Shown here: one piece after another, positions 1-64,000 of the stretch
Layout: each line of letters begins with the position of its first letter
How positions within the stretch are numbered: the first letter of the stretch is position 1
Origin: Alteromonas sp. KC3
GTDB lineage: Bacteria > Pseudomonadota > Gammaproteobacteria > Enterobacterales > Alteromonadaceae
NCBI RefSeq assembly: GCF_016756315.1
Contig: NZ_AP024235.1
Span: 3,472,001-3,536,000 of the forward strand
DNA length: 64,000 nt
Direction of reading: 5' to 3'
Notes under the pieces: generated by a model
What the model was told of the DNA's origin: nothing
The model's database searches: none
What the model saw: the letters and a program-made list of their open reading frames with translations, nothing else
Program-made: the position numbers and the translations under genes

Positions 1-1
1 G

Positions 2-97
2 ATAATTCCATTTAGGCACCGCTACATCGAGGTAATTGCGCACATTGTTGCAGAAATAGCATTTAAACACATAGGCCAAAAGTCACTTTTTATCTAA
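2..97 (+). CDS. Possible C-terminal tail of an upstream gene (partial)
   Basis: The second forward frame is open from the window edge for 31 codons and ends in TAA at 95-97, just inside the loop of an inverted repeat. The tail reads like an ordinary protein end (IEVIAHIVAEIAFKHIG) but is too short to place in a family. Nothing else on either strand explains these bases. The call rests only on the open frame and is weak. Confidence 0.25.
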   Translation: MIPFRHRYIEVIAHIVAEIAFKHIGQKSLFI

Positions 98-108
98 TGA
101 CTTTTGGC
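75..108. terminator. Perfect 11-bp inverted repeat, possible terminator
   Basis: GCCAAAAGTCA at 75-85 pairs perfectly with TGACTTTTGGC at 98-108 across a 12-nt loop. It sits between the window edge and the gene starting at 175. There is no strong T-run on the plus side, so it may be a weak or factor-assisted terminator or simply a stem. Confidence 0.35.
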
Positions 109-174
109 ACTTACTTGAAAACAGCAAATTAAACACACTGTGTCACATCAATTTTGGTTATTGGAGCCACCATT

Positions 175-915
175 ATGCAAACCATACACAGTACACTGGT
201 TTACTTTCACATTTTTTCAGGTGCACTTTCCCTGTTTTTGTTTTGGATCCCCTGCTTGACGCGTAAAGGAGGTCCACAACATCGAAAATTTGGGCGCTAC
301 TACGTGCAAGCCATGCTGTTCACTTCAATCAGTGGAGTAGTGAGTTCTACTATTGTTTTACTCATGCCATTGGCCATCTACCCTTCTATGCCTGAGCACT
401 TTGAATCGGTGGCCTATTTTGTCGCCTACCTAAAAGGGCAGTATATTTTTCTGCTGATGTTGAGTTTGCTGGTTTGGAATAATGTTCGTCATGCCCAGCG
501 AGTGCTTGAGGTAAAAAGCGATATTGCTGAAATGCGAACGCCAGCGTACTTGTGGCTACCCATTCTTCTATTTGCAGTAGCCTCTATCGCGCTTTATCAA
601 GGCATTAAATACAACATTACCCTTACCTGCATTTTTGCGCCTATAGCGTTACTCAATGCCATTGGCATTGTTCGCTATACACTACAAAAAGAGGTGCCTG
701 CAGGTAAATGGATAGTTGAACATATTGGACACATTATTGGTTCAGGTATTGGTGCTTATACCGCCTTCTTTGCCTTTGGCGGCAGAACCTTGTTTGAAGG
801 GATTCCGAGTTTGCAAATAGCAAGTTGGGTGCTGCCAAGTCTTATAGGCGTACCATTTTCGCTTTGGCTAAGCTGCAAGTACAAGCCTCGCCAACGCACA
901 TTAAAAAACGCATAG
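175..915 (+). CDS. Multi-pass membrane protein, function unknown (DUF2306-like layout)
   Basis: About 246 residues with roughly seven hydrophobic segments, beginning with a helix carrying His (VYFHIFSGALSLFLFW) and followed by a basic loop with GGPQHRKFGRYYV. That His helix plus loop layout resembles small DUF2306-type membrane proteins, but I cannot assign a function. The ATG at 175 is preferred over an earlier in-frame start because TTGGAG lies about 10 bases before it. The gene stands alone; the next gene starts 144 bp downstream with its own leader. Confidence 0.6.
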   Translation: MQTIHSTLVYFHIFSGALSLFLFWIPCLTRKGGPQHRKFGRYYVQAMLFTSISGVVSSTIVLLMPLAIYPSMPEHFESVAYFVAYLKGQYIFLLMLSLLVWNNVRHAQRVLEVKSDIAEMRTPAYLWLPILLFAVASIALYQGIKYNITLTCIFAPIALLNAIGIVRYTLQKEVPAGKWIVEHIGHIIGSGIGAYTAFFAFGGRTLFEGIPSLQIASWVLPSLIGVPFSLWLSCKYKPRQRTLKNA

Positions 916-1059
916 TGAACGACGGCGTATAAATTGACGGCACTGATGTGAACTGCAAACCACTCGTGAAAAGCGTACGTAATTTTCGTCAACCTGTGGC
1001 GAAATAACAAAAAGTAACGCTATACTGGTGCAAAGCAGTTCACCTGAAGGCCATATACA

Positions 1060-1713
1060 ATGACATTAAAAAAGAATAAAAGCGTGTCTGCACTGCCTGC
1101 GTTTGCCATTACTCTTTGCTTTGCAAGTGCACTATTTCACTGTCACACTTCTGCGCTAGAGTTAAGCCATTCACATAATCACGATCACGCTCAAACTACG
1201 GAAAATGAAGACGCACAAAGTCTTGGCTCACTCACTAACCTTCAGCACAATAATAGCTTCATGCTCTCGTCAGGGTTACCTACCAAAACCCATTTAGCGT
1301 TGCTTAAACAAGAAGGCGTCAGTCACGTCATCGACCTTATTCCGGGAGACAGAGCTGATGAGATTCACTATACCACCTCATTAGATCTTGATTATTTTAA
1401 TGTGCCTGTAGACTGGGAAGCGCCAAGCGTAGCTAACTTTTTAAATTACGCTGCCTATATGGACCGAGTAAAACAATCTGATGGCAAAGTGCTCACGCAT
1501 TGTAAGCTCAATTGGCGGGGAGCGTCTTTTACTTACCTTTATCGTGTTGCCGTGTTAGGTGAAAGTGAAGCGCAAGCCAAAGCTGACCTGATGAAAGTGT
1601 GGCACCCAAATCCGACGTGGCACGCATTTATGTCAGATGTGGTTAATTACTACAATAGCGTAAACAACACACGCGTTGCGATGTCATTTGACCCAGCCCC
1701 AATCGAAGGCTGA
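1060..1713 (+). CDS. Exported protein tyrosine phosphatase-like protein (DUF442/BLH type)
   Basis: A hydrophobic N-terminus (residues 10-30) suggests export. It is followed by a His-rich stretch (HSHNHDH, about 37-43) that could bind metal. The body has the phosphatase-like fold pattern LSSGLPTKTHLALLKQEGV, and an active-site loop HCKLNWR in which Cys148 and Arg153 are separated by four residues. That CX4R spacing is typical of DUF442/BLH proteins rather than classical CX5R phosphatases. Substrate unknown. It converges on the chemoreceptor gene, with a hairpin between them. The family is fairly secure; catalytic activity is inferred. Confidence 0.7.
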   Translation: MTLKKNKSVSALPAFAITLCFASALFHCHTSALELSHSHNHDHAQTTENEDAQSLGSLTNLQHNNSFMLSSGLPTKTHLALLKQEGVSHVIDLIPGDRADEIHYTTSLDLDYFNVPVDWEAPSVANFLNYAAYMDRVKQSDGKVLTHCKLNWRGASFTYLYRVAVLGESEAQAKADLMKVWHPNPTWHAFMSDVVNYYNSVNNTRVAMSFDPAPIEG

Positions 1714-1728
1714 CCTGACCTAAAAACG

Positions 1729-1759
1729 ATGGTGCCCTCGGTAGTACAAGGGGCACCAT
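1729..1759 (-). terminator. Rho-independent terminator of the chemoreceptor gene
   Basis: ATGGTGCCC at 1729-1737 pairs with GGGCACCAT at 1751-1759. Read on the minus strand the stem is followed by CGTTTTTAGG, a short T-run, so it fits termination of the chemoreceptor that ends at 1780. Confidence 0.65.
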
Positions 1760-1779
1760 ATCGAAACATCTTCACTGTC

Positions 1780-3735
1780 CTACACTTTAAATTGTCCAAC
1801 CAACTCATTAAGGCTTTTTGAAAGAGACAATAAGTTGTCGGCATTACTCGATAGCCCTTTTGATGCATGACTGACATCGGTGGTTGAGCTTTGCATACCT
1901 GATATTGTTCGGCTAATTTCTTCTGATACCTGATATTGCTCTTCAGCAGCACTGGCAATCTGTGTGATTTGATCCATTATTTGCTGCACCAACCGACCTA
2001 TTTGCTCGAACGTAGCCCGAGCCTGGTTGGATTGGTCAGTCGCTTGTTCCGACTGTTCTAAACCAGTAGCCATTTTCCCTGACACAAACTGTGTTCTCTC
2101 AATGAGCTTAGTTAACATGCCATCAATTTCTTCGGTAGCACCATAAGACCGTTGAGCTAATGAGCGCACTTCATCGGCGACCACTGCAAACCCACGCCCC
2201 TGTTCACCCGCTCGGGCTGATTCTATCGCCGCGTTTAGCGCTAACAAGTTAGTTTGTTCAGCGATACTTCTAATCACATTTAGAATTTGATTAATGTTAT
2301 CGCTTTCACTGGCAAGCTCTTTGGTCGCTTCAGAGGAGTCCTGTGTCAGCGTTTTCAACATTTCGACTTGTGCCACTGTCTCGCGAATTATAGATAAACC
2401 ACTATGGCTCGCTTTATCTGTTTGCTCTGTAGCTTCTTGCGTAGAAATACAGCTTTGTGCCACTTCTTGTGCTGCTGCGGCCATCTCATTGGAGGCTGTT
2501 GCGGCTTGTTCTATTGAGCGCTCTTGCTTATCACTAGCCTGCTGTAGTGACGATGCCATCGTCGTGAAATTGTTAGACGCTGAGTACAAATGTTCAGACT
2601 GTTGTTTTATTTCGGTTATCAAATCGCGAATAGAATCTAAGAAAGCATTAAAGTAATTTGCAAGGTCACTAATTTCGTCTTTACCACGTACTTCCAGGCG
2701 TTGTGTCAGATCACCTCTCCCCTCAGATATCGCACGCAAACTTCGGCTTATACGGTGAATTGGCGCAACGATGCGATTAGCCATTACAACACCTAGAACA
2801 CTACAAATAATGATCATAACCACCAGCACCACCATCATTGTGGAAACAATACTCCATGCGGGCGCTTCAATATCTGCGCTTTCAATAACGCCCACAAACT
2901 GCCAGTTCAACGCCGGTGAGCGGTAGGTAGTAACGGTAAGATCACCATCTTCGCCATCTACCGTAAAATGGCTGTCCCGTTCAGTCATTAGTGCTTTGTA
3001 AAGTGGGCTGCCGCCAAGCTCTTTGATATTTTTGAAGTTGTTCGCTTTATTACGCGGGTCTGCGAGCACTACGCCATTTTGGTCGACAAGTATGACATAG
3101 CCAGTTTCTCCCAATTTAACGCCATTGACGAGCTTAGTTAGCGTATCTAGGGTGACATCAATAGATTGAACCCCTATGGTGTTACCGCTTGCTCCTTTAA
3201 TTGTAGTGGCAATGGAAATCATTGGCCCACCCGAAATCCCCTGATATGGCGACGTTATTACCGCTTCCCCCGGGGCTGCTTTTGCTTGTTGATACCACGG
3301 CCTTTTACGCGGGTCATAGTTTTCCATCGTTTCAGGCGGGTATTGAATAAAACCGCCGGTCTCAGTTCCCATGTAGACATTAAGTAAGTTAGGATGCTTG
3401 TCTCTAAATTGACCGTGAAATTTAAAAATACTGCTCTCAATTACACCATTTTGCAGGGGCGTCATATCAGCTCGTCTACCAATGTAGTTGGTAATAGAAG
3501 TCTCTGCCGCAGCAAGTAATCGCTCATCGCTTGCCATATAACGTACATGTTCTTTCATCCCCTCGAAGAACAGCTCAAAAGCATTGTCTATCTGATGAAT
3601 TTCTTGCGTAGCACTATTGATAAAATAATCACGCGACTGGGTAAATGTTTGCACCGTTGTTGTAATAACCAATGCGATAATGGGTACGGTAACGGCAACC
3701 AGAAAAGCGGTGATGAGTTTGCTGCGAATATTCAT
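1780..3735 (-). CDS. Methyl-accepting chemotaxis protein with dCACHE sensor, probably for amino acids
   Basis: About 651 residues. A first membrane helix (about 8-30) is followed by a periplasmic double-CACHE sensor (about 35-280), a second helix (about 288-312), HAMP, and a long signalling coiled coil whose tip contains [24 protein letters not shown] in overlapping form. In the sensor, Tyr140, Arg145, Trp147, Tyr148, Tyr164 and Asp193 match the spacing of the amino-acid-binding dCACHE_1AA signature (Y-x4-R-x-WY ... D) known from receptors such as PctA. The ligand class is therefore inferred to be amino acids. ATG at 3735 is chosen over a GTG two codons earlier because AAGAAG is better spaced for it. 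The gene has its own terminator and no chemotaxis operon around it. Confidence 0.93.
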
Positions 3736-3952
3736 AGACACGTCACTTCTTGTTATTTTTTTAAATGAGGTTAATGACCAGTATTAACGATTTTTACGGT
3801 ATCAGCAATGCCAGAACGTGTTGAGTATTGCGGTACATTATTACAGCAATGGGTCAACACGCTCGAGGTTCCGACGCCTTGCCACGTCATAAAAAGCGCT
3901 TGAGGCGTTGTGGCCATGAGCACTTGAACACATATGGAAATACAGATATGAT

Positions 3953-4006
3953 TTGACACATATGAAATTTCATATACGATGTAACACATACGAAAATTCA
4001 TATGTG
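3953..4006 (+). promoter_or_regulatory. ars promoter with two palindromic ArsR operators
   Basis: Two 22-bp palindromes lie head to tail before arsR, at 3957-3978 (core ATATGAAATTTCATAT, perfect) and 3985-4006 (CACATACGAA ... TTCATATGTG, near-perfect). Their centres are 28 bp apart. A TTGACA box at 3953-3958 with TACGAT at 3975-3980 (16-bp spacer) is a plausible promoter, with the first palindrome filling the spacer. The second ends 8 bp before the arsR ATG, so both are placed to block transcription. ArsR binding is inferred from position and symmetry. Confidence 0.7.
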
Positions 4007-4014
4007 AGAAATTT

Positions 4015-4347
4015 ATGTCGGATTGTACCTTGTCTCCGCTGTCTTTTTTCAAGTGTTTATCAGAAGAGACCCGACTAAAAACACTGCTTATGCTGAGTCA
4101 AAAAGAAGAACTTTGCGTTTGCGACTTTACCGATGCGCTGAACATTAGCCAACCCAAAATATCTCGTCATCTTGCAGACTTAAGAAAGTGTGAACTCGTG
4201 CAAGATACACGTAGAGGTAAATGGGTTTACTACCGACTTCACCCCAATCTCCCCGTTTGGGCACGCGAGATTATTGAACAAACCGCTACGCACAACCTTA
4301 GCTATATTGAAGAGGCTATTAACAACCTGTGTTGTGACAACTGCTAA
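4015..4347 (+). CDS. arsR: Arsenic-responsive ArsR repressor
   Basis: A 110-residue winged-helix repressor of the ArsR/SmtB family. The motif ELCVCDF places Cys34 and Cys36 in the arsenite site of the type found in E. coli ArsR; the third Cys of that site is Thr here. The recognition helix is ISQPKISRHLADLRK and the wing is TRRGKWVYYRL. The C-terminus carries extra cysteines (CCDNC, residues 106-110) that might take part in metal binding. It heads the ars operon and sits directly after two palindromes, so it is expected to repress itself and the genes behind it until As(III) or Sb(III) binds. Confidence 0.93.
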   Translation: MSDCTLSPLSFFKCLSEETRLKTLLMLSQKEELCVCDFTDALNISQPKISRHLADLRKCELVQDTRRGKWVYYRLHPNLPVWAREIIEQTATHNLSYIEEAINNLCCDNC

Positions 4348-4376
4348 GCAATTAACTTACTAATTTGAGAGAAAAA

Positions 4377-4844
4377 ATGAAGATTTTATATATTTGTACT
4401 CACAACCGTTGTAGAAGCATCTTATGTGAAGCTATCACTAATGCAGCCCCAAGTGCACTTGAAGCGCGCAGTGCGGGCAGTCAACCTGTGGGAGAGGTTC
4501 ATCCGCTTTCATTAAAATACTTGGCTGAACGTGGCTATCGAACAGATGGTCTGAAAAGTCAATCATGGGATGAGTTTGAGGATTATGCACCAGATCTTGT
4601 CGTTACTGTGTGCGATTCTGCGGCAGGTGAGTCTTGCCCTGTTTATTTTGGAAAGTCATTAAAAGTGCATTGGGGATTAGAAGATCCGTCAAAGCTGGAG
4701 GGAAGCGAAGAAGACAAAGCTGCGGCATTTCATCAAACGATGAACATTATTGAGCAACGCGTAAAAAGCTTAACCGAATTAGCAGAGCAGTCACTGTCTA
4801 CCGATGCGCTAAAAGAAGCACTAACTACCTTAGGAGCACAATAA
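4377..4844 (+). CDS. arsC: Arsenate reductase, low-molecular-weight phosphatase (thioredoxin-coupled) type
   Basis: Reduces arsenate to arsenite in the cytoplasm for export. The N-terminal loop CTHNRCR gives the CX5R active site (Cys7, Arg13). Cys79 and Cys87 in VTVCDSAAGESCPVY provide the pair that forms the relay disulfide, matching the thioredoxin-linked class rather than the glutaredoxin class. The C-terminal helix is longer than needed for the core fold. ATG at 4377 is chosen over a TTG at 4365 because GAGAGAA precedes it. It lies 29 bp after arsR and abuts arsH. Confidence 0.92.
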   Translation: MKILYICTHNRCRSILCEAITNAAPSALEARSAGSQPVGEVHPLSLKYLAERGYRTDGLKSQSWDEFEDYAPDLVVTVCDSAAGESCPVYFGKSLKVHWGLEDPSKLEGSEEDKAAAFHQTMNIIEQRVKSLTELAEQSLSTDALKEALTTLGAQ

Positions 4845-5567
4845 ATGGCAACAGACACCACTGCGCCGTCAGCCAATTTATCGATGGAAGAAATGCGCAC
4901 GCCACTAATGACGGATTTCGCGAGCACTTTTTCTCAGCATAAACCTCGTATTCTCTTGTTGTATGGTTCGCTTAGGGAGCGTTCCTACAGTCGCCTTGTT
5001 GTTGAAGAGTCGGTGCGTTTACTGACGTATTTTGGTGCAGAAGCTAAGGTTTTTGATCCCAAGGGATTACCACAGCCTGACACCGAGGACGAAAATCATC
5101 CCAAGGTAAAAGAGCTCCGTGAGTTAATGATGTGGTCTGAAGGACAAATATGGTGCTCCCCAGAGCGTCACGGCAGTATGACAGGCATAATGAAAAGTAT
5201 GATTGACTGGGTTCCACTTAGCATAGGCGGTATCCGTCCCACTCAAGGAAAAACACTTGCCCTAATGCAAGTTTGCGGGGGCTCTCAGTCATTTAACGCC
5301 GTAAATCAAATGCGCATACTGGGAAGATGGATGCGGATGCTCACCATTCCCAACCAATCATCAGTAGCCAAAGCATTTTTGGAATTTGAAGAAGATGGTC
5401 GCATGAAACCCTCTCCCTATTACAACCGCATTGTTGATGTTGTTGAAGAGCTGGTTAAATTTACGCTACTTACTCGCGACAACAAAACCTTTCTAGTAGA
5501 TCGCTATTCAGAGCGTGTTGAAAGCGCGGAAGAAGTGAGCAAGCGCGTCAATCAAAAGTCAATTTAA
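4845..5567 (+). CDS. arsH: ArsH NADPH-dependent FMN reductase
   Basis: A 240-residue flavodoxin-like protein with the phosphate-binding loop [11 protein letters not shown] near residues 40-50 and the conserved stretch [15 protein letters not shown], which identifies ArsH. Members of the family reduce FMN or quinones and oxidise trivalent organoarsenicals. It starts on the base after the arsC stop, so the two are translationally coupled. An N-terminal extension of about 30 residues before the fold is usual for ArsH. Confidence 0.93.
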
Positions 5568-5578
5568 CGGAGTTGCAC

Positions 5579-6592
5579 ATGGGTTTCTTTGAACGCTATT
5601 TATCAGTGTGGGTCGGTCTATGTATTATAGCGGGCGTTGCTTTGGGCTACGCCTTTCCCACTCTTTTCGAACATGTTGCAGCGCTTGAGTACGCTCACGT
5701 TAATTTGGTTGTAGCGGTACTTATTTGGCTAATGATTTATCCCATGATGGTCCAAATTGATTTTGGATCGCTAAAAGATGTAGGTAAAAAGCCCAAAGGG
5801 CTTATTCTTACTTTGGTAGTAAATTGGCTGATTAAACCGTTTACTATGGCATTACTTGGCTGGCTTTTCTTTAAAGGGCTTTTTGCCGATTGGGTTGACC
5901 CTCAAACAGCAACGGAATACATAGCCGGCATGATTTTGTTGGGCGTCGCCCCATGCACTGCAATGGTGTTTGTATGGAGCCACCTTACGAAAGGCGATGC
6001 CAATTACACGTTAGTGCAGGTGTCAATCAATGACCTAATTATGGTTGTTGCTTTTGCCCCTATTACTGCACTGCTGCTTGGTGTTACCGATATCACTGTT
6101 CCGTGGGACACACTGCTACTGTCGGTTGTTCTGTATGTCGTTTTACCGTTACTCGCTGGGTTTATAACACGTAAGCACATTGAGAAAAAAGGGCCACAAG
6201 CGGTAACAAAGTTGGTAGAAAGATTTAAACCTTTTTCGGTATGCGGGTTGCTACTCACTATCGTGATTCTGTTTGGTTTACAAGCGAATACCATATTGGC
6301 TCAACCTCAGGATATTGTGCTAATCGCAATACCGCTTTTAATACAAACATACGGTATTTTTGCGATTGCCTACTTTGCAGCAAAGCGAATGAAGTTACCG
6401 CATAATGTTGCTGCACCTGCTTGTATGATAGGAACATCGAACTTTTTCGAATTAGCTGTTGCCGTTGCGATTTCACTATTTGGTCTTAATAGCGGCGCTG
6501 CACTTGCAACAGTAGTGGGAGTATTAGTAGAGGTACCAGTGATGCTATCGCTGGTTTGGTTTGCCAATAAAACGAGACATTGGTTTAACTAG
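5579..6592 (+). CDS. arsB: ACR3-family arsenite efflux permease
   Basis: A polytopic inner-membrane protein of 337 residues and about ten helices. The family signature [15 protein letters not shown] contains the Cys needed for As(III) transport in ACR3 proteins. It follows arsH by 11 bp, with ACGGAG spaced six bases before the ATG at 5579; a TTG two codons earlier is less likely. As last gene of the operon it expels the arsenite produced by ArsC. The symbol arsB is used loosely; by sequence it is ACR3, not the 12-helix ArsB. Confidence 0.93.
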
Positions 6593-6607
6593 AGCGTGAA
6601 TACCTTT

Positions 6608-6632
6608 GGCGGGGTAAACCTTTTACACCGCC
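6608..6632. terminator. Hairpin between convergent ars operon and receiver gene
   Basis: GGCGG(GG)TAAA and TTTTACACCGCC can pair between 6608 and 6632, overlapping the last codons of the minus-strand receiver gene. There is no T-run on either side, so termination is uncertain. Confidence 0.3.
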
Positions 6633-7021
6633 ATCGCACTTTTTTGTGTTTCCGGTAATAGAAAACCAAAACGTTGTAGGAGCGATTTCAACAGTGTGGT
6701 TTTTATCGGCTTTTCAATAAAGCCGAGTGCACCTAACGCCATTACTTTGTCTTGCATCATAGGTTGAATATCACCCGAGACAACAATGACAAAGGTTTCT
6801 AACTGTCGACGTTTGATTTCGCGCAACACATCTATGCCACCTAAAACAGGCATAGTAAGATCGAGTAAAACTAAATCGATGGTATGATGTGCCAATACTT
6901 CTAAGGCGTCCATTCCATTCGACACTTCATAGATTGTTTCAGCGAAACCTTCTGGCAGATTTCTTCTTGCCATCTTACGCGCAAGCGCTGAATCATCACA
7001 AATAAGAATATTAAAACCCAT
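6623..7021 (-). CDS. Stand-alone CheY-like response regulator
   Basis: 132 residues forming a single receiver domain with no output domain. The acidic pair Asp9/Asp10, phosphorylation site Asp54 (LVLLDLTMP), Ser82 (VVSGD) and Lys104 (FIEKPI) are all in place. Such proteins act by binding a partner when phosphorylated. The ATG at 7021 begins directly at the first beta strand; a GTG at 7045 would add eight residues, and neither has a clear ribosome site. No kinase is adjacent; the divergent neighbour is aceK. Confidence 0.85.
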   Translation of the reverse strand: MGFNILICDDSALARKMARRNLPEGFAETIYEVSNGMDALEVLAHHTIDLVLLDLTMPVLGGIDVLREIKRRQLETFVIVVSGDIQPMMQDKVMALGALGFIEKPIKTTLLKSLLQRFGFLLPETQKSAMAV

Positions 7022-7198
7022 CTGAAAAACTTTAGTTCTGTTCACTAATCAAACTTCAGAATACATTAATCAAAAGTTTAGTAAAACAAAAAATAAAGGC
7101 CTTTTTTAACGACTTATTGGCGATCTGCTTCAAACTTCTCTCACTTTGCAGACTTTTTATGGTAAATCTATCGCCATAGAATGAGAGGAACTTACCTT

Positions 7199-8932
7199 AT
7201 GGATACTGCGTCTACCCACATAGAAAAGCCATTAGTGAAAAAAGTGGCTTACTTAATACTGGCACATTTCGACAAAAGCTATCGGTGGTTTACGCGCATT
7301 ACCCGTGGTGCGCAGGAGCGCTTTGAAAACGGAAACTGGCGAGAGACGCAAGCCGCGTCTAAAGAGCGCATTACCATATACGAACAAAGCCTTTCCGATG
7401 CGGTTGCCGAAATTTATCAGTTAACAGAAGTACATCAAAAAGATGACATTTTTTGGCAAGAGTTAAAGAAAGTGTTTGCGACACAGTTGGAAGGACATCC
7501 ACAATTTGAATTAGCGGAAACCTTTTATAATTCTGTGATTGGACGCTTTTTCAAGCATAGAAAGATAGACAACGACATGATGTTTGTTTTGCCAAGTCGA
7601 TGTTTTTTACCCGGGCAAGATAGGCACAAAGTGATCAACAGTTTCGATACGACGACGACGGTTCGCGAAATGTATGAGTCTATCTTCAAAATATACCGCT
7701 ACAACATTCCTTTTGAAAATTACGAACGCGACCTTCAAAGCTTAGAAAAAGCCTTGCGTGCACGACTAAATAAAGAACAACTTGCCAGCGTTCAGGCAGT
7801 TGAAATACTAAAACCAACCTTCTTCAGAGGAAAAGCAGCCTATCTGATTGGTCGTATTTGTATGCCCGATGAAACTCTGCCTTTTGTTATTGCCATGCGC
7901 CGATACAACGAGCCACACATGTTCGTTGATGCGTTATTAACAGACCGAAAAGATTTAAGCGTTATATTTGGTTTTGCTCGTAGCTATTTTATGGCTGATA
8001 CCCAAAACCCCGCAGAAGTTGCCGCGTTCCTACAAGAGCTATTGCCGAACAAGAAGCATTTTGAGCTTTACATGGCCTTGGGCCATTACAAGCATGGAAA
8101 AACCGTTTTTTATCGCAACTTCTTGCAACATATGGATAGTTCAGATGACAAGTTCGAGGCGGCCCCGGGTATTCGCGGATTAGTAATGATGGTTTTCCAT
8201 CTGCCTTCTTATGGAGTGGTGTTTAAAATTATTAAGGATGAATTTGCTGAGAGTAAAAAGATTACACGAGAGCACGTTAAAGAATGCTACAAGCTGGTAA
8301 AAATGTCTGACCGTGTTGGCCGCATGGCCGATACTCACGAATACGTAAATTTTAGGTTCCCGCTTGAGAGAATTGAGCCTGAACTTATCAAAGAGTTACA
8401 GGAAACTTGTGCATCAAGCCTCGAGTTTACTGAAAGTGAACTTATTATTAAGCATTTATACATTGAGCGGAAAATGACACCGCTTAATTTGTATCTTCAG
8501 CAAGAAACCGACGAAGACAAAATAACTAGTGCGCTTGACGAGTTAGGCCTATGCATCAAGCAGATTGCCATGGCAAATATATTCCCTGGCGACATGTTGC
8601 ATAAGAACTTTGGCATTACTCGCCACGGACGCGTCATTTTTTACGACTATGACGAAATTTGTTTGATGAATGAACGTAATTTCAGAGCGCTACCAAAGTC
8701 TGATGACCCTTACGCCATTGACACTTTATCGGTAGCACCTAATGATGTATTTCCAGAACAATTCGAGCATTTCATTGTTGGTAAGCGAAAATTTAAAGAT
8801 ATCCTAAAATCGTTACATGGCGATCTAATGACGCCAGAGTACTGGCACGAAGTACAAGAAAAGTGTGAGCGAGGAGACGTTCAACACTTTACGCCATACA
8901 ACGCGGAAATGCGTTTTGACCGCGGCGAATAA
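7199..8932 (+). CDS. aceK: Isocitrate dehydrogenase kinase/phosphatase
   Basis: About 577 residues, the usual AceK length. It reversibly phosphorylates isocitrate dehydrogenase to set flux between the TCA cycle and the glyoxylate shunt. Family motifs are visible: the nucleotide loop APGIRGLVMMVF near residue 321, and the catalytic region KNFGITRHGRVIFYDYDEI near 460. The ATG at 7199 is preceded by GAGAGGA. Unlike enterobacteria, no aceB or aceA lies beside it; the gene stands alone between a receiver and an OmpR-type pair. Confidence 0.96.
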   Translation: MDTASTHIEKPLVKKVAYLILAHFDKSYRWFTRITRGAQERFENGNWRETQAASKERITIYEQSLSDAVAEIYQLTEVHQKDDIFWQELKKVFATQLEGHPQFELAETFYNSVIGRFFKHRKIDNDMMFVLPSRCFLPGQDRHKVINSFDTTTTVREMYESIFKIYRYNIPFENYERDLQSLEKALRARLNKEQLASVQAVEILKPTFFRGKAAYLIGRICMPDETLPFVIAMRRYNEPHMFVDALLTDRKDLSVIFGFARSYFMADTQNPAEVAAFLQELLPNKKHFELYMALGHYKHGKTVFYRNFLQHMDSSDDKFEAAPGIRGLVMMVFHLPSYGVVFKIIKDEFAESKKITREHVKECYKLVKMSDRVGRMADTHEYVNFRFPLERIEPELIKELQETCASSLEFTESELIIKHLYIERKMTPLNLYLQQETDEDKITSALDELGLCIKQIAMANIFPGDMLHKNFGITRHGRVIFYDYDEICLMNERNFRALPKSDDPYAIDTLSVAPNDVFPEQFEHFIVGKRKFKDILKSLHGDLMTPEYWHEVQEKCERGDVQHFTPYNAEMRFDRGE

Positions 8933-9065
8933 AGGGATGTGAAAAGTGATCGCATTTTGCCTTTTTTAACGTAGAAGCTACTGAATAGGGTACCGCCGTG
9001 TATCGTCATACGACTTCTCTTAGGTGAAGTCATGTTGCGTTGAATTAATTAAAAGAAGCGTAAAA

Positions 9066-9746
9066 ATGAGAGTCCTACTGGTAGAAGATGATCCAAAAGT
9101 TGCCTCACACATCTCAAGTGGCCTATCTGGCGAGGGGCATGAATGTATAACAGTGGCAGACGGTGCTGCTGGCTTAAGCGAAGCGGTTTCAAATGAGTTG
9201 GACGCCGTTATTCTTGACGTGATGCTTCCCGAATTAGATGGTTTTACTGTGCTTGAAAAGTTAAGGGAACTTGGAAATACAACACCAGTGCTATTGCTTA
9301 GCGCGAAAAGCCAAGTAGAAGATAAGGTAAAAGGCCTTCGCACCGGAGCCAACGACTACCTTACCAAGCCCTTTGCATTTGAAGAATTGTTAGCGCGTGT
9401 TGAAGGGCTAGCAGGCCGGAACCGCGAGAGCGACGATAAAACCCAAATTAAAGTGGGGGATCTCACACTCGATCTGGTTAATCGTAAAGTACTACGGGGT
9501 GAAACTGAAATTGACTTGCAATCAAAAGAGTTTCAGTTACTTGAATGCTTGTTGCGTCACAAGGGTAAAGTCGTCACGCGTAGTATGCTACTTGAGCAAG
9601 TATGGAACTATCACTTCGACCCTCAAACTAATGTAATTGACGTGCATATAAGCCGGTTACGCCAAAAAGTTGATAAGGCATTTAATGTTCCACTTATCGA
9701 AACAGTACGAGGCACAGGGTATCGTATTGCGGATAACCTTGCATGA
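9066..9746 (+). CDS. OmpR-family response regulator
   Basis: 226 residues: an N-terminal receiver with Asp8/Asp9, phosphorylation site Asp51 (VILDVMLPELDG) and Lys in LTKPFA, then a winged-helix DNA-binding domain ending RGTGYRIADN. The resemblance is to regulators of metal or envelope stress systems (CusR/QseB group), but target genes cannot be read from the sequence. The ATG at 9066 starts directly at the first strand; an upstream in-frame start at 9024 would add a non-conserved leader. It overlaps its kinase gene by four bases. Confidence 0.9.
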   Translation: MRVLLVEDDPKVASHISSGLSGEGHECITVADGAAGLSEAVSNELDAVILDVMLPELDGFTVLEKLRELGNTTPVLLLSAKSQVEDKVKGLRTGANDYLTKPFAFEELLARVEGLAGRNRESDDKTQIKVGDLTLDLVNRKVLRGETEIDLQSKEFQLLECLLRHKGKVVTRSMLLEQVWNYHFDPQTNVIDVHISRLRQKVDKAFNVPLIETVRGTGYRIADNLA

Positions 9747-11143
9747 TAGCGATTCGCGACTTTACGCGAAGCTCTAGTTTTCGTGTAGGCGCGCTGCTTA
9801 CTACACTGGCAAGCATTGCCATTGTTCTTATTATTTATTTCTGGCGTTTAACCAGTAGCGATGTTTTTATTACAGAGTCTAATGCTGCGATAAACGCCAA
9901 GGCCGACGCGATAACAACGCTTTATAAAAAGCTGGGTATTGATGCCGTAATCGAGGTAGTAAACAATGGCAGCTTTACCGCTTCTTCGCCCAATCAGTCT
10001 GGTTTATCACAGTACGAAGCTTATCGCACATTTCTTGTTATCAGTCGAAATGATCAAGTGGTGGCAGGCAACCTAACAAGCATTCCCGTTATTACTACAA
10101 GACACCTTTTTGATAACTACAACACGGCTGAGTTGATTGTTACCTATAATGGTGACCAAGAGCCCAAAACGCTTCACCAAGCATTGTTAAAGCAAGTTGA
10201 ACTTGGCGATTATGTCTTGCATGTGGGGCGCGGTATCGATGACCTTTACAGCGCCCAATGGTTTGGCAAAACCTTTAGTTGGATTATTGTTATTCTCTTG
10301 TGTTTGTTGAGCGTTTTAAGCTTCGCCATTGCCGTTTACGTCGTCAACCGAATAAATCGCATGTCACAAACCGCTGACAAGATAATTAAGACAGGAAGCC
10401 TTGAAGAGCGGCTTGAAATTGATAGCAGCTGGGATGACTTAAGCAGTCTTTCTTTTGTTTTTAACCAAATGTTAGACACCATCGAAAACTCAGTGAATAA
10501 CATCAAATCGGTGACTGACAGTATTGCACATGACTTACGCACCCCTCTTGCCCGACTGCGCAACACTCTTGAAAAGATAGAGGACGATAACCTTCGCGAA
10601 GAAACGACACAAGAGGCAGACAATCTGCTAAACATGTTTAACAGTTTATTGCGAATTAGCGGTCTAGAAACAACCAGTAAAAAAGAGGGTTTTTGCCCTA
10701 CTGAGCTGCGCGACATTATCGACGATGTTGTCGACCTTTATCACCCGCTAGCGGAAGAACGAGAGATAAGTCTGCATTCATCGTTACAGCCTGTGTTGAT
10801 GAATGCAGACCCAAACTTGATGTTTCAGGCTGTCGCTAATGTGCTCGATAACGCCATTAAATATTCACCTAGCGGGGGACGTGTTGAGGTATCGTTGAGC
10901 GACACTAACGGGCGCATTGTGTTGTCAGTCAATGACTGCGGCATAGGTGTAAAAGAACAAGAAATAGAAAGCTTGGAGCGCCGCTTTTATCGTGCGGAAT
11001 CGAGTCGAACCAGCAAAGGTAACGGACTCGGTTTGTCACTGGTTTCCGCTATTGTGAAACTACACGACGGTAAACTTTGGTTTGTCCACGACCCGCTTAT
11101 GCAAGGCCGCGGGCTAGGCGTGGTATTTAGCTTCAAGCATTAA
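9743..11143 (+). CDS. Sensor histidine kinase, partner of the OmpR-type regulator
   Basis: 466 residues. Two membrane helices (about 14-34 and 177-200) flank a periplasmic domain of about 140 residues with no recognised fold. HAMP follows at 200-255, then a HisKA domain with His263 in IAHDLRTPLARLR, and an ATPase domain with the N box (Asn366, Asn370), DCGIG near 398 and GNGLGLSL near 426. Translation is coupled to the regulator by an ATGA overlap. The stimulus is unknown. It converges on the DUF3833 gene with a four-base overlap of ends. Confidence 0.92.
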   Translation: MIAIRDFTRSSSFRVGALLTTLASIAIVLIIYFWRLTSSDVFITESNAAINAKADAITTLYKKLGIDAVIEVVNNGSFTASSPNQSGLSQYEAYRTFLVISRNDQVVAGNLTSIPVITTRHLFDNYNTAELIVTYNGDQEPKTLHQALLKQVELGDYVLHVGRGIDDLYSAQWFGKTFSWIIVILLCLLSVLSFAIAVYVVNRINRMSQTADKIIKTGSLEERLEIDSSWDDLSSLSFVFNQMLDTIENSVNNIKSVTDSIAHDLRTPLARLRNTLEKIEDDNLREETTQEADNLLNMFNSLLRISGLETTSKKEGFCPTELRDIIDDVVDLYHPLAEEREISLHSSLQPVLMNADPNLMFQAVANVLDNAIKYSPSGGRVEVSLSDTNGRIVLSVNDCGIGVKEQEIESLERRFYRAESSRTSKGNGLGLSLVSAIVKLHDGKLWFVHDPLMQGRGLGVVFSFKH

Positions 11144-11694
11144 GGCTGTTTTTGCATAAAAATAGTGACTTCAGCCATGACGATACCAAACTTACGAATG
11201 TATGAACGATTCATCATTGTGCTGTCGTCGAATGCCCAAAACCAGTCATCAAAGGTAACCGAATACGTAGTGTCGTCTACAGGTAAATCCATTTCGTAAT
11301 GGAAATTAAATGCATTGCCAAACGCCGTTCCTTTAGCTGGTCCCTCAATATCGCTTGCGCGCCCAATATAACTGTTGTCTGCTTGCTTCACTATGGTCCA
11401 AGTTCGCGATGTGGGGCCTTCTCCAACACCATAAATAAACGTCTCATCGAGGGTTAATGTGTCACCGTCAATGCGACCATTAATATCAACAGTGAAACGC
11501 TGTACTACTTCACCAGAGCGATTTTGTACAATACCCCATGCCTTAACATCACCGTCGAAAAATTGTTCTATATCAAACACTGGGCTCACGGCTTTGTAGT
11601 CGTTCCCATCTACTGAGACAGAACAACCTGTTAACGCCCCCAAAAACAATCCCGCACCAAGTGCACTCACTGCAATTTTTTTGAATAATCTCAT
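11140..11694 (-). CDS. DUF3833 family lipoprotein
   Basis: 184 residues with a lipoprotein signal ending in the lipobox LTGC. The mature part has the DUF3833 pattern FFDGDVKAWGIVQNRSGEVVQRF and a late WFWAFDDSTMMNRSYIRKFGI segment, probably a lipocalin-like barrel. Function is unknown in the family. It starts directly after the stop of the chalcone-isomerase-like gene, so the two are co-translated; such pairs are common in marine gammaproteobacteria. Confidence 0.85.
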   Translation of the reverse strand: MRLFKKIAVSALGAGLFLGALTGCSVSVDGNDYKAVSPVFDIEQFFDGDVKAWGIVQNRSGEVVQRFTVDINGRIDGDTLTLDETFIYGVGEGPTSRTWTIVKQADNSYIGRASDIEGPAKGTAFGNAFNFHYEMDLPVDDTTYSVTFDDWFWAFDDSTMMNRSYIRKFGIVMAEVTIFMQKQP

Positions 11695-12297
11695 TTAGCT
11701 TTCCCCTAACAGCGCTTTTCTAAACTTGGGCTCTGATGTGCTTTCACCTAACCAAATATTAAAAAACCGAGTGGTAAAATCTGCATCTTCGACGCTGTCT
11801 ACTTTTTCCCCATTAAAATAAAAGACGCTAGTCCCATTTTTCGTTGCCACTCCCGTTAATACATCGCCGTCGCTGACATCAGGAAATATGGATTCCATTT
11901 TACTTAGCCATGCTTTAGCTTGTTCTTGTGAAAGTGAGCTTTGCTTTTTCATCTCATCAATAGACCGTTGTGCTATTTTTTTGCCTTCAAGATCTCGCTG
12001 ATACTTTAGCCGAAGGGCAAAGGCATCTTCAGTGTTATAGCGTCCGTTTGGTGCGTACAAAGAGGCTAAATACACATCCCAAAAGTAGTAAGTGAACATA
12101 TCCTCTCCCACAAGCGCAGCATTGGGGACATTATCTTGAATTTCTTCAGGTAGGGTATCTTGTGCCATTGATTTGTCTGTCACTGCCATGCAACTCAAAA
12201 CACCCATAACAGCAAGCACACGAAGTAATGTGCTATTGATGTTTAAGCCAGCTTTTGAGTTTAATTGATAAGGTAAAAGCGCGCCGATGTACCGCAT
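11695..12297 (-). CDS. Chalcone isomerase-like exported protein
   Basis: 200 residues with an N-terminal hydrophobic segment (about 22-45) ending near AQD, so probably periplasmic. The body matches the bacterial chalcone-isomerase-like domain: VGEDMFTYYFWDVYLASLYAP, then LRLKYQRDLEGKKIAQRSIDEM and FYFNGEKVDSVEDADFTTRFFNIWLGE. Despite the name, these proteins are not shown to isomerise chalcones; fatty-acid binding has been proposed for relatives. It is the first gene of a two-gene operon with DUF3833 and is divergent from the PLP enzyme gene. Confidence 0.8.
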   Translation of the reverse strand: MRYIGALLPYQLNSKAGLNINSTLLRVLAVMGVLSCMAVTDKSMAQDTLPEEIQDNVPNAALVGEDMFTYYFWDVYLASLYAPNGRYNTEDAFALRLKYQRDLEGKKIAQRSIDEMKKQSSLSQEQAKAWLSKMESIFPDVSDGDVLTGVATKNGTSVFYFNGEKVDSVEDADFTTRFFNIWLGESTSEPKFRKALLGES

Positions 12298-12387
12298 AGG
12301 AAACCTTTAGTAGTTCGATTTTGTTTACATCACATAATGGTTATACTTCGGTTCACTCGACTTTGATCAAACTACGGTTTTGGACTA

Positions 12388-13275
12388 TTGAATAAGCTCT
12401 CTGAACTTGAAGCTAGCCTTACGCTCCCCTCCTCGTTAATGCCGTTTTCACCTTCTTGGACAGGAGCGAACGAAGTGACGATATGGGTAAAGCGAGATGA
12501 CATGATTCACCCAATTATGTCAGGAAATAAATGGCGCAAATTGGCCTATACCCTTAAAAGCACAAAACCGAACGCTATGGTGAGCTTTGGCGGTGGATTC
12601 TCCAACCACTTACATGCCTTAGGCTATGCGAGCTACCAGCTTGGTATACCGCTAACCGCAATCGTCCGAGGTAATTACAGCGCATCGCCCTCCCCTATGA
12701 TTAATGATTTGATGAATTGGAATGTGGATATTGAGTATGTCGACCGTATTACCTATCAAAAACGTAATGACCCTGACTACTTATCGCAATTACAACAGAG
12801 GTTTAACAATGCCTTGATTATTCCAGAGGGTGGAAGCCAGCAGTCGGCACTACATGGTATTGGTGAAATGGTTGATGAAATAGCCATACCTTTTGACGTC
12901 ATAATGGCCCCCGTTGCCAGCGGCGCCACCTTAGCCGGCATCATAAACAAACTATCGAATACCCAACAGGCGTTAGGCATTGGTGTACTAAAGGGTGAAA
13001 ATTATTTGGAGTCATTGGTATCTCAATTTATCAGCGATGAATGTTCAGCTTGGTCGATAGATCATCGTTTTCATTTGGGCGGGTATGCCAAAGCCCCCAG
13101 CGAATTGCGTATTTTCTGCGATGAGTTCAATGCTACTATGCCCTTCACTATAGAGCCTGTTTACTCAGGAAAGTTGTTTTGGGCATTGAAACAACTGCTG
13201 AAAGAGGGCTACTTCCCAAAGGGGTCCAACATAATTGTACTTCACACTGGTGGTTTGCAAGGCGCAAGGTCGTAG
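12388..13275 (+). CDS. PLP-dependent deaminase/desulfhydrase of the ACC deaminase/D-cysteine desulfhydrase family
   Basis: 295 residues of the fold-type II PLP family. The Schiff-base lysine lies in SGNKWRKL near residue 50, the substrate loop is FGGGFSNHLHALGYAS, and the PLP-phosphate site is in PVASGATLAGI. Reactions in the family are opening of 1-aminocyclopropane-1-carboxylate or breakdown of D-cysteine to pyruvate, ammonia and sulfide; the sequence alone does not decide. The start is TTG at 12388 with TGGA just upstream. The next Met (12439) would remove part of the usual N-terminus. Confidence 0.85.
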   Translation: MNKLSELEASLTLPSSLMPFSPSWTGANEVTIWVKRDDMIHPIMSGNKWRKLAYTLKSTKPNAMVSFGGGFSNHLHALGYASYQLGIPLTAIVRGNYSASPSPMINDLMNWNVDIEYVDRITYQKRNDPDYLSQLQQRFNNALIIPEGGSQQSALHGIGEMVDEIAIPFDVIMAPVASGATLAGIINKLSNTQQALGIGVLKGENYLESLVSQFISDECSAWSIDHRFHLGGYAKAPSELRIFCDEFNATMPFTIEPVYSGKLFWALKQLLKEGYFPKGSNIIVLHTGGLQGARS

Positions 13276-13508
13276 GTTAGGCCACTATCTCAATGCTAAA
13301 TCGCTGAGCTTTTTTTTTAATTTTTATGCGCTATCTCAATTAATCAGGCATTTAACTGTCGAGAACACAATCAATAAACTACTGTGAGTAGAACGGCTAG
13401 CCTTTTTGTAAATGAACAAAAAGCGTACCGTAAAGATCAATATGCGCTGTAATCGCGTAACTAAATCATAAATGTTGTACAGCAAGGCTAACTTACAGGA
13501 ATGACATT

Positions 13509-13919
13509 ATGATCGACCGACCAGTTACATTGCCAAAACCCATAAATGAATTAGTTGCTAGGTCACTCGAGTTATGCAAACACATGTTACCGGTGTGTGA
13601 TGTTTTCTATCCCTTCGCAGCAATTTACGACAATGGCCGAATAGGCTGTGTATTCAGTGATGAATCCAACACAAGAAAGCGCGAGTCACAGTTAATTGAA
13701 CAATTGCAGTGGCGGATCATTGATGCCACTACTGATAGTAACAGCTACAGTGTGCTGGTGTATGCAGCAACGGTTAACACCCAAGATAGCAAAACCCTTG
13801 ATGCCATTGCGGTGGCAACGGCCACGCCAAATCACGAAGAGCGATTGTTGCTGTACCCTTACTATAAGGTTGATGGTAAAGTGGTTATTTCACCACCCAT
13901 TGATGCTGTCACCAGATAG
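13509..13919 (+). CDS. Hypothetical protein, 136 residues
   Basis: A soluble protein with no signal peptide or membrane helix. It has a helical N-terminus (VARSLELCKHMLPVCDVFYPFAAIYDNGRIG) and an alternating beta pattern later (YSVLVYAATVNTQDSKTLDAIAVATATP). I do not recognise a family. AGGA precedes the ATG at a good distance, and the gene is isolated between a 233-bp AT-rich spacer, in which I see only a T-rich run, and the norspermidine operon. The length and codon use look genuine. Confidence 0.7.
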   Translation: MIDRPVTLPKPINELVARSLELCKHMLPVCDVFYPFAAIYDNGRIGCVFSDESNTRKRESQLIEQLQWRIIDATTDSNSYSVLVYAATVNTQDSKTLDAIAVATATPNHEERLLLYPYYKVDGKVVISPPIDAVTR

Positions 13920-14058
13920 TAGGGTGAAGTAGTAACCTTTTGTCGCTTGTAACGATTAAAATTTTTTGTACTCTCGCGTGCTGACTTTGCTTGCCAAATT
14001 AGATTGGTCTGCTAGCATTCAGCCCAAATTTCATTAGCAAAATTAGGGATCAGTTTAT

Positions 14059-15261
14059 ATGTCTCGCGTTTTAATTATTGGTGCTGGCGGTGTTGCGTCA
14101 GTAACTGTTAAAAAGTGTGCACGTTTGCCACAGCACTTCGACGAAATTTATCTTGCAAGCCGCACGGTATCAAAATGCGAAGCGCTTCAAAAAGAAGTGG
14201 GCGAAGATCGTGTTAAGGGTGTATTTGCCCTTGATGCAGACAACGCAAAAGAAGTTGAAGCACTTATCAATGAAGTGAAACCTGATCTTGTTATTAACCT
14301 AGCGCTACCGTATCAAGATCTTCCGATCATGGACGCGTGCTTGGCAACAAATACTGATTACCTAGATACCGCAAACTACGAGCCAAAAGACGAAGCTAAA
14401 TTCGAGTATTCGTGGCAATGGGCTTACCAAAACAAGTTTAAAGATGCGGGAATCATGGCACTACTTGGCAGTGGCTTCGATCCAGGCGTAACTAACGTTT
14501 ATACTGCCTATGCAGCAAAGCATTATTTCGATGAAATTCATTACTTGGATATCGTTGATTGTAACGGTGGTGATCACGGTCAAGCATTTGCAACTAACTT
14601 CAACCCAGAGATCAATATTCGCGAGATCACGCAGCGTGGTCGCTTCTGGGAAAACGGTGAGTGGAAAGAAACTGATCCATTAAGCGTACGCGAAGATTTG
14701 GACTACCAGAATATCGGTGTTCGTGCGTCATACCTCATGTTCCACGAAGAGCTTGAGTCACTGGTTAAACATTTCCCTACGCTAAAACGTGCACGTTTCT
14801 GGATGACATTTGGCGATGCATACCTTAACCACCTTCGTGTACTTGAAGGCATTGGCATGACTAGCATTGAGCCAGTAGAATTCCAAGGTCAGCAAATTGT
14901 ACCGCTTGAGTTCTTAAAAGCTGTGTTACCTAATCCAGGCTCGTTGGCCGAAGGCTACAGCGGCATGACGTGTATTGGCACGTACATCACAGGTATTAAA
15001 GATGGTAAAGAAAAAACTATCTTTATTTACAACAACTGTGATCACGCCAAATGTAATGAAGAAGTGGGCGCACAGGCGGTATCTTACACAACAGGTGTTC
15101 CCGCTATGATTGGTGCTGCACTGATGCTAAATGGGACTTGGAAAGAAGCCGGTGTATGGAATATGGAACAATTCGATCCAGACCCATTCATGGACATGCT
15201 AAACGAACACGGTCTACCATGGCACGTGATCGAGTGTGAAAGCAGCCCTTTCACTAAGTAA
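14059..15261 (+). CDS. Carboxynorspermidine synthase (dehydrogenase)
   Basis: 400 residues of the saccharopine dehydrogenase family. The dinucleotide loop is VLIIGAGGVASVTVKKC at the N-terminus. The enzyme condenses diaminopropane or putrescine with aspartate semialdehyde and reduces the imine with NADPH, giving carboxynorspermidine or carboxyspermidine. The call is supported by the nspC gene 95 bp downstream, the usual partner. A hairpin terminator lies between the two, so decarboxylase expression may be partly reduced relative to this gene. Confidence 0.93.
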   Translation: MSRVLIIGAGGVASVTVKKCARLPQHFDEIYLASRTVSKCEALQKEVGEDRVKGVFALDADNAKEVEALINEVKPDLVINLALPYQDLPIMDACLATNTDYLDTANYEPKDEAKFEYSWQWAYQNKFKDAGIMALLGSGFDPGVTNVYTAYAAKHYFDEIHYLDIVDCNGGDHGQAFATNFNPEINIREITQRGRFWENGEWKETDPLSVREDLDYQNIGVRASYLMFHEELESLVKHFPTLKRARFWMTFGDAYLNHLRVLEGIGMTSIEPVEFQGQQIVPLEFLKAVLPNPGSLAEGYSGMTCIGTYITGIKDGKEKTIFIYNNCDHAKCNEEVGAQAVSYTTGVPAMIGAALMLNGTWKEAGVWNMEQFDPDPFMDMLNEHGLPWHVIECESSPFTK

Positions 15262-15270
15262 TACCAATAA

Positions 15271-15291
15271 AGGGCGCCAAGGCGCCCTTTT
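15271..15291 (+). terminator. Intercistronic hairpin terminator in the norspermidine operon
   Basis: AGGGCGCC, a two-base loop, then GGCGCCCT followed by TTTG forms a compact GC-rich stem directly after the synthase stop codon. It looks like a partial rho-independent terminator inside an operon. Confidence 0.65.
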
Positions 15292-15356
15292 GTTTGACTG
15301 TTTCGCGATATTACGCAACACCAATACTATTGCAAAATTTATGGAGTTTGACCCCA

Positions 15357-16487
15357 TTGACCGATTTAACGCAACGCACTGACATTCCTTCTCCTTGTTA
15401 TGTCCTAGAAGAAGCTAAGCTTATTCGTAACCTTGAATTAATGAAGCGAGTTCAAGACGAGTCTGGTGCTCGCATCATTCTTGCGCTTAAGGGCTTTTCA
15501 ATGTGGTCGTGCTTCGACATTATTAAACAGTATCTGCACGGCGCAACGGCAAGTTCTGTGTGGGAAGCGAAGTTAGCCGCTGAAATGGGTAAAGAAGTTC
15601 ACGCATACTCACCCGCTTACAAAGTAAATGATGCCAAAGCACTAGCGTCATTGGTCAATCACCTATCGTTTAATAGCTTGGCCCAATGGCAAGCCCACAA
15701 AGAGACATTGGCAAATGTATCACTAGGCTTGCGTATTAACCCAGAACATCAAGAAGCAGATACTCCGCTTTATGACCCTGCAGCACCGGGTTCGCGTTTA
15801 GGCATAAGAGCAAGTGAGCTTGAAGGCGTTGACCTTAGTGGTATTGAAGGGTTTCATTGTCACAACTTGTGTGAGTGCGATTCGTTTGCCACAGCGCGAA
15901 CTCTTCAAGCTATCGAGAAACGCTTCGGTAAGTGGTTGGGCGATCTTAAGTGGTTAAATCTAGGTGGTGGTCACCTCATGACACGAGAAGGCTACGACGT
16001 TGAACATCTTATCAACACACTTAAAGACTTTAAGGCTCGCTACCCGCATTTAGATGTTATTTTAGAACCTGGCTCTGCTGTGGCGTGGCAAACAGGCCCG
16101 TTAATCAGTGAAGTGGTTGATGTTGTAAATAACGACGGTGATATCGCTATTTTGGATATTTCAGCGACAGCTCACATGCCAGATGTGTTGGAAATGCCTT
16201 ATCGCCCAACCATTTTGGGCGCAGGTATGCCTGATGAAAAAGCCTTTAACGTTAAGTTAGGCGGGAATTCATGCCTTGCCGGTGACGTCATAGATACCTA
16301 TTCATTCGACAAACCGCTAAAAGCTGGTGACCGTCTTCAGTTTGAAGACATGATGCACTACACCATGGTAAAGACAACTTTCTTCAACGGTGTCGAGCAC
16401 CCTGCCATCGGCATTTTACGTTCAAACGGTGACTTTGAACTCGTTAGAGAATTTTCTTACGAAGACTTCAAGGGTCGCTTATCGTAG
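15357..16487 (+). CDS. nspC: Carboxynorspermidine decarboxylase
   Basis: A fold-type III PLP decarboxylase that turns carboxynorspermidine or carboxyspermidine into norspermidine or spermidine. The PLP lysine lies in IILALKGFSMWS; HNLCECDSF, LNLGGGHLMT and EPGSAVAW are the other cofactor and substrate motifs. I place the start at TTG 15357, which gives 376 residues, starts at the conserved IPSPCYVLEEAKL region and has GGAG 10 bases upstream. An in-frame TTG at 15294 lies against the terminator hairpin and is unlikely; the ATG at 15341 is out of frame. Confidence 0.92.
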   Translation: MTDLTQRTDIPSPCYVLEEAKLIRNLELMKRVQDESGARIILALKGFSMWSCFDIIKQYLHGATASSVWEAKLAAEMGKEVHAYSPAYKVNDAKALASLVNHLSFNSLAQWQAHKETLANVSLGLRINPEHQEADTPLYDPAAPGSRLGIRASELEGVDLSGIEGFHCHNLCECDSFATARTLQAIEKRFGKWLGDLKWLNLGGGHLMTREGYDVEHLINTLKDFKARYPHLDVILEPGSAVAWQTGPLISEVVDVVNNDGDIAILDISATAHMPDVLEMPYRPTILGAGMPDEKAFNVKLGGNSCLAGDVIDTYSFDKPLKAGDRLQFEDMMHYTMVKTTFFNGVEHPAIGILRSNGDFELVREFSYEDFKGRLS

Positions 16488-16520
16488 GCCAAAAGAAACG
16501 TCTGCGAAAAACTTCGACAA

Positions 16521-16551
16521 AAAGAAAACCCGCTAAAGCGGGTTTTCTTTT
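16521..16551. terminator. Bidirectional terminator between nspC and rsmI
   Basis: A long stem pairs AAAGAAAACCCGCT with AGCGGGTTTTCTTT around a short loop, ending in T-rich sequence on both strands, and serves the two convergent genes. Confidence 0.9.
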
Positions 16552-16572
16552 ACTCTATTTCGACATTATTGA

Positions 16573-17409
16573 TTACGCTTTAGCATCAAGGCCTGCCTGA
16601 TATAGCGCATTCTTTTTTAAATTGTAATGACTTGCCACTATCCCCGCCGCCTTCTTAAGCGGAATATGCTCGCACAACGTCATTAACAACGACATCGCTT
16701 CACTCGGTATATCTTGTTCATCAAGTTGCGCAGGCGCAATCATCACGACAAACTCACCTTTTTGGTGTGCTGCGTCAGACTCTAAATAATCAATCACATC
16801 TTGTGACGTGCCACTTACGTAGGTCTCGAATGTTTTCGTCAGCTCTTTTGCAACCACCACCTGCCTTTCACCTAACACTTTTTGAATGGCGCATACCGTA
16901 TCAAGAATACGTCTAGGCGCTTCGTAAAAAACCGTTGTAAATGTTCTATCTTTCAAAGCCGACAATGCAGTTTCTTTAGCCTGACTCTTAACGGGTAAAA
17001 AGCCTTCAAAAATAAAGGTATCAGTGGGAAGTCCTGAAGCACTTAACGCCGTAATAGCTGCGCACGGGCCAGGTAATGCACTTACTGGTATTCCTTGCTC
17101 ACGACAACGGCGCACGAGTACAAAACCTGGATCACTAATGAGCGGCGTACCTGCGTCACTAATAAGTGCAACGGCTTCTCCGCCTTTTAACCGCTCACAC
17201 AACATTGCAGCGCGTTTATCTTCGTTGTGCTCGTGTAATGACAACGTTTTGGTGTCAATGTTAAAGTGTTGCAATAGTCTAGCACTATGACGGGTATCCT
17301 CAGCAGCTATCCAACTTACCTCGCGAAGCACCTCGATTGCTCGCGTACTCATGTCATTTAAGTTACCTATTGGCGTGGGAACAATATATAGCGTTGCTGT
17401 GTCAGTCAT
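16573..17409 (-). CDS. rsmI: 16S rRNA 2'-O-ribose C1402 methyltransferase RsmI
   Basis: 278 residues. Uses S-adenosylmethionine to methylate the ribose of C1402 in the decoding centre of 16S rRNA. Family motifs are LYIVPTPIGNLNDMSTRA at the start, ISDAGTPLISDPGF, and PGPCAAITALSASGLPTD, with FYEAPRRI later. It is divergent from lpoA, the order seen as yraL-yraM in E. coli. The RsmI C-terminal extension ends in KKNALYQAGL, typical of the family. Confidence 0.96.
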   Translation of the reverse strand: MTDTATLYIVPTPIGNLNDMSTRAIEVLREVSWIAAEDTRHSARLLQHFNIDTKTLSLHEHNEDKRAAMLCERLKGGEAVALISDAGTPLISDPGFVLVRRCREQGIPVSALPGPCAAITALSASGLPTDTFIFEGFLPVKSQAKETALSALKDRTFTTVFYEAPRRILDTVCAIQKVLGERQVVVAKELTKTFETYVSGTSQDVIDYLESDAAHQKGEFVVMIAPAQLDEQDIPSEAMSLLMTLCEHIPLKKAAGIVASHYNLKKNALYQAGLDAKA

Positions 17410-17548
17410 AAAAGTTGTTAAACATGATCAAGTTTGAAAGGGTTGCGATAAGTGTAACACGCCATTGGTCCAGTTTATGCTGGCAAGCGTAGATTTTCAC
17501 ACTGGTTAAGATAAACTTGACCCATATTGATGTAAAAGGAATGAGACT

Positions 17549-19498
17549 GTGCCTCATATTGGACAAGCTGGAAAATATTTTACGCTCTCTGCAATCACGT
17601 CATTGTTGTTGCTTGGTGGCTGTGGCAGCACACCAAAACAAACAAAAGCGCCGAGTGTGGTCACACCGAAACCCGCTGTGCAAAAAGTTGAAGAGATCCT
17701 CACCCCAGAGCACAAACTCCTTGAAGCAAAAAAAGTATGGGCTCAATCACGCAATAAAAACCAAAGAGACCTTTTACTACTTCAAGCTGCCGAACTTTAC
17801 TTAAATGACGATAAGCCAGTGCTTGCTCAGCAGGTCTTGTTTGAAGTAAAACAAGACGGTGTACCAAACAGTCTTTCCTCGTACTATTCACTGCTGACGG
17901 CAAAAGCCTATTCAAGCACATCGAATGCTCCTGTCGATGAACTGCTTGCCTTGCTCAACAATGTTGAAGACTCAGAAGATACGCGCGTGGAAAAAGCGCG
18001 CTTACAAACACAGCTTTATTCTCAACAAGGCAACGGCGCAGCCGCCGCCAATAGTATCCTCAAAACGGACTTGTCAGACGAAGACAAAGTGGCGCGTATA
18101 TGGCGTTGGATAACGACAGTATCAGCGGATAATTTGACAACAATAAATAAGCAATACCCCGATCTTGCGCCTTTTATCTCGCTTCGAAAGCTTACAGAGC
18201 AATATGCCGCAACACCGCGCCAACTCGATGCTAACCTCTCTCAATTTAAACAAGTGTATCGTGGCCATGTATTAGCCAATGCCCTTCCTCAAGAAATTAT
18301 TGAAGCCACCCAACTGCAAGAAACAGGAGCTAACGACATTGCCGTTTTGCTGCCTTTGTCGGGCAGACTGGCCAGAACCGGGGATGTCGTTAAAAACGGT
18401 ATTATCAGCGCCTACTACAGCGATGTAGAGAAGCGCCAGCATGAGAGAGAGTTGCCTCGCCTTCGATTTATCGATACAAACAATGCAGATACCGCTAGTT
18501 TGTTGGCTCAACTCGGTGAAACCAAGTTTGTCATTGGTCCACTGCTAAAAGAAACCGTTGAAAGCCTGATACCCGCGCTTCCCATCGGCGTAAACGTACT
18601 TGCCCTCAATCGCCCTGACAACATTGATAGCGTTACCACGACAAATGCCTTAATTGATAGTGAAAGTGAACTCAACGCAAGCAGCGAATTATCGTCGATT
18701 GCGCTACCTACTTCGTTGAACTTTTTCAGTTTGGCACCGGAAGATGAAGCTAAGCAATTAGCTCAGTTTATTTTTAACAAAGGCTATAGAGCGCCTATCG
18801 TTATTGCAGCGCAAAGCAGTCTTTATCAGCGTATGGACGAGACCTTTAAAACGCACTGGCGTGAATTGCACAAACAAGAAAACAAGCAGCGGGCAAACAT
18901 TACCTCGGTTTCTTTCAACGACAGTGGGTCACTGCGTGAAGGGATTACCCAAGCATTAGACGTGGCGCAAAGTAATGCGCGGATAAATCAAATCGAATAC
19001 ATGACCAACGATGAAGTGTACAACATGCCGCGTAGCCGCAGAGATATTGATGCCATTGTTGCGTTCGCTTCTCCGCAAGATACCGAATTGCTAAATCCGA
19101 TTATTGAAGCCAGTTTAAATCCTTATGATGGAAAGCAAGTGCCCGTTTATGCGACATCGCGCTCCATGGATTACGACAGTGGTAAAAATCAATGGCGCGA
19201 TTTACAGAACGTGCACTTTATCGACATGCCTTGGCTAATGCCCGAGCATAACTGGAAAGTGCTCGAAGATGAGGTAGCCAACGCATGGGAAAATCAAAAC
19301 ACCATGCAAAAACGTTTGTTTGCGTTTGGCTATGATGCTTACCAGTTATTGCCTGAACTTGGTATGTTAAACACCCTCAACTATTTAACCCACGAAGGAC
19401 TAACAGGTACGCTGTCAGTGAATACAAAAGGTGAGGTTGTAAGAAAGCAACCTCAAGCTATTATTCGCAATGAAGCGGTACAAATGCTGATGGAGTAA
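17549..19498 (+). CDS. lpoA: Outer-membrane lipoprotein activator of penicillin-binding protein 1A
   Basis: 649 residues. A lipoprotein signal ends at the lipobox LGGC. A TPR-like N-terminal half (about 60-250) precedes a periplasmic-binding-protein-like LppC domain starting near IAVLLPLSGRLARTGDVVKNG. LpoA reaches through the wall to stimulate PBP1A transpeptidase. The start is GTG at 17549 with AAGGA eight bases before; an ATG at 17541 is out of frame. It is followed by yraN eight bases after its stop, as in enterobacteria. Confidence 0.93.
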   Translation: MPHIGQAGKYFTLSAITSLLLLGGCGSTPKQTKAPSVVTPKPAVQKVEEILTPEHKLLEAKKVWAQSRNKNQRDLLLLQAAELYLNDDKPVLAQQVLFEVKQDGVPNSLSSYYSLLTAKAYSSTSNAPVDELLALLNNVEDSEDTRVEKARLQTQLYSQQGNGAAAANSILKTDLSDEDKVARIWRWITTVSADNLTTINKQYPDLAPFISLRKLTEQYAATPRQLDANLSQFKQVYRGHVLANALPQEIIEATQLQETGANDIAVLLPLSGRLARTGDVVKNGIISAYYSDVEKRQHERELPRLRFIDTNNADTASLLAQLGETKFVIGPLLKETVESLIPALPIGVNVLALNRPDNIDSVTTTNALIDSESELNASSELSSIALPTSLNFFSLAPEDEAKQLAQFIFNKGYRAPIVIAAQSSLYQRMDETFKTHWRELHKQENKQRANITSVSFNDSGSLREGITQALDVAQSNARINQIEYMTNDEVYNMPRSRRDIDAIVAFASPQDTELLNPIIEASLNPYDGKQVPVYATSRSMDYDSGKNQWRDLQNVHFIDMPWLMPEHNWKVLEDEVANAWENQNTMQKRLFAFGYDAYQLLPELGMLNTLNYLTHEGLTGTLSVNTKGEVVRKQPQAIIRNEAVQMLME

Positions 19499-19505
19499 GG
19501 AATTC

Positions 19506-19847
19506 ATGTCATTACTGCAAGGGAATGCAGCCGAAGACAAAGCGTGCGAATTTTTAGTGGAACAAGGACTGTCGCTGCGTTGTCGTAACTACCGAACAAG
19601 ACGCGGTGAACTTGATTTAGTTATGCAAGACGGCAACACGATAGTCTGCATTGAAGTGAAATATCGCAAGCAACAACGCTTTGGCAGTGCCATTGAGTTT
19701 GTCACCGCCAAGAAACTACACAGAATTCGGGCTGCGTTTGAATTCTATTTGTTAGATAATAACCTAAACTCAACGTCTACCCCTTTGCGCATAGACGTTA
19801 TCGCCATTGATGGAAGCAACCTTCAGTGGCTAAAAAATATCGGCTGA
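19506..19847 (+). CDS. yraN: YraN/UPF0102 family nuclease-fold protein
   Basis: 113 residues with the UPF0102 pattern GNAAEDKACEFLVEQGL and a PD-(D/E)XK-like core GELDLVMQDG...VCIEVKYRK. The fold resembles restriction-type endonucleases, but the cellular role is unknown. It lies between lpoA and diaA in the conserved cluster. A 132-bp palindromic element begins within three bases of its stop codon. Confidence 0.92.
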   Translation: MSLLQGNAAEDKACEFLVEQGLSLRCRNYRTRRGELDLVMQDGNTIVCIEVKYRKQQRFGSAIEFVTAKKLHRIRAAFEFYLLDNNLNSTSTPLRIDVIAIDGSNLQWLKNIG

Positions 19848-19849
19848 GC

Positions 19850-19981
19850 AAGGCTTGCATGGAACTAGGTGGGGGAATACCTCCGAAAACACGCGGTGAA
19901 CCCATCCATGGGCGCTCCGCCGCTGCATCCATGCAGCGGAGGGTTTTCTACGGTATTCCCCCACCAAGCTCTGCAAGCCTT
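19850..19981. repeat. Nested palindromic element, copy A (yraN-diaA gap)
   Basis: Three nested stems: AAGGCTTGCA/TGCAAGCCTT (19850-19859 with 19972-19981), GGTGGGGGAATACC/GGTATTCCCCCACC (19868-19881 with 19952-19965) and GAAAAC/GTTTTC. Inside is a conserved core, ACGCGGTGAACCCATCCATG, then GCGCTCC and a second hairpin CCGCTGCAT-CC-ATGCAGCGG (19920-19939). It shares the core with the copies near 30.9, 34.9, 35.0-35.4 and 63.2 kb, but not the stems. It separates two genes that are close together in relatives. Confidence 0.9.
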
Positions 19982-20120
19982 ATCGTAGTTTGTGTAAAGG
20001 CGGAGTCTTTATTGCTGTGTACGAGGAAAAGTTTCCCCGCGCACATAAGCGATGAAGGCCTCCGCCCTGCCACAACGACCAATGTGTCGTCAGCCGTGAG
20101 CCTTTTATAAGAGAAAGTGA

Positions 20121-20720
<600 letters not shown>

Positions 20721-20734
20721 GAATTAAAAAAATT

Positions 20735-21319
20735 ATGATAAGCGCTAAAAAAATCGGAGCATTTGGGCTATGTGCAGCCCTACTTGTCAATCTACAAGGC
20801 TGTGTTGTTGCCGTTGGTGCCGCTGGCGCAATGGCAGCAAAAGTAGCAAACGACAGGCGTACAGTAGGTACTCAGCTAGATGACCAAAATGCCGACAGTT
20901 CAGTGGCGTACCAATGGTCTAAAAGCCAAGCACTAAAAGAGCAAACTAATCTACAAGTTGATGTATATAACGGTGTGGCTTTACTCACTGGACAGGCGCC
21001 CAATCAAGCGCTAGTAGACGAAGCAGTGCGTCGTGCGCAAGAAGTGTCTTACCTAAAGAAAATTCACAACCAAATTCGACTGGCCGAGCCTATTGGCGCA
21101 GGCACTCAAGCGAATGACATCTGGCTGGCTTCAAAAGTAAGAGCAAAAATTGTTGCTGATGAGCGTGTACCAGCCTTGCAAGTTAAAGTCGTTGTACAAG
21201 ACTCTGAGGTATTCTTAATGGGCAGATTAACCAATTTGGAGTCTACGACAGCGGTGGACATTGCACGCAATGTCACTGGTGTTGCTCGCGTGGTACGCGC
21301 CTTTGAAATTATTCAATAA
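20735..21319 (+). CDS. dolP: Two-BON-domain outer-membrane lipoprotein DolP (YraP)
   Basis: 194 residues. A lipoprotein signal ends in LQGC, followed by two BON domains (about 48-115 and 120-190) recognisable by VDVYNGVALLTGQAPNQALVDEAVRRAQEV and VVVQDSEVFLMGRLTNLES. DolP binds anionic lipid at the outer membrane and supports envelope integrity and the BAM complex in E. coli. It follows diaA by 14 bp and completes the conserved block. Its 3' end overlaps the likely start of the next gene. Confidence 0.92.
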   Translation: MISAKKIGAFGLCAALLVNLQGCVVAVGAAGAMAAKVANDRRTVGTQLDDQNADSSVAYQWSKSQALKEQTNLQVDVYNGVALLTGQAPNQALVDEAVRRAQEVSYLKKIHNQIRLAEPIGAGTQANDIWLASKVRAKIVADERVPALQVKVVVQDSEVFLMGRLTNLESTTAVDIARNVTGVARVVRAFEIIQ

Positions 21320-22718
21320 AGAGTTTGCCACTGCGCTTCTTGTTGCAGGGGCGCTCTTTATGGAAATTTTAGATGCCACAGTAATTACTACTGCGCTTCC
21401 TGTGATCGCTGCCGACTTCAACATTCCGGCAGCCCATCTTTCAATAGGCGTTTCTGCATATTTAGTAGCCGTTACCCTATTTATTCCCTTAAGTGGTTAT
21501 GTCGCCGATCGATTTGGTGCACGAACAATATTTCTTGCCGCAATTGCTGTATTTACACTCGCTTCGGTATTATGCGGGCTGAGTACAAGCCTTATTGAAT
21601 TCACGCTAGCGCGCATACTTCAGGGCGTGGGTGGTGCAATGATGGTCCCCGTCGGGCGTTTGGTGGTACTTCGCGACTTACCCAAAGAAAAGCTCGTTAA
21701 GACCGTCGCTATTATTACATGGCCTGCACTTAGTGCACCTATTTTAGGGCCCGTTCTAGGCGGCTATATTGCTACCCACCTAAGCTGGCAGTGGATTTTT
21801 TACATGAACATTCCACTGGGTATTCTTGCAATAATTGCCTCAATGTATTTGTTGAAAAACACGAAAGCCAATGTGGGCCGTTTCGACCTTAAAGGTTTTT
21901 TACTTACAGGCGTTGGTTTTGCACTTTTTATGGCTGGAATTGAGTATCTCGCCAGTGCAACAGATGCTTTGTTTGGTGCAATCGGCATTATTCTAACGGG
22001 TTTAATGCTCATGTTGCTTGCCATAAGACATGTAAAACGAGCAGCATTTCCTCTGTTTTCATTTGAGGCAATGGCACATAGAACATTCCGTTTATCAGTA
22101 TACGGCGGGTCTGTGGTACGCGTTGCTCTTGGAAGTGCGCCATTTCTTGTGCCGCTAATGCTACAGCTAGGGCTTGGCTATACGCCTGTCGAAGCGGGGA
22201 CCTTACTGTTATGGCTGTTTGCTGGAAACCTCGCTATCAAACCCGCCACGACATGGATAATGAATTCGTTTGGCTTTAAGCGCGTTTTGATAGCAAATGG
22301 CATATTGATTTCGTTAGGTTTTATCGCCCTTGCCTGTATCACCCATACAACGGCATCAACTACCATAGGTGTAATCTTGTTTATCAACGGGATGACACGT
22401 TCAATGCATCTAACCTTGCTAAATACGATTGCGTTTGCTGATGTCCCCACTGATAAGATGCGCGACGCCAATACGTTGGGCGCAATTTTAATGCAAATGA
22501 ACAGAGGTCTTGGTATCACACTTTCAGCACTTGCCATTGCCTTTGCGACGTTTATCCTTGATCAAACACCCTCTTCACCAAACTTAGACACCTTTGTTCT
22601 AGCTATGTTATTTATGGCATGTGTGGCGTTTGTCAGCATTGCTGACAGCTTGCTGTTATCAAAAGAAGATGGAGATAGCGTACTGAATAAACGCAAGGCA
22701 AAAAAGCAGCTGGCATAA
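21303..22718 (+). CDS. DHA2-type MFS multidrug transporter
   Basis: About 471 residues and 14 predicted helices, with the EmrB/QacA signature ILDATVITTALPVIAADF in the first helix and the loop YVADRFGARTIF after the second. It likely exports drugs or other hydrophobic compounds with proton exchange. The start is uncertain: TTG at 21303 overlaps dolP by 17 bases and gives a normal N-terminus, while in-frame starts at 21261 or 21270 lie deeper inside dolP. No clear ribosome site is visible. No regulator is adjacent. Confidence 0.85.
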   Translation: MKLFNKEFATALLVAGALFMEILDATVITTALPVIAADFNIPAAHLSIGVSAYLVAVTLFIPLSGYVADRFGARTIFLAAIAVFTLASVLCGLSTSLIEFTLARILQGVGGAMMVPVGRLVVLRDLPKEKLVKTVAIITWPALSAPILGPVLGGYIATHLSWQWIFYMNIPLGILAIIASMYLLKNTKANVGRFDLKGFLLTGVGFALFMAGIEYLASATDALFGAIGIILTGLMLMLLAIRHVKRAAFPLFSFEAMAHRTFRLSVYGGSVVRVALGSAPFLVPLMLQLGLGYTPVEAGTLLLWLFAGNLAIKPATTWIMNSFGFKRVLIANGILISLGFIALACITHTTASTTIGVILFINGMTRSMHLTLLNTIAFADVPTDKMRDANTLGAILMQMNRGLGITLSALAIAFATFILDQTPSSPNLDTFVLAMLFMACVAFVSIADSLLLSKEDGDSVLNKRKAKKQLA

Positions 22719-22833
22719 CAACCAAAATTAAGTGACTTTTGTCATGTCTTTTTGATGACCTTTGTGAATACTTTCTTAAAACCAAACCCGTCATACTTTT
22801 TCCAACGCTTAATTAGCATAATAGGAAAAGACA

Positions 22834-23424
22834 ATGATAGAAGCCATTCGCATTTCAAGCCCCACTCAAACATCCTCGCAAACCGCGTTAACATTAGAGC
22901 AGGAAAGAACGTTATTTAAACAAAACCGATTCATAGCTATGCCGTTGGCAGGCACTATTGTATGGGCAATGCTTGGGATCACCGCGCCTTTTGTATCTGA
23001 ATTTGTTATGACGTGGCTTCTTTACATCGGAACGGGAGCGATTTTCTACCTTGGTGCGGGACTGTCTTACATTACGGGAGAACGTTTCTTTGCCAAAGAT
23101 AAAGTGACAACAAGTTTTGACCGTCTGTTTTTTGTGGGGTTGATAATGAGCTTAATGGTATTTGGCATTGCCTTACCCGTTGCTGCTATCGACCACACTA
23201 CAGTACCACTTTCATTGGGCATTCTAGCCGGTTTAATGTGGATGCCCCTTTCATGGGCCATTCAACATTGGGTAGGCTACTTCCATACCATTACTCGCAC
23301 CGCCTCTATAGTTGCCGTTTGGTATCTGTTCCCTGAAGCCCGCGTTGAAGCGATTAGTACCGTTATTGTCATTATCTACATTATTTCTCTGTACGCATTA
23401 GAACAGCGCTATCGCAAGCTTTAA
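22834..23424 (+). CDS. Conserved six-helix-like membrane protein (DUF7010-like)
   Basis: 196 residues with a polar N-terminus, then about six hydrophobic segments (WAMLGITAPFVSEFVMTWLLYIG and following). The pattern resembles the small DUF7010 membrane family, with function unknown. AGGAAAAG precedes the ATG. It is the first gene of an apparent operon with an SMR pump and a two-component system; the spacing to the SMR gene is 17 bp, which suggests a shared role in membrane or drug response. Confidence 0.7.
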   Translation: MIEAIRISSPTQTSSQTALTLEQERTLFKQNRFIAMPLAGTIVWAMLGITAPFVSEFVMTWLLYIGTGAIFYLGAGLSYITGERFFAKDKVTTSFDRLFFVGLIMSLMVFGIALPVAAIDHTTVPLSLGILAGLMWMPLSWAIQHWVGYFHTITRTASIVAVWYLFPEARVEAISTVIVIIYIISLYALEQRYRKL

Positions 23425-23441
23425 CGTAAAAGGAAACAAGC

Positions 23442-23771
23442 ATGACTTATCTTATTCTCGCTATTGCCATTGTAACTGAGGTGACAGCAACCATGCTGCT
23501 CAAAGCCTCAAACGGCTGGGAAAAATGGGCATTTGGTTATGGTGCCATCTTTTTCTACGCGATATCCGGCATGTTGTTCGCCTTCGTTCTTAAGAATATG
23601 GGGGTCGGAATCGCCTATGCCATTTGGTCCGGCATGGGTATAGCACTAATTACAGCAGCCTCCGTGGTATTTTGGAAACAAACATTCGACATCTATGCCG
23701 TGCTGGGTATTATATTAATCATCTCGGGCACATTATTGATCACCAGTAAATCTGCTGTTGTATTTCAGTAA
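23442..23771 (+). CDS. SMR-family small multidrug efflux protein (QacE/EmrE-like)
   Basis: 109 residues, four helices. The essential membrane glutamate is Glu13 in AIVTEVTATMLLKAS, and YAIWSGMGIALIT carries the conserved Trp of the third helix. It resembles the Qac subtype that exports quaternary ammonium compounds by proton antiport as an antiparallel dimer. It is preceded by AAGGAAACAAGC. The kinase gene starts 14 bases after its stop, so pump and sensor are co-transcribed. Confidence 0.93.
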   Translation: MTYLILAIAIVTEVTATMLLKASNGWEKWAFGYGAIFFYAISGMLFAFVLKNMGVGIAYAIWSGMGIALITAASVVFWKQTFDIYAVLGIILIISGTLLITSKSAVVFQ

Positions 23772-23784
23772 GGACGAAATACTT

Positions 23785-24930
23785 GTGTTAAACAATGCAT
23801 CCTCTGCACACCGTGAAAGCGTAATGCCACTTTTAGCCAGTGGTCGCAAAAAACGTTGGTCATACAGCAGCTTATTTTTTTCACTATTCTATTTTGTGCC
23901 TCTCGTTCTCTCTATGCCACTCCCAAGCTCGGTGTGGCTTTTGCAACTGGGCGGCTATGGCCTTTTTGTCGCGATATATATTCGTGCTATAAACTCGCCG
24001 CCTCAGGTTCTGCCCTATTTTTTATCCTTTTTACTCTTACTTGGTTACGCTGTCAGCTTTCAAAACCCTGGCGGCGCCATAATTTTCGGGTTCGTCGGCT
24101 TTATTATTGGCTACTACTATACGTTGCAAAAAGGTATTGCATTTATTTCCCTAATTGCACTCTCACTCGCACTTCTTCAGCTTTATATTTTCAAGGAGCA
24201 GGGCTGGTATCTGCTAGCGGCAACGATTAATAGTGTGGTTCTTTTTGGCTTTGGTGCGATGGAAAGGAAAGAAACTGAATTTCAAATGAAAGAGGCGAAG
24301 CACGCAGAATCAATGAAGACACTATCAGCCATTGCAGAACGAGAACGTATTGGGAGGGACCTTCACGACGTGGCAGGCCACGCACTTAGCTCCATAGCAC
24401 TAAAAGCACAATTGGCCGATAAGCTACTTAGTAAAAACGAGATCACCTTAGCGCAGCAGGAAGTAAAGGCGCTAGCGACGCTATCGCAATCTTTGCTCAG
24501 TGATATTCGTTATGCAGTTTCTGATATTAAACACTTATCGCTTAGTGACGAAATTGCCAAAAATATCGCGTTGCTAGAGGAAAATGGGTTTGAAACTAGT
24601 TTCGATGTGGCAAAACAGCTAGCAAATACGCTTACATCAATGGAAGAGTCGCAACTTTCGCTCATTATTAAAGAACTTACCACGAATACGCTTCGTCACT
24701 CGAAAGGTAAAAGCGTATCGTTAATACTAGAGTACTTTGAAACTGCAATCATCCTTAAGTATCTTGACTACGGTAGAGAAAACGCTCAACTTTCGGTTAT
24801 CGAAGGCAATGGATTAACGGGCATACGCGAACGCGCAAACACAATTGGTGCCGAGGTTGTATTTAGCACCTCACCAGACTGTGCATTTCACTGCGAGCTT
24901 ATATTGCCTCACAAACTAGTAAGCGACTAA
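23785..24930 (+). CDS. DesK/NarX-type sensor histidine kinase
   Basis: About 382 residues. Five to six hydrophobic segments (about 30-160) form a membrane sensor without a large extracellular domain, as in DesK. They are followed by a HisKA_3 domain with ERIGRDLHDVAGHALSSIALK and an ATPase domain with LTTNTLRHSKGKSV and NGLTGIRERA. GTG at 23785 is preferred because AAGGA lies ten bases upstream; a TTG at 23758 overlaps the SMR gene. A membrane-state or membrane-active drug signal is inferred from topology and the neighbouring pump. Confidence 0.88.
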   Translation: MLNNASSAHRESVMPLLASGRKKRWSYSSLFFSLFYFVPLVLSMPLPSSVWLLQLGGYGLFVAIYIRAINSPPQVLPYFLSFLLLLGYAVSFQNPGGAIIFGFVGFIIGYYYTLQKGIAFISLIALSLALLQLYIFKEQGWYLLAATINSVVLFGFGAMERKETEFQMKEAKHAESMKTLSAIAERERIGRDLHDVAGHALSSIALKAQLADKLLSKNEITLAQQEVKALATLSQSLLSDIRYAVSDIKHLSLSDEIAKNIALLEENGFETSFDVAKQLANTLTSMEESQLSLIIKELTTNTLRHSKGKSVSLILEYFETAIILKYLDYGRENAQLSVIEGNGLTGIRERANTIGAEVVFSTSPDCAFHCELILPHKLVSD

Positions 24931-24945
24931 AAAGGATTGCGCTAT

Positions 24946-25551
24946 ATGACCACTATTCTCGTTGTTGAAGATCAATCATTGGTACGTGACGCAATTGCCA
25001 TGTTACTTTCGTTAGAAGAAGGGTTTGATGTTGTGGGTAAATGCAGCAATGGACAGGAAGCAATCACTTACCTAGAGCACCACGAAACACCAAACGTCAT
25101 ACTGAGCGATATAGAAATGCCTCAAGTGACAGGGCTAGATGTCGCAAATCATGTGGCAAGCAAGGCGATTAATACCTGCGTTGTATTGATGACGACCTTT
25201 GCCAAACCTGGTTACATTAAGCGAGCACTCGGTTCTGGCGTAAAAGGTTTTATTTTAAAAGAGTCTGATAGTGACTACCTAATTGACGCAATACACAAAG
25301 TAATAAGCGGGGAAAAGGTCATCTCGCCAGAGCTCGCTATTATGGCCCTTGATGACAAAAACCCACTTTCGCCAAAAGAAATGTCAGCCCTTAAACTTGC
25401 CTCAGACGGCCTAAAAACACGGGCCATCGCACAGCAGCTTTTTCTTTCAGAAGGTACCGTACGTAATTATTTATCGGAAGCTATCTCGAAACTAGACGCA
25501 ACTAATCGCGTAGATGCAGCGCGCATTGCCAAACAGAAAGGATGGCTGTAA
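24946..25551 (+). CDS. NarL/DesR-family response regulator
   Basis: 201 residues: receiver with phosphorylation site in VILSDIEMPQVTG, Lys in GFILKESDSD, and a C-terminal LuxR-type helix-turn-helix (LSPKEMSALKLASDGLKTRAIAQQLFLSEGTVRNYLSEAISKL, shown in parts). ATG at 24946 follows AAAGGA by nine bases; an earlier in-frame TTG is too close to that site. It is the last gene of the operon and the partner of the upstream kinase; the SMR and membrane protein genes are likely targets. Confidence 0.9.
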   Translation: MTTILVVEDQSLVRDAIAMLLSLEEGFDVVGKCSNGQEAITYLEHHETPNVILSDIEMPQVTGLDVANHVASKAINTCVVLMTTFAKPGYIKRALGSGVKGFILKESDSDYLIDAIHKVISGEKVISPELAIMALDDKNPLSPKEMSALKLASDGLKTRAIAQQLFLSEGTVRNYLSEAISKLDATNRVDAARIAKQKGWL

Positions 25552-25587
25552 TACACGTTTTGATAGAACACTTGCGGCTATGAGGTA

Positions 25588-25920
25588 CTAAAACCAAGGC
25601 TGAGAAATAGTGGTTGTAGGTTTCATATTAAGTTTTTCTGCCAATCCATTTAACACTCTGGATGGACCGTATACCTGGCCATGCGCTTTCATTGTCCAAA
25701 TGCATGTCAGAATGCTCGTCCCTTTTTTTAGTATACACTCCCATTTGGGTGTATCTTCTTGTAGACGAACATAATCGTCTTCAATTTCCCACCCACTGTC
25801 GACGTAATCAACGATAAGCTGTTCAAATTGCGCGAAAGGGATTGACTGGATAATCACCCAATCACTTTTTCTAAACTTTTTTTCAAGGCTCGATTTTTTG
25901 AAACCCGTCAACAGTCCCAT
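25588..25920 (-). CDS. Hypothetical protein, 110 residues
   Basis: A soluble protein with a basic N-terminus (FKKSSLEKKFRKSDW) and an alternating pattern (FEQLIVDYVDSGWEIEDDYVRLQED). No family recognised. The ATG at 25920 is preceded by a GGAG-containing stretch and lies 14 bases after the stop of the small lipoprotein gene, so the two form an operon. An N-terminal extension in the same frame would overlap the lipoprotein gene and is unlikely. Confidence 0.6.
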   Translation of the reverse strand: MGLLTGFKKSSLEKKFRKSDWVIIQSIPFAQFEQLIVDYVDSGWEIEDDYVRLQEDTPKWECILKKGTSILTCIWTMKAHGQVYGPSRVLNGLAEKLNMKPTTTISQPWF

Positions 25921-25934
25921 GTTACTGCTCCATA

Positions 25935-26168
25935 TTAGTTTTTCGACACCGTACCCATCATTTGGCCAAACGGAGATGGGCATGAGCACGACGCCCCTAC
26001 CATGTCGCTGCCTGCCAACGGGCATGAGCCATGCTCTCCGCTTCCACTAAAGCGGCATACGCTACCAAATTCAGTTCTTTCGACCGTTTGTCGCGCGGTG
26101 TTCGACTGGTCAGTATGCGTGCAGCCAACAAGTCCTATTATCAATAGTAACCCTGCTATTACGCGCAT
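25935..26168 (-). CDS. Small cysteine-rich lipoprotein, unknown function
   Basis: 77 residues. A short signal (MRVIAGLLLIIGLVGC) ends in a clear lipobox. The mature chain is polar and has further cysteines (VCRFSGSGEHGSCPL, GASCSCPSP) that could form disulfides in the periplasm. GGGAG lies five to six bases before the ATG at 26168. It is co-transcribed with the 110-residue hypothetical gene; nothing else is known. Confidence 0.65.
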   Translation of the reverse strand: MRVIAGLLLIIGLVGCTHTDQSNTARQTVERTEFGSVCRFSGSGEHGSCPLAGSDMVGASCSCPSPFGQMMGTVSKN

Positions 26169-26232
26169 ACTCACTCCCTGAATTAATCTTCTAGGAATTT
26201 AAAACTATGCTAAATAGTGCTAGAAAACAAGC

Positions 26233-26260
26233 AAAAAAAAGCCGGTTTAAAACCGGCTTT
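26233..26260 (-). terminator. Rho-independent terminator of the TonB-dependent receptor
   Basis: AAAGCCGGTTT and AAACCGGCTTT form a stem and, read on the minus strand, are followed by a run of eight T. It lies 18 bp after the receptor stop. Confidence 0.92.
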
Positions 26261-26277
26261 GCTCAATTATCTATCTC

Positions 26278-28542
26278 TTAGAACTCAGTAGAGAATCTCA
26301 CACCAAATTCACTTGCATCGTTGCTTAGAATTTGAAGGATGTAATCACCTGTATTCAAACGCGCATTGTCATAACGCTCATCAAAGATGTTACGGCCGTA
26401 AAGCGCTACGGTGTATGCATCGTTTGCTGGCGTGTACGCGATATCAAAGTTAACAAGTTCACGGCTATCAAGCTCGGTCATACGCTCTGGCGCAGATGTT
26501 GGCTCACCGTACATTTCTGAACGATAAGAGTAGTCAGCGCGCACGCGAATTGAGTCGCCGCCATCAAGTTCAAAGGTGTATTGAGGACCAATGGCAAGTG
26601 TTAGGTCTGGCGTAAGTGGGGCAACAGGGCTAAAACCAGCCTGCTCTTCAACGTCTACGTCCATATAACCAATGCTGGTCATCACGCTAAAGTTGCCGTA
26701 GCTAAACGTAGCGTCAGCTTCAATACCACGAGAAGTTTGTTCAACAACTAGGTTAGCAGTATCAAAACCACCTTCACTTACACGGCTTACCTGATAAGGT
26801 AGGTCTTCAAACTCAGTGTTGAATACCGCGATACTCATATCGAAATATTCGTTTACACGACCTTTAATACCCACTTCGTAGTTAGTCGCAGTAATGTTAT
26901 CTGATGCTGTAAAACAGTTGTTTGCACGAACCGCCGCTTGAGCGCCTTCGATGTCATCAAAACCACCAGCACCAAAGAACTGGCCAATTAGGCAGTAAGG
27001 GCGCGCAGGGTATTGACCTGACTGATAACCAGACTGAATCGTTGCGTAACCTGTCAAACCATTTTCAAACGTGTAGTTTGTGGCAATTTCCCACGTTACT
27101 TCGTCCCAATCGTTTGAATCGAAAATAGTACCTAGTGGGCCAAATACGTTTGCTGACGCGTCTTTCTCATCTTTGGTATAACGAAGACCACCAGAGATGC
27201 TCAACTCGTCGTTAATGTCATGACGAACGTTAACATAAGCGGCTTTCGATGTTGTTTCTTGGTCGAGTGCTAAAAGGTTTGGACCACCGTCGAAGTTTGA
27301 GTCGTCACCTTGACGGTTGCTACCTTCTTCGTTGAAGTAGTAAAGACCAGCTACGAAGTCAGTGTACTCGTTAATGTAACCGTTAAGCTGAAGTTCAACA
27401 GAAGTTTGATCTGCTTCTCCGCGCTCTGGGAATTGATCAAGCGAGAAAACCGTACCGTCATCATCAAGACCCGCTTTGTACTTAGAGGTACGTTGGCTTG
27501 CTACAACTTTCGCTGTGTAATCTTCGTTGATATCCCACTCAGTAGTAAGTGAAAGGCCACGAGCTTCATTTGATACAGACGTTACTGCAGCAGTACCTGT
27601 TGCATTGTCATAACGGTCATAACCTTCTGGGATAACGTCAGAGTTGCGAAGTTCTACACCTAAACCGTTACCACCACCGAAGTAACGCGCAGAGCTTACT
27701 TCATCAATAAGTACAGTATACGGGCGAAGACCGCCGTCACCATTGTTTGCATCAGCAGTTAGTACCATACGGAAGTCGTTTGAAGGCTCCCACTTAACTG
27801 ACACACGACCAGAAATATCTTCTGTTTCACCCACATCATATTCAGCGTTAGGTACATTGATGAACTCGCCAAGGCCGTCGCGCTTGTTAAACGACAGGTT
27901 CATGTTGAACGCTAACTCATCTGACAAACCGTGGTTAACAAAAAGATCTGCTTTTACGCGACCACGAGTACCAAACTCAGTGTTGATCTTAGTTACGTCG
28001 CCTTGATCAGGTTCTTTAGTGATGATGTTAATTGCACCACCGATAGAGTTACGACCGTATAGTGTGCCCTGTGGACCACGAAGTACTTCGATACGCTCGA
28101 TGTTGTTAAGGCTCCAGTTTTGACCAACTTGGCGACCTAGGTAAACACCATCAACATAAACGCTTACACCTGGATCAGTGGTAATAAGGTGGTCTTGAAG
28201 ACCGATACCACGAATAAACGGGTTAACTGACGATGTGTGACCAGCAGAGAAACCGGTTACGTTTAGGTTTGGTACAAACTTACCTACGTCAGTTAGATCA
28301 GTGATGCCTTGTTCAGCTAATTTGTCACCGTCGAATGCACTCAAGGCAATCGGTACTTCATAAATAACTTGGGGACGCTTAGTAGCGGTAACGGTAATGG
28401 CTTCGAACTTTTGCTCTTCTGTCGCTTCTGCTTCTTGCGCTACGGCAACATTCGTAAGAGCTGGAACGGTCATCGCTACTGCAAGTGCGACAGGCGAAAG
28501 CTTACTGGCGAGTGTCTTAGACACGTCAGTATTGGTTTTCAT
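26278..28542 (-). CDS. TonB-dependent outer-membrane receptor, substrate unknown
   Basis: 754 residues: signal peptide to about residue 36 (ending NVAVAQE), TonB-box-like FEAITVTATKRPQ, plug domain with NPFIRGIGLQ and IERIEVLRGPQGTLYGRNSIGGAINIIT, then a 22-strand barrel ending in Phe. The plug is of the type common in Alteromonas and sphingomonads (EVPIALSAFDGDKLAEQGI), which is not tied to one substrate. It could import an iron chelate or an organic nutrient such as a carbohydrate or aromatic compound. The gene is alone behind a long, AT-rich leader, with its own terminator. Confidence 0.93.
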   Translation of the reverse strand: MKTNTDVSKTLASKLSPVALAVAMTVPALTNVAVAQEAEATEEQKFEAITVTATKRPQVIYEVPIALSAFDGDKLAEQGITDLTDVGKFVPNLNVTGFSAGHTSSVNPFIRGIGLQDHLITTDPGVSVYVDGVYLGRQVGQNWSLNNIERIEVLRGPQGTLYGRNSIGGAINIITKEPDQGDVTKINTEFGTRGRVKADLFVNHGLSDELAFNMNLSFNKRDGLGEFINVPNAEYDVGETEDISGRVSVKWEPSNDFRMVLTADANNGDGGLRPYTVLIDEVSSARYFGGGNGLGVELRNSDVIPEGYDRYDNATGTAAVTSVSNEARGLSLTTEWDINEDYTAKVVASQRTSKYKAGLDDDGTVFSLDQFPERGEADQTSVELQLNGYINEYTDFVAGLYYFNEEGSNRQGDDSNFDGGPNLLALDQETTSKAAYVNVRHDINDELSISGGLRYTKDEKDASANVFGPLGTIFDSNDWDEVTWEIATNYTFENGLTGYATIQSGYQSGQYPARPYCLIGQFFGAGGFDDIEGAQAAVRANNCFTASDNITATNYEVGIKGRVNEYFDMSIAVFNTEFEDLPYQVSRVSEGGFDTANLVVEQTSRGIEADATFSYGNFSVMTSIGYMDVDVEEQAGFSPVAPLTPDLTLAIGPQYTFELDGGDSIRVRADYSYRSEMYGEPTSAPERMTELDSRELVNFDIAYTPANDAYTVALYGRNIFDERYDNARLNTGDYILQILSNDASEFGVRFSTEF

Positions 28543-29254
28543 GGTGTAACCCCTTTGCTTGAGTGTTAGGTATTTAATCTATTTATCAATTGCTTCAAGT
28601 TCTTCTGTGGAACTTTTGCAACCCAAACTCGAGGGGATAGTAAGAGGAGCAGCAAAGTGCTTAGTGCTGATTTCGGGCAATAAAAAAGTAAGTTGCAATG
28701 AAAAATTACAGACTTACTTTCAATAATACTTCGCTTTAAAAGTGGAAGTTACCTTTACCAGCCCTCAGTATCTCAGTGAAAGAGTTTAGGCTTGAAGACT
28801 GGAACGGTATGATACCGACATGTTTCTATATTGGAAAGTGAAATATTACATTTTTACTAAACTATTCTTTCAAAATTAGACTAATTGGTTAAATTTTACA
28901 TTTCACTAACAACACTCACAAAAATAATATAAAGCTATATTTTTCATACTGATACCCAAAAAAATCGGTATCAACCTCTCTAATATCACTCAGCGCTTTC
29001 GTGCTGACCAATTGGGCAAAATTACGACACCTATTTACTCGTATCTACAACTGCAAATAGTAGAACATGCTGACCTTTTCGACCTAATTTTTTGCTCGTT
29101 CTAGGCAAGTTTAAGCTAAGTAAGTTTAACGAGGCAGCTGTTTATCATATAAACTGCCCTCGCCCCAATTTTGTCGACAATAAAACCCTCAAATATTGAA
29201 AATTGAGTTTTAAGAGGCTATATTGTCGACATTCTAGCAAGAAAATTTAGAACC
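28543..29254. promoter_or_regulatory. 712-bp divergent regulatory region
   Basis: This gap between the receptor and the propionate regulator contains no convincing gene. It is AT-rich from about 28.83 kb. It holds two palindromes sharing the half-site GATACC/GGTATC, at 28805-28817 (CGGTAT-G-ATACCG) and 28950-28973 (TGATACC, ten bases, GGTATCA), and two TTGTCGACAA-type sites near 29.2 kb. The receptor promoter and that of the regulator must both lie here. Confidence 0.6.
29171..29232 (+). promoter_or_regulatory. Pair of TTGTCGACAA-type operators before the propionate regulator
   Basis: A perfect ten-base palindrome TTGTCGACAA lies at 29171-29180 and a 9/10 match (TTGTCGACAT) at 29223-29232, 52 bp apart and 84 and 32 bp upstream of the GTG start. 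Sites of this symmetry suit FadR-subfamily GntR regulators, so autoregulation is inferred. Confidence 0.7.
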
Positions 29255-29917
29255 GTGATCAAAATTACCGAACAAGCAATAACGAATGCAGACAAAACCT
29301 TCTTCAAATTGAGAAAGGATATTGTTGAGGGTGTTATTGCTGCTGGCAGCAAACTCAGTGAAACAGAATTGTCGACAAAGTACGAAGTCAGTCGTGCTGT
29401 CATCCGTGAAGCCATTAACCGGCTTGCTACCTGTCATCTGGTTGAGCGTAAAGCCAACGTAGGTGCCCGCGTGGTCGCACTATCTCCCGAAGGTCTTATT
29501 CAGCTATATCAAGTGCGCGAAGCACTAGAAGGCATGGCCGCGCGATTAGCCGCCAGGTATATGACTGACGAAGAAATTGCAGATATGCAATCGTTACTCG
29601 ACAGCCACTTTGACAAGGTAAAAGACAGTCATAGCTACTACCAAGAAGCTGGCGACGTAGACTTTCACTACCGCATTGTAACGGGCAGTAAAAACGATCA
29701 TCTAATAAGTGTGCTTATCGACGGACTCTATCATCTTGTGCGCATGTATCGCGTGCAGCTTGGTATGGCAGGTCCTCGAGTCAGCACCGCGTTTGACGAG
29801 CACAGACACATTGTTAACGCCATTGCCAATCGCGACGAAGAACTGGCGGAAATGTTAATGCGACGCCATATTCTTTATTCAAAAAATAATATCGAGAAGA
29901 AGCTCAATCATGACTAA
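29255..29917 (+). CDS. prpR: GntR/FadR-family regulator of propionate catabolism
   Basis: 220 residues: winged-helix domain (AGSKLSETELSTKYEVSRAVIREAINRLATCHLVE, in parts) at about 20-80, then an all-helical FCD ligand domain with the metal-binding His pattern (DVDFHYRIV, FDEHRHIVNA, MRRHI). It is expected to sense methylcitrate or a related acid and repress the prp genes. The start is GTG at 29255. A third perfect TTGTCGACAA palindrome lies inside its own coding region at 29369. It precedes prpB by 65 bp. The name prpR is by analogy with GntR-type prp regulators, not the sigma-54 PrpR. Confidence 0.85.
   Translation: MIKITEQAITNADKTFFKLRKDIVEGVIAAGSKLSETELSTKYEVSRAVIREAINRLATCHLVERKANVGARVVALSPEGLIQLYQVREALEGMAARLAARYMTDEEIADMQSLLDSHFDKVKDSHSYYQEAGDVDFHYRIVTGSKNDHLISVLIDGLYHLVRMYRVQLGMAGPRVSTAFDEHRHIVNAIANRDEELAEMLMRRHILYSKNNIEKKLNHD
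29369..29378 (+). promoter_or_regulatory. TTGTCGACAA palindrome inside the regulator gene
   Basis: A perfect copy of the same ten-base palindrome, 114 bases into the regulator gene. It may be a downstream operator that helps looping or roadblock repression, or a chance match constrained by the codons for ELSTKY. Confidence 0.45.
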
Positions 29918-29982
29918 CACCTTAGAGACTTCTTTGTATTCAATTCACCTCTACCCTACTTTCAAATAAGTGAGTGACAATC

Positions 29983-30858
29983 ATGAGTGCAGGAAAGAAA
30001 TTCAGAACCGCGTTAGAGAACAATAAACCTCTACAAATTGTAGGTACCATTAATGCCTACACCGCCATGATGGCAAAGGCCATTGGCCACCAAGCTATTT
30101 ACTTATCCGGTGGCGGCGTAGCCAATGCATCATACGGCCTACCTGATTTGGGCATGACGTCACTAAACGACGTAATTGCAGACGTACAGCGTATAACGAG
30201 CGCATGTGACCTTCCGCTTATGGTAGACATCGACACAGGTTGGGGCGGCGCATTTAACATTGCTAAAACCATTCGCGACATGGAAAAAGCAGGCGCAGCA
30301 GCGGTTCATATGGAAGACCAAGTTGCCCAAAAGCGCTGTGGTCACCGCCCAAACAAAGAAATTGTTAGTACAGAAGAAATGGTGGACCGTATTAAAGCCG
30401 CAGTTGATGCCAGAACCGACCCCGACTTTTTCATCATGGCCCGCACTGACGCGTTCGCGCAGGAAGGCCTAGATAAGGCCATTGAGCGCGCAAAAGCCTA
30501 CGTAGCAGCAGGTGCTGACGGCATATTTGCAGAAGCAGTTCAAACTGAAGAGCACTACCGCGCATTCTCAGAAGCATTAGACGTACCTATCCTTGCCAAC
30601 ATTACTGAGTTCGGCAAAACCGAACTATGGAACAAAGAAGAGCTTGGCGAATGGGGAGCAGACATGGTGCTTTACCCATTAAGTGCATTCCGCGCCATGA
30701 ATAAAGCAGCAGAAATGGTGTACAAATCTATACTTGAAAACGGTGACCAAAAAGCCGTTGTCGACAGCATGCAAACACGTATGGAATTGTACGATTATCT
30801 TGGCTACCACGAATACGAGCAAAAGTTAGATGCCCTATTCGCCCAAGGCAAAAATTAG
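29983..30858 (+). CDS. prpB: 2-methylisocitrate lyase
   Basis: 291 residues of the ICL/PEP mutase family. Cleaves 2-methylisocitrate to pyruvate and succinate, the last step of the methylcitrate cycle. The catalytic Cys is in KRCGHR near residue 120, preceded by the Mg-binding VDIDTGWGG and the HMEDQ segment. The ATG at 29983 gives the usual N-terminus ([11 protein letters not shown]). It is followed by a 257-bp gap that is mostly a palindromic element, and then prpC. Confidence 0.97.
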
Positions 30859-30881
30859 AACCAATACGACCCAGCTGCGAA

Positions 30882-31037
30882 CGAGTGGGGTGCGAGGCAC
30901 CATTGGACCGGGAGCGATACGCAGGGCGTTACCACGCCATGAACCCATCCATGGGGGCTCCGCCTCGGCATCCATGCCTCGGAGGGGTAACGCCCTACGC
31001 ACCGCCCCCACTCTCTCGGTGCCTCGCACCCCACTCG
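30882..31037. repeat. Nested palindromic element, copy B (prpB-prpC gap)
   Basis: The outer arms are 20 bp with perfect complementarity (30882-30901 with 31018-31037, starting CGAGTGGGG). Inner arms AGGGCGTTACC/GGTAACGCCCT lie at 30923-30933 and 30986-30996. The core ACGCCATGAACCCATCCATG and GGCTCCG is conserved with the other copies; the second GGCATCCATGCC hairpin is imperfect. It lies within the prp operon, so transcripts from prpB into prpC must pass it. Confidence 0.9.
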
Positions 31038-31115
31038 AAGCTGAGTATTTCGCTTTTTATTTTTAAATGAAGTTTTTAAGTACCTTACAAATTACACAAG
31101 ACCGGAGACAACAAG

Positions 31116-32240
31116 ATGGCTAAACAGTTAAGTGGCGCGGGTTTACGCGGCCAAGTTGCAGGTAAAACAGCATTATCAACCGTGGGTAAATCAGGTTCAG
31201 GTTTAACGTATCGCGGTTACGACGTAAAAGACTTAGCGCAAAACTGTCAATTTGAAGAAGTAGCGTACCTTATTCTAAAGGGCAAGCTACCTAACCAGTC
31301 TGAGCTAGACGCTTATAAAACTAAGCTTCGCGGCATGCGTGGTCTTCCAACAGCACTGAAAGAAGTATTAGAACGTATTCCGAAAAATGCCCACCCAATG
31401 GACGTACTTCGCACAGGTTGCTCAATGCTAGGTAACCTTGAAATGGAAACCAGCTTCGATGAGCAGCAAGACGTGACAGACCGTATGTTGGCATGTTTCC
31501 CAAGCATCATTTGTTACTGGTACCGCTTCTCGCACGATGGCGTGCGCGTAGACGTTGAAACCGATGACGACTCAATTGGTGGTCATTTCCTTCATATGCT
31601 TCATGGCGAAAAGCCTCGTGATCTGCATGAGCAAGTTATGCATGTATCGCTAATTCTGTATGCAGAGCATGAGTTTAACGCGTCTACCTTCACTGCACGT
31701 GTTTGTGCTTCAACCTTATCTGATATGCATTCTTGTGTAACCGGTGCTATCGGTTCACTGCGTGGTCCACTTCACGGTGGCGCTAACGAAGCCGCTATGG
31801 AAATGATTGAAGGCTTCACTTCACCTGATGATGCTGAAGAAAAAATGATGGGCATGCTTGAGCGCAAAGAGAAGATCATGGGCTTTGGTCACGCAATTTA
31901 CTCTGAGTCTGACCCGCGTAACGAGATCATTAAACAATGGTCTGAGAAGCTAGCTGCCGATGTGGGCGACGACGTGCTTTATCCTGTGTCAGTTCGCTGT
32001 GAAGAAGTGATGTGGCGCGAGAAGAAGCTTTTCTGTAACGCCGATTTCTTCCACGCGTCTGCGTACAACTTTATGGGAATTCCTACGCCGCTATTTACGC
32101 CAATCTTCGTAATGTCTCGTCTAACCGGTTGGGCGGCACACGTTATGGAACAGCGCGCTGACAACCGTATTATTCGTCCATCAGCAGAATACACAGGCGA
32201 AGAATTACGCCCAGTGCCAGCTATTAGCGAACGCGCTTAA
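31116..32240 (+). CDS. prpC: 2-methylcitrate synthase
   Basis: 374 residues of the citrate synthase family, condensing propionyl-CoA with oxaloacetate. Motifs are LSTVGKSGSGLTYRGYDVKDLA at the N-terminus (in parts), the active-site His in GPLHGGANE, and MGFGHAIYSESDPR. The length and the LTYRGYD start are typical of PrpC and shorter citrate synthases. It has GGAGACAACAAG before the ATG and is 12 bp from acnD. Confidence 0.96.
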   Translation: MAKQLSGAGLRGQVAGKTALSTVGKSGSGLTYRGYDVKDLAQNCQFEEVAYLILKGKLPNQSELDAYKTKLRGMRGLPTALKEVLERIPKNAHPMDVLRTGCSMLGNLEMETSFDEQQDVTDRMLACFPSIICYWYRFSHDGVRVDVETDDDSIGGHFLHMLHGEKPRDLHEQVMHVSLILYAEHEFNASTFTARVCASTLSDMHSCVTGAIGSLRGPLHGGANEAAMEMIEGFTSPDDAEEKMMGMLERKEKIMGFGHAIYSESDPRNEIIKQWSEKLAADVGDDVLYPVSVRCEEVMWREKKLFCNADFFHASAYNFMGIPTPLFTPIFVMSRLTGWAAHVMEQRADNRIIRPSAEYTGEELRPVPAISERA

Positions 32241-32252
32241 GGTTGGGGTTTT

Positions 32253-34844
32253 ATGAATATTGATTACCGTAAACCGCTTCCTAACGCAGGTATCGATTTT
32301 TTCGATACTCGTGAAGCGGTAGATGCTATTGAACCAGGCGCCTATGCCAAACTACCTTACACGTCGCGTGTACTAGCTGAAAACTTGGTGCGCAAATGCG
32401 CACCTGAGATGCTCACTGACTCGCTTAAACAGCTTATTTATCGCAAGCGCGACTTGGACTTTCCGTGGTTTCCTGCTCGCGTGGTGTGCCACGATATCTT
32501 AGGCCAAACAGCACTGGTAGACTTAGCAGGTCTTCGCGATGCAATTGCAGCAAAAGGCGGCGATCCGGCCAAGGTTAACCCAGTAGTACCAACGCAGCTG
32601 ATTGTGGATCACTCGCTAGCGGTTGAACATGCTGGTTTCGAAAAAGACGCATTTGAGAAAAACCGCGCTATTGAAGACAGACGTAACGACGACCGTTTTC
32701 ATTTTATCAACTGGACAAAAACCGCGTTTAAAAACGTGGATGTTATCCCGCCGGGTAACGGCATTATGCACCAAATCAACTTGGAGCGTATGTCACCCGT
32801 TATTCAAGCCCGTGATGGCGTAGCCTTCCCTGACACTCTGGTAGGTACCGACAGTCACACGCCACATGTTGATGCGCTTGGTGTAATTGCCGTAGGCGTT
32901 GGCGGCCTTGAGGCCGAAAGCGTTATGCTAGGCCGTGCGTCTTACATGCGTTTGCCTGACATTGTAGGTGTTGAACTTACCGGCAAACCACAGCCAGGCA
33001 TTACCGCAACTGATATCGTGTTAGCGCTAACCGAATTCTTACGTAAAGAGCGTGTGGTATCAGCGTATTTGGAATTCTACGGCGAAGGTGCATCGCATCT
33101 TACGCTGGGCGACCGTGCTACTATTTCGAACATGACACCGGAATACGGCGCCACTGCAGCCATGTTCTATATTGACCAGCAAACTATTGATTATTTGCGC
33201 CTGACAGGGCGTGAAGAAAAGCAAATTGCATTGGTAGAACAATACGCCAAGCACACTGGTTTGTGGGCAGATGACTTAACAACTGCCGAATACGAGCGCG
33301 TACTTACGTTCGACCTTTCTGCAGTTGGCCGCAATATGGCAGGCCCTTCTAACCCTCACGCTCGCTTACCTACCAGCGACTTAGAAAGCCGCGGCATTGC
33401 TGCCAAATGGACAGAAGAAGAAGGCAAAATGCCTGATGGCGCGGTTATTATCGCGGCTATCACAAGTTGTACCAATACATCTAACCCGCGCAATGTTATT
33501 GCGGCAGGTCTGCTTGCACGCAACGCAAACCAGCGCGGTTTAACCCGTAAGCCATGGGTAAAAAGCTCGTTAGCCCCAGGCTCTAAAGCCGTTAAGCTTT
33601 ATCTTGAAGAAGCTAACCTAATGAGCGAGTTGGAAGATTTAGGCTTTGGCGTAGTAGCATTTGCCTGTACTACCTGTAACGGCATGAGCGGCGCGCTAGA
33701 CCCTAAAATTCAGCAAGAAATTATCGACCGCGACCTTTACTCTACAGCAGTGTTGTCGGGTAACCGTAACTTCGACGGCCGTATTCACCCTTATGCTAAA
33801 CAAGCATTCTTGGCATCGCCGCCACTAGTCGTAGCGTACGCTATTGCCGGTACTATTCGCTTTGATATTGAAAAAGACGTTTTAGGCACTGACAAAGACG
33901 GCAACCCCGTAACGCTTAAAGACATTTGGCCAAGCGACGAAGAAATTGATGCCATTGTAGCGAAGTCAGTGAAGCCAGAGCATTTCAGAAAAGTGTATGA
34001 ACCTATGTTCGACTTAAGCGTTGACTACGGCAAAGACATTAACCCGCTTTATGACTGGCGTGAAATGAGCACCTACATTCGTCGTCCGCCCTATTGGGAA
34101 GGCGCAATGGATGCCGAGCGCACCATGAAAGGTATGCGTCCGCTGGCAATCTTAGGTGACAACATCACTACCGATCACTTGTCGCCTTCAAACGCTATTC
34201 TAGCCAGCAGTGCAGCGGGTGAATACCTTCACAAAATGGGCTTGCCTGAAGAAGACTTTAACTCGTACGCCACACACCGTGGTGATCACTTAACCGCACA
34301 ACGCGCTACCCTTGCTAACCCGAAAGTGTTCAACGAGATGGTGCTAGAGAACGGTGAAGTGAAGCAAGGTTCACTTGCCCGCGTTGAGCCAGAAGGCCAA
34401 GTAATGCGCATGTGGGAAGCGATTGAAACCTACATGAACCGCAGACAACCGCTAATCATTGTTGCTGGCGCCGACTACGGTCAGGGCTCGTCACGCGACT
34501 GGGCAGCTAAAGGCGTACGTCTTGCCGGTGTTGAAGTAATTGTGGCAGAAGGCTTCGAGCGTATTCACCGCACCAACCTTATTGGAATGGGCGTGCTACC
34601 GCTTGAGTTTAAACCAGGCACAACACGTAAAACCCTTGAGCTAGATGGCACAGAAACGTACGACGTTAGTGGCGAACCGTCACCCGGTGCAACGCTTACG
34701 CTAGTAGTAAACCGTCAAAACGGTGAGCAGCTAGAAGTGCCAGTAACCTGTCGTTTAGATACTGCAGAAGAAGTCTCTATTTACAGCGCAGGCGGCGTAT
34801 TACAACGCTTCGCCAAGGACTTCTTAGAGGCTGAAGCTAGCTGA
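32253..34844 (+). CDS. acnD: Fe/S-dependent 2-methylcitrate dehydratase AcnD
   Basis: 863 residues of the aconitase family. AcnD dehydrates 2-methylcitrate, giving the trans isomer of methylaconitate, which PrpF then isomerises, replacing the single enzyme PrpD. Iron-sulfur cysteines are visible in TSCTNTSNPRN and ACTTCNGMSG; the substrate loop is TVGTDSHTPH-like, here VGTDSHTPHVDALG. The swivel domain contains GADYGQGSSRDWAAKG. It is 12 bp after prpC and is followed by a repeat-filled gap before prpF. Confidence 0.97.
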   Translation: MNIDYRKPLPNAGIDFFDTREAVDAIEPGAYAKLPYTSRVLAENLVRKCAPEMLTDSLKQLIYRKRDLDFPWFPARVVCHDILGQTALVDLAGLRDAIAAKGGDPAKVNPVVPTQLIVDHSLAVEHAGFEKDAFEKNRAIEDRRNDDRFHFINWTKTAFKNVDVIPPGNGIMHQINLERMSPVIQARDGVAFPDTLVGTDSHTPHVDALGVIAVGVGGLEAESVMLGRASYMRLPDIVGVELTGKPQPGITATDIVLALTEFLRKERVVSAYLEFYGEGASHLTLGDRATISNMTPEYGATAAMFYIDQQTIDYLRLTGREEKQIALVEQYAKHTGLWADDLTTAEYERVLTFDLSAVGRNMAGPSNPHARLPTSDLESRGIAAKWTEEEGKMPDGAVIIAAITSCTNTSNPRNVIAAGLLARNANQRGLTRKPWVKSSLAPGSKAVKLYLEEANLMSELEDLGFGVVAFACTTCNGMSGALDPKIQQEIIDRDLYSTAVLSGNRNFDGRIHPYAKQAFLASPPLVVAYAIAGTIRFDIEKDVLGTDKDGNPVTLKDIWPSDEEIDAIVAKSVKPEHFRKVYEPMFDLSVDYGKDINPLYDWREMSTYIRRPPYWEGAMDAERTMKGMRPLAILGDNITTDHLSPSNAILASSAAGEYLHKMGLPEEDFNSYATHRGDHLTAQRATLANPKVFNEMVLENGEVKQGSLARVEPEGQVMRMWEAIETYMNRRQPLIIVAGADYGQGSSRDWAAKGVRLAGVEVIVAEGFERIHRTNLIGMGVLPLEFKPGTTRKTLELDGTETYDVSGEPSPGATLTLVVNRQNGEQLEVPVTCRLDTAEEVSIYSAGGVLQRFAKDFLEAEAS

Positions 34845-34859
34845 TTCCGTCAGCTCAGC

Positions 34860-34965
34860 AGGGAAGAACTGAGCCGGTTACGGGACACGCCGTGAATACA
34901 TCCATGTAGGCTCCCAATTCGCATCCATGCGAATTGAGGGTCCCGTAACCGACTCAGTACTCCCT
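34860..34965. repeat. Nested palindromic element, copy C
   Basis: Arms ACTGAGCCGGTTACGGGAC at 34868-34886 and GTCCCGTAACCGACTCAGT at 34940-34958 pair with one bulge, and AGGGA/TCCCT extends them. The core is ACGCCGTGAATACATCCATG with GGCTC, then the hairpin CAATTCGCAT-CC-ATGCGAATTG (34915-34936). It begins 15 bases after the acnD stop. Confidence 0.9.
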
Positions 34966-35012
34966 AAATCAGCTAACTTCTGTTAGCAGGGTTTACTATT
35001 TTTGGGGAAGGA

Positions 35013-35105
35013 GGTTGGTTTCGATTTGAAACCTTCCAGCCGCAAGGATGCGGCTGGGGAGCGCACACGGATGTGTTCACAGCGTGTTTCAAATCACGAA
35101 CAACC
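35013..35105. repeat. Nested palindromic element, copy D (inverted orientation)
   Basis: Twenty-base arms (35013-35032 with 35086-35105, GATTTGAAAC side innermost) pair with a few mismatches. The core is in reverse orientation to copies A-C: hairpin CCAGCCGCA/TGCGGCTGG at 35036-35057, then GGAGCGCACACGGATGTG and TTCACAGCGTGTTT. It is the first member of a tandem duplication. Confidence 0.88.
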
Positions 35106-35143
35106 TTACTTCTCTCCAGATAAAGTGGTTTTTATTTTATATG

Positions 35144-35200
35144 GCGTTGAGGCACGGTTGAAACCTTCGGGGCATAGACCTCCCCTCTCGAAAGAGTTTA
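35144..35200. repeat. Decayed palindromic element (copy E)
   Basis: It starts like the intact copy at 35348 (GCGTTGAGGCAC, GGTTGAAACCTTCGGGGC) but the second half of the palindrome and the core are missing. It keeps only CGGGGC/CCCCTC-like remains before diverging at about 35178. Confidence 0.7.
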
Positions 35201-35215
35201 TTACTTTTGGGTGGA

Positions 35216-35308
35216 AGCTGTTTGTGATTTGAAACCCTCCAGCCGCAAGGATGCGGCTGGGGAGCGCACACGGACGTGTTCACAGCGTGTTTCAAATCGC
35301 GAACAACC
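35216..35308. repeat. Nested palindromic element, copy D' (second tandem unit)
   Basis: Nearly identical inside to the copy at 35013: arms 35216-35235 with 35289-35308, the same CCAGCCGCA/TGCGGCTGG hairpin and the core GGAGCGCACACGGACGTG followed by TTCACAGCGTGTTT. Its few differences from the first unit include ATG to ACG in the core. Confidence 0.88.
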
Positions 35309-35343
35309 TTACTTCTCTCCAGATAAAATGGTTTTTAGTTTAA

Positions 35344-35446
35344 GAGTGCGTTGAGGCACAGTTGAAACCTTCGGGGCGCATGGACGCGCCCCGAGAGCCT
35401 ACAAGGATGTATTTACGGCGTGTTTCAACTGTGCCTCAATGCACTC
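35344..35446. repeat. Nested palindromic element, copy E' (intact, inverted orientation)
   Basis: Twenty-five-base arms at 35344-35368 and 35422-35446 match at 24 positions, the exception being a G:T-type pair. The inner hairpin CGGGGCGC/GCGCCCCG lies at 35372-35393. The core AGAGCCTACAAGGATGTA then TTTACGGCGTGTTT is the reverse complement of the family consensus. It ends 21 bases before the prpF start, so it overlaps the prpF translation-initiation leader. Confidence 0.9.
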
Positions 35447-35467
35447 ATACCGACGAAAGGAAAAAAC

Positions 35468-36649
35468 ATGACAAAGTATGCGCCACAACTTCGAGTACCG
35501 GCTACCTACATGCGTGGCGGTACCAGTAAGGGTGTGTTTTTTAACTTAACTGATTTGCCAGAAGCCGCACAAAAGCCAGGTCCTGCTCGCGATGCATTGC
35601 TGTTACGCGTAATTGGTAGCCCCGATCCTTACGGAAAACAAACCGACGGTATGGGCGGTGCAACCTCTAGTACCAGTAAAACAGTTATACTGAGTAGAAG
35701 TGAACGTGAAGGCTACGACGTTGATTATTTGTTTGGTCAAGTCGCTATCGACAAGCCCTTTGTTGACTGGAGCGGAAACTGCGGCAACTTAACCGCGGCC
35801 GTTGGTGCGTTTGCTATCAGTAATGGTCTTGTCGACAAGGCTAAAATACCCGATAACGGCATTGCTACAGTAAATATTTGGCAAGCCAATATCAATAAAG
35901 CCATTATCGCTAAGGTGCCCATCACAAATGGCGAAGTGCAGGAAACCGGCGATTTTGAACTAGACGGCGTTACCTTCCCTGCCGCGGAAGTCGAAGTCGC
36001 TTTTGTTGACCCTGCAGATGGCGAAGGCGCTATTTTCCCCACAGGACGTTTGATCGATACGCTTGATGTCCCAGGTGTAGGCTCGCTGCAAGCCACAATG
36101 ATAAATGCTGGTATTCCTACTATATTTATTAACGCTGAAGATATTGGGTATGTGGGAACAGAGCTTCAAGATGACATCAATGGCGATAACGAGGCGCTTA
36201 ATAAATTTGAAGCCATTCGTGCCCATGGTGCAGTGCAAATGGGATTGATTAAAGATATTGGTGAAGCTGCTAGTCGTCAACATACTCCCAAGGTAGCGTT
36301 TGTTGCTCCCCCTAAAGCGTATAAAGCATCAAGTGGCAAAGATGTGCTGGGGTCTGATATTGATGTATTAGTACGTGCATTGTCTATGGGCAAACTGCAT
36401 CACGCCATGATGGGTACGGCTGCTGTTGCCATTGCTGCGGCAGCAGCTATTCCGGGAACCTTAGTGAACTTAGCGGCAGGTGGCGAAGATAGGGATTCTG
36501 TGACATTTGGACACCCTTCTGGCACATTGCGAGTGGGTGCTAAGGCGTCTTTCAATGACGATAAGTGGTCTATTGATCAGGCAGTTATGAGCCGCAGCGC
36601 CCGTGTATTAATGGAAGGGTTTGTTCGTGTTCCAGAGGAACAAAGCTGA
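35468..36649 (+). CDS. prpF: 2-methylaconitate cis-trans isomerase PrpF
   Basis: 393 residues, PrpF-type diaminopimelate-epimerase-like fold. Signature MRGGTSKGVFF near residue 15, and CGNLTAAVGAFAI near 115. It isomerises the AcnD product so that it can be hydrated to 2-methylisocitrate. ATG at 35468 has GAAAGGAAAAAAC upstream. It is the last gene of the prp cluster, separated from acnD by 623 bp of palindromic elements. A perfect TTGTCGACAA palindrome lies in its coding region at 35829-35838. Confidence 0.95.
   Translation: MTKYAPQLRVPATYMRGGTSKGVFFNLTDLPEAAQKPGPARDALLLRVIGSPDPYGKQTDGMGGATSSTSKTVILSRSEREGYDVDYLFGQVAIDKPFVDWSGNCGNLTAAVGAFAISNGLVDKAKIPDNGIATVNIWQANINKAIIAKVPITNGEVQETGDFELDGVTFPAAEVEVAFVDPADGEGAIFPTGRLIDTLDVPGVGSLQATMINAGIPTIFINAEDIGYVGTELQDDINGDNEALNKFEAIRAHGAVQMGLIKDIGEAASRQHTPKVAFVAPPKAYKASSGKDVLGSDIDVLVRALSMGKLHHAMMGTAAVAIAAAAAIPGTLVNLAAGGEDRDSVTFGHPSGTLRVGAKASFNDDKWSIDQAVMSRSARVLMEGFVRVPEEQS
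35829..35838 (+). promoter_or_regulatory. TTGTCGACAA palindrome inside prpF
   Basis: A third perfect copy of the ten-base palindrome in the prp locus, inside codons for LVDK. It may be an accessory site for the GntR regulator or chance; it lies far from any obvious promoter. Confidence 0.35.
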
Positions 36650-36696
36650 TCACAGAACAACACTTTTACGTATGCAATCCCATAGACATTCGTATG

Positions 36697-36724
36697 AAAA
36701 GCTCTTATTTGAAGGGCTTTTTTT
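36697..36724 (+). terminator. Rho-independent terminator after prpF
   Basis: AAAAGCTC and GGGCTTTT pair (one G:T) across a ten-base loop and end in seven T. It closes the prp cluster. Confidence 0.8.
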
Positions 36725-36770
36725 AAATTTATTGGTTATGATAATTGCATAAGCGTTACGAGTGGTTCAC

Positions 36771-38021
36771 ATGTACAAAGTTCTTGTTGTTGAGGATAGC
36801 GCGACTGTCCGAAAGATCGTTAATAAACTTATTGAGGATAACCCTCATTTTACTTGCGATCTTTGTGAAGATTTAGCTGAGGCCAGCACTGCGCTTGCTA
36901 ACAATTCAGATTACCTTGCAGCGATAGTCGACTTGAATTTGCCCGATGCACCGAATGGCGAAAGTGTAGAGTTGGCGCTGTCATACAACCTCCCTACCAT
37001 TGTACTTACTGGTAATTTTGATGAATTTACTCGTGCCCAACTGCTTGATCAGGGCGTATTAGACTATATCACTAAAGAATCTCGGTACTCTTATTTACAA
37101 GTATCGAAGCTTATCGATCGCTTACGTAAGAACCTCACAACTCGCGTGTTAGTGGTTGAAGACTCGAAAACCAGTCGCAACCACATCTGTTCGTTATTGA
37201 AGAAATTTAAATTCCAAGTCCACGAAGCCTCTGATGGTATAGAAGCACTTGGAGTACTTGAACAACATCGCGATATAAAGATGGTAATTTCCGATCATAG
37301 AATGCCCAACATGGACGGATATGAACTTGTTAAGGCTATTCGTCACGAAAAGCGCATGCAAGACTTAGTTTTCATCGGGCTTTCTGCGACTGGCGACAGC
37401 GTGCTCACCTCCAAATTTATAAAAAGCGGAGCAAACGATTTCCTTTCGAAGCCGTTTTATCACGAAGAGTTTTATTGCCGTGTAATGCAAAACTTAGAGT
37501 CTCAAGAAATGATCCAAACCATTAGAGATTCTGCCAATTTAGATCCGCTTACAAAAGTCTACAACCGCCGCTACCTTTACGAAGTTGCTGAAGAATTGTA
37601 TGCCAACAAAGCGTCGCGCAATCAGGTTATTGTGTCGATGATAGATGCTGACAACTTCAAAAACGTAAACGATACCCTGGGCCACAAAACCGGTGATATG
37701 TTGCTACAGGAGTTCGCTGCATTATTGCAAGAATATTTCCCAGATGACCTTATTGTGCGCTATGGCGGAGAGGAATTCACGGTTGTTTCTTTAAGACCGC
37801 CGAAAGCCTATTTAGCAGCGCTATCGCAATTTATGAATGCGGTTCGTACCACACAGTTTACCAATCATAAATTTAATATTACATGTAGTATTGGCGTGTG
37901 TGCAGAAGAGTTCGATTGTCTTGAATCGCAACTGGACGTTGCAGATGCACGACTTTATCAGGCTAAGCACAGTGGTAAGGATCGTATTGTCACCCGGGAT
38001 GAAACAAAAGCGCAGGCCTAA
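36771..38021 (+). CDS. Double-receiver diguanylate cyclase
   Basis: 416 residues: receiver 1 with Asp54 (AAIVDLNLP), receiver 2 with Asp175 (VISDHRMPNMDG) and Lys in LSKPFY, then a GGDEF domain with an intact GGEEF (332-336). It should make cyclic di-GMP under phosphorylation control. The inhibitory I-site Arg is absent (FPDD at 323-326), so feedback inhibition by product is not expected at that site. ATG at 36771 starts at the first strand. No kinase is adjacent. Confidence 0.92.
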   Translation: MYKVLVVEDSATVRKIVNKLIEDNPHFTCDLCEDLAEASTALANNSDYLAAIVDLNLPDAPNGESVELALSYNLPTIVLTGNFDEFTRAQLLDQGVLDYITKESRYSYLQVSKLIDRLRKNLTTRVLVVEDSKTSRNHICSLLKKFKFQVHEASDGIEALGVLEQHRDIKMVISDHRMPNMDGYELVKAIRHEKRMQDLVFIGLSATGDSVLTSKFIKSGANDFLSKPFYHEEFYCRVMQNLESQEMIQTIRDSANLDPLTKVYNRRYLYEVAEELYANKASRNQVIVSMIDADNFKNVNDTLGHKTGDMLLQEFAALLQEYFPDDLIVRYGGEEFTVVSLRPPKAYLAALSQFMNAVRTTQFTNHKFNITCSIGVCAEEFDCLESQLDVADARLYQAKHSGKDRIVTRDETKAQA

Positions 38022-38037
38022 CGAACTAGCCCTGCGC
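38010..38037. terminator. Hairpin at the DGC-YdbT convergence
   Basis: GCGCAGG and CCTGCGC pair around a 14-base loop that contains the cyclase stop codon. There is no clear T-run, so the function is uncertain. Confidence 0.4.
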
Positions 38038-38049
38038 ATTGATGCTTTT

Positions 38050-39648
38050 CTACATCCACGAACGCCTAGTCGATTCCACCTCATGTAAAATACTATCTGC
38101 AAGTTCATGCACATAGGTTTCAGGTAGAAAAGGAACGGTCACCGCACCGGAAGCAAGGACAACTTTTAACGTAGCGAGCCCTCTTCGCTTCATAAATACA
38201 CTTTGTTTTACCATAACTTGTTGCACTTTGTAGGGCTCAAAACACAAATAGTCTACCCCTATTCGGCCGCGTCTGACGTAAACGTAGTTTTTATCAAACG
38301 CAATACCCCAGCGCCACCAGCGTAGAGTCAATAGTAGACCAACGGCAGTAAACCCACTTAAAGACAACAAGATAATATCTAGATGATCACTAATAATGCC
38401 CACACAAAGTGCGAATAAGAAAGGTACCGTCCAGGCAACCGCTAACCAATGGAGTATAAAGCGCTTGCTAATGGTTTGATAAGTTTGATGATGAAGATCA
38501 CACCCTGGCATAACTTCACGACTTAAGGCTAAGGCTTCCGACTCGGTTACAGAAGGCACAATAAGCTTGTTAGGCGACATTAACTCTTGCACTTGTTGGC
38601 TTGCCGTTGTGTTTTGCTCGAAGTACAAATTTACCCGCTTGAGGACTTTATCTAGCCAGTCCTGTTTTGCAGTTATCATTTGAATACGCGACGCACGCAT
38701 GCTGACTTCTAGCTTATTAAGGAGTCCGCTTCTTCGAATATACCTGTCGCCAGCCCGAGAGAGTGTATACCCATAAAACGTAAATAGTGCCCCGCCTACG
38801 CTAAGTAAAGCCATTGCAGCCATCACCATCATAATAATGACAAATGCGTACAAACTAAACTGCCACCACGCTATCGCTTGTTCACCTACTAACTGGTTGA
38901 GTTGCAGCCCTTTTTCAGCAAGCCACTCAGATACAAATCCTATAACGTCATCGTAAAACGGCGCTGCCGCTCCCAATATGATCCACACTCTGTTGTTGGT
39001 GATGCCGTGGATCACAATGTCACCTACTGAGCGAGTATTAAGAATTTCTTCAGAGGCGTCTTGCTGCGAAGCCGCTGTCTCATCCACGGTATCATTCATA
39101 TCCGTCGATGAAGTATTGGCGGAATCATCGCGGTGGGCTTTCTCAAATAACACGCGTTTTTTGAGTGCATGGGCATAGTCTAGCGGCACTGCGACAATTT
39201 TAGCTTCCTCTTTTCCGCTACCTGCCGTGTCTAACACAACTAACGCATATCCAAATGGCCGATAATAAAAGGGCAACTCTATTTTAACGTTCTGAATGCG
39301 CCATAGCGGCAAATTGGTATAACGGCGTTGAAACACACCCGTATGAATTTCTACATGCTGATTATGAACCCTAAACTTATACATCAAGAAACTTACAACG
39401 CCGCTTAATGTGGTAAGAATAATGACAGCGGCAATACCGATATGGGCTTCCGGAGAGTTGAGGTTTTCGAAGATATTAAGACTCACCGCAATTGCAGGGA
39501 TGGCATAGACCAGTCCTTGTGCAGTATTGATAATATTGCGCACCGTAAAGTAAACAATGGCAATGGGTGACAGCCTTCTCCAATCATCACCGGTTTCAAC
39601 TTTTGTCGGTGTTGCCTCTTGTGGCATAGACGTGGTTTGCTCTGACAT
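38050..39648 (-). CDS. PH-domain membrane protein YdbT-like
   Basis: 532 residues with several membrane helix pairs separated by three bacterial PH-like (bPH2) segments, visible as HTGVFQRRYTNLPLWRIQNVKIE (in parts), a central RSGLLNKLEVSMRASRIQMITAKQ and a C-terminal RRGRIGVDYLCFEPYKVQQVM. Function is not known; the two-gene unit YdbS-YdbT is widespread. Its ATG overlaps the stop of the upstream YdbS-like gene by one base. Confidence 0.85.
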   Translation of the reverse strand: MSEQTTSMPQEATPTKVETGDDWRRLSPIAIVYFTVRNIINTAQGLVYAIPAIAVSLNIFENLNSPEAHIGIAAVIILTTLSGVVSFLMYKFRVHNQHVEIHTGVFQRRYTNLPLWRIQNVKIELPFYYRPFGYALVVLDTAGSGKEEAKIVAVPLDYAHALKKRVLFEKAHRDDSANTSSTDMNDTVDETAASQQDASEEILNTRSVGDIVIHGITNNRVWIILGAAAPFYDDVIGFVSEWLAEKGLQLNQLVGEQAIAWWQFSLYAFVIIMMVMAAMALLSVGGALFTFYGYTLSRAGDRYIRRSGLLNKLEVSMRASRIQMITAKQDWLDKVLKRVNLYFEQNTTASQQVQELMSPNKLIVPSVTESEALALSREVMPGCDLHHQTYQTISKRFILHWLAVAWTVPFLFALCVGIISDHLDIILLSLSGFTAVGLLLTLRWWRWGIAFDKNYVYVRRGRIGVDYLCFEPYKVQQVMVKQSVFMKRRGLATLKVVLASGAVTVPFLPETYVHELADSILHEVESTRRSWM

Positions 39649-40217
39649 TAGCGTGCACTCACATCTTTATGATCGAGGATATATTGGCGAATTCGTTGTG
39701 CGCGCTCAAGGGGAAGACCCGGTATTTCGAAGGTATGCATTTCGCCACCTGCAGAGAAAACTTGCAGTTTCGCCAGCCCCGCCCATCTATCGAATGGACC
39801 TCTTTTTACTTCAACATGCTGTACTCGTAAAATTGGCTGACAAGAAAGTCCTCTGAACACTAAACCAGACTGTTTGCTTATATCTTGCTCTCGCACGGCG
39901 TACATAATTTTGGTGTCGGCAAACCAGTGGTAAATAAACCAAACAAGTCCCAATGTGCTAATAACCCCAACAATAAAGGGATAAGCGTAAACTAAATCTT
40001 CAGGCAAATCGAAAAAGGGGTTAAACCGTAAAACGGACACAACCCCAATCAAAATAAGCGCTAGGAGTGTTACAAACACGAGGTTGAGCATTCGATACTT
40101 GGGGCTAATAGGCTCGAGCACTAGCGCGTCTAAATGTGGTAACTCATCGTAACGCACTTGCTGATTTGAAAATTGAACATTATCAGGCTGCAAATCTACT
40201 TGGTTCATCATACTCAT
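39648..40217 (-). CDS. PH-domain membrane protein YdbS-like
   Basis: 189 residues, two membrane helices (about 48-68 and 80-100) followed by one bPH2 domain with KIMYAVREQDISKQSGLVFRG and RVQHVEVKRGPFDRWAGLAKLQVFS. It is the short partner of the YdbT-like protein; both are probably membrane-associated components of one complex. Function unknown. Confidence 0.85.
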   Translation of the reverse strand: MSMMNQVDLQPDNVQFSNQQVRYDELPHLDALVLEPISPKYRMLNLVFVTLLALILIGVVSVLRFNPFFDLPEDLVYAYPFIVGVISTLGLVWFIYHWFADTKIMYAVREQDISKQSGLVFRGLSCQPILRVQHVEVKRGPFDRWAGLAKLQVFSAGGEMHTFEIPGLPLERAQRIRQYILDHKDVSAR

Positions 40218-40243
40218 CTTCCTTATGCTTTTTCGCCGCCACT

Positions 40244-40268
40244 AAAAAAGGGGCAAAAGCCCCTTTTT
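40244..40268 (-). terminator. Rho-independent terminator of arcB
   Basis: AAAAAGGGGC, an AAAA loop, then GCCCCTTTTT make a stem and, on the minus strand, end in a T-run. It separates arcB from ydbS. Confidence 0.92.
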
Positions 40269-40309
40269 AAATGAACGAATAGTCTCGTTATTTTAATTAT
40301 AGGCCTGTT

Positions 40310-42664
40310 TTAATCGTCAACTTGTTGTTCATTCAACCAGTCGTGAAGTGCTTTCATATCGTGTTGAACCGCCATCTGAAGCTCTTCAACCCAGTCATGC
40401 ACGTTCTCCCACCATGTAGGGTGATCGCCTTGCTGAATTTGGTTTGCTATACGCTGCACACGTGCCAAACCTACAGAGCCTGCTGCACCTTTTATTTTAT
40501 GTGCCTGAGAACATACTTCTGATTTTTCATCAGCACTTAAGCTCAACTGCAGTATTTCCATATACTCTGGCATTTTCTCTTGGAATACTTTCACGCTAGC
40601 ACGCACCATTTCGTCGCCTATGGTATCAACCAACATCTGTAGTAAGTCCATATCTAAAATGTTACTTAATGTTTTATTCGGCTCAGGACGTTCTACTTCA
40701 CCGTCAACTTCAAGAGGCGCCGGTGGCGCATGAAACAGTTCATTAAACACCTCGATCACACGAGACTTTTTGATAGGCTTGGCGATGACATCATCCATAC
40801 CGTTTTCTAAATACTCATCACGCTTTTTAATGACATTTGCGGTTAACGCCACAATGGGAGTTTGCATGACCAAGTCTTCCTCAATGAGCGTACTGGCAAC
40901 GTCAAAACCTGTCATATCAGGCAACTGAATATCAAGTAGGATTAAGTCATATTGATTGGCGCGTGCTTTATCAATGGCTTCTTGCCCTGTCATAGCGACA
41001 TCCACTCTTTGACCTAGCTTTTCAAGCAAGGCCTTCGCTACCATAACGTTAAGCTCGATATCTTCTACCAGTAGGATATTAAGACCAGTCACTTCTAGCT
41101 GCGCGACTTTCATCGGGCTATTTGAAATTTGCACGGGTAGTACAATTTCAAATCGAGTTCCCTTGCCCACTTGGCTTGAAACGTGGATTTCGCCTTTCAT
41201 CAAGTCGACCATTTGCTTACAAATAGCAAGTCCAATGCCGGTACCTGTGGCTGACTGATGATCTGGATGATCGACTTGGTAATACATGGCGAAAATCTTC
41301 TCTATTTCGCTCTCTGGAATACCCACGCCGGTATCTTCAATAATGAAGGTAACATACGCCTTATCACCGTCAGGTTTCGTCGATGACACCGACAAACTTA
41401 CGTGCCCCTTTTGCGTGAACTTGACCGCATTGAACAATATGTTCCACAAAATTTGGCGTAAGCGTGTACCGTCAATTTCAACCAAGCGTGGCAACGGCTC
41501 GTTGATTGTCGTTTTCAGTTCTAACTGTTTATCCGCAGCAAGTAAGCGAATAATACTGCTTAGCTCTTCCGTAAAATCTTTAAGCGATACCGTTTTAAGG
41601 CTAAGTTCTAATTTATCTCTGTCGAGTTTATCTAGGTCGATAATGTCGTTAAAAATGTTACCTAACGTAATTGCACTGGCATAAATTGTACTTACCCAAC
41701 TGAACTGCTCATCGCTTAAATCAGTGTCACGTAACATACGACTAAGCCCAACGATACCGTTAAGCGGCGTACGCAACTCATGGCTAATCGTTGCAATAAA
41801 ACGCGTTTTGTCGGTACTCGCTTTCGCTGCTGCATTTTCTGCTTGCTTGCGCTCTGTCATGTCTCGACCAAACGATAACAAACCTAAGCGGTTACCTTCT
41901 TTATCGAAAAACGGCACACGCTTCATTTCGAAGTAGCGACGACGCCCATCGGCAAAGCGCAGCCATAACTCTTCGGTGATACTTGCATTTGTCTCTAAAA
42001 CTTCATGGTCACTAGCAACGATTTGACGAGCGAGTTCTTCTTCATACACATCTTTTGGCGTTAGCCCAAGAAGCTCTTGTTCCGTTTTGCCTGTCATCAA
42101 CTCGGCAATACGATTACAACCTGCAAAGCGACCTTCTTCATTGCGATAGTAGATAAGATCCGGTGACGCATCGATAATTGACCGCAAGAGTGTTGATAAA
42201 CGTCTGGCTTGTGCTTCCTGTTCAGATTTGTCTTGTATTTCTTTTTCCAAGTCTTTAAACAGGGCTTCGCGCTCTTCTTGTGCTTGCTTACGCTGCTCTA
42301 TTTCATGGTTAAGCTGGCGAATATTGCTTTGAAGCTCTCGATTCAAGAACACGTCTTCTTCGCGAAGACTTTCAAGTTGGCTTACCACTTCTTTCAAATT
42401 TGTGCGTGAATTTTCCAGTTGCTTAATAAGCTCGCTGAAAAAATACAGCACCCATGGAGCGGATAGCATGGTGAGCACAACTGCGCTTATGAAATCATCG
42501 GGCTGAACTTGGCTTCCCATACTCACGCGGATAACATATGAACCGCCCAACGTGAACACCAATGACAGCACTACGAAGAGAATGCTGAGTTTCAATGTGC
42601 CAAAACGTTGAACAAATTGAGCAAACCGAATTGCCCAAGAATCGTTTGGTGAATCTGAATGCAT
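40310..42664 (-). CDS. arcB: Aerobic respiration control sensor kinase ArcB
   Basis: 784 residues. Two membrane helices (about 24-47 and 60-80) with a very short periplasmic loop, a coiled coil/leucine-zipper region (about 85-150), a PAS domain, HisKA with His295 (ATISHELRTPLNG), ATPase (GTGIGLAICK near 475), receiver with Asp578 (LILLDIQLPDMTG) and an HPt domain with His722 (AHKIKGAAGS). This layout and the position next to gltBD fit ArcB. The PAS Cys183 aligns with E. coli Cys180, but the second quinone-sensing cysteine (E. coli Cys241) is Tyr244 here. An arcA is not in the window. Confidence 0.93.
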   Translation of the reverse strand: MHSDSPNDSWAIRFAQFVQRFGTLKLSILFVVLSLVFTLGGSYVIRVSMGSQVQPDDFISAVVLTMLSAPWVLYFFSELIKQLENSRTNLKEVVSQLESLREEDVFLNRELQSNIRQLNHEIEQRKQAQEEREALFKDLEKEIQDKSEQEAQARRLSTLLRSIIDASPDLIYYRNEEGRFAGCNRIAELMTGKTEQELLGLTPKDVYEEELARQIVASDHEVLETNASITEELWLRFADGRRRYFEMKRVPFFDKEGNRLGLLSFGRDMTERKQAENAAAKASTDKTRFIATISHELRTPLNGIVGLSRMLRDTDLSDEQFSWVSTIYASAITLGNIFNDIIDLDKLDRDKLELSLKTVSLKDFTEELSSIIRLLAADKQLELKTTINEPLPRLVEIDGTRLRQILWNILFNAVKFTQKGHVSLSVSSTKPDGDKAYVTFIIEDTGVGIPESEIEKIFAMYYQVDHPDHQSATGTGIGLAICKQMVDLMKGEIHVSSQVGKGTRFEIVLPVQISNSPMKVAQLEVTGLNILLVEDIELNVMVAKALLEKLGQRVDVAMTGQEAIDKARANQYDLILLDIQLPDMTGFDVASTLIEEDLVMQTPIVALTANVIKKRDEYLENGMDDVIAKPIKKSRVIEVFNELFHAPPAPLEVDGEVERPEPNKTLSNILDMDLLQMLVDTIGDEMVRASVKVFQEKMPEYMEILQLSLSADEKSEVCSQAHKIKGAAGSVGLARVQRIANQIQQGDHPTWWENVHDWVEELQMAVQHDMKALHDWLNEQQVDD

Positions 42665-42741
42665 GTACGTCTAATCTAAGCTTATTTTGCCCCTATCCTA
42701 GCAGGCTTTGTGCGCTTCGGGAATGTACAACGTAATTGCCG

Positions 42742-43659
42742 TCATTTACTTGGTAACTTTTCACTAACTTCATTGATGTATCGCGTGTTTACCCAACCCG
42801 TAGCAGTGTATGACACTCTGGCCCACTCTCCCTGCTTTTCGATAATGGTAAGCTTATCGCCTTTGTTGACCTCACCTTGTATTTTCTCGAAGTCTGTACC
42901 CGGGCCTAAGCGGACATTTAGTGTGCTTGCATTCACACTAGCTCGCTTTTTGCTCACAACTTCCCGTTCAGCGCTGTTAAAAGCACTTTTCGCTGATATT
43001 TTTGTTTCTCTCGCAGGCTCTATTTTTATGTTCAGCAACCTCGCGCGCAATTCGTCAAGGGGAAACGCAGGACCCGGGTCAATCTTTCTTACTGGTGCGA
43101 TTTCTTCGTGGCCAACAATCACCTTTATGTGATAACGCTGACACAACGCTTTACACAAAGCATACGTTCTCGCGATTTGCTCATCGGTAAACTTGTGCCA
43201 GTAGGTTTTTGCCGTTTGGTTTCGATGTACAGCTTCAACAACATCATCTTGGTGGCATGTTTTTCCGAACCACGTTTTAAACTCGCCTCGACTATTTTGC
43301 GTTAACTGTCCTGCATTATCTAACTCAATGCCTATTGAATACCGATTGAGATTTGTTCTGCCTTTGTAACTACTTTTACCCGCATGCCATGCAATCTTAT
43401 TGGTCGGCAGCATTTGGACAATGTCACCATTTCTGCCAATCGCAAAGTGGGCGGAAACGTTGCTATCAGGATTTGTCATTACATCTACAGAAGAGGCTAA
43501 ACTACTTCCAGCTGTGAAATGAATGACAATTGTGTCAGGCAAATCTTCATCAAAACTGCCAGAAGAATTAGGCGATGGGGAGAAACTGACATTTGGACCA
43601 TTGAGTAAATGGGATTTCATCACGAGGGTACTTGATGGTACGAAAGATGAAGTCGGCAT
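42742..43659 (-). CDS. N-acetylmuramoyl-L-alanine amidase with SH3 domain
   Basis: 305 residues. An amidase_2 (AmpD-like) domain at about 40-215 with zinc ligands in VIHFTAG and GHEEIAPVRKIDPGPAFP, and VSAHFAIGRNGDIVQML between them. It is followed by a linker and a bacterial SH3 domain (ASTLNVRLGPGTDFEKIQGEV near 240-295). It probably cleaves the peptide from the glycan in peptidoglycan or its fragments. There is no clear signal peptide, so its location is uncertain. AAAGGA lies before the ATG at 43659. Confidence 0.88.
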   Translation of the reverse strand: MPTSSFVPSSTLVMKSHLLNGPNVSFSPSPNSSGSFDEDLPDTIVIHFTAGSSLASSVDVMTNPDSNVSAHFAIGRNGDIVQMLPTNKIAWHAGKSSYKGRTNLNRYSIGIELDNAGQLTQNSRGEFKTWFGKTCHQDDVVEAVHRNQTAKTYWHKFTDEQIARTYALCKALCQRYHIKVIVGHEEIAPVRKIDPGPAFPLDELRARLLNIKIEPARETKISAKSAFNSAEREVVSKKRASVNASTLNVRLGPGTDFEKIQGEVNKGDKLTIIEKQGEWARVSYTATGWVNTRYINEVSEKLPSK

Positions 43660-44279
43660 AAAAATCCTTTTAAGTAGATGTTTGCAGTAGCACTGCGTAC
43701 ATCTATTCAGTGCATATTTATTGGCTTGATTAAGATCACCACACTTTACATTAGCTCACTTTTTAACCAATATAGCAAACATCAATTTCAAGTGGAACTT
43801 GATGTTTACATCTACATAAAAATACATTCCTTAGCCCATTGACAACATAAAACAATAAAATCAAAGCATAATTATTCACAACCACTTTTTAAATGAGAGC
43901 CGTTATCATTTGAAGATACACTAATCAAGACGTTAATAAAATTATAACAACTCCATTACAAACTATATTTCACGACTATATGACACTGAAAAATATAGAT
44001 TTTTACCGAGTTATACTAATTCACTATATCAGTGACACTTTTTACGTTTGATTTTAGATTTTAATGTGGGTATTTTGTACGGCCCGCATCGCAATAATGC
44101 ATAAAAATGCGGAAAGACTGGAATCCTCTAATAATAAATAAACGACAAGAAAGGCGCAGGCCGCACGCAATAACGCGTGTGAGCACAAAAGACGTCTAAC
44201 CATGTTGTGATACGCAAACCTAGGCGCATCTACACGCAACGCATACCTTGCCCAGTCAAAAGGTTGAAGGAGTTAAGAG
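43660..44279. promoter_or_regulatory. 620-bp AT-rich divergent regulatory region before gltB
   Basis: I see no gene here. Features are an imperfect hairpin AACATCAA...CAAGT-GGA-ACTTGATGTT at 43778-43806, and CCGCAT/ATGCGG flanking 17 bases near 44084-44112. The half next to gltB probably contains its promoter and leader, with GGAGTTAAGAG just before the ATG. No riboswitch or tRNA was recognised. Confidence 0.6.
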
Positions 44280-47200
44280 ATGAGTTTATATAATCCCAAT
44301 GATTCCCGGGACAACTGCGGGTTTGGCTTAATCGCCCACACCCACGGGGAAGCCAGTCATGAATTGGTAACAACTGCAATTCACGGCCTAGACCGTATGC
44401 AGCATCGTGGCGGTATCGCCGCAGACGGGAAAACCGGTGATGGCTGTGGTTTACTACTGCAAAAACCGGATGCGTTCTTCCATGCAATCGCCGAAGAAAA
44501 TGGCTGGAAACTCAGCAAAAAATACGGCGTGGGCATGATTTTTTTAAGTCAGGACCCAGTACTTGCGCAAACTGCGCGTGAGATACTAAATGAAGAACTA
44601 GAAAGAGAAACGCTATCAGTAGTGGGTTGGCGCGAAGTGCCTGTCGACCGCTCAGTACTCGGCGAACTCGCACTCACGGGCGTACCGCAAATTGAACAAG
44701 TATTTGTGAATGCCCCTGCGGGTTGGCGTAAACGCGACTTAGAGCGTCGCCTTTATATGATCCGCCGTCGAGCAGAAAAACGCCTTGAAGCCGATCCAGA
44801 TTTTTACGTTGCTTGCTTGTCAGGTCTTGTAACTATTTACAAGGGCTTGGTAATGCCTAAAGACTTGCCAGCGTTTTATCACGATCTGGCTGACGAACGC
44901 ATGCAAAGCGCTATTTGTGTATTCCACCAGCGCTTTTCTACTAACACATTGCCACGCTGGCCATTGGCACAACCTTTCCGTTTCCTTGCGCACAATGGTG
45001 AAATTAATACCATTAAAGGAAACCGCGACTGGGCAATGGCACGTGCTGCAAAATTCGCTACACCGCTTATCCCAGATTTGAAAGACGCAGCACCTTTTGT
45101 AAACACTGAAGGCTCAGACTCGTCGTCTCTTGATAATATGCTAGAGCTGTTCTTGGCAGGCGGTATGGATTTATTCCGTGCTATGCGTTTGCTTGTGCCA
45201 CCTGCATATCAAAACAACAAAACCATGGATGACGACCTTCGTGCATTTTATGAGTTCAACTCTATGCACATGGAGCCGTGGGATGGTCCAGCCGGTATCG
45301 TATTGACTAATGGCCGCCATGTTGCGTGTAACCTCGATAGAAATGGTTTACGCCCTGCTCGCTACGTCATTACCAAAAATGGTTTTATTACCCTTGCCTC
45401 AGAAGTGGGCATTTGGGATTACGAGCAAGCCGACGTTATTGAAAAGGGCCGCGTTGGTCCTGGTGAAATGCTTGCCGTTGATACTTACACCGGCAAAATT
45501 TGGCGCTCAAACGAAATTGATGATGACTTAAAAGAACGTCATCCTTATAAAGAGTGGCTAGAAAAGCACATTCGTCGTTTAACACCGATTGAACAACTCG
45601 ATGCATCGCTTATTGGTAAGCGTGTGTTCGATGACGACGCCATGGCGGTGTATCACAAGCTTCACGCGTACAGCTACGAAGAAATTCAACAGGTTGTTAA
45701 GGTACTGGCAAAAGACGGCCAAGAAGCCGTAGGCTCTATGGGTGACGACACGCCAATGGCGGTGATGTCATCGCGTCAGCGCACAGTGTATGACTACTTC
45801 CGTCAGCAATTTGCTCAGGTAACTAACCCGCCAATTGACCCACTACGTGAAAACCACGTTATGTCGTTAGCAACCTGTATTGGTCGTGAACAAAACGTAT
45901 TTAGCGAAACCTCAGGCTACGCAGACCGCGTATTGTTTGACTCGCCAATATTGATGTATACCGACCTGAAACAGCTACGTGAATTTAACCCAGACAACTA
46001 TTACTCCGAAGTAGTAGAGCTTCAATATGCTCCACAAGAAGGCTTAAAGAAAGCCATTGAACGCGTATGTAATGAAGTTGAAATGCTGGTGAAAAACAAA
46101 CGTGCTGCGTTCGTTATTTTGTCAGATAGAAATATCAAGCAAAACCGTTTAGTTATCCCTGCGGCAATGGCAGTTGGAGCTGTACAGCGTCGCTTAGTTG
46201 AGAAGTCACTACGCTGCGATGCCAACATAGTTGTTGAAACCGCCAGTGCACGTGATCCGCATCACTTTGCGGTGCTGATTGGTTTAGGTGCAACAGCGAT
46301 TTATCCTTTCCTTGCCTATGAAACTATTGAGCAACTTTGCGAGAAAGGCGAGCTTGATATCACACCAATGCAGGCCACGTTGAACTACCGTAAAGGTATC
46401 AACAAAGGTTTGTACAAAATTATGTCGAAGATGGGTATTAGTACCGTTGCCAGCTACAGAAGCTCTAAGCTGTTTGAGGCCATTGGTATTAATAACGAAG
46501 TAATGCAGCTTTGCTTTAATGGCGTTACTTCACGTATTCAAGGCGCCGGCTTCGATGATTTCCAACAAGATTTAATTAACCTAAATCGCGTTGCTTGGCT
46601 TAAACGTAAATCAGTTGACCACGGCGGTCTTCTTAAATACGTCCACGGCGGTGAATATCACGCCTATAACCCAGACGTAGTAAGTACACTTCAAAAAGCG
46701 GTTGTGTCAGGTAACTATGACGACTATCAGGTTTATGCAAAACTTGTTAACGAACGCGCTCCTGCACATATTCGTGATTTGCTGGCGTTAAACCCTGACT
46801 GTGACCCAATTGATGTTAGCGAAGTAGAAGCTGCGGAAAACTTATTCCCTCGTTTCGACACGGCAGCCATGTCTATTGGTGCACTAAGTCCAGAAGCGCA
46901 TGAAGCGCTGGCCATTGCTATGAACCGCTTGGGTGGTCAGTCTAACTCTGGTGAAGGTGGTGAACATCCTTCTCGTTTTGGTACTGAGAAAAATTCAAAG
47001 ATTAAGCAGGTGGCTTCAGGTCGCTTTGGCGTAACACCACACTACTTAGTTAATGCTAGCGTAATTCAAATTAAAGTAGCGCAAGGTGCAAAACCTGGTG
47101 AGGGCGGTCAGTTGCCGGGTGATAAGGTGAACAAGTACATTGCGCAGCTGCGCTTCTCTGTACCTGGCGTAACCCTTATTTCTCCGCCACCACACCATGA

Positions 47201-48746
47201 CATCTATTCAATTGAAGATTTAGCTCAGCTAATTTTCGATTTAAAACAGGTCAACCCAACTGCACTTATCTCTGTGAAATTGGTATCTGAACCAGGTGTA
47301 GGCACCATTGCTACTGGTGTTGCAAAGGCCTATGCCGACCTGATTACCATTTCAGGTTACGACGGCGGTACAGGTGCAAGCCCGCTAACGTCAGTTAAAT
47401 ATGCAGGTAGTCCTTTTGAACTAGGCTTGTCTGAAACACAACAGGCCCTAATCGAAAACGGCTTGCGTCACAAAGTACGCGTTCAAACCGACGGTGGTTT
47501 AAAAACGGGCTTAGACGTAGTGAAAGCGGGTATTTTAGGCGCAGAAAGCTTCGGTTTTGGTACTGGCCCAATGGTAGCGTTAGGCTGTAAGTACCTTCGC
47601 ATTTGTCACTTGAACAACTGTGCGACCGGTGTTGCAACTCAAGATCAGAAACTGCGTGACGACCACTTTATCGGTCTTCCTGAAATGGTGATGAACTACT
47701 TTAAGTTTATCGCGCAGGAAGTACGTGAAATTATGGCATCGATAGGTGTTGCCAAGTTCGACGATCTTGTTGGCCGTACTGAACTACTTAAAGTATTAGA
47801 CGGCATTACCGCGAAGCAAAACCGTTTAGATTTATCACCGTTATTAGTGCAGCCGCAAGCAGGTGAGCACACGCGGTTATTCTGTTCAGAAACGACCAAC
47901 GCGCCTGTAGATAAAGGCGAGTTGAATGCGCAGATGCTTAAAGACGGACAACAAGCCGTTATCGATGGTAAATCGACTACACTAAGATACCCAATACGCA
48001 ATACTGACCGTTCGGTTGGCGCTCTGTTGTCAGGCGAAATTGCTAAGCACCACGGTAACCACGACTTTGAAGATACTCCGATAAAAATAGAGCTTACCGG
48101 CACTGCCGGCCAAAGCTTTGGTGTGTGGAACGCAGGTGGTTTGCATATGCACCTTGAAGGTGATGCAAATGACTATGTGGGTAAAGGTATGACTGGCGGT
48201 AAGCTAGTAATTCACCCGCCACGCAACATTAACTTTGACGCGCACGACAGCGCCATTATGGGTAACACATGTCTATACGGTGCCACTGGCGGTAAGCTAT
48301 TTGCAGCGGGCCGTGCAGGCGAACGTTTTGGTGTACGTAACTCTGGTGCTATCGCAGTAGTCGAAGGTATTGGCGATAACGGCTGTGAATATATGACAGG
48401 CGGCATCGTTGCAGTACTTGGCCCGGTTGGCGTTAACTTTGGCGCAGGTATGACAGGTGGTTTCGCGTATCTAATGGATGATAACGACGACCTTGATAAC
48501 CGTGTTAACGCTGAGCTTGTTGATATTATGTCGATAGAAGATAAAGCCATTCTTGCTGAACACTTACGTGGTTTGATTAATCAACATTATGAAGAAACGG
48601 GCAGTGAGCATTCGTTGTCGCTACTGACAAACTTTGCTGACACGCTTAAACGCTTCAAGTTGATTAAACCCAAAACCAGCGATGTGAAAAACTTGCTTGG
48701 TCACATCAGTCGTTCAAGTGCTGAATTACGCATTCAGGCTCAGTAG
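44280..48746 (+). CDS. gltB: Glutamate synthase, large (alpha) subunit
   Basis: 1488 residues. Transfers the glutamine amide to 2-oxoglutarate with electrons from NADPH, giving two glutamates. The N-terminal class II glutaminase has its nucleophile at Cys13 (DNCGFG), so a 12-residue propeptide is removed. The FMN/synthase domain and the 3Fe-4S cysteines CKYLRICHLNNC are present, followed by the GXGXG-type beta-helix with YMTGGIVAVLG. The compact N-terminus is shorter than in E. coli. It forms an operon with gltD. Confidence 0.98.
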   Translation: MSLYNPNDSRDNCGFGLIAHTHGEASHELVTTAIHGLDRMQHRGGIAADGKTGDGCGLLLQKPDAFFHAIAEENGWKLSKKYGVGMIFLSQDPVLAQTAREILNEELERETLSVVGWREVPVDRSVLGELALTGVPQIEQVFVNAPAGWRKRDLERRLYMIRRRAEKRLEADPDFYVACLSGLVTIYKGLVMPKDLPAFYHDLADERMQSAICVFHQRFSTNTLPRWPLAQPFRFLAHNGEINTIKGNRDWAMARAAKFATPLIPDLKDAAPFVNTEGSDSSSLDNMLELFLAGGMDLFRAMRLLVPPAYQNNKTMDDDLRAFYEFNSMHMEPWDGPAGIVLTNGRHVACNLDRNGLRPARYVITKNGFITLASEVGIWDYEQADVIEKGRVGPGEMLAVDTYTGKIWRSNEIDDDLKERHPYKEWLEKHIRRLTPIEQLDASLIGKRVFDDDAMAVYHKLHAYSYEEIQQVVKVLAKDGQEAVGSMGDDTPMAVMSSRQRTVYDYFRQQFAQVTNPPIDPLRENHVMSLATCIGREQNVFSETSGYADRVLFDSPILMYTDLKQLREFNPDNYYSEVVELQYAPQEGLKKAIERVCNEVEMLVKNKRAAFVILSDRNIKQNRLVIPAAMAVGAVQRRLVEKSLRCDANIVVETASARDPHHFAVLIGLGATAIYPFLAYETIEQLCEKGELDITPMQATLNYRKGINKGLYKIMSKMGISTVASYRSSKLFEAIGINNEVMQLCFNGVTSRIQGAGFDDFQQDLINLNRVAWLKRKSVDHGGLLKYVHGGEYHAYNPDVVSTLQKAVVSGNYDDYQVYAKLVNERAPAHIRDLLALNPDCDPIDVSEVEAAENLFPRFDTAAMSIGALSPEAHEALAIAMNRLGGQSNSGEGGEHPSRFGTEKNSKIKQVASGRFGVTPHYLVNASVIQIKVAQGAKPGEGGQLPGDKVNKYIAQLRFSVPGVTLISPPPHHDIYSIEDLAQLIFDLKQVNPTALISVKLVSEPGVGTIATGVAKAYADLITISGYDGGTGASPLTSVKYAGSPFELGLSETQQALIENGLRHKVRVQTDGGLKTGLDVVKAGILGAESFGFGTGPMVALGCKYLRICHLNNCATGVATQDQKLRDDHFIGLPEMVMNYFKFIAQEVREIMASIGVAKFDDLVGRTELLKVLDGITAKQNRLDLSPLLVQPQAGEHTRLFCSETTNAPVDKGELNAQMLKDGQQAVIDGKSTTLRYPIRNTDRSVGALLSGEIAKHHGNHDFEDTPIKIELTGTAGQSFGVWNAGGLHMHLEGDANDYVGKGMTGGKLVIHPPRNINFDAHDSAIMGNTCLYGATGGKLFAAGRAGERFGVRNSGAIAVVEGIGDNGCEYMTGGIVAVLGPVGVNFGAGMTGGFAYLMDDNDDLDNRVNAELVDIMSIEDKAILAEHLRGLINQHYEETGSEHSLSLLTNFADTLKRFKLIKPKTSDVKNLLGHISRSSAELRIQAQ

Positions 48747-48756
48747 GAGGATTTAG

Positions 48757-50175
<1,419 letters not shown>

Positions 50176-50234
50176 TGTATTCCATTCATAAACACCTGCT
50201 TTGACTTGAAGTGAGTCTGAAGCACGTCAATGTT

Positions 50235-50264
50235 AAGCCCAGTAACCTGTTACTGGGCTTTTTT
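50235..50264 (+). terminator. Rho-independent terminator of gltBD
   Basis: AGCCCAGTAAC and GTTACTGGGCT form an 11-bp stem with a two-base loop followed by six T. It lies between gltD and the convergent ligase-desulfurase gene. Confidence 0.92.
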
Positions 50265-50269
50265 ATGCG

Positions 50270-52909
50270 TTACGCAATGACCTTATGCGCTTCTGCGTCA
50301 GAGGCTAACACACGCCTCACTGCATCTATGCATTTATCAATGTCTTCATCGGTATTCATAAGCCAAGGGCTAATTCTTAGCGTACCTTGACTATTTATCT
50401 GTTCATGAAGAGGTTGTGCACAATGAAACCCAGCGCGAACACAAATCCCATCCCTTTCACTTAAAATATTTGCAATAAATTGGGCCGACATCGACGTTGG
50501 ATTTAACGACACAGGACCAGGAGCATCAATGTCTCCTAATACTAGTGCAGGATAAGATGCTTTAAGTGCTCGCCTTAGTTTCTGAGTTAGGCCATCTACA
50601 TGTTGCTGTACATTGTCCATTCCAATATCCATTAGAAATCGAGCAGCAGCGGCCAAACCGACCACATTCTCCATTGCAGGAGTACCTGCTTCAAAGCGCC
50701 AAGGTATGGGCTTTAAGATATTCTGCTGCGAGCTCACTTTTTCCACCATCGACCCACCCCACTGAACTGGACTTAGCTGCTCTAATGCCTCTGTTCGCCC
50801 CCAAAGTACGCCAACCCCGCTGGGCCCTCCCATTTTGTGTCCACTGAAGACGAGGAAATCCACTGAGAGTTTATTCACATCAATAGGCATATGCGGTACT
50901 GACTGCGCTGCATCTAATAGTACTTTGCAGTGGTATTTCCGGGCTAACTCCACAACCCTGTCAACATCCAGTAAATTGCCTGTTACGTTGGAGATATGCG
51001 CTAGCGTTACCAAGCTATGTGGTGCTCGTTGCATCTCTTTTTCTAACGCAAAGAAATCTACATGAAGTGCATCATTTAAGTTGATAACCGACTTTTGCTT
51101 CCAAGGTAAGAAGTTAGCGTGATGTTCAGCAGCACTGGTAATGACATTTGCAAAGCATGATTGTTGCGCGATAAGGTTTAAACACTCTGTTGTATTTCTC
51201 AGTAATACAATGTTAGCTGGAGTTGCGCCGATAAAACGGGCTATATCAGCGCGTGCCTGCTCAAATTGTTCGGTGATTGCATCGCCGAGAAAGTGAGCAC
51301 CTCTATGCACATTTCCTGTCGCTTTAGATAGTACCCGCGCAACTTCATTCACAACAACATTAGGTTTAGGTGTAGTTGCTGCATTATCCAAATAGCATAC
51401 TTTTTTCCCCATCGGGGAACGCACTTCTCGCAAGGAAAAATGCTCAACCAAAGTGCATTTTGTCGACTCTATCGGCACAAACTCTACAACGTCTTCGGCG
51501 AGCAACTCTGGCGTATTTTTAATTGGTTCGCTTGCTAAATACTTCCCACTGCTTTTGGGCGTCAAGAATGGCTCTTCAATTATGTTCAATTGAACACTTT
51601 TCCCGCCTAAAGCTTCATGCAGTGCTGTGAAGCTAGAGTTGCTGACCTCGCCTCTTTTGACTATTTTTAAAGTGAACTGATTTACCTTGTTCTGTACCAA
51701 AACAAAATTAACAACATTAGGGTTAGAGAGCACAAAGTTTTGTAGCATTCTAGCCGTCATTATATTGCCATGCACCGTTACAATATTTTCTACAACTCGT
51801 CCTTGAACCAGCAGCGCTTTGCGACCGTTTGCTAGGTTTTGCCATTGCGCTGTATCACCAATCGCGTATCGTATAATCGGCATTACCCTATTGTTTAAGT
51901 CAGTAACGACAACGCGCCCTAGAATACCTGGCTCAACAATGAGACGTTCGTTGTCATCAAGCAATTCCACATAAATGTCGTCTTGATAAATAGATACGGC
52001 ATGCTGGTCCACAGGACTTGCGCCAATACTGCCCACTTCACCAGTGCCATACAGGTTCACAAAGTTTACCTTTAACGACTGCTTGATGGTGTTCACCATG
52101 TTTTCAGCAGCCAGTCCTCCGTATGGAATAACCGTCGACAAAGCCGGTAAAACAGTATTCAACTCTGCTGCACGCAACGCAATCCAGTAGATGAACAAGG
52201 GGTAGCCGCGAAGTATTTCAGTGCGACTTTTAGCCAACAACGCTAAGATGGGATCAATCTGTTTACAGATATGCGACCAATCGCCTGCTGTTATTGGGCT
52301 CACAGTAGTTCTTTGCATAAGCCACTGTCGCTCGATTCTCCCTCTCAAGTTACTCATCGTATCTTCATGGCTCCACTGTCTTGTGAGTGTCGCCCAGCGC
52401 AAAAAAGGCCAGATAGCCTCGGGCCCCTTATCAATTAGCCCACACGTTACGTTGCATGCAGATGGTGGTATATCAAGTGTTTTTCTTGCCCAAAAGGTTT
52501 GATGACTTAACGCTATATTGACATTTTCTAGAGCGCGCAAACGATCCCGCTTTGCAAAATCAGTTACAACTGTCATTCTTTCACTTGTACCGCCTGACGC
52601 TAGGGTTTGATGCTCTTCTTTACGGTGAGGAAGTACATTCTGCTCGGGAAAGCCAGTGACGTAATCTGACTTATACGTCAGCGGAATTTGCTCGAAGGTT
52701 TCTATATCATTCAACTGTGCTTGCCAGAATGGCAACGACTTCGCTAGTGATAGTATTTCGTTTCGCTTTTGACTTTGAAGCGCTAGAGAGGGATACCCAG
52801 CTAAATGCTTCTCAATGATAAGTTTTGCGTCTGACCAACACTGAGTGGTAGATAGTTGCTCAAAAAAAGGGAACAATCCATATTCACCAACAAATGACTT
52901 CAAGTGCAT
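50270..52909 (-). CDS. Fusion of PaaK-like adenylate-forming ligase and SufS-like cysteine desulfurase
   Basis: 879 residues in two complete domains. Residues 1-490: an acyl-adenylate-forming enzyme of the phenylacetate-CoA ligase (PaaK) group, with the ATP loop ASGGTSERM at 104-112, YGTGEVGS at 287, IGDTAQW at 350, the hinge GR at 370 and a late Lys in SSGKYL near 456. Residues 500-879: a class V aminotransferase of the SufS/CsdA group with HH at 596-597, DAAQS at 666, PLP lysine Lys692 (SGHKMGG) and the persulfide Cys830 (RAGFHCAQP). All key residues are present in both halves. Start chosen at ATG 52909 with GAGG upstream. It is the second gene after the beta-propeller gene. Function is not known; activation of a carboxylate plus sulfur delivery is inferred. 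Confidence 0.85.
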   Translation of the reverse strand: MHLKSFVGEYGLFPFFEQLSTTQCWSDAKLIIEKHLAGYPSLALQSQKRNEILSLAKSLPFWQAQLNDIETFEQIPLTYKSDYVTGFPEQNVLPHRKEEHQTLASGGTSERMTVVTDFAKRDRLRALENVNIALSHQTFWARKTLDIPPSACNVTCGLIDKGPEAIWPFLRWATLTRQWSHEDTMSNLRGRIERQWLMQRTTVSPITAGDWSHICKQIDPILALLAKSRTEILRGYPLFIYWIALRAAELNTVLPALSTVIPYGGLAAENMVNTIKQSLKVNFVNLYGTGEVGSIGASPVDQHAVSIYQDDIYVELLDDNERLIVEPGILGRVVVTDLNNRVMPIIRYAIGDTAQWQNLANGRKALLVQGRVVENIVTVHGNIMTARMLQNFVLSNPNVVNFVLVQNKVNQFTLKIVKRGEVSNSSFTALHEALGGKSVQLNIIEEPFLTPKSSGKYLASEPIKNTPELLAEDVVEFVPIESTKCTLVEHFSLREVRSPMGKKVCYLDNAATTPKPNVVVNEVARVLSKATGNVHRGAHFLGDAITEQFEQARADIARFIGATPANIVLLRNTTECLNLIAQQSCFANVITSAAEHHANFLPWKQKSVINLNDALHVDFFALEKEMQRAPHSLVTLAHISNVTGNLLDVDRVVELARKYHCKVLLDAAQSVPHMPIDVNKLSVDFLVFSGHKMGGPSGVGVLWGRTEALEQLSPVQWGGSMVEKVSSQQNILKPIPWRFEAGTPAMENVVGLAAAARFLMDIGMDNVQQHVDGLTQKLRRALKASYPALVLGDIDAPGPVSLNPTSMSAQFIANILSERDGICVRAGFHCAQPLHEQINSQGTLRISPWLMNTDEDIDKCIDAVRRVLASDAEAHKVIA

Positions 52910-52976
52910 ACCAGCGCCTCGCCTGGGCAATTTTTAACCATCCTACCACAAAATTTTAACAATTCACTATATGATA

Positions 52977-53011
52977 TGCTGACGTTAAACTAGGTAAGAC
53001 TTACGTCAGCA
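52977..53011. promoter_or_regulatory. Nine-bp inverted repeat between propeller and fusion genes
   Basis: TGCTGACGT (52977-52985) and ACGTCAGCA (53003-53011) pair across 17 bases in the 110-bp gap. It may be an operator for the fusion gene or an attenuator after the propeller gene; no T-run follows. Confidence 0.5.
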
Positions 53012-53019
53012 ACTTGATA

Positions 53020-53925
53020 TCATTTGAGCTCAATCCAAGAAGGTTGCGAGGCATTTTTGACAATTCGATATAATTCAGACCCATCAACATTGATGATATG
53101 GATATCATACAACCCCTCAACATTATCAGAGACAAAAGCAATTCGTGATCCATCAGGAGACCAGACAGGATCCCAGTCAGAGAGTTCGTTATTGGTCAAT
53201 CGCCTTTCATTTTCCCCATTGATATCCATTACGTAAATTTCCCGGTTGCCATCTCTATCAGACATATAAGCAACGTATTTGCCATCGGGAGAAACTTCCG
53301 GATGCCAGTCCTCAGCATCATTATTTGTTAGCGTTATTATGTTGCTACCATCACGATTTGCTATGGATATTTCACTTGTCCCTGTCTTAGAATGAAAAAC
53401 AATTCTCCCATCAGGCATAAATGAGGCACCGCCACCGCTTAGTCCCTGAATTTTTTTTTGTTCAGTGCCATCAGCATTCATGATCCAAATTTCTTCGTTG
53501 GTACTACCATCTTCGTTTTTTTTGTTTCTGGAAAACAAAATATGTTGGCCATCAGGCGACCACGAAGGAGCAGCATCCCATACGTTTGCGTCTGTGGTTA
53601 ACCTAACAACGTGGCTACCGTCAACATTAGCTGAGTGAATAGACCAGGTTTTGTAACTATCATATTTCCCATAGAAAGCGATTTGAGTTCCATCAGGTGA
53701 TATAACGGGATAACCATCTGCTAACGTATAACTGGTAAGTTTAGTTTTCTTTTTTTCAACTAAATCAATAGTATAAATTTCACGCTTCTTTCCCTCAAAC
53801 GACGAGTAAATAAGCGCGTAGGACTCAGCGTCGAATGCATTAGCCTGAGGAAAAAATAAAAACGAAAGCGCGATAGAACAAAATAGGTATCGGTTGTATC
53901 GTTCAAGTTTGAAAATGTAGTTCAT
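53020..53925 (-). CDS. Exported TolB-like beta-propeller protein
   Basis: 301 residues. The signal peptide ends near FPQANAFD. The body holds about six PD40-type WD-like repeats, seen as SPDGTQIAFYG, SPDGQHILFSRN, MPDGRIVFHSK, SPDGKYVAYMSD and SPDGSRIAFVSD, so it folds as a propeller in the periplasm. Beta-propellers of this kind bind proteins or sugars; no catalytic residues can be named. AAGGA precedes the ATG. It is upstream of the ligase-desulfurase fusion on the same strand, so co-transcription is possible. Confidence 0.85.
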   Translation of the reverse strand: MNYIFKLERYNRYLFCSIALSFLFFPQANAFDAESYALIYSSFEGKKREIYTIDLVEKKKTKLTSYTLADGYPVISPDGTQIAFYGKYDSYKTWSIHSANVDGSHVVRLTTDANVWDAAPSWSPDGQHILFSRNKKNEDGSTNEEIWIMNADGTEQKKIQGLSGGGASFMPDGRIVFHSKTGTSEISIANRDGSNIITLTNNDAEDWHPEVSPDGKYVAYMSDRDGNREIYVMDINGENERRLTNNELSDWDPVWSPDGSRIAFVSDNVEGLYDIHIINVDGSELYRIVKNASQPSWIELK

Positions 53926-54291
53926 GTCAGTCCTTAAGAAACCTGCGCAAGCATCAGGTTAGTCTGTTACTTGCCTAAACTGTTGCGTTATATAAAGGTA
54001 ACGAGTGTAAATTGTTAGGGTATGGAAAGGCTCTGCTAACTGACGTGTAAAACACGCTCTTAATCCTAATACAAGAGATATTGATAGCGTCGTAGCTTAC
54101 GACATTTGTCATACTACTGCCTAAAGCGTGAGGGGAAAAACAGCATTTATACCTAATACCTTGACTGAAAACCGCATACCTAAAATAGGTTAATTTGCGG
54201 TCGATTTGCCTAGTAAGGTAGTTGAACTGATTGGCATTCGGCTCTACTATTTTTGTAACACTATTTCACTAGTAAAAAACGAGAAAGCGCC
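53926..54291. promoter_or_regulatory. 366-bp intergenic region
   Basis: No gene is seen between two divergently transcribed genes. It contains a nested inverted repeat, CCGCA (54172) with ACCTA-AAA-TAGGT inside (54178-54190) and TGCGG at 54196-54200. Promoters for both neighbours must be here. Confidence 0.5.
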
Positions 54292-54747
54292 ATGAATTAC
54301 CGCCAAACTGCATCATCTATTTCACGCCCTGCGTTCGCTTCAGCATTGGCTTTTTATGTGCTTTCTCTGTCATCGGTAACGGCAGATACACTGTCAGTTG
54401 AAAGTAACGAAGTTGCGCCTACAGCAAAAACGTCTGTATCGTTAACACAACCAGATACGGTGTCTTGCCCTGCAGCATTTCACGACGTTACCATTACCGA
54501 TGACGCTACGCAGTGCCAGCAGTTTGAAACACAAGTCCCTGCTGCAATGGTATATCACACCAAGCAACAGCCAAACGACGTTGTTGCTTTTTACCAAGCA
54601 AATATGTCGGCGTTAACCGTTCACGCGCCAGTAAATCAGCGCACCCTTCTTACCTCAGAAAACAACTATACTCGCATTGTTATTTCACCAGACAATACTG
54701 GTGCACAAGTCGACATACTTGTTACACCAAAAACTAACACACAATAA
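54292..54747 (+). CDS. Exported hypothetical protein, 151 residues
   Basis: A signal peptide (hydrophobic stretch about 15-30, ending near SVTADT) suggests a periplasmic protein. The mature chain is Thr/Asn-rich with a cysteine pair (SCPAAFHD and TQCQQFE) and beta-strand-like segments. No family recognised. A hairpin terminator-like structure lies downstream before the next gene. Confidence 0.7.
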   Translation: MNYRQTASSISRPAFASALAFYVLSLSSVTADTLSVESNEVAPTAKTSVSLTQPDTVSCPAAFHDVTITDDATQCQQFETQVPAAMVYHTKQQPNDVVAFYQANMSALTVHAPVNQRTLLTSENNYTRIVISPDNTGAQVDILVTPKTNTQ

Positions 54748-54871
54748 AATCAATAATTTAAACATCAAACTAACTCGCGGTACGCCAAACACTCTAATTA
54801 GATCTTAGTGCACATATAAAACTGGCATCTGCCTTGCAAAATCAACTACAGAACCCCTTGGTTTAATCATA

Positions 54872-54895
54872 GCGTCATTTTTATGACGCCATTTT
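54872..54895 (+). terminator. Hairpin terminator after the 151-residue gene
   Basis: GCGTCAT-TTTT-ATGACGC followed by CATTTTT, in the gap before the DUF2726 gene. Confidence 0.6.
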
Positions 54896-54916
54896 TGACT
54901 GATATTTGCGAGGAAT

Positions 54917-55507
54917 ATGATGGAATTGGCAATTATTTTAATGATGTTACTTATTGTCGTCGCCCTAGGCGCCATTAAATTGTCAGATGGCGGAGTATCT
55001 TTCCCTTTTAGACGAAAGCCTCAGTTGTTCACACCTGTCGAACATTCTTTTTTAAATTTAATTGAGCAAGCCATGGGCAGAGAATTCAGAATTATTTGTC
55101 GCGTTCGTTTAAATGATCTTGTTGCGGTTCGTCAAACAACGAACAAAAAGACTGCAAGCCAAGCGTTAAGTCGAGCTTCTAGTAGGCAGTTAGATTTTGT
55201 TTTGGTCGACAAGAACGACATGAGCCCTGTTCTTGCTATTGACCTAGTTCACAATCAAGGTAAAGACGGCTATAAAACGCAAAAAGATTGGTTTGTAACG
55301 GGGGCACTTGATGCCGCGGGCCTTCCCCACGCACGAATTAAAGTAAAATCTGGTTATAGTGTGGATGACATCAGAGAATGCCTAGAGAACAAGCTTATTC
55401 CTTATCGCCGCATACAACAAAAAATGGCTCAGCTACCTACACACAATCCTGAGCCGCCCAAACGTCCGACGCGCCCTATTCGCTCTAGTCGCCCAGCTGC
55501 TGCTTAA
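54917..55507 (+). CDS. DUF2726 domain-containing membrane-anchored protein
   Basis: 196 residues: one N-terminal membrane helix (ELAIILMMLLIVVALGAIKL), then the DUF2726 domain with LFTPVEHSFLNLIEQAM and RQLDFVLVDKNDMSPVLAIDLVHN, which looks like a PD-(D/E)XK nuclease-like fold, and a basic Pro-rich C-terminus. A topoisomerase or nuclease-related role has been suggested for the domain, but I cannot confirm. AGGAA precedes two tandem ATGs at 54917 and 54920. Confidence 0.85.
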   Translation: MMELAIILMMLLIVVALGAIKLSDGGVSFPFRRKPQLFTPVEHSFLNLIEQAMGREFRIICRVRLNDLVAVRQTTNKKTASQALSRASSRQLDFVLVDKNDMSPVLAIDLVHNQGKDGYKTQKDWFVTGALDAAGLPHARIKVKSGYSVDDIRECLENKLIPYRRIQQKMAQLPTHNPEPPKRPTRPIRSSRPAAA

Positions 55508-55661
55508 ATACGATGTAACGCTTCCCCTAGCCTTTGTTGCTTTGTTATTTTCTTACTCTCAAATAACGGTAACAAAGGCATTTTTCTGTCAGTTTCGTTT
55601 TATTCCTTATACAATTAACGCACTCGCGTAAAACGCATTCCTAAAACCTATCGGTAGCATT

Positions 55662-56363
55662 ATGAATAAAATTGGTATTTTAGGCGCAATGGACGAAGAA
55701 GTTGCATTGCTAAAAGCCTCATTGGATAACCTCAAAGAAACACAATGGAAACACCTTACATTTTATGAGGGAAGCTTAAGTGGAATGGATGTTGTGTTGG
55801 TCAAGTGCGGCATCGGCAAGGTAGCTGCAGCTATAGCGACTGCGGTTCTTATTGAGCAGTACGCTCCTGATGCTGTAGTTAATACTGGCTCTGCAGGCGG
55901 TTTTGATAAAAATTTGAATATTGGCGACTTAGTTATTGCTAGTCACGTTATTCACCATGATGCCGATCTTACCCACTTTGGGTATAAACTTGGTCAATGT
56001 GCAGGCATGCCTGAAGACTATCGCTGCGACGAGCAACTAATGACTGCCGCTGGCCGTGCTGCGGCGGATATTGAGAATCTTCAATCTACCACAGGCCTAA
56101 TTTGTACTGGTGACGCTTTCATTGGTAGCGATGAAGCCGTAGCAGAACTTCGCGCTAACTTCCCTGACATGAAAGCGGTGGAAATGGAAGGTGCAGCAAT
56201 TGGACAAACCTGTCATATGCTAAACACCCCATTCTTAGTCATTCGATCTTTATCTGATATTGCGGGTAAAACATCATCGGTAAGCTTTAAAGAATACCTC
56301 GACACTGCAGCCAAACACTCTGCACAGCTTGTGATGGCAATGATTAAACAACTTGCCAAATAA
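55662..56363 (+). CDS. mtnN: 5'-methylthioadenosine/S-adenosylhomocysteine nucleosidase
   Basis: 233 residues of the MTA/SAH nucleosidase family, which remove adenine from methylthioadenosine, SAH and 5'-deoxyadenosine. Start motif IGILGAMDEEVALLK, substrate loop VKCGIGKVAAAIAT, GSAGGF, and VEMEGAAIGQTCH with catalytic Glu and Asp in RSLSDIAGK. Its stop and the cbiB start are adjacent, so it heads a cobalamin-salvage operon; 5'-deoxyadenosine is a by-product of radical-SAM and B12 chemistry. Confidence 0.97.
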   Translation: MNKIGILGAMDEEVALLKASLDNLKETQWKHLTFYEGSLSGMDVVLVKCGIGKVAAAIATAVLIEQYAPDAVVNTGSAGGFDKNLNIGDLVIASHVIHHDADLTHFGYKLGQCAGMPEDYRCDEQLMTAAGRAAADIENLQSTTGLICTGDAFIGSDEAVAELRANFPDMKAVEMEGAAIGQTCHMLNTPFLVIRSLSDIAGKTSSVSFKEYLDTAAKHSAQLVMAMIKQLAK

Positions 56364-57311
56364 ATGAGTGACTTAATTAGCGGCATTCACTATCAGTCGC
56401 TACTTATTTTATGGCTCGCCATTGCCATTGACGCAGTCTGGCAATGGCCCGAGCGTACCCACCCACTGACTTTTATGCGCTACCTTGTTCGTCAAATGGG
56501 GCATAAAGTGCTCCCGTCATCGGATTTTGGTCCTACTCAACACTATATTTCGGGCGCCCTCGCTGCACTTGTTTTACTTACGCCGTTAATTGTGTGCTTG
56601 GCAATACTCGTCTATATGGCCCAGTATCCCATTTTCTTTGAAGCGGTGATCATGGTTGTACTTCTCGACTTCGGGTATCAGCGACAACAGTACAAAAAAG
56701 TACTAGCCAATGTTGGGCGAAATAAAAAGTCTTTGGCGCGGGAAATGGTTGCCACAATTACGGCAAGAGAATGTGACCGTCTAACAGACATCGGCATTGC
56801 AAAAGCGGCTATTGAGTCTCTATGGCTTAAGTTTCTCTATCTGTACTGTGGAGTTATATTCTATTTTGTAGTGGCAGGGCCAATTGGCGCATTAATTTAT
56901 CGATTGCTATTGCTAACCTCTTGGCAATGGCATTATCGCGACAATGCAATGAAATATTTTGCGCTTCCCGTAAGAAAGCTAGTGGCAATTTTGGTGCTCC
57001 CTCCAGCACTATGCGGCGCACTAACAACCTTGCTCGTTAGCAATCCCATACGTTGTGTTAACGCCATAAAAAATGCCACGGCAAGAGATAAAACATCGCT
57101 CCTTTTAGCGCTTTTCGGTGGGGCCCTTAATGTCAAGCTGGGAGGCCCTGCTATTTATGCAAATAAAAAGTACCGATATCCAAGAGTTGGCGGCAACCAA
57201 GACGTGAGATATTCACACATGCTGTTAGCACGTAATACAGTTGTGTACGCCATGATTGCATTTGGCGCACTGGCCTCTTTGTCTCTTATTATATTGGTTA
57301 AAATACCGTAA
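56364..57311 (+). CDS. cbiB: CbiB/CobD-family cobalamin biosynthesis protein
   Basis: 315 residues, polytopic, of the CobD/CbiB family that attaches aminopropanol phosphate to cobyric acid. Signature segments are LAIAIDAVWQWPERTHPL at the start and AREMVATITARECDRLTD in the middle, with LGGPAIYANKKYRYPRVGG late. The organism may therefore salvage cobinamide rather than build the ring, because no other ring genes are in the window. It begins on the base after the mtnN stop. Confidence 0.88.
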   Translation: MSDLISGIHYQSLLILWLAIAIDAVWQWPERTHPLTFMRYLVRQMGHKVLPSSDFGPTQHYISGALAALVLLTPLIVCLAILVYMAQYPIFFEAVIMVVLLDFGYQRQQYKKVLANVGRNKKSLAREMVATITARECDRLTDIGIAKAAIESLWLKFLYLYCGVIFYFVVAGPIGALIYRLLLLTSWQWHYRDNAMKYFALPVRKLVAILVLPPALCGALTTLLVSNPIRCVNAIKNATARDKTSLLLALFGGALNVKLGGPAIYANKKYRYPRVGGNQDVRYSHMLLARNTVVYAMIAFGALASLSLIILVKIP

Positions 57312-57360
57312 TGGGCGGCGTGATACGCTTTCATTCAAGGCTTAAATAAGGGAAACTTTT

Positions 57361-58275
57361 GTGATTTCGCGACTAACGCTATTCGTTGTTCAATTCTTTT
57401 TTTTATGCATAGTGAATGCATCTAGCGCAGCGCCTGATATTCATCGCGAAGCCTTTGATGCAACAAACAATACCGCCACGGCTAATATCGAAAACGCAGC
57501 GAAACACACTGAATCACCGTTACCAAAAGACTATAAAATAGTGAGCCTTGCCCCCCACCTTACCGAGTGGGTATACAGTTTAGGGCTCGATAAGCATTTA
57601 GTTGCAGTAAGTGATTACAGTGACTTTCCAAAGGAAGCAACGCTCCTTCCTCGCGTGGCTGATTATCAAGGTGCAGATATAGCGAGCATAGTTGCACTAC
57701 AGCCCAATTTAGTTCTTGCTTGGGATGGCGGTAATAAGCCTCAGGATATGAACAAACTTGTTGCACTAGGGCTCAATGTTTTTAAAAGCAGAATTACCAC
57801 TATTGACGATATTGCAACGGAAATAACTCGTCTTGCGAACCTGACTCACACTCAGTCAAAAGCAAAGGAGTTAACCGCGCATTTCAGTACTACGCTTGAC
57901 GAACTACGAATACGGTATAAATCGACTGCGCCCACATCGGTATTTTATTACTCGTGGACCGCACCGCTAATGTCAATTGGTTCGAATGCGTGGGCAAATC
58001 AATTGCTTAAAGTCTGCGGTGCGCAAACCACCTTTATTGATAGCCCTGTCGATTATCCGCAAGTTTCCGTCAAAGATGTCCTCATTAGGCAACCCAAGGT
58101 ACTGGTTGCAGCAAGTAAATCATCAAAAGATGAATTGGAAATATTCTGGCAACCCCATCGCGAACACCTTTCTGCCCCACTTATTGTAGTAAACCCAGAT
58201 GTTACAAGCCGCTTCTCACTTCGTATAATTAATGAACTAAAAATATTGTGCAAAGGTATAAACGAAAACGCATAA
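57361..58275 (+). CDS. btuF: Periplasmic cobalamin-binding protein BtuF-like
   Basis: 304 residues with a signal peptide (ending near SSAAP) and a helical-backbone metal receptor fold: IVSLAPHLTEWVYSLGLDKHLVAVSDYSDFP, LQPNLVLAWDGGN, and a late FSLRIINELK. It captures B12 for an ABC importer; BtuC and BtuD are not in the window. The start is GTG at 57361. It is 49 bp after cbiB, fitting a salvage operon. Confidence 0.88.
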   Translation: MISRLTLFVVQFFFLCIVNASSAAPDIHREAFDATNNTATANIENAAKHTESPLPKDYKIVSLAPHLTEWVYSLGLDKHLVAVSDYSDFPKEATLLPRVADYQGADIASIVALQPNLVLAWDGGNKPQDMNKLVALGLNVFKSRITTIDDIATEITRLANLTHTQSKAKELTAHFSTTLDELRIRYKSTAPTSVFYYSWTAPLMSIGSNAWANQLLKVCGAQTTFIDSPVDYPQVSVKDVLIRQPKVLVAASKSSKDELEIFWQPHREHLSAPLIVVNPDVTSRFSLRIINELKILCKGINENA

Positions 58276-58324
58276 GCGCTATACTAAAGTTGAATATTAG
58301 CGTATAGGTGAAAATGGAAACGTA

Positions 58325-58729
58325 ATGAAATTTGTGGTTGCAGGCTTTCTTATTGTTGCAAGTGTGGCACTTTTTGTGTCGCTTCAGTGCACCGCAAAAG
58401 CATCGTCCCAAGCTTCAGTTGCAGCATCTCCCTACCTCATAGAACGCGTCGCTAATAATGATTGGTTACTGATTGATGTACGTTCACCTCAAGAATTTGC
58501 CGAAGGACATATTCCGGGCGCCATAAACATGCCTCATGAAAACATTAATGACTACGTTAATGATTTGAAAGACCATAAAGACAAACCCATTATTATTTAT
58601 TGCCGCTCTGGGCGTCGAGCTAAACTTGCTATGAAAGTACTTGAAGAACTCGACTTCTCTGAAGTTATGCACCTTGAAGGCGACATGTTAGGTTGGAGCG
58701 CAGCAGGTATGTCAGTCGACCGCATGTAG
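58325..58729 (+). CDS. Exported rhodanese-domain protein
   Basis: 134 residues: N-terminal signal/anchor (residues 1-22), then one rhodanese domain with the nucleophile in YCRSGRRAKLA, which gives the six-residue loop CRSGRR. Sulfur carrier or phosphatase-like function is possible; the substrate is unknown. The gene may be part of the btuF transcript, 49 bp downstream, but could have its own promoter. Confidence 0.9.
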   Translation: MKFVVAGFLIVASVALFVSLQCTAKASSQASVAASPYLIERVANNDWLLIDVRSPQEFAEGHIPGAINMPHENINDYVNDLKDHKDKPIIIYCRSGRRAKLAMKVLEELDFSEVMHLEGDMLGWSAAGMSVDRM

Positions 58730-58805
58730 ATTCTCTCTACATGGTTGTGTGCATTAGTTTTGGCTGTGATACACTTTTTGACCTTCTCTCATTTTGTGAA
58801 CTGTG

Positions 58806-59246
58806 ATGAAAATAGATATCGCTACACCAGCTATGCTGTTTCCAGCAATTTCCTTGTTGCTTTTAGCTTACACAAATCGCTTTTTGACTTTAGCAACAAT
58901 CATCAGAAACTTCTCAAAAGAAGAGCGCGACGACAATACACTGGCACAAATTAAAAACCTTCGCTTGCGTATTCAGTTGATCAAACGCATGCAAATCGCA
59001 GGGGTTGGTAGCTTCTTTTTATGTGTAGTATCAATGCTTGCTATTTACCTCACCTACCAACAAGTGGGTAACTGGGTATTTGCAGCAAGCTTGGTGTCAT
59101 TGCTTTATTCACTTTGGATGTCTGTGCGTGAAATTCTTATTTCTGTCGAAGCACTAGACGTACACCTTGATGGCATGAAGCATGCTCATAAATCGGGTAA
59201 AAGCGCAGCAACCTCAGATAAGAAACGCGTAGAACATATACAATAA
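58806..59246 (+). CDS. DUF2721 family membrane protein
   Basis: 146 residues. Starts with TPAMLFPAISLLLLAYTNRFLTLATIIR, then a basic helix LAQIKNLRLRIQLIKRMQ and two further membrane helices, the layout of DUF2721 proteins. Function unknown. ATG at 58806 is chosen; a GTG directly before it is also in frame. It lies 77 bp after the rhodanese gene. Confidence 0.85.
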   Translation: MKIDIATPAMLFPAISLLLLAYTNRFLTLATIIRNFSKEERDDNTLAQIKNLRLRIQLIKRMQIAGVGSFFLCVVSMLAIYLTYQQVGNWVFAASLVSLLYSLWMSVREILISVEALDVHLDGMKHAHKSGKSAATSDKKRVEHIQ

Positions 59247-59300
59247 CCCCTTTGTCACCATTCAACCCTACAACACGCAAGATTATCCAAAACAAGACAT

Positions 59301-59873
59301 ATGCAAAACAAGACACAGATTGAATATGCCCCGTTGGCGAATACACACTTCGACGGTGTTATTGAGTTAGGTAACGCTGTTCATGGAGACAACTATCTCA
59401 CCGATGAACTCATTAACGACTACTACAACAAAAGCTTTCACAATGAGATCAATGCTAGCTGGGTAGCATTGCACAATCACAAGGTGGTAGGTTTTAGATT
59501 GACCTTCGCACATAGCCAATGGCAAGTGGATAACTGGTGCACTCCCTCACTGTGGCAACTTGATGCAGATAAGGTGTGTTATTTTAAGTGCAACACCGTA
59601 TCACCTGATATGCAAGGTACTGGCATTGGCAGCGCCTTGTTAAAGAAATCGATTGAGCGCGCTAAGGCGCAAGGTGCACAAGCTGGCTTAGCACATATCT
59701 GGCTTGCCAGCCCCGGAAATAGCGCGTTTAAGTATTTTTCAAAAAATGGCGGCGAGCTTATTAAAAAGCACCCTAACAAGTGGCGTTATATCTCTATTCA
59801 CGAAGGTTACGATTGTCCAGTTTGTGACGGCTACTGTGAATGTGAAGGTGCTGAAATGCTGCTGCGTTTTTAG
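59301..59873 (+). CDS. GNAT acetyltransferase with cysteine-rich tail
   Basis: 190 residues. GNAT fold with acetyl-CoA loop VSPDMQGTGIGSALLKKSIERAK (in parts) and a late FKYFSKNGGELI. The C-terminus adds CPVCDGYCEC (Cys172, 175, 179, 181), a pattern that could bind zinc or another metal. It abuts the next gene, so acetyltransferase and oxidoreductase are likely co-expressed. The substrate is unknown; a polyamine or amino acid would suit the neighbour. Confidence 0.85.
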   Translation: MQNKTQIEYAPLANTHFDGVIELGNAVHGDNYLTDELINDYYNKSFHNEINASWVALHNHKVVGFRLTFAHSQWQVDNWCTPSLWQLDADKVCYFKCNTVSPDMQGTGIGSALLKKSIERAKAQGAQAGLAHIWLASPGNSAFKYFSKNGGELIKKHPNKWRYISIHEGYDCPVCDGYCECEGAEMLLRF

Positions 59874-59894
59874 TTGTTTGGTGCCCAAAGCAAT

Positions 59895-61229
59895 ATGCAA
59901 TACGACCCCCTTGTTTCCAAACATGTGCAGCCCTCGTTACCTGCACCTACTACTTATTGGCACAGTACCCATAATTGCGTGCACTATGAAGCACTCGCCC
60001 GCGATATCAATACTGAATACCTGGTTATTGGCGGAGGCTATACAGGCTTATCAGCGGCAATCACGCTGGCAGAAGCGGGAAAACATGTTGTACTTATTGA
60101 TGCACACTCCGTAGGCTTTGGTTGTGCCGGTCGCAACGGTGGATTTATTCTATCCGGTAGCGGACGTTTATCGCTAAGCGCAATTGAAGACAAATGGGGA
60201 GAAAGTACGGCAAAGGGCATGCAGCAGGAGTTCGAGGGCGCTGTTGAGTTACTGCATAAACGTATTGCACGTCATAATATGCAAGTTGATTTGTGCCAAG
60301 GTCCCTACTTCAAACTTGCCCACTCTACAAAACACGCAAAGCGACTGCACCATGCAGCATCAATCCAGGAAACAAAATTTGGTGCAAAGAGCACATTGCT
60401 TAGCCAAAACGACGTTGAACGTCAGTTTTCGATAAATAGCACCTATGGCGGTGTAAAAGTAGAGGGAGCATGCCTACACCCTTTAAAACTTGCAGACGAA
60501 TATGCCAAAACAGCACAAGGCTTAGGCGCCCATCTCTACTACAACACCCCGGCCCTCGACATCCTTAAAGATGGTTCTACTTATTTGGTGAAAACCCCAT
60601 CGGGGAACATTCGCGCAAACAATGTCTTAATTGCAAGCAACGCCTATACACCCAAACAGTTTCATAACGCAGTAGATAACAAACAGTTTCCTGTACAATC
60701 GAGTATTTTTGTTACTGCGCCACTGACCCAAAAACAACAAGCGGAAACTGGTTTAAGTACACCAATGAGCTTTATGGATACGCGTATGATGAAATATTAC
60801 TATCGCGTATTACCCGACGGGCGGCTACTCTTTGGTGGGCGCGGTGCAGTATTGGGCAAGCACAGCGAGCATCCCAGTGAAAAGGCCCGCTTGTATAGGG
60901 CAATGATTAAAAGCTTTCCGGCCCTTGAAGGAATTGCAATGACGCACTTTTGGAGTGGTTGGGTGAGCGTGTCACTTGATGATATGCCAAGAATATTCAT
61001 TGATACAAAGAACAATGACTCGCTTGGTTATGCCATGGGCTATTGTGGCTCAGGGGTATCGTTTGCTGCATTTGCAGGAATGCGCTTAGCCCAACGTATG
61101 CTAGGCAATGAAGATATTGATTTATCACTCCCTTTGTATCAATCGCCGCTTCCCACTTTTCCATTTGCTACCTTCCGAAGAGTGGCATTAAGGGGGCTTT
61201 ATCAATGGGCCAAAATTGCCGAGCGTTAA
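59895..61229 (+). CDS. FAD-dependent amine/amino-acid oxidoreductase (DadA/PuuB-like)
   Basis: About 444 residues. FAD loop YLVIGGGYTGLSAAITLAEAGKHVVLIDA (in parts), then CAGRNGGFI and a C-terminal GYCGSGVSFAAFAGMRLAQRM that binds the flavin. The family oxidises amines or amino acids, such as gamma-glutamylputrescine (PuuB) or glycine; the substrate is not decided by sequence. ATG at 59895 is used; a TTG at 59874 directly after the GNAT stop is also in frame. Confidence 0.87.
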   Translation: MQYDPLVSKHVQPSLPAPTTYWHSTHNCVHYEALARDINTEYLVIGGGYTGLSAAITLAEAGKHVVLIDAHSVGFGCAGRNGGFILSGSGRLSLSAIEDKWGESTAKGMQQEFEGAVELLHKRIARHNMQVDLCQGPYFKLAHSTKHAKRLHHAASIQETKFGAKSTLLSQNDVERQFSINSTYGGVKVEGACLHPLKLADEYAKTAQGLGAHLYYNTPALDILKDGSTYLVKTPSGNIRANNVLIASNAYTPKQFHNAVDNKQFPVQSSIFVTAPLTQKQQAETGLSTPMSFMDTRMMKYYYRVLPDGRLLFGGRGAVLGKHSEHPSEKARLYRAMIKSFPALEGIAMTHFWSGWVSVSLDDMPRIFIDTKNNDSLGYAMGYCGSGVSFAAFAGMRLAQRMLGNEDIDLSLPLYQSPLPTFPFATFRRVALRGLYQWAKIAER

Positions 61230-61328
61230 AAACGTACTATCGCTAGCCGCACGCTCACTTTTTAAGCTATCTTATTAAACAGCAATTCAAATTCACCTTC
61301 CTCGTCATTGAAAACAAGGAGTTTTGCC

Positions 61329-61682
61329 ATGTCTTATATAGATGGATTTGCGGTCGCAGTACCTAATGAGAATAAAGCGTTGTATCTGGAGCATGCCACA
61401 TTAGCGGGTGGTATTTTTAAGGAGTATGGCGCATTAAAGATTATCGAGGCGTGGGGAGATGATGTTCCTGACGGAGAGGTAACCTCGTTTTTAAAGGCGG
61501 TACAAGCAAAAGAAGGCGAAACGGTAGTATTTTCAATTGCTTTTTGGCCGTCAAAAGCCGTTAGAGATGAAGCATGGAAAAAGGTTATGGAAGACCCGCG
61601 AATGCAAAACGATGAAAACCCCATGCCATTTGACGGAAAGCGGCTTATCTATGGTGGCTTCGAGATATTGCTAGAAATCTAG
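61329..61682 (+). CDS. DUF1428 family protein
   Basis: 117 residues, start at ATG 61329 with AAGGAG eight bases upstream. DUF1428 pattern YIDGFAVAVPNENKALYLEHA, IEAWGDDVPDGEVTSF and MPFDGKRLIYGGFEI. A ferredoxin-like dimeric alpha/beta-barrel fold is known for relatives; function unknown. It is convergent with tyrS, with a shared terminator. Confidence 0.9.
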   Translation: MSYIDGFAVAVPNENKALYLEHATLAGGIFKEYGALKIIEAWGDDVPDGEVTSFLKAVQAKEGETVVFSIAFWPSKAVRDEAWKKVMEDPRMQNDENPMPFDGKRLIYGGFEILLEI

Positions 61683-61717
61683 TTCGTTGATTCAAGTAAG
61701 TAAGAAGACATAAAAAA

Positions 61718-61736
61718 GCCCATCGTTAAGATGGGC
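61718..61736. terminator. Bidirectional terminator between DUF1428 and tyrS
   Basis: GCCCATC-GTTAA-GATGGGC stem. On the minus strand it is followed by TTTTTT (tyrS side); on the plus strand by CGTATTTTT. Confidence 0.92.
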
Positions 61737-61763
61737 CGTATTTTTGAGCGTATTTTGCAAAGC

Positions 61764-62963
61764 TTAGGCCAGTGTAATACGTGCGAATTTGCGTTTACCT
61801 ACCTGGTAAACATTCTCGCCTTTTTCAGTAATCACTAAACGAGTGTCTTCCACTTTATCGCCATTAATTTTTACTGCGCCTTGCTTAATCATGCGCATTG
61901 CATCAGAAGTAGAGCCTACCAACTTTGCTTCTTTTAACAGGTTTCCAATGGCAATACCTTCATCGCCCAGCGCAATTTCCACTTCCGGCATATCGTCTGG
62001 AATTGCATTTTTTTGGAAGCGTTGAATAAAGTCCTGATGTGCGCCTTCAGCGGCAGCGTCGTCGTGGAAGCGCGCAATAATTTCTTTGGCCAACATAATC
62101 TTAATATCACGTGGATTTTCGCCATTGGCAACACGCGTTTTAAGATCAGCAATTTCTTCTAACGGACGGAAACTCAATAAGTCGTAATAACGCCACATCA
62201 AATCATCAGAAATTGACATTACTTTACCGAACATATCGTTTGGCGCATCAGTAATACCAATATAATTGTTCAGTGATTTTGACATTTTCTGAACGCCATC
62301 AAGACCTTCTAATAGCGGTACCATTACAATTGACTGCTGCGTTAGACCTTGCTCTTTTTGTAACTCACGACCCATTAGCAAGTTAAAGCGCTGATCAGTA
62401 CCACCAAGCTCAACGTCTGCTTTAAGTGCAACTGAGTCCCATCCTTGAACAAGTGGATACAAGAACTCGTGAATAGCAATAGGCTGGCCATTGTTATAGC
62501 GCTTTTTAAAGTCATCGCGTTCAAGCATACGCGCAACGGTTTGGCTGGCAGCAAGCTTGATCATTCCCGCAGCGCCGAGCTGGTCCATCCATTCAGAGTT
62601 AAAACGAATTTCCGTTTTATCTTCATCAAGAATTTTGAACACTTGTTCCTGATACGTTTTAGCGTTCTCTAATACTTGTTCTTTGCTTAAAGGCTTGCGC
62701 GTTACATTTTTACCTGTAGGATCGCCAATAAGGCCGGTAAAATCACCAATAAGAAAAACGACCTTGTGGCCCAGTTGCTGGAAAGTGCGCAACTTATTGA
62801 TCAAAACTGTGTGACCAAGATGCAGATCAGGTGCTGTTGGATCGAAACCCGCCTTAATCGTCAGGGTTTTGCCGGATTTTAGTTTTTCAATTAAATCCTC
62901 TTCGGGGAGTATTTCATCAACACCCCGTTTAATCTCAGCCAACGCTGTTTGCCAATCTTTCAT
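61764..62963 (-). CDS. tyrS: Tyrosyl-tRNA synthetase
   Basis: 399 residues. Class I synthetase with HLGH in the first motif ([13 protein letters not shown]) and KMSKS ([12 protein letters not shown]), and a C-terminal S4 RNA-binding domain ([14 protein letters not shown]). It charges tRNA-Tyr with tyrosine. ATG at 62963 gives the usual start ([14 protein letters not shown]); an upstream in-frame start would add a non-conserved leader. Regulation by a T-box is not seen, as expected in gammaproteobacteria. Confidence 0.97.
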
Positions 62964-63082
62964 TTGTAAGTCACACTCTTTGATAAGACTAAATTCAATT
63001 TTGGCCGGCATTTTACGCGTACAACGGAACCATTAAAAGGTTTTGACGTCAAAAACCGGATTACAATGCGTCATGTTGTTAA

Positions 63083-63270
63083 ACCCAAAGGCTTTGAGTC
63101 GAACGAACTGACATTGATTTCGCAGATCAGGGGGGGAAGGGCTTCCGCAAACACGCGGTAAACCCATCCATGGGCGCTCCGCCACCGCATCCCTGCGGTG
63201 GAGGGTTTGCTCCAGCCCTTCCCCCCTGCTCGCGACTAGTCAATATCCGTTCACCGAAGAGCCTTTGGGT
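63083..63270. repeat. Nested palindromic element, copy F (tyrS - M23 divergent region)
   Basis: The outer arms ACCCAAAGGCT/AGCCTTTGGGT (63083-63093 with 63260-63270), the middle arms around GGGGGAAGGGCT/AGCCCTTCCCCC (63128-63143 with 63214-63228) and GCAAAC/GTTTGC enclose the same core (ACGCGGTAAACCCATCCATG, GCGCTCC). An inner hairpin CCACCGCAT-CC-CTGCGGTGG has one mismatch. It occupies the shared upstream region of tyrS and the M23 peptidase. Confidence 0.9.
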
Positions 63271-63369
63271 GTAACAATTTAATAACATTTATAACGAGAA
63301 AAGTTGCATTTTTAAGCAACGTATGTGAAATAGTGTTGTGCACGTAACATTTCTCAGGTGGGCAGTAGT

Positions 63370-64000
63370 ATGAGAAAGACAATAGACGCCTCTAAGGCGC
63401 TAAATCTATTCAAAAAATTACCAAAGCAGCATAGAACTGGGTTAGCAGTGGCTAGTCTATTTCTAGGCGGGCTTATTCTTTTGCCGTCGGAATCGGTTGA
63501 AGCAAGCCGTCATCAAGAAGCACATATTCTTGATGCGGGTGTGCGCTATCCGGTAGAGCTGCATATTACGCCTTCTACAGATGTGTTTAGTGGCGAAGAA
63601 GAGTCAAGTTGGCAAACGTACAAGGTACGCAGTGGCGATACGTTGGCTAAACTATTTAAACGTGCAGGGTTTACTGCACGAGACGTTTACAACGTTACCC
63701 AAGCGGGAGAACTAGCCAAAACACTTGTTACTTTACTTCCTGGCGATGAGTTGTCATTTAAAGCTAATAGTGACGGTGGCTTTGGTGAACTTAAATATAA
63801 GCTTTCGTCTACTGAAACCCTTTTTGTTCGCCCAAGCACAGAGGAAAACGGCAAAACGTTAACCGCTGAGCTAGAGAAACGCGACGTTGATATTCGATAT
63901 AACTTCGCTCAAGGCGAAATTAATTCAAGTTTCTGGAATGCAGCGGTCGATGCTGGCCTTACTAGCAATCAAATTATGAACCTCGCTGGCATTTTTGGCT
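63370..64000 (+). CDS. M23-family peptidoglycan endopeptidase, N-terminal part (truncated by the window edge)
   Basis: The frame opens at ATG 63370 and continues to the window end (210 codons seen). A signal/anchor helix (about residues 20-40, LAVASLFLGGLILLP) is followed by an OapA/LysM-like domain with WQTYKVRSGDTLAKLFKRAGF. That layout is typical of MepM-like M23 endopeptidases, whose catalytic domain would lie beyond the edge. It is divergent from tyrS. Confidence 0.88.
   Translation, partial: MRKTIDASKALNLFKKLPKQHRTGLAVASLFLGGLILLPSESVEASRHQEAHILDAGVRYPVELHITPSTDVFSGEEESSWQTYKVRSGDTLAKLFKRAGFTARDVYNVTQAGELAKTLVTLLPGDELSFKANSDGGFGELKYKLSSTETLFVRPSTEENGKTLTAELEKRDVDIRYNFAQGEINSSFWNAAVDAGLTSNQIMNLAGIFG

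Follow-up and report, generated by a model that had tools for sequence, protein, structure and literature searches.

Organization of the fusion gene

The window analyzed here is the whole stretch of 64,000 nucleotides taken from Alteromonas sp. KC3. Its minus strand carries, at 50270..52909, a gene for a protein of 879 residues that starts with an ATG at 52909. An in-frame TTG at 52930 is a possible alternative start, and the frame read from it (50270..52930, minus strand) contains zero internal stops. The original prediction described a PaaK-like adenylate-forming ligase fused to a SufS-like cysteine desulfurase, with the active residues of both domains retained. The fused layout is borne out by this single intact frame, and the residues in question were all located.

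Profile matches define a PaaK-clade adenylate-forming ligase domain at approximately residues 1-462 (51524..52909, minus strand, as for all features of the gene given below). Alignment and residue checks place the ATP-loop segment LASGGTSERM at residues 103-112 (52574..52603) and Lys456 of a C-terminal SGK at 51542..51544, which we take to be the catalytic lysine position of adenylate-forming enzymes. Residue checks also locate YGTGE at residues 287-291 (52037..52051) and RYAIGD, which contains the IGD element, at residues 347-352 (51854..51871). In the A4/acyl-pocket region, the segment CNVTC (Cys152 and Cys156; 52442..52456) aligns with a Cx4C motif of ligases paired with SufS and falls in a low-confidence part of the structural model. 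A linker of about 35 residues (approximately 463-496; 51422..51523; model pLDDT ~23-36) leads to the SufS-type cysteine desulfurase domain, which is delimited by profile and structure matches at approximately residues 497-870 (50300..51421). Residue checks assign Lys692 in SGHKM as the PLP Schiff-base lysine (50834..50836) and Cys830 in RAGFHCAQP as the persulfide cysteine (50420..50422). The predicted structure of the fusion reaches a pLDDT of ~90 over residues 211-447, and the match lists of structure searches with this model were filled by the SufS domain.

That two genes had been joined by an assembly error, which the original prediction named as a refuting case, is unlikely, because the source genome is 100% complete in one 4.56-Mb contig and the SGK of the ligase is kept intact before the linker.

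Family placement of the two domains

The N-terminal part of the fusion gives zero Pfam matches, even at E 10. It matches the NCBIfam DVU_1553 and PaaK models at E 3e-17 to 6e-12, far under their cut-offs, and the PDB PaaK chain 9s3l at E 1.6e-11; profile matches of the domain extend to the PaaK structures 4r1l, 9s3l, and 2y27. These matches make the ligase label correct, although the relationship is a distant one. The score against the curated PaaK equivalog is 44.9 bits where 646.3 are required, and the domain is therefore not PaaK itself but a member of the same superfamily clade. Members of the PaaK family normally form acyl-CoA. With PaaK, DVU_1553, and CapK-like enzymes, the fusion shares the superfamily motifs (ATP loop, YGxxE, RYxxGD, GR, and the C-terminal lysine). 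It differs from them in its identity of only ~20%, in the cysteine pair of its acyl-pocket segment, and in its junction to a SufS domain, which parallels the adjoining SufS genes of the paired ligases. Moreover, the Cys/His positions (C..H, CxCG) kept by most of 21 aligned ligases are absent from the fusion.

The C-terminal part matches Aminotran_5 at E 2.3e-102 and the SufS model TIGR01979 at E 5.1e-107, yet its score of 358.2 bits lies under the curated cut-off of 475.1, so the domain is filed as SufS-like only. It has a class V PLP fold with the PLP lysine, and Cys830 sits in an RxGxxC loop. Judged by family and residues, it would be expected to act as a cysteine desulfurase. The SufS proteins of E. 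coli and B. subtilis, which work with SufE/SufU, share with it the fold, the PLP lysine, the HH and DAAQ motifs, and the persulfide cysteine; unlike them, the fusion domain is joined to a ligase and scores under the NCBIfam SufS cut-off. A separate SufS-type gene in the same genome is 33% identical to the SufS domain of the fusion.

Two other assignments were considered for the desulfurase and rejected. The model for the family 2A encapsulin cargo desulfurase (NF041166) scored 299.7 bits against a cut-off of 800, and the N-terminal part of the present protein is a ligase. Models of the phosphorothioate defense desulfurases DndA/SspA match the domain merely as general relatives, and a Pfam scan of 19 ORFs lying at 36762-63011 of the window found no dnd or ssp partner genes.

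Genomic setting in Alteromonas sp. KC3

At E <=1e-8, the source genome is the only one of 59 from the genus in which the ligase was found. A sample of the phylum yielded 16 matching genomes out of 398, the source genome included, and the other 15 score at <=52 bits. The region following gltD was compared with 14 relatives, out of 29 other genomes in which gltD was located. Homology ends at ~50171-50178 and restarts at 54499-54909, and the intervening ~4 kb (~50180..54490), between gltD and conserved downstream genes, has no DNA match over the fusion or its upstream neighbor in any of the 14. That neighbor is a PD40/TolB-like beta-propeller gene on the same strand (53020..53925, minus). It matches something in 59/59 genomes because of its repeats, with a best match in the 58 other genomes of the genus of 75 bits vs 690 for itself. 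Given this distribution and the lack of any match in the relatives, both genes look like one insertion. Unmatched gaps of ~1.5-2.4 kb between gltD and a DUF2726 gene in three relatives (L051, L058, and L059) suggest that the place after gltD may be an insertion hot spot.

The genome contains no NRPS condensation domain. Further along the window, genes for a phosphorylase-family protein, a CobD/CbiB-like protein, and a periplasmic binding protein stand in a row on the plus strand (55662-58275), an arrangement resembling cobalamin salvage.

Separate-gene counterparts in other bacteria

The original prediction proposed a search for the same two-part architecture in other genomes, and this search yielded eight separate-gene versions, each with a ligase gene followed directly by a SufS gene. 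Their hosts are Klebsiella, Vibrio, Nonomuraea, Rhizobium binae, a Pseudonocardiales MAG (L125), a gammaproteobacterial MAG (L075), and two further Gammaproteobacteria. Because such versions exist elsewhere, the combination of ligase and SufS lies far beyond chance, and the refuting case of adjacent proteins that are always unrelated and share no substrate is not what was seen.

The pairs emerged from several searches. A tblastn of the fusion against plasmids matched 802 records, and the best 20 include one, R. binae p6, with both parts adjacent. Searches from the R. binae pair led to the pairs of Nonomuraea, Klebsiella, and Vibrio coralliilyticus; Klebsiella is represented by two records whose ligases are 98.6% alike and was counted once. 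A scan of genome contigs returned 79 loci, three of which have a SufS gene directly after the ligase (L075, L125, and L099 of Patulibacter); in L075, the contig ends within the SufS gene. A profile built from three pair ligases had matches in two genomes out of 394 from the order, both with SufS adjoining. Within the class, 369 genomes were searched with a profile and 30 loci were retrieved, and among these a SufS neighbor occurred only at the window's own locus. A search of genome contigs with the ligase alone returned no relative, viral contigs likewise gave none, and the best 10 of 56 matches of a phage search concern the desulfurase part only.

For pairs with annotated or evident starts, the two genes overlap by as much as 4 bp (R. 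binae, Klebsiella, and L075) or stand as much as 10 bp apart (L125). The fusion and all seven complete pair SufS proteins retain the RxGxxC persulfide loop. Two candidates were left out of the count of eight. In Patulibacter, the SufS gene begins ~220 bp after the ligase, but that ligase belongs to another lineage and lacks the cysteine motif described below. At L100, a distant desulfurase gene lies ~1.6 kb from the ligase.

The ligases of R. binae (L031, 9767-11269) and L075 (9773-11287) have a common N-terminal extension. Its resemblance by eye to PqqD/RRE was discarded, as there is no Pfam match at E 10 (P0002). Just upstream of the R. binae ligase lies a gene for 135 residues (L031, 9357-9764) without a Pfam or NCBIfam match.

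Phylogeny of the pair and place of the fusion

In the ligase tree (n=45), the eight pair ligases, the verrucomicrobial ligase L079, and the fusion form one group (96/91). The SufS proteins of the eight pairs likewise form one group, with 95/94 in a tree of 43 sequences, obtained by removing three long rows from a first tree of 46, and with 97/94 in that first tree. Both genes give the same order of pairs, with (Rhizobium, L075) set against (Nonomuraea, (Klebsiella, Vibrio)) together with (L125, (the two further Gammaproteobacteria)); Patulibacter stands elsewhere in both. This matching branching order implies that the pair moved as one module, and the trees, together with the adjacency of the genes, support inheritance of ligase and SufS as a unit.

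The fusion stands at the base of the ligase group, and L079 is nested beside the Rhizobium/L075 branch (92/69). Both fusion domains lie on long branches. An alternative placement of the fusion ligase with L069 was not rejected (AU p 0.366), and placement with Patulibacter was marginally disfavored (AU p 0.0635). Its identity is 18-24% to the eight pair ligases, 21% to Patulibacter, and 24% to L079; such similar values mean that identity alone fails to tie it to the pairs. The SufS domain of the fusion is closer in identity to ordinary SufS (37%), and neither free tree places it within the pair group; in the first of them, it joined L100 on a very long branch. A constrained position inside the group was not rejected (p 0.244). 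The grouping of the fusion ligase with the pair ligases appears in the ligase tree but, on such long branches, stays unproven. We infer that the fusion arose by joining the two genes of the module.

A cysteine motif in the ligases

Some 50 residues beyond the ATP loop, all eight pair ligases carry a Cx4C motif (CSDVEC, CSSSAC, or CSGTEC). The CNVTC of the fusion is a Cx3C, one residue shorter in spacing, with its second cysteine aligned to the pair motif. The motif was noticed after the fact. It was then counted in the 117 checkable ORFs among 138 distinct ligase-like ones, and C-x3-4-C occurs in nine: the fusion, L079, L072, and six ORFs that represent five pairs, Klebsiella contributing two copies. 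L125, which has Cx4C, lies outside these nine of 117, and the two further gammaproteobacterial pairs were added after the count. Only L079 and L072 have the motif and no SufS neighbor among the 117 ORFs; the CYMDC of L072 looks like chance, whereas the CSGEIC of L079 (9338-10666) does not. Conversely, Patulibacter has the neighbor and lacks the motif.

In the profile alignment, the motif falls on YGMFTGGLG of a PaaK structure, a segment that presumably belongs to the acyl pocket. Given this position, a motif cysteine might relay sulfur to the acyl-AMP; alternatively, the cysteines could form a disulfide or bind a metal.

Gene neighborhoods of the pairs

NRPS or PKS-NRPS genes adjoin six of the eight pairs, those of Klebsiella, Vibrio, Nonomuraea, L125, and the two further Gammaproteobacteria. 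A relative of the Vibrio TauD adjoins five of these six, the exception being L125, where the pair is followed by a methyltransferase gene. DUF6817 occurs in the Vibrio, Klebsiella, and Nonomuraea neighborhoods. Genes for a serine O-acetyltransferase and a phosphopantetheinyl transferase are part of the Vibrio and Klebsiella clusters, and the Vibrio cluster also has a cysS copy that possibly confers self-resistance. In the covered stretches around the R. binae and L075 pairs, no NRPS genes were found.

Two plasmid loci hold these elements together. L067 (7028-29866), from a Vibrio plasmid, is a PKS-NRPS cluster that includes genes for TauD, ligase, SufS, serine O-acetyltransferase, and phosphopantetheinyl transferase as well as the cysS copy. 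L068, on a plasmid of Klebsiella, is a related NRPS cluster that has all of these except cysS. The R. binae pair adjoins an ABC-three-component operon, and a reading as a defense system was rejected: the PADLOC matches are general DndA/SspA cross-matches, and six other pairs stand beside NRPS genes.

Proposed mechanism and alternatives

The same two parts stand side by side elsewhere, often in clusters resembling those for peptide antibiotics, and therefore they probably act together to put sulfur onto an acid. We propose that the fusion is a one-chain sulfur-insertion enzyme derived from the joined two-gene module, a reading to which we assign a probability of roughly one half. Following the chemistry of its family and its retained motifs, the ligase domain would bind ATP and a carboxylic acid to form an acyl-AMP. 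The desulfurase domain with PLP would draw sulfur from L-cysteine, releasing alanine and leaving a persulfide on Cys830. That sulfur could pass to the acyl-AMP either directly or via Cys156/Cys152 of the acyl pocket, and the product would be a thiocarboxylate or an acyl persulfide. The fusion may have reached its present genome by horizontal transfer and would act there without an NRPS.

Sulfur delivery onto an activated carboxylate was the core of the original prediction. For the module, it gains from the matching trees of the eight pairs, their common cysteine motif, and the serine O-acetyltransferase genes of Vibrio and Klebsiella, which would supply cysteine. Against it stand L079, with the motif but no SufS neighbor, Patulibacter, with the reverse, the missing TauD at L125, and the missing NRPS genes in the stretches covered around R. 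binae and L075. For the fusion itself, the case is weakened by the low identity of its ligase to the pairs, a SufS domain that does not clearly join the pair clade, the missing condensation domain, the lost Cys/His positions, and the shorter cysteine spacing in a low-confidence part of the model. A wider and more tentative proposal, which we hold to be possible and less probable than its opposite, is that a dedicated SufS partner, replaced in this genome by a domain of the one chain, feeds persulfide sulfur straight to a PaaK-clade ligase whose acyl pocket holds a cysteine pair, so that the acyl-AMP is thiolated with no sulfur-carrier protein involved. The module recurs in Gammaproteobacteria and Actinomycetota next to NRPS/PKS genes, usually with TauD, and would then mark unrecognized thiocarboxylate-derived natural products.

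Among the alternatives, CoA, a carrier protein, or an amine could accept the acyl group from the ligase, while the desulfurase would provide sulfur for modifying the same molecule in another step (e.g., to a thiol or thioether after TauD hydroxylation), no thiocarboxylate being made. The acyl-CoA chemistry usual in the PaaK family, the TauD genes at five of eight pairs, and the methyltransferase gene after the L125 pair all speak for such a division of labor. However, the strict order of ligase then SufS, the shared branching order, and the one-chain fusion suggest direct hand-over, and the fusion genome lacks a condensation domain; we regard this alternative as unlikely, if still deserving attention.

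A chance fusion appears improbable. Here, the desulfurase would be a general sulfur supply and the ligase a polysaccharide-type CapK/PaaK enzyme, with no cooperation between the domains. The scarcity of SufS neighbors in the genome scan (3 of 79 PaaK-like loci), the separate SufS-type gene of the source genome, and the unproven tie of the fusion to the pairs fit this account, but the congruent trees of the eight pairs oppose it. Equally doubtful is a different reaction of the PLP domain, such as that of a lyase or selenocysteine lyase, with the ligase activating the amino acid concerned or its product and sulfur transfer being beside the point. Class V enzymes are versatile and the SufS score lies under its cut-off (358 vs 475 bits), yet the RxGxxC loop persists in the fusion and in every complete pair SufS. 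Finally, that the fusion is a degrading passenger of a recent insertion without present function would suit its occurrence in 1 of 59 genomes, its long branches, and its lost Cys/His positions, but 879 codons without a stop and a full set of core catalytic residues make this very improbable.

Relation to known systems

If the sulfur-insertion reading is true, a self-contained enzyme that takes a free acid, ATP, and cysteine as its inputs would be convenient both as a model and as a biocatalyst. The ligase-SufS pair, labeled in public annotation as "CoA ligase plus aminotransferase", would also serve as a searchable marker for clusters with otherwise overlooked sulfur chemistry.

Adenylated carboxylates meet desulfurase-derived persulfide in ThiF/MoeB with IscS and rhodanese, and in systems for thiocarboxylate natural products of the thioplatensimycin kind. 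The fusion is proposed to use the same combination of adenylated carboxylate and persulfide sulfur; unlike it, those systems differ in the adenylating fold or in the acceptor and distribute the work over separate proteins and carrier proteins. LarE activates a carboxylate and yields a thiocarboxylate, but it is a PP-loop enzyme that takes sulfur from its own cysteine or a 4Fe-4S cluster, has no fused desulfurase, and is unrelated to the fusion enzyme. To our knowledge, few carrier-protein-free routes to thiocarboxylates exist. An excerpt of one account describes LarE, in nickel-pincer nucleotide synthesis, as a sulfur insertase on a nicotinic-acid-derived substrate (PMC9283937). Going by that excerpt, its outcome is as proposed for the fusion, sulfur being put onto an acid-derived substrate, and LarE is the nearest functional parallel found. 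In full-text searches of open-access literature, no title or abstract opening that came up describes such a fusion or ligase-SufS pair. The proposed chemistry is of a known kind, and what sets the system apart is its layout, its NRPS context, and the apparent absence of a carrier protein.
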